Source of the DNA: Oscillospiraceae bacterium | GTDB taxonomy: Bacteria > Bacillota > Clostridia > Oscillospirales > Oscillospiraceae | Length of the DNA: 38,158 nucleotides | NCBI GenBank assembly: GCA_017519005.1 | Contig: JAFWTG010000103.1 | Span: 1-38,158 of the forward strand | Reading direction: 5' to 3' | Part shown: one piece after another, positions 1 through 38,158 of the stretch | Layout of the letters: each line of letters begins with the position of its first letter | Position numbering within the stretch: position 1 is the stretch's first letter | Notes under the pieces: generated by a model | What the model saw: only the letters and a program-made list of their open reading frames with translations | Told to the model about the DNA's origin: nothing | Databases searched by the model: none | Made by a program: the position numbers and the translations under genes

Positions 1-1608
1 ATCTGCGTGGTGGAGGTCAAGGGCGCCCGCGGCCTGTGCGCGGCCTGCGTGTATCCCATTGCCCCCAATATGGAAGTTTTCACCCACACCCCCCGCGTCG
101 TGGCCTACCGCAAGAAGACCCTGGAGCTGATCCTCTCCGATCACAACTGCTCCTGCCTGTCCTGCGTCCGCTCCGGCAACTGCGAGCTCCAGGCTCTGTG
201 CAAGGAGTACGGCGTTGAGAACGAGAACGAATACGCCGGCGCCAAGAACCCCTCCGAGATCGACGAGTCCGCCGCCCACATGGTTCGCGACAACTCCAAG
301 TGCATCCTCTGCCGCCGCTGCGTCGCCGCCTGCGAGAAGTTCCAGGGCATCGGCGTCATCGGCGCCAACGAGCGCGGCTTCAAGACCAACATCGGCTGCG
401 CCTTTGAGATGGACCTGGCCGACACCGCCTGCGTCTGCTGCGGTCAGTGCATCGCCGTCTGCCCCGTGGGCGCGCTGTACGAGAAGTCCTGCATCAACGA
501 CGTCTTCGCCGCCATCGCCGATCCCGACAAGTACGTGGTGGTGCAGACCGCTCCCGCCGTCCGTGCCGCCCTGGCCGAGGAGTTCGGCAAGCCCATCGGC
601 ACCAACGCCCAGGGCAAGATGGTGGCGGCCCTCCGCCGTCTCGGCTTCGACAAGGTCTTCGACACCAACTTCGGCGCCGACCTCACCATCATGGAAGAGG
701 CCAGCGAGTTCCTGGACCGCGTCAAGAACGGCGGCAAGCTGCCCATGATCACCTCCTGCTCCCCCGGCTGGGTCAAGTTCTGCGAGCACTACTACCCCGA
801 GTTCACCGAGAACCTGTCCACCTGCAAGTCCCCCCAGCAGATGCAGGGCGCCATCACCAAGAGCTACTTCGCCGAGAAGATGGGCATCGACCCCGCTAAG
901 ATCGTCTCCGTCTCCGTCATGCCCTGCACCGCGAAGAAGTTTGAGATCGGCCGCGACAACCAGGCCGGCGCCGGTCTGCCCGATATGGACTACACCATGA
1001 CCACCCGCGAGCTGGCCCGCATGATCAAGCGTGCCGGTATCCGCTGGGACGACCTGCCTGAGGAAGAGTACGATCATCCTCTGGGCTCCGGCACCGGCGC
1101 GGCCGTCATCTTCGGCGCCACCGGCGGCGTTATGGAGGCTGCTCTCCGCTCCGCCGTGGAATGGCTCACCGGCGAGACCCTGCCCCGTCCCGACTTCAAC
1201 GAGGTCCGCGGCGTGGAGGGCATCAAGGAGGCCACCTACCACGTGGCCGGCATGGACGTGAACATCTGCGTCGCCTCCGGCCTGGCCAACGTCCGCAAGG
1301 TCCTGGATATGGTCAAGAGCGGCGAGAAGAACTACCACTTCATCGAGTTCATGGCCTGCCCCGGCGGCTGCGTCAACGGCGGCGGTCAGCCCCAGGTCCA
1401 CGCCTCCGTCCGCAACTTCGTGGACATCCGCGCCGAGCGCGCCAAGGTGCTGTACTCCATCGACGAGGCCAACACCATCCGCAAGTCCCACGAGAACCCG
1501 GACATCATCGAGCTCTACGACAAGTTCCTGGGCAAGCCCGGCTCCCACAAGTCCCACGAGCTGCTGCACACCTCCTACGTCAAGCGCGTGGTGCATCAGA
1601 AGTTCTGA
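1..1608 (+). CDS. hydA: [FeFe] hydrogenase catalytic subunit, 5'-truncated by window edge
   Basis: Reversible H2 activation with ferredoxin and/or NAD(P) partners; cytoplasmic. The reading frame is open from base 1, so the start lies upstream; 535 residues are visible. Counting from base 1: the end of a 2Fe-2S domain (C2, C13, C16), a His-Cys3 4Fe-4S site (H48, C52, C55, C61), two 4Fe-4S ferredoxin motifs (CILCRRC and CVCCGQC), then the H-cluster domain with L1 TSCSPGW (C253), L2 MPCTAKK (C309) and L3 MACPGGCVNGGGQ (C453, C457). All H-cluster cysteines are present, so it should be active. The modular N-terminus matches HndD/HydA of multisubunit, often electron-bifurcating hydrogenases, whose NuoE/NuoF-like partners would lie upstream; that is inference. 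Codon use is strongly C-ending, as expected for high expression. Confidence 0.95.
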   Translation: MCVVEVKGARGLCAACVYPIAPNMEVFTHTPRVVAYRKKTLELILSDHNCSCLSCVRSGNCELQALCKEYGVENENEYAGAKNPSEIDESAAHMVRDNSKCILCRRCVAACEKFQGIGVIGANERGFKTNIGCAFEMDLADTACVCCGQCIAVCPVGALYEKSCINDVFAAIADPDKYVVVQTAPAVRAALAEEFGKPIGTNAQGKMVAALRRLGFDKVFDTNFGADLTIMEEASEFLDRVKNGGKLPMITSCSPGWVKFCEHYYPEFTENLSTCKSPQQMQGAITKSYFAEKMGIDPAKIVSVSVMPCTAKKFEIGRDNQAGAGLPDMDYTMTTRELARMIKRAGIRWDDLPEEEYDHPLGSGTGAAVIFGATGGVMEAALRSAVEWLTGETLPRPDFNEVRGVEGIKEATYHVAGMDVNICVASGLANVRKVLDMVKSGEKNYHFIEFMACPGGCVNGGGQPQVHASVRNFVDIRAERAKVLYSIDEANTIRKSHENPDIIELYDKFLGKPGSHKSHELLHTSYVKRVVHQKF

Positions 1609-1632
1609 GCTTCCAGACCCTAAGCTGAAGCG

Positions 1633-1670
1633 AATCACCTCCCGGTTTTTTCCGGGAGGTGATTTTTTTT
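1633..1670 (+). terminator. Rho-independent terminator after the hydrogenase
   Basis: A perfect 11-bp stem (TCACCTCCCGG at 1635-1645, CCGGGAGGTGA at 1652-1662) with a six-T loop is followed by a run of eight T. It ends the hydrogenase transcript just before the PadR operon promoter. Confidence 0.93.
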
Positions 1671-1681
1671 CAAAATAGCGC

Positions 1682-1710
1682 TTGACATACTTAGAGGATC
1701 GTGGTATATT
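1682..1710 (+). promoter_or_regulatory. SigA promoter of the PadR operon
   Basis: The -35 TTGACA (1682-1687) and -10 TATATT (1705-1710) are separated by 17 bp; the -10 is extended (TGG just upstream). It is the only obvious promoter for the five downstream genes. Confidence 0.85.
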
Positions 1711-1731
1711 GACCTTAGAGGTACTTAGAAC
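1688..1731 (+). promoter_or_regulatory. Candidate PadR operator: three CTTAGA repeats
   Basis: CTTAGAGG occurs at 1690-1697 (inside the promoter spacer) and 1714-1721 (start-site region), and CTTAGAA at 1724-1730. Their position over the promoter of a PadR gene suggests autoregulatory operator sites. The repeats are seen directly; binding is inferred. Confidence 0.5.
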
Positions 1732-1785
1732 TTCGATGCATCTTCTTTACGCACTTCAATCTATGAATTCCGGAGGTGATACAGC

Positions 1786-2124
1786 TTGAAAATCGACAAA
1801 AGTCTGCTCTCCGGCAGCACCTCGCTGCTGGTGCTGTCTCTGCTGCGGAGCGGGGACAAGTACGGCTACGAGATGATCGCCCTGCTGGAGGCCACGTCCA
1901 ACGAGGTCTTCCAGATGAAGGAGGGGACCCTTTACCCGGTCCTCCATAATTTGGAGAAGAAGGGCTTCGTCAGGGCCTACACCAAGGAGACCGACCAGGG
2001 CCGCACCCGCCGCTATTACGCCCTCACCGACAAGGGCGCCCGCCAGCTGGCGGACGAAAAAGAACAGTGGGAGGTCTTTTCCGGCGCGGTGAATTCCGTC
2101 CTGCGCCGGGCACTGGAGGCGTGA
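1786..2124 (+). CDS. PadR-family transcriptional regulator
   Basis: A 112-residue DNA-binding repressor. It shows the PadR winged-helix pattern: YGYEMIALLE, then EGTLYPVLHNLEKKGFV (recognition helix and wing), then RRYYALTDKG, and a short C-terminal helix. The start is TTG at 1786, chosen for the GGAGGTGAT ribosome site at 1772-1780. It is first in an operon with a HAAS-type membrane protein, and PadR-HAAS pairs are a recognised signalling arrangement in Firmicutes. It probably represses its own promoter through the CTTAGA repeats and responds to the downstream membrane protein; both points are inference. Confidence 0.93.
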   Translation: MKIDKSLLSGSTSLLVLSLLRSGDKYGYEMIALLEATSNEVFQMKEGTLYPVLHNLEKKGFVRAYTKETDQGRTRRYYALTDKGARQLADEKEQWEVFSGAVNSVLRRALEA

Positions 2125-2127
2125 ATT

Positions 2128-3534
2128 ATGGCAAACGAGACAAGACAGAAGCTCGGCGCAGCGCAGCGCTATGAGACGATGGAGAGCTGGGCCGACCAGG
2201 CCCTGCGGCGGATCTGGCTGCGGAAGGAGCGGGAAAAGCTCCGGACCGAGCTGATGGATCACTATGCCGACCGCTACGAAGCTTACCGGAGCTGCGGGTT
2301 CGATTCGGAGCAGTCGAGACTGCTGGCCGTCGAATGCATGGGAGACCCGGAGGAGACCGGCGCGCTGCTGGCCCGGGTTCATCAGCCGCTTCTGAGCCTG
2401 CTGCTTCGGATCGCCCGGGTGCTGGTTCTTTTGCTGGCGGTCCTTACGGTCTTCAGCTTCGCCAGGCACTATCTGTCCCTGCGCCCCCTGCAGAGCCTGG
2501 ACACCCAGACCATCGCGGAGAAGAGCCGCTCAGCGGACGACGGCGTCAGCCGGACCGCGGTGTGCAGACGCCAGGTCAGCGCCGACGCGCAGCTCCGCTT
2601 CGGAGATTTCACCCTCGCCTTCGAGACCGGCAGCTGCTGCCGTTATTCCGCAGTATATCGCGACCAACGCTACGGAAACGTCAGCTTTGGCATGAAAAAG
2701 GAATGTCAGGTGCTGCTGAGCTGGACCGGGAAGCCCTGGGAGCGGATGCCCACGGCCCTGGCGGAGCGCCTGCTTCGCGTGGAGGACAACCGCGGCGTGC
2801 AGTATCAGCCGCTCGCGGAGGATGCCGGGGCCGAAGGAGCCGGCTACCTCCTGCATACGGGCAGAATCCGGCCAAACGCCTGGGGCTCTCTGTTCAGCTT
2901 TTCCGGCATGGAGCAGGAACCCGACTGGCTGGAGTTCATTCTGAACGACGGCGGTACGGAGAAGCGCCTGCGGGTGCACTTTGCGCCCTGGGAAGCCAAT
3001 CGGAAGGAACTGGAGCCCGTGAAGAGTCTCGACAGAGCGGCGGAGACGCTGCGCGGGATGAAGCCGGAAAGCCTGCCCTACAGCATTTTCTTCGATGAAC
3101 AGGACAGCCGCGGGGCGTTGATCGAGGCGGAGGCCGTGGGGAAGCTCCGGTTGCTCTGGGCGCGGGAGACCGAATATCGGCTGGACGTGGACAAGCTGAA
3201 TACATACGTGTGGGAGCAGGATGCGGAGCTGGAGTACCCTCCCGATACGGCGGAGCTGGTGGAATGCGGTCTGCTAATCCGGGATTACCCGGACAGTTTC
3301 CTCATCGACCCGGAGCAGCTTGCGCAGCAGCTCCGCATTACCGCTGTGAAGTACGGCGTAGAGGCGGACTTCTGCATCGGCCGGAATCCGCTCTTCTATT
3401 CCGACGCCATCCTGTTCCGGCTGGATTGGATCCCGCTGGACGGGGAGCGCTATGAGCTGGTCTACACCGACCCCGTAAGCGGCGAGGCGTGGAAAACGGC
3501 CTTTGTGCTGGACAGAGAGGAGGACGCGCCGTGA
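2128..3534 (+). CDS. HAAS/permease-prefix membrane protein with large ectodomain
   Basis: 468 residues. Residues about 17-85 match the helical HAAS/permease-prefix pattern (SWADQALRRIWLRKEREKL, then an HYADRYEAY segment and MGDPEETGALL). One membrane span lies at about 90-111, followed by about 355 predicted extracytoplasmic residues of unknown family. The ATG follows the padR stop by 3 bases, with GGAGG at 2115-2119. The far C-terminus has VECGLLIRD and YELVYTDPVSGE, both echoed in the paralogue encoded at 4354-6108. The HAAS part should contact the PadR protein in the cytoplasm while the ectodomain senses something outside. This is inferred from family and topology; the ligand is unknown. 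Confidence 0.75.
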   Translation: MANETRQKLGAAQRYETMESWADQALRRIWLRKEREKLRTELMDHYADRYEAYRSCGFDSEQSRLLAVECMGDPEETGALLARVHQPLLSLLLRIARVLVLLLAVLTVFSFARHYLSLRPLQSLDTQTIAEKSRSADDGVSRTAVCRRQVSADAQLRFGDFTLAFETGSCCRYSAVYRDQRYGNVSFGMKKECQVLLSWTGKPWERMPTALAERLLRVEDNRGVQYQPLAEDAGAEGAGYLLHTGRIRPNAWGSLFSFSGMEQEPDWLEFILNDGGTEKRLRVHFAPWEANRKELEPVKSLDRAAETLRGMKPESLPYSIFFDEQDSRGALIEAEAVGKLRLLWARETEYRLDVDKLNTYVWEQDAELEYPPDTAELVECGLLIRDYPDSFLIDPEQLAQQLRITAVKYGVEADFCIGRNPLFYSDAILFRLDWIPLDGERYELVYTDPVSGEAWKTAFVLDREEDAP

Positions 3535-4322
3535 GAAAGCTGTTTCAACGGATGTCCAAGCGGACAATCCTGACGCTGGACGTGGGAATCGCTTTGCTTT
3601 TGCTGCTGGCGCTCTGGGTGCTGCTGGACTATCCCGCGATCACGGCCGCCGGGGCCTTTCGCCGCGGCCTGCGGGCTGCGAATCTGCCGCAGACCGGCAT
3701 GGAGCTGCGGGTAAACGACCTGGGCCTGGCTGCGGACGGGGAGAACTGCATGCTGGTTCGCCTGGGCTGGGACCGGGGCTGGCGCTATTACGACGCCTGG
3801 ACTGTCCCGGCGGCGGAGGGGCAGCTCTGGGCGGCCCTGAACTGGAATGCCGGCGTCGGGAGCGGCGCGGAGGAAGAAGCCGCCCCCGCCTTCGCGGAGG
3901 ATCTTCCGCCTGCCTCTGCGGAGAGTCGGGAGGGGGCCGCCTACGTCGAGGCGGAGACGCTGCCCGCCTTCGCGGTGAAGACGGACGAGGAAGCCGGACT
4001 CAGCCTGATCCTCTACGGGGACCCGGAGCCGGGAAGCCTGCCGGAAGAGATCGTCCGCATGGAGCTGGTCCCCCTGGAGCGCAAGGCGGGCTGGCTGGTC
4101 TTCGGTTTTGATCTGGAATACCTGCGTGCGTATTCCGGGAAGATCGGATACTACGATACCTGGGAACCGCCGGAGTATGAATTTGAAGCGCCCTGCGACA
4201 GCCTGGTTCGCTGGATGCAGAGCAGCCGCCCCGGTCGGCTCCCGGCCCAGGAGGCCTGGCTGGAGCTTTCCTGGACCGACGGCGCGGGTACGCCCCAGAC
4301 GCTGCGCTGGGCGCTGTCTTAG
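3531..4322 (+). CDS. Single-span anchored protein of the PadR cassette, copy 1
   Basis: 263 residues. GTG start at 3531 overlaps the upstream stop (GTGA), with GAGGAGG just before it. One N-terminal membrane span at about 12-32 precedes a predicted external domain of about 230 residues. I do not recognise the family. It is a paralogue of the protein at 6105-6899: both have AF-R after the span, a central P-FAVK segment, a later GW-F-F-Y/DLEYL or DYQDI segment and an LELSWTDG/LELTVWDENG end. Tight coupling to the HAAS protein suggests that the two ectodomains work together. Confidence 0.75.
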   Translation: MRKLFQRMSKRTILTLDVGIALLLLLALWVLLDYPAITAAGAFRRGLRAANLPQTGMELRVNDLGLAADGENCMLVRLGWDRGWRYYDAWTVPAAEGQLWAALNWNAGVGSGAEEEAAPAFAEDLPPASAESREGAAYVEAETLPAFAVKTDEEAGLSLILYGDPEPGSLPEEIVRMELVPLERKAGWLVFGFDLEYLRAYSGKIGYYDTWEPPEYEFEAPCDSLVRWMQSSRPGRLPAQEAWLELSWTDGAGTPQTLRWALS

Positions 4323-4353
4323 CGTCCGGAGCGGTGTGAGAAGGAGGCAGAAC

Positions 4354-6108
4354 ATGAAACGGAACTTACTTGCCGGGCAGCCCGACGCGCTGCCCGTGCT
4401 GAAGCTGCTGCGGCGCGCCCCGCTGTACGGCAGCGAGATTGTCGCAACGCTGGAGGCGGCGGGAGACCGCCGCTTTGCGGGACGCGAGGCCATGCTCTAT
4501 CCGCTGCTGTACAGCCTGGCGCGGCAGGGACTGGTCCGCTGGCGCAGGGGGGAGGAGAGCGTCGGGCACTTCCGACGGAACCGCTGGGAGCTGACCGGCA
4601 GGGGCAGAAAGCTGGTCGCCGGGGTCAAAACCGGGGAGCAGACGCCGCCCCCGGACGAAGCGCCGCCGCGTGCGGACGGGACGGAAGCCGCGGCACGGAA
4701 CGGAGTTCCGGACGAGGCGCCGCCGGAGGCGGGCGTCTCCGACTTTGAACGGTGGGTGGAGCAGGCCCTGCGGTCCCAGCGCTATCCGCCCCTGCGCCGC
4801 AGGCTCAAAAACGATCTGCTGGCCCACTATATCAGCCGCCGCATCGAGCTCCCCGGAGCAAAGTCGAGCCGGGAGAGCGGCGACGACCCGGCACTGGAGG
4901 CGCTGGGCGATCCGGAGGCGCTGGGCCGGGCGCTGCGGGAGCTTTACCCGCCCGCGCTGAGCTGGGTCCTTGCAGGCGCCCGCCTGCTGCTGCTCCTGGC
5001 GCTTGCTTTTCTGGTACTCATGCTGCGCCAGGGCAATCTGAGCGCAGAGAGTCTGGGCTTCATGAGCGAGCAAACGCTGCGCAGCCGGGTGGGGCTGGAA
5101 AAATACAACCAGCCGGAATACGAGAGTGCGCGGCAGCTGATTGCCCGCTGCAGCGTCCGCTTTGACGGGGAGGGGGAATTTGGCCCCTGGAAGGTCTCCT
5201 GTGAGGACCCCATCTATGAGCTGGCGTACCAGCGCTTATATACAAAGGAAGGAAAACGCTTGTATTATGAGCAAAGCGATCTCAAATGCCTTCTGATGCT
5301 GCGCTTCAGCGCCGCGCCCTGGCACCGTCTGGAATGGAAGACGATTTCCGAGGCGATCCATCTTTACGATGCGAGCGGGCAGGAGCTTCAGAAGTCCGAT
5401 TACCCGGATTATAGCCTCTGGCGGCCAACCTATGAGATCATCGCCTGCGAGCAGCTGCGGCCCGGGCAGAGTGTGGTCGTAATCAGCCTGAATTATCTAT
5501 GGAACCTGAAGCAAAAGCGCAATCTGAATTTGGAGCTCTGCCTGCGTCAGCAGGGACGGGAGCTGCGCTTCCCCGTGGAGCTGGGCAGCTGGCGCGTGCC
5601 GTATGAGACGTTTCCGATCATGGACGACGACCCGGAAGCGCTGCGGCGGCTGACCCTTCGCGACCTGAGCGATTGGAACCGATATGGCTTTGCCGTCGAA
5701 GCGAAGGCGGTGGCCCAGCGTCCGCTCACTGCCGCGGAGACGGATGGAGCGGACGGCGGCGCGCCGAGGCTTCTCTGGGGAACGCAGACGGCGTATCGGA
5801 ATGCGGAGGAGGAGGGAACGATCGTCGAGTGCGGGCTGCTGCTTCCGGCCGCGCCGACCGCTGAGCAGTCGAATCCGTATGCCGCAATACCTAAATGTTC
5901 CCTGAAGCAGCCGGCTTCGGACCCGGACGGCGAGAAGGAAACGACCATCGTATACAAGGAGTCTTCCTGGTATCGGGAGGGATGTCTGCTTCGGCTCAGC
6001 TGGCCGGGAAGGTCCGACGTGAGCGGCTATGAGCTGACTTATCGGGATCCAGAGAGCGGCAAGACCCGGACCCTGCGTCTGAATCTCGGAGAGGAGGCTG
6101 CGCCGTGA
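4354..6108 (+). CDS. PadR winged helix fused to HAAS membrane protein (membrane-tethered regulator)
   Basis: 584 residues. The ATG at 4354 follows AAGGAGG at 4341-4347; an upstream in-frame ATG at 4108 lies inside the previous gene, encodes unrelated sequence and is rejected. Residues 1 to about 90 are a PadR winged helix (YGSEIVATLE, AMLYPLLYSLARQGLV, NRWELTGRGRK). A Pro/Glu-rich linker follows, then a HAAS-like segment at about 129-198 (DFERWVEQALRSQRYPPLRRR, GDPEALGRAL), one span at 202-224 and an ectodomain of about 360 residues. It equals the two genes at 1786-3534 joined into one chain. The layout resembles ToxR/CadC one-component membrane regulators, but with a PadR reader head. Regulation across the membrane is inferred. 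Confidence 0.85.
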   Translation: MKRNLLAGQPDALPVLKLLRRAPLYGSEIVATLEAAGDRRFAGREAMLYPLLYSLARQGLVRWRRGEESVGHFRRNRWELTGRGRKLVAGVKTGEQTPPPDEAPPRADGTEAAARNGVPDEAPPEAGVSDFERWVEQALRSQRYPPLRRRLKNDLLAHYISRRIELPGAKSSRESGDDPALEALGDPEALGRALRELYPPALSWVLAGARLLLLLALAFLVLMLRQGNLSAESLGFMSEQTLRSRVGLEKYNQPEYESARQLIARCSVRFDGEGEFGPWKVSCEDPIYELAYQRLYTKEGKRLYYEQSDLKCLLMLRFSAAPWHRLEWKTISEAIHLYDASGQELQKSDYPDYSLWRPTYEIIACEQLRPGQSVVVISLNYLWNLKQKRNLNLELCLRQQGRELRFPVELGSWRVPYETFPIMDDDPEALRRLTLRDLSDWNRYGFAVEAKAVAQRPLTAAETDGADGGAPRLLWGTQTAYRNAEEEGTIVECGLLLPAAPTAEQSNPYAAIPKCSLKQPASDPDGEKETTIVYKESSWYREGCLLRLSWPGRSDVSGYELTYRDPESGKTRTLRLNLGEEAAP

Positions 6109-6899
6109 AGTATTATATGGAACGGATTCCCTGGCCCTGGAGGCTGGCGCTGGCCTTAGCACTGCTTCTGCTGCTTTATTCCGTGGTGTTCCTGGTCCTG
6201 TGTCAGTTTCCGCGTTCCGCGGACGCCGCCTTCTCCCGTGCCGTGGAGGACGCCGCCTGCGAGCCGGCGGAGCTGGAGCTGCTGCTGCCGGAGATCGAAG
6301 ACGATTACAGATACTCAAAGAGTCTCGGCATCGGAGCCGGAGAAAACTGGGCCTACCAGACCTGGCTGCGGAGAGACGAGCACGGGGCTTGGAGCAGCGA
6401 AATCGTTCGCAGCTATCCCGCTGTGGAGGAGGGGCTGTGGTGCGTCCCGGTGGATTGGATTTCTAGAAGCCTCGACAATCGATACGAAATCATGCGCGAC
6501 GACAACGGAGAGGGGTTTTTCCCCTGCTTTGCGGTGAAATGCCCCGGCGCCACCGCTTCCGCGCGTCTGGTGCTGGAGGAAGGCCACGTCCTGGAGCTTG
6601 ATACAAACGAAGAAAGATACGTCTATATTCCGGACGAGCAGTATCAACTGGTGCTGGACCGCGCGGAGAACGGCTGGTTTTTGTTCCGTTATGACTATCA
6701 GGATATCGAGCGCCATTTCCGGGTGCAGCAAACTGCGACAGGAACTTATGACGTCCTCGACGAACGCTATGAGCCTCTGCAGTACTGGGTCGGAGCCCGG
6801 GATGCCGAAGAAAAATACCGCCCCCACGCACACCTGGAGCTGACCGTGTGGGACGAGAACGGCCTGGAGCTGCGCCACACGCGCATTCCGCTGACCTGA
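6105..6899 (+). CDS. Single-span anchored protein of the PadR cassette, copy 2
   Basis: 264 residues. The GTG start at 6105 overlaps the previous stop by GTGA, preceded by GAGAGGAGG as at the 3531 junction. One span at about 13-33, then a predicted external domain. Homologous along its length to the 3531-4322 product (AFSRAVEDAACEPAELE, PCFAVK, ENGWFLFRYDYQDI, LELTVWDENG). Family not recognised. It is the last gene of the operon and is followed by two strong hairpins. Confidence 0.75.
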   Translation: MKYYMERIPWPWRLALALALLLLLYSVVFLVLCQFPRSADAAFSRAVEDAACEPAELELLLPEIEDDYRYSKSLGIGAGENWAYQTWLRRDEHGAWSSEIVRSYPAVEEGLWCVPVDWISRSLDNRYEIMRDDNGEGFFPCFAVKCPGATASARLVLEEGHVLELDTNEERYVYIPDEQYQLVLDRAENGWFLFRYDYQDIERHFRVQQTATGTYDVLDERYEPLQYWVGARDAEEKYRPHAHLELTVWDENGLELRHTRIPLT

Positions 6900-6945
6900 G
6901 CCGGCGGCCGGGAAAATGATTCCCGCAGAAAGAGAAATAGTTAAC

Positions 6946-6996
6946 GCCCGCGACCCCGCAATTTCTGCCTGCCGCAGAAATTGTGGGGTCGCGGGC
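6946..6996. terminator. 23-bp hairpin after the PadR operon
   Basis: Arms 6946-6968 and 6974-6996 pair over 23 positions with one G-T wobble and a 5-base loop. There is no clean T-run, but place and stability suggest a termination or 3'-end stabilising role. Confidence 0.6.
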
Positions 6997-7070
6997 AGTT
7001 CTTTGACAGTCTGAAAGGCAATTGGAACGATACCGCAATTCTGAATGCTCAATTTTTGTCATATGCTGAA

Positions 7071-7118
7071 GCGGCGCCCCGGAGCGCCTTCCGCAAGGAG
7101 GGCGCTCCGGGGCGCTGC
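7071..7118. terminator. 22-bp GC-rich hairpin with GCAA tetraloop
   Basis: Arms 7071-7092 and 7097-7118 pair almost completely, with wobbles, around the GNRA-type loop GCAA (7093-7096). It sits between the 3' ends of convergent operons, so it may act on both. No T-run follows. The rest of 6900-7195 holds no gene. Confidence 0.55.
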
Positions 7119-7195
7119 TCACGTTGGAGGAGACCGGAAAACAGAAGGAGAGACGGCTCCCTGCTTCGTTCCGGTTCCCGGTTTCGGGGCGGCGC

Positions 7196-9550
7196 TCAGG
7201 ACTGCTCTGTCGGCTGCGCGGCTTCCTCCGCCGCGATTTCCTCCGCTTCCCCGCGCTCTGCCGCGGCGCTGTCCGGATCAGGCTGCTCCGCCTCGGCGGG
7301 GTCTACCGCGGGCTGCTCCGCCTCGGCAAGCTCCGCGGCTCTTCTGGCGGCGGCCAGCCGGTCCAGGATCCGCTTTTCGCGGCTCTGGCAGGTGAAGATC
7401 AGCACCTGCCGGGTCTTGCTCAGCTCCCGCAGGGTCTCCAGAGCCAGGGCAATCCGCTTGTCGTCGAAGTAGACCAGGGCGTCGTCCAGTATGATGGGGG
7501 CGTCGGGGATCAGCAGCTCGCAGATGGCCAGCCGAAGCGCCAGATAGAGCTGGTCCACGGTGCCGCCGCTGAGATAGGACAGCGGACGGAAAACCGCGCT
7601 GTCGGCGGGGTGGACCATGACGTGCAGATTCCGGTCCAGCTGGATCTTGTCGTATTTCCCGCCGGTGAGCCTGGAAAACAGCTCGCCGGTTTTCTGGCAC
7701 AGCACGGGTGCGAAGCGGGCGCGCAGATTCTCGTCCGCCTCCATCAAGGCCCGGCGGGCCAGCCGAAGGGCCGCGTAGCGCTCCTCCATGCGCTGAATCA
7801 TCTGATCCAGGGCGTCGCGCTGGGCTTCGATCTCCGCGGGGTCTCCCATCTGCCCGACGGCGCCGGAGAGCTTGTCGGCCTTGGAGGCGGTCTCCTCGAT
7901 CTGACGGTCCAGCTCCTCGAGGCGCTTCTGCTCGGTCTCCCGGTCGCGGTCCGCGAAGCGGGACGCGTCGGGGAGCGGCTCCTGCGGCTCGCCCACGGCG
8001 AAGCGGAGCTCATCAAGCTGCTCCTGCCGCTGCTGCTCCAGCAGCCGGGCCTGGGCCAGAGACTGCCGGGACTGCCGGGCCTCCTGGAAGAGGAGGGCGG
8101 CCTTCTCGTCGCTGCCGCTGCCGGGCATCAGCTGCTCCAGCCGCTCAAAGACCGCGCTGCGGCGGTCGGCCAGCGCTTCCAGCTCCCTGCGCTTGGCAGC
8201 CTCGCCGGAATCCTGCGCCAACTCCCGTTCGCGTTCCTCCAGCCCGTTGATATAGGCGATGCCGCGAATCACGACGCCCCGGGGATTCTTGGCCCCGTAC
8301 TGCAGCAGAATGGCGCGGGAGCGCTTCTGCAGCTCCAGATAGGCGTCCTTGCGGCGGTTGAAATCCACGCGCTGCCAGATCCAGAGCCCCAGCCCTGTCA
8401 GGGCGAGGGCGACGCCGGCGATCACCAGCGGCAGCAGCTTGGTAAACGAGCCCGCGAAGCCGATCCCGAGACCGGCAAGGATCATGAGATACCAGGGCAG
8501 CGCGGTCTTCCGCCTGGGCCGCTTCGCGTCGCGGGCCTCCTGGACCAGCGTGGCGTCGGCGGCGGCCTTGTCGTGGGCCTCCTTGGGGCCCATGCGCTCG
8601 AAGATCGGGTCCGGCTCCGGCAGCTCCAGCTCGGAAATGCTCAGGCCCTCCTCCAGGGCGACCCGCTGCAGCTCCGTCTGCAGCTGCTGCAGCTCCGCTT
8701 CGAGCTCCTGCAGCAGGCTTTCGTCGGGCAGCTCCGCGCAGACGGACTCCCAGCCCTCCCGGTCCTCCCGGGCCTCAGCCAGGGCGGCCTCCGCGGCGCT
8801 GACGCGGTTCATCCGCTCCTGCCGGTCCAGGGCGTCCAGACCGCCCAGAACCTCGCGGCATTCCTCCCGCTGCGCTTTGAGTTCGGTGAGCTCCGCCTGC
8901 AGCGCCTCCAGCTGACGCCTGCTTCGCTCGATTTCCGCCAGTCTGGCAGCCGCGTCCGCCCGGGCCTGCTCGGCGCGGGGCAGGGCGCCGCTGCGGTTGT
9001 GCCGGAGGGCGATCTGCTGCTTTTTCAGCTTCTCGTCGACCTCCGCGTAGGCGTAATCCTCGTTGCCTGCGGTCACAAGTCCGCTCAACCGCCGCTCCAG
9101 CAGGGCGTCGGCGGAGACGGAAATCCGCTGCTGGCGCAAATAGGCGCTGCGGGCAAAGACCGCGGCCTCCACGCCCAGCAGAGTCTGTCCGCAGGTTCTG
9201 CCGGTCAGATCCTCCCGAGGCGTGCCGGTGCCGCTGTCCCAGGCCCGGAAATCCCCCATGGGCGAGCTCTCGCTGCGGCGCTCAATGGTGACGGAGCGGC
9301 CGTTTGCCAGCAGCTCCAGCGTACCGGCCATGGGCTTGCCGTTCCAGGGCTGGAATTTCACCTTGTCCGGCAGGCGGCCGGCCTTGACGCGGTCCTTGGT
9401 GTCCACGCCGTAGAGCATGGCCAGCAGGAAGGCCAGCCAGGTGGATTTTCCGGCCTCGTTGTCGCCGCTGATGACGTTCAGCCCGGGCCGGAGCACCAGC
9501 TCCCGGTCGTTCAGCTTGCCGAAGCTGGCGCGCATGCGTTGGATAATCAC
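7196..9550 (-). CDS. YhaN/SbcC-like coiled-coil ATPase with central membrane hairpin
   Basis: 784 residues; partner of the adjacent SbcD-like nuclease. Walker A GDNEAGKST at 29-37, two long coiled coils, the ABC signature LSGGT at about 660-664, Walker B IILDDAL at about 686-692 and a switch segment LIFTCQS. Two hydrophobic stretches at about 350-394 break the coiled coil; Bacillus YhaN is also a membrane-associated member of this Rad50/SbcC class. The C-terminal 50 residues are an Ala/Glu-rich tail. GTG start at 9550 overlaps the nuclease stop by 4 bases, so the two are probably made in fixed ratio. Role in DNA end processing or repair is by family. Confidence 0.85.
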   Translation of the reverse strand: MIIQRMRASFGKLNDRELVLRPGLNVISGDNEAGKSTWLAFLLAMLYGVDTKDRVKAGRLPDKVKFQPWNGKPMAGTLELLANGRSVTIERRSESSPMGDFRAWDSGTGTPREDLTGRTCGQTLLGVEAAVFARSAYLRQQRISVSADALLERRLSGLVTAGNEDYAYAEVDEKLKKQQIALRHNRSGALPRAEQARADAAARLAEIERSRRQLEALQAELTELKAQREECREVLGGLDALDRQERMNRVSAAEAALAEAREDREGWESVCAELPDESLLQELEAELQQLQTELQRVALEEGLSISELELPEPDPIFERMGPKEAHDKAAADATLVQEARDAKRPRRKTALPWYLMILAGLGIGFAGSFTKLLPLVIAGVALALTGLGLWIWQRVDFNRRKDAYLELQKRSRAILLQYGAKNPRGVVIRGIAYINGLEERERELAQDSGEAAKRRELEALADRRSAVFERLEQLMPGSGSDEKAALLFQEARQSRQSLAQARLLEQQRQEQLDELRFAVGEPQEPLPDASRFADRDRETEQKRLEELDRQIEETASKADKLSGAVGQMGDPAEIEAQRDALDQMIQRMEERYAALRLARRALMEADENLRARFAPVLCQKTGELFSRLTGGKYDKIQLDRNLHVMVHPADSAVFRPLSYLSGGTVDQLYLALRLAICELLIPDAPIILDDALVYFDDKRIALALETLRELSKTRQVLIFTCQSREKRILDRLAAARRAAELAEAEQPAVDPAEAEQPDPDSAAAERGEAEEIAAEEAAQPTEQS

Positions 9551-10632
9551 AGCTCCGGCACCTCCCGTCCTTCCATTACGGCCACCCCCAGCCGGGCGGC
9601 CTCAGCCACGAGACGGCGCGCGTCCCGGTCTGTGTCGGCGTCATAGCATTCCTTCAGCTGGCGCAGGAATTCGCCCTTCAGGCTGTCCTCGCCGGCGTCC
9701 TTCCAAAGCTCCAGCGGGGGCAGGGTCTCGTCGATCAGCTCCAGCGCGTAAAAGCGCGAATCCAGCGCCGCGTGCAGCTGATCCGGGTCCGGCGTCGGAC
9801 AGTCTCCCACCAGCCGGATCCGATAGAGGTCCCGCTCCGTCTTCTCGGGCAGGGCCGCCTGAATCGCGGCCAGGGGATCGCCCTCCACGCGGACCGTCAG
9901 GGATTCGTAGACTCTGGCGCCCAAATCCACGGGGAAGAGGCGGCAGCCGTTCTCGTCCAGCTCCGCATAGACCGCGCCCTTGGGACCGGTCTCGTCGAAG
10001 CCCCGGCCCATGGCGCAGCCGGGGTTCACCACGGTGGTTTTCCCCACGACGCGCTCCTGGCGGCGGTGGACGTGGCCCAGGGCCAGATAGTTGACGCCGG
10101 AGGCCGCGATCTGCTCCTCCGAGATGGGATTGTAGCGGGAGTTCGGGTCGTCCAGGGTTCCGTGGATCACCAGCACCGAGAGCGCGCCGTCGTCCGCCGC
10201 GGAAAAGCCCTCCAGCAGGCTCCCGGCATGGGGCTCGGTGAAGGCCGCGCCGTAGACGGTCACGGCGGGCTGCTCCAGCCGGACGGCCTCCGGAGCCGTG
10301 GAGCGGAAAACGTGGACGTTGTCCGGCCAGGAGAGGGTGGCGTAGGGGGAGCCGGGCGACCAGGGATCGTGGTTGCCGGGGGCGATAAAGACCTGCGCCC
10401 GAAGTCCGCCCAGGGCTTCGCAGAGCAGCTCCGCGGTCTCCTGATAGATCTGGTCGGAATCAAAGAGATCGCCGGCGAGGAGCAGAAGGTGGCAGCTCCG
10501 CAGACTGCATTCGTCGGCCAGCTGCCGGACGATCTGCCGCTGCTCCTCCCGACGCTGGGCGGACTGCTCCGGCGGCAGGGAGGCGAAGGGACTGTCCAGA
10601 TGAAGGTCAGCGGCGTGCAGGATTCTGATCAT
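9547..10632 (-). CDS. YhaO/SbcD-like metallophosphoesterase (DNA repair exonuclease)
   Basis: 361 residues from the ATG at 10632, chosen because MIRILHAADLHLDSPF is the family N-terminus and GGAAAGGAT precedes it; the frame remains open upstream to 10680. Motifs of the two-metal phosphoesterase fold are AADLHLDSPF, GDLFDSD, GNHDPW, VIHGTLDD and LGHVHRRQ. The C-terminal part should form the cap that binds the YhaN-like ATPase. Its start overlaps the end of ymdB by 26 bases, so all three genes form one operon. Confidence 0.88.
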   Translation of the reverse strand: MIRILHAADLHLDSPFASLPPEQSAQRREEQRQIVRQLADECSLRSCHLLLLAGDLFDSDQIYQETAELLCEALGGLRAQVFIAPGNHDPWSPGSPYATLSWPDNVHVFRSTAPEAVRLEQPAVTVYGAAFTEPHAGSLLEGFSAADDGALSVLVIHGTLDDPNSRYNPISEEQIAASGVNYLALGHVHRRQERVVGKTTVVNPGCAMGRGFDETGPKGAVYAELDENGCRLFPVDLGARVYESLTVRVEGDPLAAIQAALPEKTERDLYRIRLVGDCPTPDPDQLHAALDSRFYALELIDETLPPLELWKDAGEDSLKGEFLRQLKECYDADTDRDARRLVAEAARLGVAVMEGREVPEL

Positions 10633-11401
10633 AATAGCAGATCCTTTCCGTGTGTGTACAGATTCCGGTTTTTGCGTCAAGGGTAAAGAGGACGCTCTCC
10701 AATTTGCACGGTCCCTCGGGGACCTCGTAGCGGCTGTTCAGACCGCCTCGGAAGGTCGCGATGGACTGCTCGACGCGAACGCCGATCACCGAGTGGATCG
10801 GCCCGGTCATGCCCAGGTCCGTCACGTAGCCGGTTCCACCGGGAAGGATCTGGTCGTCCGCGGTGGGGACGTGGGTGTGGGTGCCCCAGAGGGCCGAAAC
10901 CTTCCCGTCCAGGTGGTAGCCCAGAGCCAGCTTTTCAGACGTGGCCTCGGCGTGGAAATCCACCAGAATGAGCCGGGTGTCCAGCTCCTTCAGCAGGCGC
11001 TCGGCCAGCAGAAAGGGATTGTCCGGCCCGAAATTCATGCCGCAGCGGCCGATCAGGTTCAGCACGGCCACGCGCCCGGCCCGGGTGTCGTAGACGCCCA
11101 GACCCCGGCCGGGAAAGAGGGGAGAGTCGTTGGCGGGGCGCAGGATGAAGCGGCTTTCGTCCAGATAGGAGGCGATCTCCCTCCGGTTGTAGCTGTGGTT
11201 GCCCAGGGTGATCACGTCGGCGCCCGCGTCCAGCATTGCTTCCGCCTGCTTCGGGGTCAGCCCCACGCCGGAGGCATTTTCTCCGTTCACAACGCAGAAA
11301 TCCACGGCGTGCTCCCGCCGGAGCCGCCGCAGCTCACGCTGCAGCAGCCGCAGACCCGGCGCGCCGCAGACGTCGCCCACGGCCAGTACCCGCAGCTCCA
11401 T
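10607..11401 (-). CDS. ymdB: YmdB-family metallophosphoesterase
   Basis: 264 residues, the usual length for the TIGR00282/YmdB family. Metal-binding segments: GDVCGAPG, NGENASG, GNHSYNRREI, DFHAEATSEK and GTHTHVPTADD. In Bacillus subtilis YmdB is a cyclic-nucleotide phosphodiesterase that affects the switch between motility and biofilm; the role here is by homology. ATG at 11401 follows GAAGGGGGTG. First gene of the ymdB-yhaO-yhaN operon, served by the minus-strand promoter at 11435-11463. Confidence 0.9.
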   Translation of the reverse strand: MELRVLAVGDVCGAPGLRLLQRELRRLRREHAVDFCVVNGENASGVGLTPKQAEAMLDAGADVITLGNHSYNRREIASYLDESRFILRPANDSPLFPGRGLGVYDTRAGRVAVLNLIGRCGMNFGPDNPFLLAERLLKELDTRLILVDFHAEATSEKLALGYHLDGKVSALWGTHTHVPTADDQILPGGTGYVTDLGMTGPIHSVIGVRVEQSIATFRGGLNSRYEVPEGPCKLESVLFTLDAKTGICTHTERICYYDQNPARR

Positions 11402-11434
11402 CGGCCGACACCCCCTTCGTTATTTTTCCAAACT

Positions 11435-11463
11435 ATTATACGCCGTATTTCGTCAAAAAGCAA
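11435..11463 (-). promoter_or_regulatory. SigA promoter of the ymdB operon
   Basis: On the minus strand: -35 TTGCTT (11463-11458), 17-bp spacer, -10 TATAAT (11440-11435). It gives a leader of about 27 bases before the ymdB ATG. Confidence 0.75.
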
Positions 11464-11520
11464 CGATTATTTCGTGGGGCGTCCGGCTTTGCGCGGCGTT
11501 CAAAGAATCTCTCCGAAGTT

Positions 11521-11562
11521 TTTACAAATTGTTCACCGATTTCGCCGTGTCGGCGTTATAAT
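11521..11562 (+). promoter_or_regulatory. Promoter region of the two-component/HtrA-like operon
   Basis: A perfect -10 TATAAT lies at 11557-11562, 42 bases before the regulator ATG. No good -35 stands at 16-18 bp. Instead TTTACA (11521-11526), five bases, then TTCACC (11532-11537) form a direct repeat like the TT-ACA repeats bound by PhoP-type regulators, so activator dependence or autoregulation is possible. Confidence 0.55.
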
Positions 11563-11604
11563 AAAGGACAGAAAATGACACGACAGAAGAGAGGAGGCCG
11601 ACTT

Positions 11605-12288
11605 ATGGCAATCAAAATCCTGATCGTGGAAGACGACAACAACATTGCCGATCTGCTTCGGCTGTATCTGGAAAAGGAAAATTACGAGGTGGCCATCGCC
11701 TCCGACGGCGGCAAGGGCGTCGAGCTGTTCCGTCGCTTCCAGCCGGACCTGGTCCTGCTGGACCTGATGCTGCCGGTGCTGGACGGCTGGAGCGTCTGCC
11801 GGACCATCCGCGCCGAGTCCAAGACGCCGGTCATCATGCTGACCGCCAAGGGCGAGACCGACGACAAGGTCAACGGCCTGCGTCAGGGGGCGGACGACTA
11901 TATCACCAAGCCCTTCGAGATGCAGGAGGTCCTGGCCCGGATCGAGGCCGTGCTGCGCCGCTCCGGCAGCAGACTGGAGAAAAACAGCAAGCGCCTGGTC
12001 TTCGACAAGCTGATTATCGACATGGACTCCTTCGAGCTCACGGTGGACGGCAAGAAGATTCCCACCCCGCCCAAGGAAATGGAGCTGCTCTACCACCTGG
12101 CCTCCACGCCCAACCGGGTCTACCAGCGCAACAAGCTGCTGGACGAGGTCTGGGGCTTTGACTATTTTGGCGACACCCGCACCGTGGACGTCCACATCAA
12201 GCGCCTGCGCGAAAAGCTGGAGGGCGTGTCCGACCAGTGGTCTCTCAAGACCGTCTGGGGCGTGGGCTACAAGTTTGAGGTGGTATAG
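11605..12288 (+). CDS. OmpR/PhoB-family response regulator
   Basis: 227 residues. Receiver domain with D10/D11, phosphoacceptor D53 (VLLDLMLP), T80 and K102 (ITKPFE); C-terminal winged helix ending in DTRTVDVHIKRLREKLE and WGVGYKFEV. ATG at 11605 has GAGGAGG at 11591-11597; in-frame upstream sequence is promoter and is excluded. Followed after 3 bases by its kinase and then by an HtrA-like gene, an order that recalls CssR-CssS-HtrA envelope stress control. Confidence 0.93.
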   Translation: MAIKILIVEDDNNIADLLRLYLEKENYEVAIASDGGKGVELFRRFQPDLVLLDLMLPVLDGWSVCRTIRAESKTPVIMLTAKGETDDKVNGLRQGADDYITKPFEMQEVLARIEAVLRRSGSRLEKNSKRLVFDKLIIDMDSFELTVDGKKIPTPPKEMELLYHLASTPNRVYQRNKLLDEVWGFDYFGDTRTVDVHIKRLREKLEGVSDQWSLKTVWGVGYKFEVV

Positions 12289-12291
12289 GCC

Positions 12292-13719
12292 GTGAAACGC
12301 AGCTTCGGCGGGCAGATCACGCTCACTGTCTGCCTGATCTTTCTCACGCTGATTCTTCTGAGCACGGCCACCCAGCTGCTCTACAAGGGCCTGACGGTGG
12401 ACATGATGGAGGAAGACGTGACGGCCGCCGCTGACGCCGCCGCCGGCATGACGGAGCTCTTCTCCACGGGCGAGCTGCGCAGCGCCCAGCAGCTCCGGGT
12501 CCAGCTCAACTACACGGCCCGGGCCACGGGCGACGACGTGCTGGTCTGCGACGAGAGCGGCGTCGTCATTGCCTGCTCCTGCGGCCCGCAGAGCTGCGAC
12601 CACCTTGGCTGGCAGCTGGACCGGACGCTGATCGACAGCGTTCCCGTGGGCCAGACCGCCTTTCGCCGCAGCCTGAACCTGGGCTGCTACGGCGAAGCGC
12701 GGATGGCGGTCCTGCGCTGCCTCCAGTCCAAGGACGGCGCGCTCCGCTTCGTGCTGAGCTCCCGCTCCGCCGCCGAGGTGAGCCGCCGTCTGGCGGAGGC
12801 GATCCGGCTGAACGTCCTGGTGGTGTTCGTGGTGATGCTGCTGGCGATTCCGGTGGTCTGGTTCATCCTCCAGCGGCAGATGAAGCCCATCAAGCAGATG
12901 ACCGCCGCTGCCCGGCGCATGGCCCACGGCCAGATGGACGTCCGGGTGGACGCCAACGCCACCGATACCGCCGAGCTCAACGAGCTGGCCCTGGCCTTCA
13001 ACAATATGGCCCAGGCCCTGGCGAAATCCGAGCAGAAGCGGCAGGAGTTCGTAGCCAACGTGAGCCATGAGCTCAAAACCCCCATGACCACCATCTCCGG
13101 TTATATGGACGGGATGCTGGACGGGACCATTCCCCCGGAGCAGTATCCCAAGTATATGGAGATCATCTCCGGCGAGGTCAAGCGGCTGTCCCGCCTGGTC
13201 CGCTCCATGCTGGAGATCTCCCGCATCCAGGACCAGGGCGTCTCCCCGGAGCGCAAGCGGAGCTTCGACCTCTGCCAGACTGTGGGGGAGGTGCTGCTGA
13301 GCTTTGAGCAGAAGATCAACGCCAAGCACCTGGAGGTGGAGACCGAGCTGCCGGACCAGGGCGCCAGAACCCTGGCGGACCCCGACGCCGTCACGCAGGT
13401 GGTATACAATCTGATCGACAACGCGGTAAAATTCTGCGCCGAGGGCGGCACGCTGGGCCTGAAAATCGCCCAGACCAAGACCGGCAAGTATCTGGTCTCC
13501 GTTTCCAACACCGGCCAGACCATCCCGCCCGAGGAGCTGCCCCTGGTCTTTGACCGCTTCCACAAAACGGACAAAAGCCGCTCCGCGGACCGGGACGGCT
13601 GGGGCCTGGGGCTGTATATCGTGAAGACCATCATTCTCAGCCATGAGGAGGACGTCTACGTCACAAGCCGCGACGGCGTGACGGAGTTCTCCTTCACCAT
13701 GCCCAGGCTGACCGGCTGA
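12292..13719 (+). CDS. Sensor histidine kinase with cysteine-rich sensor loop
   Basis: 475 residues, GTG start. Spans at about 9-29 and 174-194 enclose an external sensor of about 145 residues with a Cys/His cluster (C86, C95, C97, C102, H104). HAMP domain follows, then the HisKA box NVSHELKTPMTT with phosphoacceptor H259, N-box VVYNLIDNAVKFC and G-box DGWGLGLYIV, so kinase function looks intact. It forms a pair with the preceding response regulator. The cysteines could bind metal or sense redox state, which is inference. Confidence 0.92.
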   Translation: MKRSFGGQITLTVCLIFLTLILLSTATQLLYKGLTVDMMEEDVTAAADAAAGMTELFSTGELRSAQQLRVQLNYTARATGDDVLVCDESGVVIACSCGPQSCDHLGWQLDRTLIDSVPVGQTAFRRSLNLGCYGEARMAVLRCLQSKDGALRFVLSSRSAAEVSRRLAEAIRLNVLVVFVVMLLAIPVVWFILQRQMKPIKQMTAAARRMAHGQMDVRVDANATDTAELNELALAFNNMAQALAKSEQKRQEFVANVSHELKTPMTTISGYMDGMLDGTIPPEQYPKYMEIISGEVKRLSRLVRSMLEISRIQDQGVSPERKRSFDLCQTVGEVLLSFEQKINAKHLEVETELPDQGARTLADPDAVTQVVYNLIDNAVKFCAEGGTLGLKIAQTKTGKYLVSVSNTGQTIPPEELPLVFDRFHKTDKSRSADRDGWGLGLYIVKTIILSHEEDVYVTSRDGVTEFSFTMPRLTG

Positions 13720-13786
13720 GCCAGGGGGGCAGGCGCCCGCCCGCCCCAAATCCCAAAGCGTATCATTCCGAAAAGGAGGTGCAGAT

Positions 13787-15037
13787 ATGGACGACAAACG
13801 GACTCCGATGGAGGCCGAGGTGCTGGAAATGCCGCAGCAGGCGGCCAGCTGTCCCGAGGACTTTTACGGGACCTCCGCAAAGCCCTGTCCCCGGCGCAGC
13901 CACGCCTGGGCCTGGATCTGCGTGGGTCTGTCCGTCATCGCGCTCTGCACCTTCAGCGTCGTGGCGGCCATCCGCCACGTCCGGCTGGAAAAGCGGGACG
14001 GAAACTGGAGCCTCTCCATGCAGGATACCGAGGCGACCGCGGAAACCGGCGACGCGATCCGGGATCTGGACGCCGCCGGCAGCAGGGATTACGTCCCCAT
14101 GCGGGGCGGCAGCGGCAGCATCCGGCTCTCTACGGAGGAGGGGACGGGGGAGAGCCTGACGCCCGCCGCCGTGTACGCCCGGGTCTCGCCCGCCGTGGTG
14201 AGCATTCAGGCGGAGTCCTACTACGGTACCGAGAGCTGCACCGGCGTGGTGCTGACGGCCGACGGCTATATTCTCTCGGCGGCCCAGAGCCTGGGCAGCG
14301 CCGCCTCCATCAGCGTCAGCTTTTCCGACGGCGCCGCCATGAGCGCCGAGCGGGTGGGGGAGGACCGGGTCTCCGGCGTCTGCCTTCTGAAGGTGGAGGC
14401 CTCCGGCCTGCAGACCGTCAGCTTTGCCGCCGACGGGAAAACCTCCGTGGGCCAGGGCGTCTACTGCCTCTGCAATCCCTACGGCAACCGGATTCCCAAC
14501 GTGTTCTGCAGCGGCATGCTGTCCGTCAGCCGGAGCGTGGAGCTGTCCGGCAGGGACTTTGAGCTGCTGCAGGCTGCGGTCCAGCCGCAAAGCCCGGGCT
14601 ATGGCTGCCCCATTCTGGATGCCCAGGGCCGGGTTCTGGGCCTCACCACCCCCATCGGACGCCGCCTCGTCTCCGGCGAGGACCCCTGCTTTGCGCTCAG
14701 CGCCGCCGATCTGGAGCAGCTCGTCGCCGACCTGGCAGACAGCTCCGTGTCGTACAGCAGCTGGCTTGGCCTGCAGGTCTCGGAGATTCCGGAGGATTAT
14801 TACCTCTTCTGCGGCTTCCCAAGCCGGCTCTGGATCGACGAAATCGAAGCGGGGAGTCCGGCGGACGGCGTGCTGAAGCAGTTCGACGTCGTCACCGCCG
14901 TGGACGGCGTGGACGTCAGCAGCGCCGCGGAGTTCGAGGCGCAGATCGCGGCCCGCAGCGAGGGCGACTGGGTCTGGCTCACGATCTACCGAAGCGGAAA
15001 ATGGTACAGAATTCATTTGCCCGTGCTGGCAAGATAA
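13787..15037 (+). CDS. HtrA/DegP-like trypsin-fold plus PDZ protein, predicted catalytically dead
   Basis: 416 residues. One span at about 40-62 anchors a trypsin-like domain (about 125-315) and a PDZ domain (about 325-412, WIDEIEAGSPADGVLKQFDVV). The fold is easily aligned to HtrA (GVVLTADGYILSAAQSL, SFSDG, CNPYGN, PILDAQGRVLGL). The catalytic positions differ: the His of T-N-x-H-V is Q167, the Asp of S-D-x-A-L is G197, and the Ser of G-N-S-G-G is Y272. It is therefore a likely pseudoprotease, perhaps a chaperone or a sensor/adaptor for its two-component neighbours. AGGAGGT at 13774-13780 fixes the start. Confidence 0.85.
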   Translation: MDDKRTPMEAEVLEMPQQAASCPEDFYGTSAKPCPRRSHAWAWICVGLSVIALCTFSVVAAIRHVRLEKRDGNWSLSMQDTEATAETGDAIRDLDAAGSRDYVPMRGGSGSIRLSTEEGTGESLTPAAVYARVSPAVVSIQAESYYGTESCTGVVLTADGYILSAAQSLGSAASISVSFSDGAAMSAERVGEDRVSGVCLLKVEASGLQTVSFAADGKTSVGQGVYCLCNPYGNRIPNVFCSGMLSVSRSVELSGRDFELLQAAVQPQSPGYGCPILDAQGRVLGLTTPIGRRLVSGEDPCFALSAADLEQLVADLADSSVSYSSWLGLQVSEIPEDYYLFCGFPSRLWIDEIEAGSPADGVLKQFDVVTAVDGVDVSSAAEFEAQIAARSEGDWVWLTIYRSGKWYRIHLPVLAR

Positions 15038-15041
15038 GCGA

Positions 15042-15075
15042 AAGGCGAAGCCCGGGAGGCTTCGCCTTTTCTCTT
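15042..15075 (+). terminator. Terminator after the HtrA-like gene
   Basis: Stem AAGGCGAAGCC (15042-15052) and GGCTTCGCCTT (15058-15068) with a 5-base loop, then TTCTCTT. Confidence 0.85.
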
Positions 15076-15128
15076 TCGCACGCGGCCGCGGCCCACGGCA
15101 TACGATGGGGCGAAAGGTGGTGCGCAGC

Positions 15129-15599
15129 ATGAATCTGCAAACGGAACGGGAGATTTGGAGCCGCGTGAAGGGACCCGGCGGGATTGCCGCGGAGGAAGCG
15201 CTGCTGCCCGAGCGCCTGGAAGCGCTGATTTCAGAGGAACGGAGCCTGGCCGCCTCCCTGCGAAGCCTGACGCCCCGGCTGCGGGGGCCGCAGCGGGGCG
15301 AGCTGACGCGGATTGCGGCGCGGGCGGAGGGCAGGGCCCGGGCGCTCACGACGCTGCACTATCTGCTGAGCGGCAGGCGGCTGCGATTGCAGCCGCCCCG
15401 CCCGAACAAGCCCGGCCCCCTGCCGGAGGAGCTGCGGGAGCTCTGTCTGAGGACCCGAAGGAGCGTCCGGGCCTACGAGGCCCTGGGGCGGGAGTTTTCC
15501 GCCTGTGAGGAGGACTTCGCCCGATACGGGGACCAGACCCGGGCCGACGTCCGCAGCATGACCGGCCTGCTGGAACAACAGCTTCGCCGGCCGCGGTAA
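15129..15599 (+). CDS. Small all-helical protein, unknown function
   Basis: 156 residues from ATG 15129, chosen because AAAGGTGG lies 8-15 bases upstream; an ATG at 15105 has no ribosome site. Very rich in Arg, Leu and Glu, no membrane span and no signal peptide. Predicted helices with an EERSLAASLR segment and a spaced AEGRARALTTLHYLLSG segment vaguely recall ferritin-like proteins, but the metal ligands are not convincingly present. It stands alone between a terminator and a repeat element. No function is assigned. Confidence 0.6.
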   Translation: MNLQTEREIWSRVKGPGGIAAEEALLPERLEALISEERSLAASLRSLTPRLRGPQRGELTRIAARAEGRARALTTLHYLLSGRRLRLQPPRPNKPGPLPEELRELCLRTRRSVRAYEALGREFSACEEDFARYGDQTRADVRSMTGLLEQQLRRPR

Positions 15600-15601
15600 A
15601 T

Positions 15602-15722
15602 TCGGATTTGTCGGGCTCTTGCGTAGGGCGGCCTGACCCCAGGCCGCCGCCGTCACGCTGGCGGTTATCGCGGCGGCCAGGGGTCTGGCCGCCCTACGCA
15701 GCATCTCGTCAAATCCCGATTT
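15602..15722. repeat. Palindromic intergenic element with nested hairpins (copy 1)
   Basis: About 120 bp. Outer inverted ends run from CGGATTTGTCGGG through TGCGTAGGGCGGCC on the left to the complementary GGCCGCCCTACGCA on the right. Each arm holds its own small palindrome: GGCCT-GACCCC-AGGCC at 15630-15645, and GGCCA-GGGGTC-TGGCC at 15675-15690. A second copy is cut by the window end at 38100-38158. It resembles a MITE or REP-like element; no protein is encoded. Confidence 0.8.
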
Positions 15723-15755
15723 TGTAAAATCTTTTCAATCCTACGAAATAATGCT

Positions 15756-15783
15756 TTGTTTATGAAAAGTTTTGTGATATAAT
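15756..15783 (+). promoter_or_regulatory. secA promoter
   Basis: -35 TTGTTT (15756-15761), 16-bp spacer, extended -10 TGATATAAT (15775-15783). The leader to the ATG is about 47 bases and holds a small inverted repeat, TGATCCG-GAT-CGGATCA (15804-15820). Confidence 0.75.
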
Positions 15784-15836
15784 AAACTGAAAACGCGAGC
15801 ACTTGATCCGGATCGGATCATCAGAAAGGAATTACC

Positions 15837-18602
15837 ATGGGACTCATCACCAAACTGTTTGGAACAAGCTCGGAGCGCGAGGTCAAAAAGCTCCGACCCA
15901 TTGTCGATAAAATCGAAGCCCTGGAGCCGTCCATGCAGGCCCTCTCCGACGAGGCTCTCCGCGGAAAGACCGCGGAGCTCCGCACCCGCCTGGAGCGGGG
16001 CGAGACGCTGGACGATATCCTGCCCGAGGCCTTCGCGGCGGTCCGCGAGGCGGCCTTCCGGGTCCTCGGCATGCGGCCCTACCGGGTCCAGCTCATCGGC
16101 GGCATCATCCTCCACCAGGGGCGCATCGCCGAGATGAAGACCGGCGAGGGCAAGACGCTCGTCGCCATCCTGCCCGCCTACCTGAACGCCCTGACCGGCG
16201 AGGGCGTCCACATCGTCACCGTCAACGACTATCTGGCCAAGCGCGACTCCGAATGGATGGGCAAGGTTTACCGCTACATGGGCCTCTCCGTGGGCCTCAT
16301 CATCCACGACATGAGCCCCGACGAGCGCCGCCGGGCCTATGCCGCCGATATCACCTACTGCACCAACAACGAGCTGGGCTTCGACTACCTGCGGGACAAT
16401 ATGGCCCTCTATAAGCGGGACCAGGTCCAGCGGGGCCACAGCTTTGCCATCGTGGACGAGGTGGACTCCATCCTGATCGACGAGGCCCGGACCCCGCTGA
16501 TCATCTCCGGCAAGGGCGACGAGAGCTCCAAGCTCTACGAGATGGCGGATTTCTTCGTCTCCCGCCTGAAAAAGAAGGTCTACGCCACCACCGACGACAA
16601 GCAGACCCACGACGACGACGACTGCGACTACTACGTGGACGAGAAGGACCGTTCGGTTCAGCTCACCGCCGCCGGCATCAAGAAGGCGGAGCAGTACTTC
16701 AACGTGGAGAACCTGGCGGATATGGAGAACTCCACCCTCTCCCACCACATCAACCAGGCCATGCGGGCCCGCGGCATCATGAAGCGGGACGTGGACTACG
16801 TGGTCAAGGAGGGCCAGGTCATCATCGTGGACGAGGCCACGGGCCGCCTCATGTACGGCCGCCGCTACAACGAGGGCCTGCACCAGGCCATCGAGGCCAA
16901 GGAGGGCGTCCAGGTGGAGAGCGAGAGCAAGACCCTGGCTACCATCACCTTCCAGAATTTCTTCCGCCTCTACAAGAAGCTCTCCGGCATGACGGGCACC
17001 GCCATGACCGAGCAGGAGGAATTCAACGGGATCTACGCCCTGGACGTGGTGGAGATCCCCACCAACAAGCCCGTGATCCGCATCGACTACCCCGACGTGG
17101 TCTACAAGACCGAGCCGGGGAAGCTGCGGGCCGTGATTCGCCAGATCGTGGAGTGCCACGCCAAGGGCCAGCCGGTGCTGGTGGGCACCATTTCCATCGA
17201 GAAATCCGAGCTGCTCTCCAAGCTGCTGAAGCGGGAGAACATCCCCCACGTGGTGCTGAACGCCAAGTTCCACGAGAAGGAGGCCGAGATCGTCGCCCAG
17301 GCCGGCAAGCTGGGGGCCGTGACGATCTCCACCAACATGGCGGGCCGCGGCACCGATATTGTGCTGGGCGGCAACCCGGAGTATATGGCCCTGGCCGAGC
17401 TCCGCAAGCGGGAGGACATGACCGAGGAGCTGCTGATGGAGGCCAACGCCTACTCCGAGACCTCGGATCCCGCCATTCTGGCGGTCCGGGCGGACTTCAG
17501 CGCCCTCTACCAGCAATATAAACAGATCACCGACGCCGAGGCGGAGAAGGTCAAGGCGGTGGGCGGCCTCTTCATCGTGGGCACCGAGCGCCACGAGTCC
17601 CGCCGCATCGACAATCAGCTCCGCGGCCGTTCCGGCCGTCAGGGCGACCCCGGCGCGAGCCGCTTCTATCTGTCCATGCAGGACGACGTCATGCGGCTCT
17701 TCGGCTCCGAGCGCATCATGGGCATGATGGAGACCCTGGGCATCGACGAGGACACTCCCATCGACGCCAAGATTCTCTCCGGTGCCATCGAGAACGCCCA
17801 GAAGACCGTGGAAAGCCGCAACTTCCAGGCCCGTAAAAACGTGCTGGAATATGACGACGTGATGAACACCCAGCGCAAGGTCATCTACGAGCAGCGCATG
17901 CAGGTGCTCAACGGCGAGGATCTGCAGAAGAACATTGAGGCCATGATGCGCTACGTGGTGGACTCCGAGGTGGAAAGCAGCTTCGGCCAGTCCAATTACG
18001 TGGAGGACGCCGCCCAGATGCAGGAGCTGATCTCCCACTTCGAGGGCAAGTACGTGGCCCCCGGCGCCTGGATTCCCACCCGGGAGGAGATCGACAAGCT
18101 GGAGAAGGACGACGTCAAGGAGCGTATTTTCCGGCTGATGCAGGAGGCCTACGCCGCCAGGGAGGCCGAGTACGGCGCCGAGACCATGCGGGAGCTGGAG
18201 CGGGTCATCACCCTGCGGGTGGTGGACGAGTACTGGATGGACAACATCGACGCCATGACCGATCTGCGCCAGGGCATCTCCCTGCGCTCCTACGGCCAGG
18301 TGGACCCGGTCGTGGAGTACAAGCGCGAGGGCTATGCCATGTTCGAGGGCATGATCAACGCCATCAAGGAGGAGACGGTCCGCCGCCTCTTCTCCGTCCG
18401 CATCCGCTCCGACAAGGATATGGAGCGCAAGAAGGTGGCCACCGTCACCGGCACCGGCGGCGGGGACAAGACCGTCAAGCGTCAGCCCGTGGTGAAGAAG
18501 ATCAAGGTCGGCCCCAACGATCCCTGCCCCTGCGGCTCCGGCAAGAAGTACAAGAAGTGCTGCCGGGACAAGGACCTGGGCCGCGTGACAGGGGACAGTT
18601 GA
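15837..18602 (+). CDS. secA: SecA, preprotein translocase ATPase
   Basis: 921 residues. Drives secretion of proteins through SecYEG by ATP hydrolysis at the inner face of the membrane. Walker A MKTGEGKT at 100-107, Walker B region [16 protein letters not shown] near 210-225, helicase motif [19 protein letters not shown], and a C-terminal SEC-C zinc site with C897, C899, C908 and C909. AAAGGA at 15825-15830 supports the ATG. The last residues (VTGDS) and the stop codon are encoded by the first units of a TGACA repeat tract that runs on past the gene, so the tail after the zinc site may be recent and non-essential. Confidence 0.98.
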
Positions 18603-18871
18603 CAAGTGACAGGTGACAAGTATGCTGCGTGTAGCGGCGCACAGTGTGCGCCGCCTCCACGCCCGTAGGGACAAGCATTGCTTGTCCGCCGTACCCCGCC
18701 CGGACAAGGCATCAGGGATCAGGCATCAGGCATCAGGGGACGGGGGATGCGGTGTCCGCCCGAGGCAGACGCCCGCCCGCAACGGCGCACGGCCCTCCGT
18801 CCCTTCCGTAGGGGCCGGGTTCCCCGGCCCGCGGTTCACCGCCCGTAGGGACAAGCATTGCTTGTCCGCCG
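18585..18871. repeat. Nest of short direct and palindromic repeats after secA
   Basis: In order: four TGACA units (18586, 18600, 18607, 18614); the palindrome GCGGCGCACA-G-TGTGCGCCGC (18634-18654); a 32-base block holding GGACAAGCATTGCTTGTCC at 18660-18691, repeated exactly at 18840-18871; a GCATCAGG tandem tract (18707-18737); and a GGGCCGGG/CCCGGCCC hairpin (18812-18830). Three of the blocks start with CGTAGGG. I see no gene between 18603 and 18927. Confidence 0.85.
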
Positions 18872-18927
18872 CCTCCCGCATGTACATGTGAATCGTGTAT
18901 CGCAAAGCAGAAGGAGATCCGTAACAA

Positions 18928-19191
18928 ATGAATGCCCTGTCTGGATTGGAAAACCTTCTTGTTATTTTAGGCATTGCCGGTTTCTTCATTGCGCCGATAG
19001 CCTGGGTCGTATTCATCGTATCCTGTTTTCGAGCGAAAAATTCTTATTCCGAATCCACAAGAAAGCGCCGTCGCATCATTCGGACGGTCAGCCTGATCGT
19101 TGCGATCCTTTTCACGATTCTTGTTCTTATCTTCATCTTTGCGATGTCAAACGGTGAAGGCGGTGTCCCGCTTCCGACAAATCTTTCTTGA
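18928..19191 (+). CDS. Small two-span membrane protein, unknown
   Basis: 87 residues, two hydrophobic spans (about 8-33 and 51-73) separated by a basic loop (RKRRRIIR). AAGGAG lies 13 bases before the ATG, a rather long spacing. The gene is visibly richer in A and T than its neighbours and is bordered by repeats upstream and an inverted repeat downstream, so it may be an insertion. No family recognised. Confidence 0.6.
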   Translation: MNALSGLENLLVILGIAGFFIAPIAWVVFIVSCFRAKNSYSESTRKRRRIIRTVSLIVAILFTILVLIFIFAMSNGEGGVPLPTNLS

Positions 19192-19215
19192 TTTTCAAAC
19201 TGCAATTTGAAAATC
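19190..19215. repeat. Inverted repeat between small membrane gene and acetyltransferase
   Basis: GATTTTCAAA (19190-19199) and TTTGAAAATC (19206-19215) form a 10-bp hairpin with a 6-base loop. It starts two bases before the small gene's stop ends; it could be a weak terminator or an operator. Confidence 0.55.
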
Positions 19216-19254
19216 TCCAAAACTCTTAACGCTTCGTTGAACCTGGAGGCGCCT

Positions 19255-19896
19255 ATGACCTTCCGCGAAATCGACATGAGCAGCTATCCCCGCAAGGCCC
19301 ACTACGACCATTTCCGCCATCTGCCCAACCCCCACGTCGGCGTGACCGCGGACGTGGACGTGACGGAGCTGGTGCGGGTCTGCAAGGAAAACGGCTGGTC
19401 CTTCTATCTGGCCTTCATCCGGGTCGCGGCCCTGGCGGCCAACGCGGTGCCGGAGCTGCGGCGGCGGCTGAAGGGGGAGGGGATCGTGGAGTACGACGTC
19501 TGCGGGACCTCCCACGTCGAGCTGCTGGAGGATGGAACCTACTGCTACTGCACCCTGCGCCACGATCCGGCCCAGAGCTGGGCAGATTATATGGCCTGCG
19601 CCGCCGCCGAGCGGGACAGGGCCCGATCCGGGGCCTCCATCGAGGAGGACGAGGACGTGGACAGCCTGCTGTTCATCACCTCTCTGCCCTGGCTGCATTA
19701 CTCCGCCTTCGTCCAGCCCACGGGAGGGGCCGACGACTGCAACCCCCGCATTTCCTGGGGCCGCTACGCCCCGGACCATCGGGGCAGGCTTCTGCTGCCC
19801 CTGACCCTGCTCTGCCACCATTCCCTGGTGGACGGCCTCCAGATGGCCGCCTTCTTCCGAACGGTGGACGAGCTGCTGAGCGCCAAATTAATCTGA
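19255..19896 (+). CDS. CatA-like O-acetyltransferase
   Basis: 213 residues, the normal size of type A chloramphenicol acetyltransferases. The catalytic motif HHSLVDG (HHxxxDG) near the C-terminus, the ISWGRY segment and the SLPWLHYSAF segment match the fold. Acetyl transfer from acetyl-CoA to a hydroxyl is expected. GGAGG at 19245-19249 selects the ATG at 19255. Many chromosomal CatA-like proteins do not give chloramphenicol resistance, and there is no mobile element here, so the substrate stays open. Confidence 0.85.
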   Translation: MTFREIDMSSYPRKAHYDHFRHLPNPHVGVTADVDVTELVRVCKENGWSFYLAFIRVAALAANAVPELRRRLKGEGIVEYDVCGTSHVELLEDGTYCYCTLRHDPAQSWADYMACAAAERDRARSGASIEEDEDVDSLLFITSLPWLHYSAFVQPTGGADDCNPRISWGRYAPDHRGRLLLPLTLLCHHSLVDGLQMAAFFRTVDELLSAKLI

Positions 19897-19917
19897 AAGA
19901 AAAGGGAGGAATCCTTT

Positions 19918-20727
19918 ATGTTCCACTCGCATTACAATCCGGAATATCTGACCTCCGATATCATCACCGGGGAGGCGGTCCACGCGTTCGGCACCCGGCG
20001 GGGCGGCGTCTCCACCGGAATCTTTGAGTCTCTGAACCTGGGCCTCAGCCGGGGCGACGACCCGGAGCATCTCTATGAAAACTACCGCCGCCTGGGCGCC
20101 GCCGTGGGCTTCACGCCGGAGCAGACGGTGCTGGTCCACCATGCCCACAGTGCCAGAGTGGATCGGATGGGCAAGCAGGACCGGGGCATGGGGCTGCTCT
20201 TCCCCCAGAAGGAGTACCAGGACGGCCTGTATACCAACGAACCGGGCGTGGCCCTGGTGGTCTTCACCGCCGACTGCACGCCGATCCTGCTGCACGATCC
20301 CGTGAAGCACGTGGTGGCCGCGGTCCACTCCGGCTGGCTCGGCACCGCCAAGGGCATCGTTGCCAACTGCGTCAACGCCCTGATCCGGGACTTTGGCTGC
20401 AATCCAGCGGACGTTGAGGCCGCCATTGGCCCCAGCATCGGCTCCTGCTGCTTTGAGACCGACCGGGACGTCCCCGAGGCCATGGTCAAGGCCCTGGGTC
20501 CCGAGGCTGAGCCGCTGAGCTTCATCACCCATGAGGGGGCTCCGGAGGGCAAATTCTTCCCGGACGTCAAAGCGATCAACGTGCTCTGGCTGCACCGTTG
20601 CGGCGTGAAGAAAATCGACGTCTGCGAGGAATGCACCAAGTGCCGGCCCGATCGCTTCTGGTCCCACCGGGTCAACGGCGTGAAGCGCGGCAACATGGGC
20701 AACGTCATCATGCTCAAAGAAGAATAG
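19918..20727 (+). CDS. pgeF: YfiH/PgeF-family copper oxidase or purine nucleoside phosphorylase
   Basis: 269 residues. Family segments: FGTRRGGVSTG, VHHAHSARV, FTADCTPILL, VHSGWLGTAKGI, GPSIGSCCFE and a C-terminal CTKCRPDRFWSHR. The zinc ligands of the family (Cys of ADC, His of VHSGW, His of VHHAH) are present. Family members are reported to act on purine nucleosides or to edit peptidoglycan precursors; the name rests on family only. GGGAGGA precedes the ATG. Next to an SBP gene with an 11-base gap. Confidence 0.85.
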   Translation: MFHSHYNPEYLTSDIITGEAVHAFGTRRGGVSTGIFESLNLGLSRGDDPEHLYENYRRLGAAVGFTPEQTVLVHHAHSARVDRMGKQDRGMGLLFPQKEYQDGLYTNEPGVALVVFTADCTPILLHDPVKHVVAAVHSGWLGTAKGIVANCVNALIRDFGCNPADVEAAIGPSIGSCCFETDRDVPEAMVKALGPEAEPLSFITHEGAPEGKFFPDVKAINVLWLHRCGVKKIDVCEECTKCRPDRFWSHRVNGVKRGNMGNVIMLKEE

Positions 20728-20738
20728 GAGCGATCCGC

Positions 20739-22352
20739 TTGAAACGCCTGCTTTGCCTGCTGCTCTGTCTGCTGCTCTGCCTGGCCCTCTCTGCCTGCGG
20801 CTGGACGACGCCGGGGGCGGAGTCCAGCACCGAGCCCGCCGAGACGGAGTCCCACCCCAACAATCTGAACCCGGGGACGCCGAAGCCCAAGGGCTTCGGT
20901 CTGGCCTACGTGCCGGAGTACGGCTTCAACCCCTATTCCTGCACCTGCCTGACCAACCGGCCGGTCTTCTCCCTGGTCTATGAGAGTCTCTTCGTGCTGA
21001 GCAACAGCTTCCAGCCGGAGCCGGTGCTCTGCGAACGCTTCGCCGTGTCCGAGACGGGAAGAAGCTGCCTCATCACCGTCTGCGACGGCGTCTGCTTCTC
21101 CGACGGCAGCCCGCTCACGGCCCGGGACGCCGCCGCTTCCCTGGAGGCCGCCCGCGGCTCCGACTACTACGGCACCCGCTTTTCCAAGGTCCAGAGCTTC
21201 ACAGCCAAGGACGACCGAACCCTGGAAATCACCCTCTACAAGGCCTATGAAAACCTGCCCCTGCTGCTGGACGTTCCCATCGTCAAGGCGGGGACGGAGG
21301 GCGACGCCCGCCCGCTGGGCTCCGGCCCCTACGCCTTTTCCGAGGCGGACGGGACCCTCTGCCTGCGCCGCAGCCAGTCCTGGTGGCAGGACGAGCGGGC
21401 CCCCGTGGAATACGACACCATTCTGCTCAGCGCCTGCAAGGACCCCACCGCGGTCCGGGACAGCTTCGAGTTCGGCAGCACCGCGCTGGTCTGCGCGGAT
21501 CTGAACGCCCCCAACGCCGTGGGCTACCGCTGCGACTACGAGCTCTGGGACAGCCCCACCACCACCATGCTCTACCTGGGCTTCAACACCACCGGCGGCG
21601 TCTTTTACCAGCGGGAGCTCCGGGCCGCCGTCACCCACCTGATCGACCGGGACGCGCTGATCGCCTCGGTCTACAAGGGCTTCGGCCAGGCGGCCTGTCT
21701 GCCCTGCGCGCCGGCCAGCCCCCTTTACGACGAGGAGCTGGCGCAGAGCTACGGCTATGACCCGGCGGCCTTCACCCAGGCGCTGAATGCGTCCACCTTC
21801 GCCGAGGGCTTCGTGGGGAGTCTGATCGTCTCCGCCGCGGACCCTGCCCGGGTGGAGCTGGCCCGCCGGATCGCGGAGACCCTGACGGAGGCCGGCCTGC
21901 CCTTTGAGGCCAGGACCTTCGACGACCAGAGCTATCGCTACCGCCTCAATTCGGGGCAGTATGACCTGTTCATCGGGGAGGTCCGCCTGTCCGGAACCTT
22001 CGATCTGACCGAGTTCTTCAAGGCCTACGGCAGCCTCTGCTTCGGCGGCATCCGCAGCCCCGGCATGGAGCAGCTCTGTTACGACTCGCTGGAGAACTCC
22101 GGCAACTGCTACGACCTCTACCGCGGCGTCATGGAGAACGCCTATTTCTGCCCCCTGTTCTTCCGCTCCAACGCGGTTATGGCCAACCGGGGCGTCATCG
22201 GCAGCCTCCAGCCCGCCGTGGATTACGTCTTCCATCTGGCCGGCGGCCGGACCCTGGCGGACGCCAGCGTATCCTACGAGGAAATGACCGATCAGCCGGA
22301 GACGAACCCGGAGGAAACGGGCGAAACAACGGAAACGGAGGTGCTCCCATGA
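20739..22352 (+). CDS. Peptide/oligosaccharide-binding lipoprotein (SBP family 5), orphan
   Basis: 537 residues from a TTG start with GGAG at 20727-20730; the frame upstream runs into pgeF and is rejected. Signal peptide of Leu/Cys-rich residues with lipobox LSAC and lipidated C20, then an acidic, Pro/Thr-rich linker. The mature part shows family 5 features: FSDGSPLTARDAAASLEAA, a GSGPYAF segment and LRAAVTHLIDRDALI. No permease or ATPase genes are near, so it either serves a transporter elsewhere or acts as a sensor. Its last bases overlap the thyA start (ATGA). Confidence 0.85.
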   Translation: MKRLLCLLLCLLLCLALSACGWTTPGAESSTEPAETESHPNNLNPGTPKPKGFGLAYVPEYGFNPYSCTCLTNRPVFSLVYESLFVLSNSFQPEPVLCERFAVSETGRSCLITVCDGVCFSDGSPLTARDAAASLEAARGSDYYGTRFSKVQSFTAKDDRTLEITLYKAYENLPLLLDVPIVKAGTEGDARPLGSGPYAFSEADGTLCLRRSQSWWQDERAPVEYDTILLSACKDPTAVRDSFEFGSTALVCADLNAPNAVGYRCDYELWDSPTTTMLYLGFNTTGGVFYQRELRAAVTHLIDRDALIASVYKGFGQAACLPCAPASPLYDEELAQSYGYDPAAFTQALNASTFAEGFVGSLIVSAADPARVELARRIAETLTEAGLPFEARTFDDQSYRYRLNSGQYDLFIGEVRLSGTFDLTEFFKAYGSLCFGGIRSPGMEQLCYDSLENSGNCYDLYRGVMENAYFCPLFFRSNAVMANRGVIGSLQPAVDYVFHLAGGRTLADASVSYEEMTDQPETNPEETGETTETEVLP

Positions 22353-23179
22353 GCCGTGCCGATCAAGTTTACATCGAGACCTGCAGACGCATCCTCTCCG
22401 AGGGCTTCCGGGACGACGCGCTGCCTGTCCGGCCCCACTGGGAGGACGGCGCCCCCGCCCACACGGTCAAGCTCTTCGGCGTGGTGAACCGCTATGACCT
22501 GCAGCAGGAGTTCCCGCTGATGACCCTGCGCCGGACCTACTGGAAGTCCGCCATCGATGAGCTGCTCTGGATCTGGCAGAAGAAGTCCAACCGGGTGGCG
22601 GAGCTGGGCAGCCATATCTGGGACGCCTGGGCCGACGAAAACGGCACCATCGGCAAGGCCTACGGCTGGCAGCTGGCCCAGAAGCACCACTACCCGGAGG
22701 GCGACTTCGACCAGGTGGACCGGGTGCTCTACGACCTGAAGCACAATCCCCAGAGCCGCCGCATCCTGACGAGCATGTACAACTTCGCGGACCTGCATGA
22801 GATGGCGCTCTATCCCTGCGCCTGGTCCATGACCTTCAACGTGACCGGAAGAAAGCTCAATGCCATCCTCAACCAGCGCTCCCAGGACATGCTGACCGCC
22901 AACAACTGGAACGTGGTGCAGTATGCCGCTCTGGTCCTGATGTTCGCCCAGGTCTCCGGCCTGGAGCCCGGCGAGCTGGTCCACGTCATCGCCGACTGCC
23001 ACATCTACGACCGCCATATCCCCATGGTGGAGGAGATGATCGAAAAAGAGCCGCTTCCGGCTCCGCGGGTCACGCTGGATCCGAAGGTCACGGACTTCTA
23101 CGCTTTCACCAAAGACAGCTTTACCGTGGAGAATTACCAATTCCATCCCTTTGAACACCAGATCCCGGTTGCGATCTGA
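22349..23179 (+). CDS. thyA: Thymidylate synthase, clostridial-type variant
   Basis: 276 residues. Methylates dUMP to dTMP with methylenetetrahydrofolate. Nucleophile C157 in LYPCAWSMTF, substrate-binding QRSQD (R177, D180), N188 and DCHIYDRH are present. The usual His after the catalytic Cys (PCH) is Ala here and the FQF segment is MTF, a pattern I know from a clade of Firmicute ThyA proteins. Translationally coupled to the lipoprotein gene (ATGA overlap) and followed by dihydrofolate reductase, which recycles its product. Confidence 0.95.
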   Translation: MSRADQVYIETCRRILSEGFRDDALPVRPHWEDGAPAHTVKLFGVVNRYDLQQEFPLMTLRRTYWKSAIDELLWIWQKKSNRVAELGSHIWDAWADENGTIGKAYGWQLAQKHHYPEGDFDQVDRVLYDLKHNPQSRRILTSMYNFADLHEMALYPCAWSMTFNVTGRKLNAILNQRSQDMLTANNWNVVQYAALVLMFAQVSGLEPGELVHVIADCHIYDRHIPMVEEMIEKEPLPAPRVTLDPKVTDFYAFTKDSFTVENYQFHPFEHQIPVAI

Positions 23180-23265
23180 CCGGCAATTAAACACATTCGA
23201 ACGGGGAATATATCCGGGCTCTGTACTGCGTGCGAGCGGTGCCTGAACTCGAAGAGTCACGAAGT

Positions 23266-23292
23266 ATGCCTGATGCCTGATCCCTGATGCCT
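23266..23292 (-). repeat. 27-base copy of the GCATCAGG repeat, inverted
   Basis: The reverse complement of 23266-23292 is identical to 18707-18733. It lies in the 131-bp thyA-dfr gap. Confidence 0.85.
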
Positions 23293-23310
23293 AAAAAACA
23301 GGAGAAATAC

Positions 23311-23814
23311 ATGAACGCCATTGTCAACGTCACCCCCCAGTGGGGCATCGGAAAGAACGGCAAGCTGCTGGTGTCCATCCCCACGGACCTGCAGCGCTTC
23401 CGCGAGCTGACCATCCATAAGACCGTCATCTACGGCCGCAAGACCCTGGAGACCTTTCCGGGCGCCCGTCCCCTCCGGGACCGGGAGAACGTCATCCTGA
23501 CCCGGGACAAGGACTTCAGCGCGGAGGACGCCATCATCTGCCACGATCTGGACGAGCTGAAGAGCGTCCTGCGGGACCGCTACAGCGAGAATCTCTGGGT
23601 CATCGGCGGCGAGAGCGTCTACAAGCTGCTGGTTCCCCACTGCGAGAAGGCCTACGTCACCTTCAGCTATACGGAGCTGAAGGCGGACAAGTTCTTCCCC
23701 AACCTGAACCGAAACGAAAACTGGTACGTCACCGCCATCCAGCCCACCCAGATCGAGGGCCGGACCCCCTTCCGCTTCGTGGAATACACGAACACGAAGC
23801 CCCTGCCCCTGTAA
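23311..23814 (+). CDS. Dihydrofolate reductase
   Basis: 167 residues. Reduces dihydrofolate with NADPH and so completes the thymidylate cycle with the ThyA just upstream. Seen: IVNVTPQWGIGKNGKLL, the substrate helix with IPTDLQRFR, TVIYGRKTLETFPG, and WVIGGESVYKLL. Start set at 23311 because GGAG at 23301-23304 precedes it; the in-frame ATG at 23287 falls in the GCATCAGG repeat and is unlikely. The folA/dfrA type name is left open. Confidence 0.92.
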   Translation: MNAIVNVTPQWGIGKNGKLLVSIPTDLQRFRELTIHKTVIYGRKTLETFPGARPLRDRENVILTRDKDFSAEDAIICHDLDELKSVLRDRYSENLWVIGGESVYKLLVPHCEKAYVTFSYTELKADKFFPNLNRNENWYVTAIQPTQIEGRTPFRFVEYTNTKPLPL

Positions 23815-23819
23815 GCGCC

Positions 23820-24302
23820 ATGCTGAACGTCGTACTGGTCGAGCCGGAAATCCCGCAGAACACCGGCAACATTTCCCGCACCTGCGCCGCCACCGGCAGC
23901 CGGCTCCATCTGATCAAGCCCCTGGGCTTCGATATCTCGGACCGGCAGCTCAAGCGGGCGGGGCTGGACTACTGGCATCTGCTGGACGTGCGGGTATATG
24001 AAAACCTGGAGGATTTCTTCTCCAAAAACAAGGTCGGCCAGCTGCGGCTCTTCTCCACCAAGGCCCCGCGGACCTACACGGAAGTTTCCTACGAGGACGA
24101 GTGCTATCTGGTCTTCGGCAAGGAGACGAAGGGCCTGCCCGAGGAGCTGCTCTACGCCCACCCCGCGGACTGCGTGCGGCTGCCCATGATCGCGGAGGCC
24201 CGCTCGCTGAACCTCTCCAACGCGGTGGCCGTGGGCGTTTTCGAGGCCCTGCGGCAGCTGGCCTTTCCACACCTGAAGGGCTGGGGGAAGATGAAACCGT
24301 AA
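23820..24302 (+). CDS. trmL: tRNA (cytidine/uridine-34-2'-O)-methyltransferase
   Basis: 160 residues, a minimal SPOUT methyltransferase. [31 protein letters not shown] and [26 protein letters not shown] are the three SPOUT motifs that form the SAM-binding knot. Modifies the wobble base of leucine tRNAs by family knowledge. Begins 6 bases after the dfr stop without a clear ribosome site, so it is probably translated by coupling. Confidence 0.9.
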
Positions 24303-24346
24303 ACCCGTCCGCGCCTGCGGACAAACTATATAAAACGGAGGTTATT

Positions 24347-25546
24347 ATGAACTACAACAAGAAATCCGTAGAAGACATCGACGTGAAGGGCAAGCGCGTG
24401 CTTTGCCGCTGCGACTTCAACGTTCCCACCAAGGAAGGCAAGATCACCTCTGACAAGCGCATCGTGGCTGCTCTGCCCACCATCAACTACCTGCGCGAGC
24501 ATGGCGCCAAGGTCATCCTCTGCTCCCACATGGGCAAGCCCAAGGGCGAGTTCAAGCCCGAGCTGAGCCTGAAGGTCGTGGCCGACCGCCTGAGCGAGCT
24601 GCTGGGCGTCGAGGTCAAAATGTCCAAGGACGTGGCCGGCGAGGACGCCAAGCGCCTGGCCGCCGAGCTGAAGGACGGCGACGTGATGCTGCTGGAGAAC
24701 ACCCGCTTCATCAAGGGCGAGACCAAGAACGATCCCGAGCTGAGCAAGGCCCTGGCTGACCTGGCGGATATCTTCGTCAACGACGCCTTCGGCTCCGCCC
24801 ACCGCGCCCACTCCTCCACCGCCGGCGTGGCCGATTATCTGCCCGCCGTCTGCGGCTTCCTGATCGCCAAGGAGGTCGGCATCATGGGCAAGGCTCTGGC
24901 CGATCCCGCCCGTCCCTTTGTCGCCATTCTGGGCGGCGCCAAGGTCTCCGACAAGCTGAACGTCATCAACAACCTGCTCGAGAAGGTCGATACCCTGATC
25001 ATCGGCGGCGGCATGGCCTACACCTTCCTGGCCGCCAAGGGCTACAGCGTCGGCACCTCCTTGCTGGACGAGGAGAAGATCGACTACTGCCGCGACATGA
25101 TGAAGAAGGCCGAGGAGAAGGGCGTCAAGCTGCTGCTCCCCATCGACACCGTAATCGCCAAGGAGTTCCCCAACCCCATCGACGGCCCCATCGAGGTCGA
25201 GACCGTCCCCTCCGACGCCATCCCCGAGGGCTTCATGGGCCTGGACATCGGCGAGAAGACCCGCGAGCTCTTTGCCGAGGCTGCCAAGTCCGCCAAGACC
25301 GTGGTCTGGAACGGCCCCATGGGCGTGTTTGAGAACCCCACCCTGGCCAAGGGTACCATCGCCGTGGCGCAGGCTCTGGCCGATTCCGAGGCCGTCACCA
25401 TCGTGGGCGGCGGCGACTCCGCGGCTGCCTGCGAGCAGCTGGGCTTTGCCGACAAGATCACCCACATCTCCACCGGCGGCGGTGCCTCCCTGGAGTTCCT
25501 GGAGGGTCTGGAGCTGCCCGGCATCGCCTGCCTGCAGGACAAGTAA
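24347..25546 (+). CDS. pgk: Phosphoglycerate kinase
   Basis: 399 residues; glycolytic transfer of phosphate between 1,3-bisphosphoglycerate and [19 protein letters not shown], the LLENTRF and [13 protein letters not shown] segments, GGAKVSDKL, and the nucleotide loop GGGDSAAA are all present. ACGGAGGTT at 24335-24343 fixes the ATG. Codon use is more strongly biased than that of its neighbours, as for a highly expressed gene. The usual gap/tpi/gpm neighbours are absent. Confidence 0.98.
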
Positions 25547-25571
25547 GTACGCTGTTTTTGTACAAAATAGA

Positions 25572-25610
25572 CAAAAAAGACGCCCGGATTTTGTCCGGGC
25601 GTCTTGCATA
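25572..25610 (+). terminator. Terminator after pgk
   Basis: Stem AGACGCCCGGA (25578-25588) and TCCGGGCGTCT (25594-25604) with loop TTTTG. An A-run precedes it and a short T/A-rich stretch follows. Confidence 0.8.
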
Positions 25611-25645
25611 TTGTTCACAGCTTTTTCATAAAGCTGTGTTATAAT
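25611..25645 (+). promoter_or_regulatory. Promoter of the CBS-domain gene with inverted repeat in the spacer
   Basis: Extended -10 TGTTATAAT (25637-25645) without a consensus -35 at normal spacing. Just upstream, ACAGCTTT (25617-25624) and AAAGCTGT (25630-25637) form a perfect 8-bp inverted repeat, a candidate operator. Confidence 0.6.
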
Positions 25646-25693
25646 AAACGCAGAACAGGAGCGTCCATCCGGACCTGGAAGGAGATCTGAATT

Positions 25694-26119
25694 ATGAACA
25701 TCCTGTTTTTCCTCACGCCGAAGGCGAACTGCGAGGTGTTATATGACGACGAATCCATCCGGGAGGCTCTGGAACGCATGGAGCTGTCCGGCTATGCCGC
25801 TCTTCCCATTATTCGCAAGGAGGACGGCGTTTATCAGGGAACGCTGACCGACGGCGATCTGCTCTGGGCGCTGAAGAACCGCTGCAATTTTGACCTCAAG
25901 GAGGCGCAGGCGCACGGCATTATGGAGATCGCCCACCGCAAGGACTATCTTCCGGTTTCCGTTTCCACCGACGTGAACGATCTGCTGCAGAAGGCGCTGG
26001 ATCAGAACTTCGTTCCCGTGGTGGACGACCGCGACACCTTTATTGGCATTGTGACACGCAAGAGCATTCTGGCCCAGATCATCGCCGATCGCAGGCAGGC
26101 AACGCAAAGAGCCCGATAA
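25694..26119 (+). CDS. Stand-alone CBS-domain pair protein
   Basis: 141 residues with two CBS motifs and nothing else: first with GYAALPIIRKEDGVYQGTLTDGDLL, second with QNFVPVVDDRDTFIGIVTRKSIL. Such proteins bind adenine nucleotides. Bacillus DarB (YkuL) is a similar stand-alone pair that binds c-di-AMP, so a regulatory sensor is the likely role, by analogy only. AAGGAG precedes the ATG. Confidence 0.87.
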   Translation: MNILFFLTPKANCEVLYDDESIREALERMELSGYAALPIIRKEDGVYQGTLTDGDLLWALKNRCNFDLKEAQAHGIMEIAHRKDYLPVSVSTDVNDLLQKALDQNFVPVVDDRDTFIGIVTRKSILAQIIADRRQATQRAR

Positions 26120-26120
26120 A

Positions 26121-26166
26121 CGGACAGAGAAAACCGGACGCTTCGGCGTCCGGTTTTCTCTGTCCG
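26121..26166. terminator. Perfect bidirectional terminator with UUCG loop
   Basis: Arms 26121-26141 and 26146-26166 are perfect complements (21 bp) around TTCG. The stem includes AGAAAACC/GGTTTTCT, which gives a T-run on either strand; it serves both convergent genes. Confidence 0.92.
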
Positions 26167-26181
26167 CGTCCGATTTCCGCG

Positions 26182-27519
26182 CTACCTTCCAGCTGCGTCC
26201 GTGCAGAACCAGGAAGGCTCCGGAACCAGAAGCCTGTCGTCGATCCGCTGGCCGCCCTCCAGCAGCACGACGGTCCGGATCTCCGGCATCGCCGCCAGGG
26301 TGGCGGAGACGGAGCGGATTGCCCGGCTGCGCGCCGGCTCCTCGGCCGGCAGCGTGTTTGCCGCCAGCTCCACCGTGCATACCCCGCGTTCCGTCCGAAC
26401 GGAGAGCGGGACCGGCCGATCGGCGAAGGGCGCGGTCAGGCCATTGCGCTCCGTCCGCGTAAAGAGCGCCTGCAGCAGGGCGGTTTCCCGGGTGTCGCCG
26501 CCCCGGGCTCTGCAGCGGATGGTCACGCGGTGCAGGGCGCCGCCCGGATCCGGCAGACAGAGCACCGCGGCGAATTCCCCCAGCTCCTGGCGGATCGGCC
26601 CGACCACCGCGGAGTCGCGGATCCAGGGCTCGGAGAGATCCAGCCAGCGGTATTGGGAGAGCTCGCTGCCGGCGACGAAGAGCTTGACCCGGTCCACCTC
26701 CTTCAGCTCGCACAGGGAGTTCACCACGCTCAGCAGCGTCAGAAGCTCGCCCTGCTCGCTTTCCGGCCGGTTTGTAAAGAAATCGGCGTTGAAGTCCACG
26801 GTACACAGTCCGTTTTCCACGTTCACGTCCAGGTGCCGCGCCCCGGGGGGCAGCGCGGAGCGCAGGCCGACGCTCTGGGGCGCCTGCTCCAGGAGATCCA
26901 GAACCAGCTCCGGAAGCTCCCTGGAATCCGTCAGCGGAAGGCTCCGCTTTTCACTCACCAACAGCTCGCCCGTCTCGTCTGAAAAGTAGAGCGTCAGCTC
27001 CGTGTTCTCCCCGGTCAGGCCGCCGTCATAGAGCAGCAGGCTGCTCTCGGTCAGCGTGATTTCGTCCGCCTTGGCGCCGCCGGGCGTCCTGACGTAGATG
27101 TGAACCGACGCGACGCCCTCCAGGGCCAGGCCGGTTCTGGCGATACAGGCATAGCTCAGGCTGTGGTCGAAGGCGGCGGTGGAGAGGGCGCTGCGGGTCA
27201 GCCGGATTTCGAGGCGGTTTCCGCTGCGGTAGACGTCGCTCAGGCTGCAGTCCTTGGCAAAGGGGGCCGTCAGGTCCTCCCGCTCCGGTCCCTGAAAATA
27301 GATCTCAAACAGCTCCTTCAGCGACAGACCCGGGTTCAGGTCCCGGAGCTCCGCCCGGATGACGCCGTCCTCCGCGGCAAAGTCCGTCACAGCCGTTCGG
27401 TAGTAGAAGCTGACGGGATGGGTCATCGGCGCGCCGGGGGCGTCCCGGTCGCCGCAGCCGGAGAACAGCAGGAGGGCGGCCGGCAGGAGCAGAATCAACA
27501 GCAGACAGATACGCTTCAT
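26182..27519 (-). CDS. GerMN-domain lipoprotein
   Basis: 445 residues. Signal peptide with lipobox-like FSGC (C22). Two GerMN-type domains: one around residues 205-290 (ELVLDLLEQAP, ENGLCTVDFNADFF, VNSLCELKEVDRVKLFVAG) and one at the C-terminus (ALLQALFTRTE, ERGVCTVELAANTL, ATLAAMPEIRTVVLLEGG). A third, weaker repeat (SLKELFEIYFQGPE, NRLEIRLTRSAL, VASVHIYVRT) precedes them. GGAGGAGGA and an ATGA overlap tie it to the histidine kinase gene. In Actinobacteria LpqB, a GerMN lipoprotein, modulates MtrB; a like role here is inferred. Confidence 0.87.
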   Translation of the reverse strand: MKRICLLLILLLPAALLLFSGCGDRDAPGAPMTHPVSFYYRTAVTDFAAEDGVIRAELRDLNPGLSLKELFEIYFQGPEREDLTAPFAKDCSLSDVYRSGNRLEIRLTRSALSTAAFDHSLSYACIARTGLALEGVASVHIYVRTPGGAKADEITLTESSLLLYDGGLTGENTELTLYFSDETGELLVSEKRSLPLTDSRELPELVLDLLEQAPQSVGLRSALPPGARHLDVNVENGLCTVDFNADFFTNRPESEQGELLTLLSVVNSLCELKEVDRVKLFVAGSELSQYRWLDLSEPWIRDSAVVGPIRQELGEFAAVLCLPDPGGALHRVTIRCRARGGDTRETALLQALFTRTERNGLTAPFADRPVPLSVRTERGVCTVELAANTLPAEEPARSRAIRSVSATLAAMPEIRTVVLLEGGQRIDDRLLVPEPSWFCTDAAGR

Positions 27520-28964
27520 GACAGATCCTCCTCCGGCATGGGATAATAGGGGAAGCTCAGGCGGAAGCAGGAGCCGCCCCCCGGACGGTCCGTGACGGTG
27601 ATGGAGCCCTCGTTGCGCAGGACCATATCCCGCACGATGGACAGGCCGAGGCCGGAGCCGCCGGCCTTGCGGGACCTGGCCTTGTCCACGCGGTAGAAGC
27701 GCTCGAAGATATGGGGCTTTTCCCCGTCCGGGATGCCGACGCCGCTGTCCTCCACGCAGATGAGCAGGCTGTCGCCCGCCACGTCTGTCCGGATGGCCAC
27801 GAAGCCGCCCTCGGTGTTGTATTTGATGCCGTTCTCCGCCAGATTGAAGAGAATCTGATAGAGATCGTCCGCCGCGCTCAGTACGCCGCAGCCGGGCGGG
27901 CAGTCCAGCTCCAGGCGGACGCCCTGCTTGCGGGCCAGGGGGGTCAGCATCCGCAGCACCCGGTCGGCCACCGGCTCCAGAGCCGTCAGCTCCCGCTCCT
28001 CCACAGGCTGGGTATCGAGACGGGTGAGCTCCAGGAGCTTGGCGGAAAGGCGGGTGAGGCGGTCCGCCTCGTTGCCCACGTCGGCCACGAATTCCCGCAT
28101 GGTGTCCGGGTCCATATCGTTCTGAAGGATGGAGTCCGTCAGCAGCTTGATGGAGGCCAGGGGGGTCTTCAGCTCGTGGGAGGCGTTGGAGACGAATTGC
28201 TTGCGCACCTCCTCGCTCTGATTCAGCCGCCGTGCCAGTTCGTTGAAGGCCTGACCCAGCCGGGCCACCTCGTCGTGTCCCCGTTCCGGCAGGCGCACGG
28301 AATAATCTCCGTCCTGCATCTTGCGGATGGAGACGAAGAGCTTGCCCATCCGCCGGGAGAAGACCAGGGCGAAGAGCAGGGAGACCAGCACCACCACGGC
28401 CTCCAGACCCACGGAGATCCACAGGATGGTCCGCTGCAGACCGGCGATCAGGGCCGCCTGGTCCGGGTCCCGCTCCAGCAGATAGACCGCGCCGATGATC
28501 CGGTTGTAGGCTACGATGGGCATGGCGGCCTTGGAGATGATGTACTCCGACTCATAGCGGATATAGACCGCGTCGCTGCCCGCCAGGGCCTCGGCCAGCT
28601 CCGGGTAGAGCACCAGCCGCAGGCTGCGGTTCTCGGGGTCCAGAGAGTCGTAGAGGCAGCGTCCGCCCCCGTCCGTCATCACGACGCGGGCGGTGTAGAG
28701 GTCCTGCACCGACTGCGCCGCCTCGCCCACTTTGTTGGCGTCCAGGGACTCCTGGTTGGAGAAGGAGGAGACGATCAGCTGGGCCTTGTCCAGAATCGCG
28801 TTTCGCTGGGCGGAGTAGGTGAGCTTGCGGATCATGATGGGCGCGTAGATATTCAGAAATAACAGCACCGCCGAGGTGATCAGCACGTAGGCCGCCGCAT
28901 AGCGCAGCTGGGAGCTGCGCAGCAGCTGGCCGACCCGGGACTCATACCTTAAAATAGTAGCCAA
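27516..28964 (-). CDS. Sensor histidine kinase, WalK-like
   Basis: 482 residues. Spans at about 23-41 and 180-202 enclose an external sensor of about 140 residues; HAMP follows. Phosphoacceptor H263 in SNASHELKTPLASIKLL, N-box LFNLAENGIKYN, G1 DSGVGIP and G2 GGSGLGLSIV are intact. Start is uncertain: the TTG at 28964 overlaps the regulator gene by 23 bases and its GTGGGGAG is directly adjacent, while an ATGA at the regulator stop is out of frame. The ectodomain has no recognised PAS motif. Likely monitors the envelope with the GerMN lipoprotein. Confidence 0.92.
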   Translation of the reverse strand: MATILRYESRVGQLLRSSQLRYAAAYVLITSAVLLFLNIYAPIMIRKLTYSAQRNAILDKAQLIVSSFSNQESLDANKVGEAAQSVQDLYTARVVMTDGGGRCLYDSLDPENRSLRLVLYPELAEALAGSDAVYIRYESEYIISKAAMPIVAYNRIIGAVYLLERDPDQAALIAGLQRTILWISVGLEAVVVLVSLLFALVFSRRMGKLFVSIRKMQDGDYSVRLPERGHDEVARLGQAFNELARRLNQSEEVRKQFVSNASHELKTPLASIKLLTDSILQNDMDPDTMREFVADVGNEADRLTRLSAKLLELTRLDTQPVEERELTALEPVADRVLRMLTPLARKQGVRLELDCPPGCGVLSAADDLYQILFNLAENGIKYNTEGGFVAIRTDVAGDSLLICVEDSGVGIPDGEKPHIFERFYRVDKARSRKAGGSGLGLSIVRDMVLRNEGSITVTDRPGGGSCFRLSFPYYPMPEEDLS

Positions 28965-29613
28965 CTCCCCACTTCGTCATAATGTGCTCCGGGTTCGCGG
29001 GATTCCGTTCCAGCTTCTCGCGAATCCGGCGGATGTGGACGTCCACGGTCCGGATGTCGCTGCGGTAATCGTCGCCCCAGATGATGTCCAGCAGGTTCTC
29101 GCGGGAATAGACCCGGTTGGGGTTGCGGATCAGCAGCTCCACCAGATCGAACTCCTTGGCGGTCAGCTCCACCGGCACGCCGTTTTTGTAGGTGTTCCGG
29201 CTCTGGGAGTCCAGGGTGATGCTGCCGCGGACGATGCGGCTGTCAGCCGTACGGCTGGCCGTCCGCTTCAGGATGGCCCGAATGCGCGCCTTGAGCTCCA
29301 GAATGTTGAAGGGCTTGGTGAGGTAGTCGTCGGCCCCGCAGTCGAAGCCCAGCAGCTTGTCCATGTCCTCGGTCTTGGCCGTCAGCATGATGATGGGCAC
29401 GTCCGAAAACTGACGGATGCGGCGGCAGGCCTCCAGACCGTCCATGATGGGCATCATCACGTCCAGCACGATCAGCCGGACCTCCGGGTCCTGGGCCAGG
29501 CGCACGGCGTCCATGCCGTTGGTCCCCGTCGCCACCTGATAGCCCTCGTTCTCCAGATTGTAGCTGATCCCCTTGACCAGCAGCTCCTCGTCGTCAATAA
29601 TCAGTATTTTCAT
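28942..29613 (-). CDS. OmpR/PhoB-family response regulator, WalR-like
   Basis: 223 residues from ATG 29613 (GGAGGAA upstream). Receiver with D7/D8, D51 (IVLDVMMP), T78 and K100 (LTKPFN); winged helix ending DIRTVDVHIRRIREKLE and WGVGYYFKV. Starts inside the last codons of the ComEA-like gene (20-base overlap). WalR-like sequence and a coupled envelope kinase suggest control of cell-wall genes; targets cannot be read from the window. Confidence 0.93.
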   Translation of the reverse strand: MKILIIDDEELLVKGISYNLENEGYQVATGTNGMDAVRLAQDPEVRLIVLDVMMPIMDGLEACRRIRQFSDVPIIMLTAKTEDMDKLLGFDCGADDYLTKPFNILELKARIRAILKRTASRTADSRIVRGSITLDSQSRNTYKNGVPVELTAKEFDLVELLIRNPNRVYSRENLLDIIWGDDYRSDIRTVDVHIRRIREKLERNPANPEHIMTKWGVGYYFKV

Positions 29614-30001
29614 CGCGTTCCTCCACATAAATCAGATCCCGCAGCCCGGCGTAGACAGCCTCCCCGACGCCGTCCACCAGCATCAGCTCCGACGCGGAGC
29701 GAAAGCCGCCGTGCGCGCTGCGATAAGCAAGAATCCGTTCTGCCCGGGCCTGTCCGATTCCCGGCAGGCCCATCAATTCCTCCAGCGTCGCCGAGTTCAG
29801 GTCGAGCCGCGCCTGCGGCGCCTCCGGGGCCGGATCGGCCGCGGGGAGGCTCCGATCGACGGCCTGCGTCCCGGCCGGAGGACCGCTCCGGCTGCGCAGC
29901 GTCACGCCGGGCGCCGAGCGGCGTCCCAGCAGCCAGCCGCCCATGAGCAGCAGGCAGCAGAGCGCCAGGGCAGGGAAGACCAGCCTTTGCATTCTTTTCA
30001 T
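29594..30001 (-). CDS. ComEA-like membrane-anchored helix-hairpin-helix protein
   Basis: 135 residues. Short basic N-terminus, one span at about 8-26, a Pro-rich linker, then the ComEA helix-hairpin-helix pair at about 66-127 (LNSATLEELMGLPGIGQARAERILAYR, MLVDGVGEAVYAGLRDLI). It binds double-stranded DNA outside the membrane in competent bacteria. No comEB/comEC follows; it heads a two-component operon instead. The ATG at 30001 has a weak ribosome site, and a second ATG lies three codons in. Confidence 0.85.
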   Translation of the reverse strand: MKRMQRLVFPALALCCLLLMGGWLLGRRSAPGVTLRSRSGPPAGTQAVDRSLPAADPAPEAPQARLDLNSATLEELMGLPGIGQARAERILAYRSAHGGFRSASELMLVDGVGEAVYAGLRDLIYVEERDENTDY

Positions 30002-30022
30002 GGCAAGTTCCCGTCCTTTCCG

Positions 30023-30050
30023 TTGACAAGCGGCGATTTTCTGCTATAAT
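30023..30050 (+). promoter_or_regulatory. Near-consensus promoter of the carboxypeptidase operon
   Basis: TTGACA (30023-30028), 16-bp spacer, extended -10 TGCTATAAT (30042-30050). Start site near 30057 gives a leader of about 113 bases. Confidence 0.88.
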
Positions 30051-30110
30051 TCTACGTAGTACGGTATTTGCCGCCCGCGGACGCGGACATGCGGCCCGGG
30101 GCGCGTTCAT

Positions 30111-30140
30111 ATTATACCACAGCCCGGGCCGTCAGGGCAA
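30111..30140 (-). promoter_or_regulatory. Promoter of the comEA/two-component operon
   Basis: Minus strand: TTGCCC (30140-30135), 18-bp spacer, extended -10 TGGTATAAT (30119-30111). It faces the plus-strand promoter, so the two leaders overlap between about 30057 and 30104. Confidence 0.7.
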
Positions 30141-30169
30141 CTTTGAAATGAACAAAAATGGTGAAAACA

Positions 30170-31816
30170 ATGAAAAAATATCGCGTGATGTCTTTGCTGC
30201 TGCTCTGCCTGCTGCTGCTGACGCTGTTCTCCGCGCCTGTGAGGGCCGCGGAACCCGCCACCAGCGAGCCCGTTCCCGAGACGGAGGCCCCCTGGGCCGA
30301 CGATCTCACCGGCTACCGGGAGAACCGGCTGGTTGGCGCGGAGCCCTATGAGGCGGGCTGCGATACGGCCCTGCTGCTGGAGCTGAACTCCGGCATTGTG
30401 GTCTATGCCAAGAACGCCGAGGCCACGGTCTATCCCGCCAGCCTCACCAAGATCATGACCTGCCTGGTCGCCATTGAATACGCGGCCAGGGATATGGACA
30501 AGATCGTCACCGTGTCCGAGGAGGCCCTGGCGGGCATCGCGGAGGCCGGAGGCGAGGTGAAGCTGAAGGTGGGGGAGCGCATGACGCTCCGGGACGCGCT
30601 CTACTATCTCATGGTCAGCTCCGACAACGAGGCCGGCAACGTGATCGCGGAGTACGTGGCCGCGGATATCCCCTCCTTTGTGAAGCTGATGAACAAGACC
30701 GCCCAGGAGCTGGGCTGCACCGGCACGCACTTCGCCAATACCCACGGGCTGCACGAGTCCAACCACTATACCACCGCCCGCGACCTGAGCATCATCACCC
30801 GCAAGGCGCTGACCTACGCCCTGTTCCGCGAGATCTGCGGCACGGCGGAGTACGTGGTCCCCGCCACGAACCTCTCCGATGCCCGGAAGCTCACCACCAC
30901 CAACTATCTGATTCTCAACAACGGCAACCGCTACCTCTCCGACAACGGCAACTACTATCCCTATTACCGCAAGGACGTGACCGGCGTCAAGACCGGCTAC
31001 ACCAGCGCGGCGGGCCGCTGCGTCATCGCCCGGGCGGGCGACGGCAATATGGACCTGCTCTGCATCGTCATGGGGGCCAAGACCCGCATGATGTCCGACG
31101 GCAGCGTCCGCTACGACAGCTTTGTGGAGGCCAAAAAGCTCTTCAACTACGGCTTCGACAACTTCGCCTTCGCAAAGGTGGCCGTGGAAGGGATCGACCC
31201 CATGATCCAGGTCTCGGTGGAATACGCCCAGGACAAGCGGGGCGTGGTGCTGATTCCCTCCACGGACGTCAACTGCCTGCTGCCCAAGGAATACGATAAG
31301 ACGAAGGTCTCCACCAGCCACCGGCTGAAGGACGGAAAGGCGCTGGAGGCGCCTCTGGAGCAGGGCCAGCACGTGGGCACGCTCTACGTCTATTACGACG
31401 GCGTGGAGATCGGCAGCGCCGATCTGGAGACCCTCACCGCCGTGGAGGAGAAGGGCGTGGACAAGGCCATCGCGGATATCACCGGCAAGGACAAGAGCGA
31501 CGAGGAGAAGACCACCCTGCAAAAGCTGCTGGGCTACTGGTATCTCCCGCTGCTGCTCATCGTTCTGCTGTTTCTGATTCTTGTCATCCGCAACGCGGTC
31601 TACCGCAGCCGCCGCCGCAAGGCCATGGAGCGCCGCCGGCAGCGGGCGATTCTGCGGGAGACCCGGGACGCGAAGCGCCAGCAGACCGTCCGCGGCGGGC
31701 AGAACGGCGAAGTCCGTCAGCCCGGCCGGGAGCGTCAGCCCGAGCGGCCGCGTCCGGACGCCCAGACCCGCCGCATCCCGAAGACCGACGGCTCCGACCG
31801 GGGAGGCCGCCTGTGA
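30170..31816 (+). CDS. D-alanyl-D-alanine carboxypeptidase (DacF/DacB type) with long basic tail
   Basis: 548 residues. Trims the terminal D-Ala of peptidoglycan stem peptides outside the membrane. Signal peptide at 1-26 (cut after VRA), SxxK at S91-K94 (SLTK), SDN at 151-153 and KTG at 274-276 complete the penicillin-binding active site. Unusually, the C-terminus has a full membrane span at about 450-473 followed by about 75 residues rich in Arg, Gln and Pro, predicted cytoplasmic. Usual members have only an amphipathic anchor. Start 30170 is preferred to 30158 for its GGTG; both are weak. Confidence 0.9.
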   Translation: MKKYRVMSLLLLCLLLLTLFSAPVRAAEPATSEPVPETEAPWADDLTGYRENRLVGAEPYEAGCDTALLLELNSGIVVYAKNAEATVYPASLTKIMTCLVAIEYAARDMDKIVTVSEEALAGIAEAGGEVKLKVGERMTLRDALYYLMVSSDNEAGNVIAEYVAADIPSFVKLMNKTAQELGCTGTHFANTHGLHESNHYTTARDLSIITRKALTYALFREICGTAEYVVPATNLSDARKLTTTNYLILNNGNRYLSDNGNYYPYYRKDVTGVKTGYTSAAGRCVIARAGDGNMDLLCIVMGAKTRMMSDGSVRYDSFVEAKKLFNYGFDNFAFAKVAVEGIDPMIQVSVEYAQDKRGVVLIPSTDVNCLLPKEYDKTKVSTSHRLKDGKALEAPLEQGQHVGTLYVYYDGVEIGSADLETLTAVEEKGVDKAIADITGKDKSDEEKTTLQKLLGYWYLPLLLIVLLFLILVIRNAVYRSRRRKAMERRRQRAILRETRDAKRQQTVRGGQNGEVRQPGRERQPERPRPDAQTRRIPKTDGSDRGGRL

Positions 31817-32397
31817 GCGGGGCAATCCCCGGCCCCTGGGAACAGCTTCGCAGCCGCTGCGAGGCCTGCCAGGCCTGTGAGCTGGGCAAAACCCGGACCC
31901 GTCTGGTGTTCGGCGTGGGGAAGACCGACAGCCCCGTCCTCTTTGTGGGGGAAGGCCCCGGCCACCAGGAGGACCTCCAGGGGGAGCCCTTCGTCGGCGC
32001 GGCCGGAAAGCTGCTGGACGAGATGCTCTCCATCATTGATCTGGGCCGCGACAACTGCTATATCGCCAACGTGGTCAAGTGCCGTCCCCCCGGAAACCGG
32101 GACCCCAGGGAGGAGGAGCAGGCCGCCTGCGTGGGCTGGCTCTACGAGCAGATTCGCCTGATCCAGCCGAAGCTGATCATTTGCCTGGGCCGCATCGCCG
32201 CCGGGGTGCTGATCCGCAGGGACTACCGCATCACCCGGGAGCACGGCCAGTGGACCTGGAAGGACGGGATCTGGTTCACCGCCATCTACCATCCCTCCGC
32301 CCTCCTGCGCGACCTCAACCGCCGCCCGGAGACCTTCCTGGATTTGCTGGCGATCCGCGACAAGGTCCGGGAGCTCTGCCCGGAGATATATCAGTAG
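31813..32397 (+). CDS. Family 4-type (4Fe-4S) uracil-DNA glycosylase
   Basis: 194 residues. Removes uracil from DNA. GEGPGHQEDLQGEPFVGAAG is the active-site/uracil loop, IYHPSALLR (H160) the second motif. Candidate cluster ligands are C16, C19, C90 and C106, with the spacing usual for the iron-sulfur families. GTG start at 31813 overlaps the carboxypeptidase stop (GTGA), so it is translated by coupling to an unrelated envelope gene. Confidence 0.92.
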   Translation: MSGAIPGPWEQLRSRCEACQACELGKTRTRLVFGVGKTDSPVLFVGEGPGHQEDLQGEPFVGAAGKLLDEMLSIIDLGRDNCYIANVVKCRPPGNRDPREEEQAACVGWLYEQIRLIQPKLIICLGRIAAGVLIRRDYRITREHGQWTWKDGIWFTAIYHPSALLRDLNRRPETFLDLLAIRDKVRELCPEIYQ

Positions 32398-32420
32398 ATT
32401 CAACAAATAAGGAAGCGCGC

Positions 32421-33830
32421 ATGAAAGAAAACGATCGCCTTCTGCGATACCGCGCCCTCCTCCCCGTGGTCTTCACCCTGGCCTGGCCCACGATGCTGGA
32501 GGAGCTGATGCAGACCGCCGTGCAGTACATCGACACGGCGATGGTCGGCCGGCTTGGAACCGACGCCGTGGCCGCCGTGGGCTCCACCACCACCGTCAAC
32601 TGGCTGGTGGGCACCACGGTCTACGCCTTCGGCATCGGCTTTTTGGCCTACATCTCCCAGGCCCTGGGCGCCGGAGAGCGGGAGCGGGCCCGGCGGGCCT
32701 CCGCCCAGTCCGTGCTGATGGTCCTGCTGACGGGCGTCCTGTTCACGATCCTGACCTCGGCCCTGAGCGCCTACGTTCCGGCCTGGATGCAGGTGGACGA
32801 GGCTCTGCGGCCCATGGCGGCCCGCTACTTTCTGATCCTCTATCTGCCCATGCTGCCCCGGACGGCCAGCGTGATCTTTGGCACGGTCCTGCGGGCGGCC
32901 GGAGACACGAAAACCCCCATGCGGGTGGGCGTGGGCGTAAACGTGCTGAACGTCCTTCTGAACCTCCTGCTGATCTACCCCACGCGGACGGTCTCCCTCC
33001 TCGGGTGGGAGTTTACGCTTTGGGGCGCTGGCCTGGGCGTCAGCGGCGCGGCTATGGCCAGCGCCATCAGCTTTACCTTCGGCGGCGCCGCCATCACCGT
33101 CGCCCTGCTGCGCCATCCGCTGATCTCCCCCAGGGGCTATTCCATCCGGCCGGACAGAACGGTTCTGCGGCCCTTCATGCGGGTGGCCCTGCCCAATATG
33201 GCCCAGCGCTTCACCACCTCCCTGGGCTACGTGGTCTTCGCCTCCATGATCAACGCGCTGGGCGACGTGTCCACCGCGGCCCACACCGTGGCGAACACGG
33301 TGGAGTCCGCCTTCTACATCCCCGGCTACGGCATGCAGGCCGCGGCGGCCACGCTGACGGGCAACGCCATCGGCAGCGGAGACCACCGGCGCCGGAAGGA
33401 CCTGGCGGTCCTGATTTCCGCCCTGGAGATCGTGATGATGCTGGTCACGGGCGGACTGCTCTTCGCCTTCGCGCCCCAGATGGTCCGGCTCTTCAGCAGG
33501 GACCCGCGGGTGATCGGGCTGGGCAGCACGGTTTTGCGGATGGTGGCCTGCTCCGAGCCCGTCTACGGCGTCTGCATCGTGGTGGAGGGTATGCTCCAGG
33601 GCGCGGGCAGGACCAGAGCCCCCTTCGTCTTCAACGTCATCGGCATGTGGGGCGTCCGCATTCTGGGGACCTTCCTCTTCACCCGCTTCTGGGGCGGCGG
33701 CCTGGTGGCGGCCTGGGGCTGCATGATCGCCCACAATATTCTGCTCTGCGTGTTGTTCGTATGCTACTACCGACGTTTGGAAAGGACGGCATTCAATGGG
33801 AAAGACAGCCATCTATCCGGGGTCCTTTGA
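32421..33830 (+). CDS. MATE-family multidrug/toxin exporter
   Basis: 469 residues with about 12 hydrophobic spans in two related halves. The first half starts LAWPTMLEELMQTAVQYIDTAMVGRLG, the second ALPNMAQRFTTSLGYVVFASMINALG, both typical of MATE transporters that use Na+ or H+ gradients. AAGGAAG lies upstream of the ATG at 32421; in-frame sequence before it belongs to the glycosylase gene region and is rejected. The substrate cannot be inferred. The end overlaps coaD by 35 bases. Confidence 0.93.
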   Translation: MKENDRLLRYRALLPVVFTLAWPTMLEELMQTAVQYIDTAMVGRLGTDAVAAVGSTTTVNWLVGTTVYAFGIGFLAYISQALGAGERERARRASAQSVLMVLLTGVLFTILTSALSAYVPAWMQVDEALRPMAARYFLILYLPMLPRTASVIFGTVLRAAGDTKTPMRVGVGVNVLNVLLNLLLIYPTRTVSLLGWEFTLWGAGLGVSGAAMASAISFTFGGAAITVALLRHPLISPRGYSIRPDRTVLRPFMRVALPNMAQRFTTSLGYVVFASMINALGDVSTAAHTVANTVESAFYIPGYGMQAAAATLTGNAIGSGDHRRRKDLAVLISALEIVMMLVTGGLLFAFAPQMVRLFSRDPRVIGLGSTVLRMVACSEPVYGVCIVVEGMLQGAGRTRAPFVFNVIGMWGVRILGTFLFTRFWGGGLVAAWGCMIAHNILLCVLFVCYYRRLERTAFNGKDSHLSGVL

Positions 33831-34263
33831 TCCCTTCACCAACGGCCACCTGGACATTGTCCGCAAGGCCTGCGATATTTTCGACCGGGTCTGGATCGTC
33901 ATCGGCGTCAACGCCCAGAAGCGCCGCTCCTTCCCGGCGGACAGAATGGCCGAGGCCATCACGGAGACCCTCACCGAGCAGGGCATCCATAACTTCGAGG
34001 TGGTGATCTGCGGCGGCCTGGTGGCGGAATTTGCCAGGCGCATGGGGACCGACTACATGATCCGCGGTCTGCGGAACAACATGGACTACAACTACGAGGA
34101 GAACGTGGCCTCGGTCAACAAGCTCATCAATCCGGAGCTGGAATACGTCTATTTCCGTTCCAACAACGTGGCGGTGTCCTCCTCCATGGTGAAGGAGCTC
34201 CACGGCTACGGAAAGGACGTGTCGGCCTTCGTTCCCGCCGCCGTCCTGCCCCTGCTGGAGTAG
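33796..34263 (+). CDS. coaD: Phosphopantetheine adenylyltransferase
   Basis: 155 residues, normal for CoaD. Adenylates 4'-phosphopantetheine in coenzyme A synthesis. GSFDPFTNGHLDI contains the nucleotidyltransferase TxGH-type motif (N16-G17-H18), IRGLRNNMDYNYEE and VSSSMVKEL complete the site. GGAAAGGACGG upstream gives a ribosome site inside the MATE gene; the start ATG lies 35 bases before the MATE stop ends. Confidence 0.96.
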   Translation: MGKTAIYPGSFDPFTNGHLDIVRKACDIFDRVWIVIGVNAQKRRSFPADRMAEAITETLTEQGIHNFEVVICGGLVAEFARRMGTDYMIRGLRNNMDYNYEENVASVNKLINPELEYVYFRSNNVAVSSSMVKELHGYGKDVSAFVPAAVLPLLE

Positions 34264-34323
34264 GCGCCGGGGCGGAGGAACGGTTCGGCCGAGCATTTCT
34301 GACTGATCCAAAGAGGTGATACC

Positions 34324-35313
34324 ATGCCGAAAACGGAAAACCAGAAGCTGAAGCTCCTGCTGCTGAAGGACTATCTGGAGCAGAATACCGACGAGGAGCA
34401 TCCCGCCACCATCCACGACCTGATGAATCATCTGCAGGCCAACGGGATTTCGGCGGAGCGCAAGAGCGTCTACCGGGACCTCCAGCTGCTGATGGACAAC
34501 GGCTGCGACGTCGTGGCCACCAGGGGCCGGACCGCCTCCTATTATTCGGCTGGCGGCATCTTCGACCTGGCGGAGCTGAAGCTCCTGGCCGACGCCGTGC
34601 TGGCCTCCCGCTTTCTGACGGAGCGCAAGTCCTCCGAGCTGCTGCGGAAGCTGGGGAAGCTCACCAGCCGCCAACGGGCGGTGGAGCTGCGGCGGGACCT
34701 GGTGGTCTCGGGCCGGGTGAAGTCCATGAACGAGAGCGTGATCTACAACGTGGACGATCTCCATGAGGCCATCCGGACCGACCGCCAGATCAGCTTCCGC
34801 TACTTTGAATGGGACCGGAACAAGTCCCGCGTCTACCGCCGCCAGACCCGCAAAGCCAGCCCCTACGCGCTGTGCTGGGACGATTCCAACTACTATCTGA
34901 TTGCCCACACGGAGGAGCACGGCCTGACCAATTTCCGGGTGGATAAAATGACGAACATCCGCCTGACGCAGGAGCCGCGGGTCCATACGGAGGAGACGGA
35001 GAAGCTGGACCTGTCCCGCTACGGCAAAGAGGTCTTCGGCATGTTCAACGGCGAGCGCGCAAAGGTCCGCATGCGCTTTGAGAACAGCCTGTCCGGCGTG
35101 GTCATCGACCGCTTCGGCAAGGACGTCATGCTGATCCCCGACGGCGACGGCCACTTCACCTGTACCGAGGAGATCATGGTCTCTCCCGTCTTCTTCGCCT
35201 GGTTCGCCTCCTTCGGCACCCGGGCCAGGCTGCTGTCCCCCGAATCGGTGGTGGAGGATTTCCGCAAAACCGTCGCCTCCGTCGCCGCCCTCTACGATTC
35301 GGACCCGAAATAA
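34324..35313 (+). CDS. WYL-domain transcriptional regulator
   Basis: 329 residues. N-terminal winged helix (about 8-70, SVYRDLQLLMDNGCDV), WYL domain at about 140-215 (ISFRYFEWDR, ASPYALCWDDSNYYLIAH, NFRVDKMTNI) and a C-terminal WCX segment. WYL proteins sense ligands such as nucleotides or nucleic acids. GAGGTGAT precedes the ATG. No operator is visible, and its target is unknown; the following GtrA gene is a candidate. Confidence 0.9.
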   Translation: MPKTENQKLKLLLLKDYLEQNTDEEHPATIHDLMNHLQANGISAERKSVYRDLQLLMDNGCDVVATRGRTASYYSAGGIFDLAELKLLADAVLASRFLTERKSSELLRKLGKLTSRQRAVELRRDLVVSGRVKSMNESVIYNVDDLHEAIRTDRQISFRYFEWDRNKSRVYRRQTRKASPYALCWDDSNYYLIAHTEEHGLTNFRVDKMTNIRLTQEPRVHTEETEKLDLSRYGKEVFGMFNGERAKVRMRFENSLSGVVIDRFGKDVMLIPDGDGHFTCTEEIMVSPVFFAWFASFGTRARLLSPESVVEDFRKTVASVAALYDSDPK

Positions 35314-35338
35314 TTTTCCAGCGAAAGGAAGCCAAAGC

Positions 35339-35767
35339 ATGACCGACAAGAAACGCGAGACCCTCCGGGCCCTGAAATTCACCCTCTTCTCCATCTCCGC
35401 GGGCCTGATCCAGATCGCCGTCACCTTTGTGATCGCGCATTTCTGGATCACCGACGAGGAGCATTACTGGATACCCTATCTGATCGGCCTGGTCTGCTCC
35501 GTGGTCTACAACTTCACCGTCAACCGCAAATTCACCTTCCACTCGGCGGCCAACGTCCCCGTCGCCATGCTGAAGGTCTTCGGCTTCTACTGCGTGTTCA
35601 CGCCTCTGTCTACGCTGTGGGTGAGTTATTTCACGAAAACCCTGCACTGGAACGAAATCCTCGTCCAGGCCGGCACCATGCTCGTCAACTTCGTCACGGA
35701 ATACCTCTTCACCCGCTTCGTCGTCTACCGCAACCAGGTGGACAACGACGGCTCCCAAACGAAATAA
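35339..35767 (+). CDS. GtrA-like membrane protein
   Basis: 142 residues, four predicted spans. ALKFTLFSISAGLIQ, the NFTVNRKFTF motif and the final NFVTEYLFTRFVVYR are the GtrA family marks. GtrA-like proteins are thought to help move polyprenyl-linked sugars across the membrane for envelope glycosylation. No glycosyltransferase lies next to it. AAGGAAG precedes the ATG. Confidence 0.88.
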   Translation: MTDKKRETLRALKFTLFSISAGLIQIAVTFVIAHFWITDEEHYWIPYLIGLVCSVVYNFTVNRKFTFHSAANVPVAMLKVFGFYCVFTPLSTLWVSYFTKTLHWNEILVQAGTMLVNFVTEYLFTRFVVYRNQVDNDGSQTK

Positions 35768-35807
35768 AATTCACCCGCTTTTCGGTTTTCTGAAAAGCGG
35801 GTGAATT
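35768..35807. terminator. Bidirectional terminator, gtrA / CobW operon
   Basis: Perfect 16-bp stem, 35768-35783 with 35792-35807, 8-base loop. A/T-rich ends on both sides suit termination of both convergent units. Confidence 0.88.
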
Positions 35808-35813
35808 CTTTGT

Positions 35814-36749
35814 TCAGAACGTCGCCACCTCGTGGGCCGGGGCCTCGGCGGGCTCCACGGAGATCGCCGTCAGGATGGGGCCGGGCCCCTTGAAGAGGGG
35901 ATGGGACTTCACCTGGACCTTGGCCGTCACCGTGACCCAGGAGCGCATCTCCAGCTTTTTGCAGTCGGGATACTTGCAGGGCAGGCCCATGAAGGTGATG
36001 TCCGCCTCGCAGCAGGTCATCACGAAGCGGCCGGGTGCGAAGAGGCCGGGCTTGTCGTTCTTCAGCCGGGCCACCTGGCCCTTGAAGCGGACGGTCTTGC
36101 CGTCGTACTTTTTGGGCTCCTCGGTGATGTCCCGGTAGAACAGGGCGTAGTCCTCGTCCTCCACCGTGACGACGGGGGCGTTGAGGTCGAAGGGCAGGGG
36201 ATCGGGGATGTCGTCAAACTCGGTGCTGCCGTCGCTGTAATCGTAGACGATGTCGATCCGGCGGTTCAGGGCCCGGGCCAGCTTGTGCAGGGGCATCTTG
36301 TCGGCCTTGGGGTCCATGCGGTTGAAAACCACCATCTCCGCGCCGGAGAGCTTGTCCACCACCAGGGAGCGCAGGTTCGTGTTGAAGGAGAGAATCGTGT
36401 TGGCGTCGGCGAACATGACCTCCTGGGCCAGCTCCCAGTCCTGCGGCATCTTCCGGTAGAAGGGCTCGATCATCTGCATGCCGTTGAGCTCCACGATCAC
36501 GCGCTTCGCGTGGTGCTTGTCGGCCAGGGCCTGCAGCTCGGCGGTGGTGACGGTCTCCTGGTCGATGAGCTCCAGATAGACGGACTTGTGGGGGTAGGTG
36601 GAAAGGTCAAATTCCTCCTCGCCCTCCTCGCAGATCAGCACCAGGGTCCGCTCGCCGCTGTTGAAGCGCTCGTCCTCCAGGGTCTCCTGGATGAATTTGG
36701 TTTTGCCGGCCTCCAGAAAGCCGGTGAAGGCGTAGACGGGAATGGGCAT
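35814..36749 (-). CDS. CobW/COG0523-type GTPase fused to a YcgQ-like (DUF1980) domain
   Basis: 311 residues. ATG 36749 has AAGGAGGGTGGAT; the open frame upstream is out-of-gene. Residues 1 to about 185 are a CobW-type G domain: P-loop GFLEAGKT (10-17), VIVELNG, and NRMD (143-146) as the guanine-binding motif. The metal-binding CxCC motif of the family is absent. Residues about 195-300 look like the TIGR03943/DUF1980 domain of YcgQ (FYRDITEEPKKYDGKTVRFKG, MTCCEAD, with C246, C247, C258 and C263), which normally partners a putative permease. Probably a metal-handling protein together with the upstream CobW gene (11-base gap). Confidence 0.8.
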   Translation of the reverse strand: MPIPVYAFTGFLEAGKTKFIQETLEDERFNSGERTLVLICEEGEEEFDLSTYPHKSVYLELIDQETVTTAELQALADKHHAKRVIVELNGMQMIEPFYRKMPQDWELAQEVMFADANTILSFNTNLRSLVVDKLSGAEMVVFNRMDPKADKMPLHKLARALNRRIDIVYDYSDGSTEFDDIPDPLPFDLNAPVVTVEDEDYALFYRDITEEPKKYDGKTVRFKGQVARLKNDKPGLFAPGRFVMTCCEADITFMGLPCKYPDCKKLEMRSWVTVTAKVQVKSHPLFKGPGPILTAISVEPAEAPAHEVATF

Positions 36750-36760
36750 ATCCACCCTCC

Positions 36761-37948
36761 TTACACGCCGAAGAGCTCCGCCACGGCCTGCTCGTCCAGC
36801 TTGGAGCCGATGACGCAGAGCTTGCCGATCACGTCCGCGGGACCGAAGCGCACGTCGATCTCGCCGGGCACGTGGTCGAAGTGGATCCACTTGCCGTCGG
36901 CCGCGGGGACGATGCCCTTGGCCCGGAGCACGATGCCGTATTCCAGGGCGTTGTCCAGCTGCCGGAGCGCGTTCTCGATTTCTTCCACGCTGAACTGCTT
37001 CGCGGTCTCGCGGCCCCAGCTGGTGAAGACCTCGTCGGCGTGGTGGTGGTGATGATGGTGGTGCTCGTGCTCCTCGTCCCCGTCATGGTGATGATGGTGC
37101 TCGTGCTCCTCGTCATCGTCGTCATGGTCGTGATGATGGTGATGCGCATGCTCGTCGTCGTCATCGTCGTCATGGTCGTGATGATGGTGATGCGCATGCT
37201 CGTCGACATCGTCGTCGTGATCGTGATGATGGTGATGCTCGTGCTCCTCGTCATCTTCGTCGTGATCGTGATGATGGTGATGATGCTCCGCCTCGTGCTC
37301 GGCTTCCTCCTCCTCGTGGGCGCGGATCAGCTCCTGCATCATGTCGTCCAGGGTGGGGTTGGACTCCATGGCCTGCCGCAGCTGCTCGCCGCTGAGCTCG
37401 TCCCAGGGCGTGGTGACCAGGGTGGCGTGGTCGTTGTGCTGGCGGATCAGCTCCACGGCGGCCTTCAGCTTGGCCTCGGGCACATTCTGGGTCCGGCTCA
37501 GCACGATGCAGCCGGCGGTCTCAATCTGGTTGTTGTAGAACTCGCCGAAGTTCTTCATATAGAGCTTCACCTTGGAGGCGTCCGCCACGGCCACTGTGGC
37601 GCCCAGCACGGCCTCGTGCTCGGCGGCCTTCTGCACGGCCACCATGACGTCGGAGAGCTTGCCCACGCCGGAGGGCTCGATCAGGATGCGGTCCGGGTGA
37701 TAGTCGTGGATGACCTGCTTCAGCGCGGTGCCGAAATCGCCCACCAGGGAGCAGCAGATGCAGCCGGAGTTCATCTCGGTGATCTGGATCCCCGCCTCCT
37801 TCAGGAAGCCGCCGTCGATGCCGATTTCGCCGAATTCGTTTTCGATCAGCACCAGCTTCTGGCCCTGATAGGCCTCGGAGATCATTTTCTTGATCAGCGT
37901 GGTCTTGCCCGCGCCGAGAAAGCCGGAATAAATGTCAATAACCGTCAT
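36761..37948 (-). CDS. CobW/COG0523 GTPase with 44-His tandem-repeat tract
   Basis: 395 residues. Metallochaperone GTPase: P-loop GFLGAGKTT (9-17), ENEFGE, the metal motif GCICC (C63, C65, C66), EPSG, and a CobW C-terminal domain after about 305. Between the domains, residues 218-303 hold 44 His plus Asp/Glu in units of about 16 residues. His-rich loops in this family bind Zn, Ni or Co. Start at 37948 is the family N-terminus (MTVIDIYSGF); AGAAGG lies upstream at a long spacing. No Zur-type operator is recognised. Confidence 0.93.
   Translation of the reverse strand: MTVIDIYSGFLGAGKTTLIKKMISEAYQGQKLVLIENEFGEIGIDGGFLKEAGIQITEMNSGCICCSLVGDFGTALKQVIHDYHPDRILIEPSGVGKLSDVMVAVQKAAEHEAVLGATVAVADASKVKLYMKNFGEFYNNQIETAGCIVLSRTQNVPEAKLKAAVELIRQHNDHATLVTTPWDELSGEQLRQAMESNPTLDDMMQELIRAHEEEEAEHEAEHHHHHHDHDEDDEEHEHHHHHDHDDDVDEHAHHHHHDHDDDDDDEHAHHHHHDHDDDDEEHEHHHHHDGDEEHEHHHHHHHHADEVFTSWGRETAKQFSVEEIENALRQLDNALEYGIVLRAKGIVPAADGKWIHFDHVPGEIDVRFGPADVIGKLCVIGSKLDEQAVAELFGV
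37040..37297 (-). repeat. Coding 48-bp tandem repeat of the His tract
   Basis: The segment starting CATGGTCGTGATGATGG occurs at 37123 and 37171 (48 bp apart), with more diverged units on both sides. Each unit encodes 5 consecutive His plus an acidic stretch. Confidence 0.85.
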
Positions 37949-37985
37949 AAGAGAATACCTTCTTTTCTTTGAAATTCCAAGGTAT

Positions 37986-37994
37986 ATTATATCA
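37986..37994 (-). promoter_or_regulatory. Extended -10 of the CobW operon
   Basis: Minus-strand TGATATAAT (37994-37986), about 38 bases before the ATG; no good -35 is present. Confidence 0.55.
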
Positions 37995-38045
37995 CAGCCT
38001 GTCAATTCCCCCCGGGGAGAAAATATGGCCTTTTTGTAAATTTTC

Positions 38046-38074
38046 TTGACCGCAGGAACTTTTTCCGCTATACT
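38046..38074 (+). promoter_or_regulatory. Plus-strand promoter reading out of the window
   Basis: TTGACC (38046-38051), 17-bp spacer, TATACT (38069-38074). The repeat at 38100 would lie in the leader. Confidence 0.65.
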
Positions 38075-38099
38075 CCGTCTTAAGAGCAGAACCGCAAAC

Positions 38100-38158
38100 C
38101 GGAATTTGTCGGGGTGTTGCGTAGGGCGGCCTGACCCCAGGCCGCCGCGATGACCGCC
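38100..38158. repeat. Palindromic intergenic element, copy 2, cut by window end
   Basis: Matches the left half of 15602-15722, including TGCGTAGGGCGGCC and the nested GGCCT-GACCCC-AGGCC (38128-38143). Confidence 0.85.

Follow-up and report, generated by a model that had tools for sequence, protein, structure and literature searches.

The window, by which we mean the whole analysed stretch of 38,158 nucleotides of contig JAFWTG010000103.1 from an Oscillospiraceae bacterium, carries a five-gene operon in the order padR, BIG1, SMALL1, a PadR fused to BIG2, and SMALL2 (Table 1). All five open reading frames are present and codirectional (1786–6899), in agreement with an earlier note that had described a five-gene operon with a duplicated cassette. 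The operon is bounded by a promoter (-35 element at 1682) and a terminator-like hairpin (6948–6994), and BIG overlaps SMALL by GTGA at both junctions of the window. Two promoter-like sites were found against 0.8 in shuffled sequences, and seven terminator-like sites against 4.4; a 20-base piece of the arm of the downstream hairpin had no second match in the same genome at two mismatches. The nearest relatives of the source bacterium are animal-gut dwellers.

Table 1. Positions of genes, predicted domains and putative regulatory signals of the operon within the window
Feature	Position	Strand	Remarks
Terminator-like hairpin	1632..1665	+	14 pairs, T tail; 3' of [FeFe] hydrogenase gene, sets the operon apart from it
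Promoter TTGACA-17-TATATT	1682..1710	+	Sigma-70-type, 11/12 matches; TG ahead of second hexamer
PadR-operator-like site 1, TACTTAGAGGATCGTGGTA	1688..1706	+	Immediately after -35, extends to -10
PadR-operator-like site 2, TACTTAGAACTTCGATGCA	1722..1740	+	1 mismatch to search pattern
padR, stand-alone PadR repressor, 112 aa	1786..2124	+	TTG start; PF03551 E 2.5e-24
BIG1, 468 aa	2128..3534	+	ATG start; NF038403 33.9 bits, cut-off 30
BIG1 HAAS/permease-prefix helices	about 2178-2391	+
BIG1 single membrane span	about 2389-2475	+
BIG1 predicted Ig-like domain 1	about 2545-2997	+	Then low-confidence linker
BIG1 predicted Ig-like domain 2	about 3250-3525	+
SMALL1, 263 aa	3531..4322	+	GTG start overlaps BIG1 stop (GTGA); N-terminal membrane span and ectodomain
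PadR-BIG2 fusion, 584 aa	4354..6108	+	ATG preceded by AAGGAGG; PF03551 E 6.2e-10
PadR-BIG2: PadR winged helix	about 4354-4623	+
PadR-BIG2: Pro-rich linker	about 4624-4737	+	Replaces padR C-terminal stretch
PadR-BIG2: HAAS-like helices	about 4744-4953	+
PadR-BIG2: membrane span	about 4966-5022	+	Ectodomain after span
SMALL2, 264 aa	6105..6899	+	GTG start overlaps BIG2 stop (GTGA); membrane span; VIA matches
Terminator-like hairpin	6948..6994	+	20 pairs; 3' of operon

The PadR winged helix was confirmed in both padR and the BIG2 N terminus (85.5 and 39.4 bits with PF03551, cut-off 27), and padR scored 99.7 bits with TIGR03433, below the cut-off of 101.8. Each window BIG has one hydrophobic span. 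In the AlphaFold2 model of BIG1 (pLDDT 77.2, pTM 0.65), helices occupy residues 18–84, ahead of the span; this helical prefix, recognized in the earlier note, already bears the name HAAS, or permease prefix domain 1. NF038403 gave no match to BIG2, whose HAAS is assigned by homology to BIG1 only. The GxP motif is a conserved feature of the third helix of the HAAS domain in HAAS–PadR dyads; its position reads GDP in both window BIGs, and across 51 BIG proteins G72 is invariant (51/51), with P74 occupied by proline in 27 and alanine in 23. NF038403 matches 49 and PF22564 26 of these 51 proteins. The SMALL2 model (pLDDT 86.4, pTM 0.81) has a predicted cystatin-like α-β domain (residues 37–107) followed by an Ig-like domain (107–264).

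The two copies are related, as had been claimed. BIG1 and BIG2 align by BLASTP with an E-value of 5e-16 (25% identity over 482 columns), and padR aligns with the N terminus of BIG2 (E 1e-14, 38%). SMALL1 and SMALL2 match weakly by BLASTP (E 0.038), and a profile built on 17 SMALLs of other loci, to which neither the window nor the seven long-form loci of its genus contributed a sequence, recovers both in a search of their own genome (E 4.9e-8 and 7.5e-6, which apply to that one genome). Trees built from the long forms of BIG and SMALL have open forks and long branches, and place the window copies neither as sisters nor otherwise. An internal duplication of the BIG ectodomain, plausible by eye, is not claimed after profile comparison in local mode (probability 6.7 for long forms, 2.2 for all), and comparison of the BIG and SMALL Ig-like domain profiles gave 1.23 or less.

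No transporter or sporulation family was matched with Pfam and NCBIfam-type models. Pfam searches with the five window proteins, 51 BIG and 48 SMALL proteins assigned no family besides HAAS and PadR. The stray matches were taken as chance: Apq12 in 2 of 51 BIG (best 8.3e-4), Mre11_2nd in 2 of 51 BIG (0.03), Inhibitor_I42 in 1 of 48 SMALL (0.013), PycTM (0.045) and single others in Pfam, and two more single NCBIfam matches at 0.005–0.006. Among the five window proteins, no Pfam match at E ≤ 1 was obtained for PspC, LiaI-LiaF-TM, Toastrack (which we take to be the DUF4097 fold) or DUF4097, and the window BIGs have no match to a permease domain behind the prefix. PDB profile searches with the ectodomains returned nothing under E 0.08. 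Foldseek matched BIG1 to IsdB (4.8e-5), a match not believed at a TM-score of 0.14–0.18 and an r.m.s.d. of 20, and listed nothing for SMALL2 at E ≤ 0.001; the absence of a family from such a list does not exclude it. MPT63/DUF4352-like domains, which are secreted sandwich domains, were considered as a candidate fold for the first ectodomain part of BIG. In PADLOC only padR matched (Csa3 5.8e-6, PDC-S27 0.007), which was taken as a shared HTH.

The BIG/SMALL module is found repeatedly in Oscillospiraceae-type genomes, frequently as tandem copies. Examination of genome neighbourhoods, a check proposed in the earlier note, found the arrangement [PadR][HAAS-TM-ectodomain][TM-ectodomain] in loci of several named genera; the duplication in the window is one case of the tandem BIG/SMALL pairs present in many of the loci read. 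Across 37 loci (the window, 28 further loci and 8 picked ones) with 62 BIG genes, a SMALL-sized gene comes next in 56, 50 of which match the SMALL profile; without the 8 picked loci the count is 47 of 51. Of the six exceptions, three encode short HAAS proteins and have PadR as the next gene, and the other three have no more genes behind them on their contig piece or strand. PadR genes often sit beside HAAS-type membrane proteins, and here a PadR is at most 12 genes away for 61 of the 62 BIG genes; the window has the stand-alone padR plus the fused PadR of its second unit. The SMALL profile matches only 19 of the 300 genomes from the family and, for the order, only 8 of 295, the source genome counted in each. 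A SMALL match within a 517-aa open reading frame (L114) was discarded as chance. Within the order, SMALL matches occur in four genomes of one other family, and the cassette-bearing relatives come from gut and rumen. At L037/L076 the BIG and SMALL ectodomains are fused, in one metagenome-assembled genome, where the fusion may have arisen by recent deletion or through faulty assembly.

At least one PadR-operator-like site was found in 29 of 30 operon upstream regions and at least two in 24 of 30 (14% and 1.2% in shuffles), with a motif derived from these same promoters and shuffles that control composition only. In the 27 upstream regions with a recognized promoter, the site begins 6 nt after the start of the -35 element in 26 and 7 nt after it in one. 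Site 1 is the only exact match to the search pattern in its own genome, which holds, besides the two promoter sites, four one-mismatch matches, all within predicted open reading frames. No further promoter with operator-like sites was found in this genome, which is 86% complete, so targets may be missed. Repression of their own promoter is true of several PadR family regulators, not all. From these sites we infer an autorepressed surface-protein operon. The "one envelope-sensing circuit" of the earlier note is a reasonable reading of one promoter, two operator-like sites and one operon, but inferred.

TIGR03433 PadR proteins pair with permease-prefix permeases, and BIG1 matches the same prefix model (NF038403), with padR below the TIGR03433 cut-off. 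Unlike those permeases, BIG spans the membrane once and gave no permease match, and the multi-span permease domain of FtsX/MacB-type permease-prefix proteins is absent from the window BIGs. The PadR–HAAS switch is not new: the system as a whole cannot be called undescribed, for a 2024 paper (PMC11237479) presents HAAS–PadR pairs as a signalling dyad, and PMC12419801 cites them as such; both sources share with our locus a PadR next to a membrane protein whose N-terminal helical domain is of the HAAS or permease-prefix type. The available text of PMC11237479 lists as partners PspC, LiaI-LiaF-TM, Toastrack, FtsX/MacB, FtsW/RodA, VanZ, pentapeptide repeats and uncharacterized 6TM, 4TM and 2TM domains, with a stand-alone PadR-like protein; here, by contrast, predicted Ig-like ectodomains on a single span are accompanied by another ectodomain protein that also has one span, such pairs often lie in tandem, and in one case PadR is fused to HAAS. 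Among the papers listed in our searches we found no earlier description of the paired BIG/SMALL surface module. In Listeria, the LltR operon (lmo0599-lmo0600-lmo0601; PadR, DUF1700, DUF4097) is, in the available part of PMC6624303, autorepressed and has the same order of PadR, HAAS-type (DUF1700) membrane protein and second surface protein; LltR controls mainly its own operon, the logic proposed here. However, lmo0600 is multi-spanning and lmo0601 carries DUF4097, and neither Pfam domain was matched in the five window proteins.

Chosen pairs of relatives, some at one syntenic locus, have PadR proteins 88–98% identical and HAAS domains usually about 80–90% identical, whereas span, ectodomain and SMALL fall to 31–47% identity, with silent-site matches of 45–59%. 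The drop is located at the HAAS/TM boundary, and in five chosen pairs sharing loci the silent-site matches fall across it from 80–86% to 45–59% (chance level 34–39%). This pattern, seen between species for chosen pairs, suggests that span, ectodomain and SMALL were replaced as a block in some relatives with PadR kept. Such a swap is only loosely apparent in the window, since HAAS there has diverged as much as the ectodomain (27–43% identity, silent sites 40–56%); a constant HAAS is not seen there.

We read the locus as an autoregulated PadR–HAAS signalling operon, with the surface proteins that it encodes as the principal output (probability about 0.68). PadR would repress the operon by binding the two sites that overlie the promoter of its own gene, as the operator-like dyads suggest, and the cytoplasmic HAAS helices of BIG, following the published HAAS model, would bind PadR and relay the outside state. 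BIG and SMALL, each with one span and encoded by overlapping genes, may assemble outside the cytoplasm into a cognate complex of Ig-like and cystatin-like domains; the overlap of their genes, their co-variation in close pairs and the one natural fusion point to it. A ligand or envelope disturbance at this complex would change the hold of HAAS on PadR, and surface-protein expression with it, in either direction. Judging from silent sites in a few chosen pairs, block exchange of the ectodomain pair appears to have taken place in some relatives, with PadR, and usually HAAS, kept; such exchange suggests that the partner outside the cell varies. The window would have gained a second unit, in which the PadR fused to BIG lacks the C-terminal stretch present in padR.

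Plain envelope-stress homeostasis is possible but doubtful; the surface proteins would then brace or repair the envelope, the signal would be the membrane state, and the ectodomain differences would be fast drift under weak constraint. Such a role is in keeping with published HAAS–PadR systems, which accompany PspC, Toastrack and LiaI–LiaF partners (PMC11237479), and with two Listeria PadR regulons that, in the text available, are mainly their own operons (PMC6624303). Weak constraint is indicated by a dN/dS of 0.69 between the fused and separate SMALL of G022, but G002 and G022 give 0.38 for BIG and 0.32 for SMALL. Drift in place would not be expected to lower silent-site matches along with identity at the HAAS/TM boundary; moreover, the ectodomain and SMALL block of L087/L093 is 92% identical at silent sites against 81% in the flank (p 4.8e-4), and the five window proteins lack PspC and DUF4097 matches. 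It is unlikely that BIG acts as an anti-repressor while SMALL, co-transcribed with it, is an independent surface protein and forms no direct complex with BIG, even though over all 56 units HAAS–SMALL identity correlates better (Spearman 0.40) than ectodomain–SMALL identity (0.33). A 4-nt overlap is possible at 52 of 56 BIG/SMALL junctions, the one natural fusion unites both ectodomains, and the ectodomain–SMALL correlation reaches 0.87 in 34 close, non-independent pairs, with a partial correlation of 0.84 in 34 pairs with PadR at least 85% identical. Nearest neighbours agree in 20 of 56 units for ectodomain and SMALL, and in 13 of 56 for HAAS and SMALL.

Among the matches listed for 400 genomes of the family, the PadR–HAAS fusion of the window is the only one; others suggested by long open frames (G432, G314, G437, G332, G272, G006) proved on reading to be separate genes. 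Within the autoregulated operon, our guess is that the fused PadR acts as a tethered partner or decoy of the free PadR. That it is instead a decaying duplicate with no regulatory role is a tentative alternative that we hold to be somewhat improbable: the Pro-rich linker in place of the C-terminal stretch, AMLYP in the fused HTH against GTLYP in padR, and a HAAS missed by NF038403 speak for decay, but the frame is intact at 584 aa, the Pfam PadR match exceeds its cut-off and the overlapping SMALL2 is intact.

A bolder proposal, which we consider quite improbable, is that the BIG ectodomain and SMALL act as receptor and cognate partner, with discrete, horizontally exchanged specificities ("ectotypes") on a constant PadR–HAAS switch. 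In pherotype-type polymorphic receptor/ligand loci the receptor ectodomain undergoes allelic exchange together with a linked partner, under a constant regulator; the pattern that may resemble this here comes from comparisons of chosen pairs between species. A works-like analogy is offered by the comQXPA quorum-sensing loci of Bacillus, described in the available text of PMC4008528 as highly polymorphic with the regulator ComA least diverse; unlike comQXPA, the loci here have no peptide pheromone, isoprenyl transferase, kinase or response regulator, and SMALL is an anchored protein. If true, gut Firmicutes would possess in this module a protein-based recognition system, anchored in the membrane, that adjusts the display of the pair itself and might discriminate self from non-self cells or sense a variable phage, bacteriocin or host molecule. 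Tandem arrays of one to five pairs would then store several specificities, and the PadR–HAAS fusion of the window would be a one-protein, membrane-tethered version.

HAAS–PadR pairs have been proposed as an alternative to two-component systems, with no ligand given in the available text (PMC11237479), and the cassette represents a compact version with soluble ectodomains. The fused protein offers a single chain suited to testing the HAAS–PadR contact. The relatives provide a natural experiment in which very similar PadR and HAAS domains are combined with ectodomain pairs sharing about a third of their residues, so that ligand identification and sensor swapping become directly testable.

The padR, BIG and SMALL genes of the window (contig C109 in a draft genome of 2.29 Mb with a completeness of 86%) are codirectional, follow one promoter and are enclosed at both ends by terminator-like hairpins, forming one operon of five genes as the earlier note proposed. 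BIG proteins comprise HAAS/permease-prefix helices, one membrane span (TM) and an ectodomain; SMALL proteins comprise one span and an ectodomain. At both junctions, the BIG stop overlaps the start of the next SMALL in the sequence GTGA. The two copies are related, as that note also held: BIG1 and BIG2 share 25% identity over 482 aligned columns (E 5e-16), and padR matches the N terminus of BIG2 (E 1e-14). Direct comparison of SMALL1 with SMALL2 gave E 0.038 at best; both were recovered from their own genome (E 4.9e-8 and 7.5e-6) by a profile of 17 SMALLs of other loci, with zero rows from the window or from the genus's seven long-form loci. Adjoining the operon, on the opposite strand, are genes for an ATPase resembling SbcC/Rad50 and a phosphoesterase resembling SbcD/Mre11, both scoring above Pfam and below NCBIfam cut-offs.

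Features of the window and of related loci
Sequence	Coordinates	Strand	Feature	Detail
Window	7-1608		Group A6 [FeFe] hydrogenase gene	
Window	1632-1665		Terminator-like hairpin	3′ of hydrogenase gene, before operon
Window	1682-1710		Single promoter	11-of-12 match
Window	1786-2124	+	padR	112 aa
Window	2128-3534	+	BIG1	468 aa
Window	3531-4322	+	SMALL1	263 aa
Window	4354-6108	+	PadR-BIG2	584 aa; ATG start at 4354
Window	6105-6899	+	SMALL2	264 aa
Window	6948-6994		Hairpin, far end of operon	20 pairs
Window	7196-10680	-	SbcC/Rad50-like and SbcD/Mre11-like genes	
L075	5456-6259		Shorter HAAS-TM protein	
L077	890-1648		Shorter HAAS-TM protein	
L078	1634-2440		Shorter HAAS-TM protein	
L076	4307-6643		Fused BIG-SMALL frame	778 aa
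L092	9539-10996		Neighbour gene	485 aa

With 99 relatives searched, BIG1 was matched in 17 genomes including its own; within the genus, 6 of the 23 other members have a match, and beyond it matches are mostly confined to the prefix part. A scan of named genomes, with records including Oscillibacter, Lawsonibacter, Dysosmobacter and rumen Oscillospiraceae, provided 28 loci, and 8 more were picked from matches of the SMALL-profile and fusion searches, some for their SMALL match; with the window, the total was 37 loci. These hold 62 BIG genes in arrays of 1 to 5. The neighbourhood of PadR, HAAS-TM-ectodomain and TM-ectodomain genes, for which the note had suggested a search, recurs: PadR lies at most 12 genes from 61 of the 62, and a SMALL-sized gene comes next in 56 (47/51 without the eight picked loci). 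A SMALL-profile match was obtained for 50 of these 56 genes, and a 4-nt overlap is possible at 52 of the 56 junctions. Three BIG genes lacking SMALL encode short HAAS proteins with PadR next (L075, L077, L078); for the other three (L080, L109, L113), no next gene was called on the same strand. In three genus members, the PadR/BIG/SMALL unit is preceded by a shorter HAAS-TM protein with its own small PadR and no SMALL. Family-wide, the SMALL profile is weak, matching 19 of 300 genomes at E ≤ 0.001, and a different SMALL profile matched 8 of 295 at the order level, own genome counted in both.

The hydrogenase gene precedes the cassette in five of seven cassette-bearing genus members (window, G002, G017, G020 and G022); it was not found in the remaining two, where the first called gene lies at most 1.4 kb from the beginning of the contig. 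A functional tie is doubtful, because a terminator-like hairpin stands between hydrogenase and cassette in the window.

Across 26 PadR-BIG units (325 pairs; 11 of 37 units were left out, their HAAS end not being recognised), median identity is 57% for PadR, 39% for HAAS, 30% for the ectodomain and 28% for SMALL. At the level of sequence, the conservation of PadR does not extend to the surface part: among 34 pairs whose PadR identity is 85% or more, ectodomain identity is 45% or lower in 19. Some members recur among these 34 pairs, in which ectodomain and SMALL identities are correlated (Spearman 0.87, or 0.84 after correction for PadR and HAAS). When all 56 BIG/SMALL units are taken, the coefficient is only 0.33, below that of HAAS with SMALL (0.40), and shuffling partners inside loci attained 0.33 in 1 of 1000 trials.

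In L077 and L078, two loci of the window's genus, PadR is 98% and HAAS 82-92% identical (depending on the cut), TM plus ectodomain 34% and SMALL 47-52%; nucleotide identity at the HAAS/TM boundary falls from >90% to ~50%. At the same boundary, L092/L100, L092/L094 and L089/L100 fall to ~33-52% inside two consecutive 60-base steps. L092, L100 and L089 are syntenic, with flanking genes 80-99% identical on both sides (matches above 60% considered) and one additional gene ahead of PadR in L089; the remaining pair of the three, L092/L089, has diverged less, with 54% identity in the ectodomain and 52% in SMALL. Nine loci (L085, L087, L089, L092, L093, L096, L098, L099 and L100) carry the cassette at a constant position, next to a 485-aa gene (91-99% identical) whose product presumably resembles an oxaloacetate decarboxylase or pyruvate carboxylase subunit.

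Fourfold-degenerate sites of identical residues were compared in nine pairs, for which chance matching is 34-39%. PadR and HAAS are well above TM-ectodomain and SMALL in six; of the others, two lie in between and one shows the opposite order. In five of the six, picked for contrast and with loci in common, matches are 80-86% versus 45-59% (Fisher p 6.4e-5 to 2.3e-6); HAAS itself is just 54% identical in L098/L099. The reversed pair, L087/L093, has 92% in ectodomain and SMALL, 83% in PadR and HAAS (p 0.033) and 81% in the flank (p 4.8e-4). We read this pattern as probable replacement of the ectodomain/SMALL block between relatives, because divergence in place should not randomise silent sites in just part of an operon. 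The window fits such exchange loosely: against G017, G020 and G002, silent-site matching is 82-85% in the hydrogenase, 65-71% in PadR and 39-61% in the BIG/SMALL parts including HAAS, and HAAS is no more constant than the ectodomain. The dN/dS of BIG and SMALL is 0.38 and 0.32 between G002 and G022, and 0.47 and 0.40 between two G022 units; two PadR comparisons gave 0.08 and 0.15.

Among the matches listed from 400 family genomes, in a list cut off at weak E-values and with some candidates scored per genome, a stop separates PadR from HAAS in every match to PadR and most of HAAS except window BIG2; the separated cases are 12 in other genomes and the window's own padR/BIG1. Six long frames suggestive of fusion were, on reading, separate genes. 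BIG2 has a Pro-rich linker in place of the C-terminal stretch of padR, which we take to be the dimerisation helix of PadR proteins. In L037/L076, from one metagenome-assembled genome, BIG continues straight into the SMALL ectodomain, and the separate SMALL that follows in L076 is 82% identical to the fused part (dN/dS of fused versus separate SMALL in G022, 0.69). Tandem copies may have undergone a recent deletion here, or the frame may be a product of assembly; the fusion, seen in one draft assembly, would leave both ectodomains outside, consistent with a complex.

An operator-like dyad, TACCTAGA-N2..4-TCTAGGTA, occurs at least once in 29 of 30 operon upstreams and at least twice in 24 (14% and 1.2% in shuffles), starting 6 nt past the -35 start in 26 of 27 upstreams with a recognised promoter and 7 nt in the other; motif and position were first spotted in the same upstreams, so these figures are descriptive and the shuffles a composition control. 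In its own genome, TACNTNGANNWTCNNNGTA has a single exact match (1688-1706) and, with one mismatch, occurs at 1722-1740 and four more places; the reversed control pattern has 2 matches. Since those four lie within predicted ORFs, the operon's own promoter is the only one found there with candidate operator sites.

The note had proposed an undescribed system. The cassette belongs with HAAS-PadR, a switch known in outline: PMC11237479 defines HAAS, states that a stand-alone PadR-like protein is always encoded in its neighbourhood and suggests that the dyad is an alternative to two-component systems. The model is restated in PMC12419801, with PadR released by the stimulus, and in PMC6624303 two of the Listeria PadR repressors govern mainly their own operons. 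What may stand of the claim is the BIG/SMALL pair, for which, as for its variability, no paper was found among the matches listed from open-licence PubMed Central. Two parts merit specialist attention: the ectodomain pairs, which appear to be exchangeable, and the fusion of PadR with HAAS.
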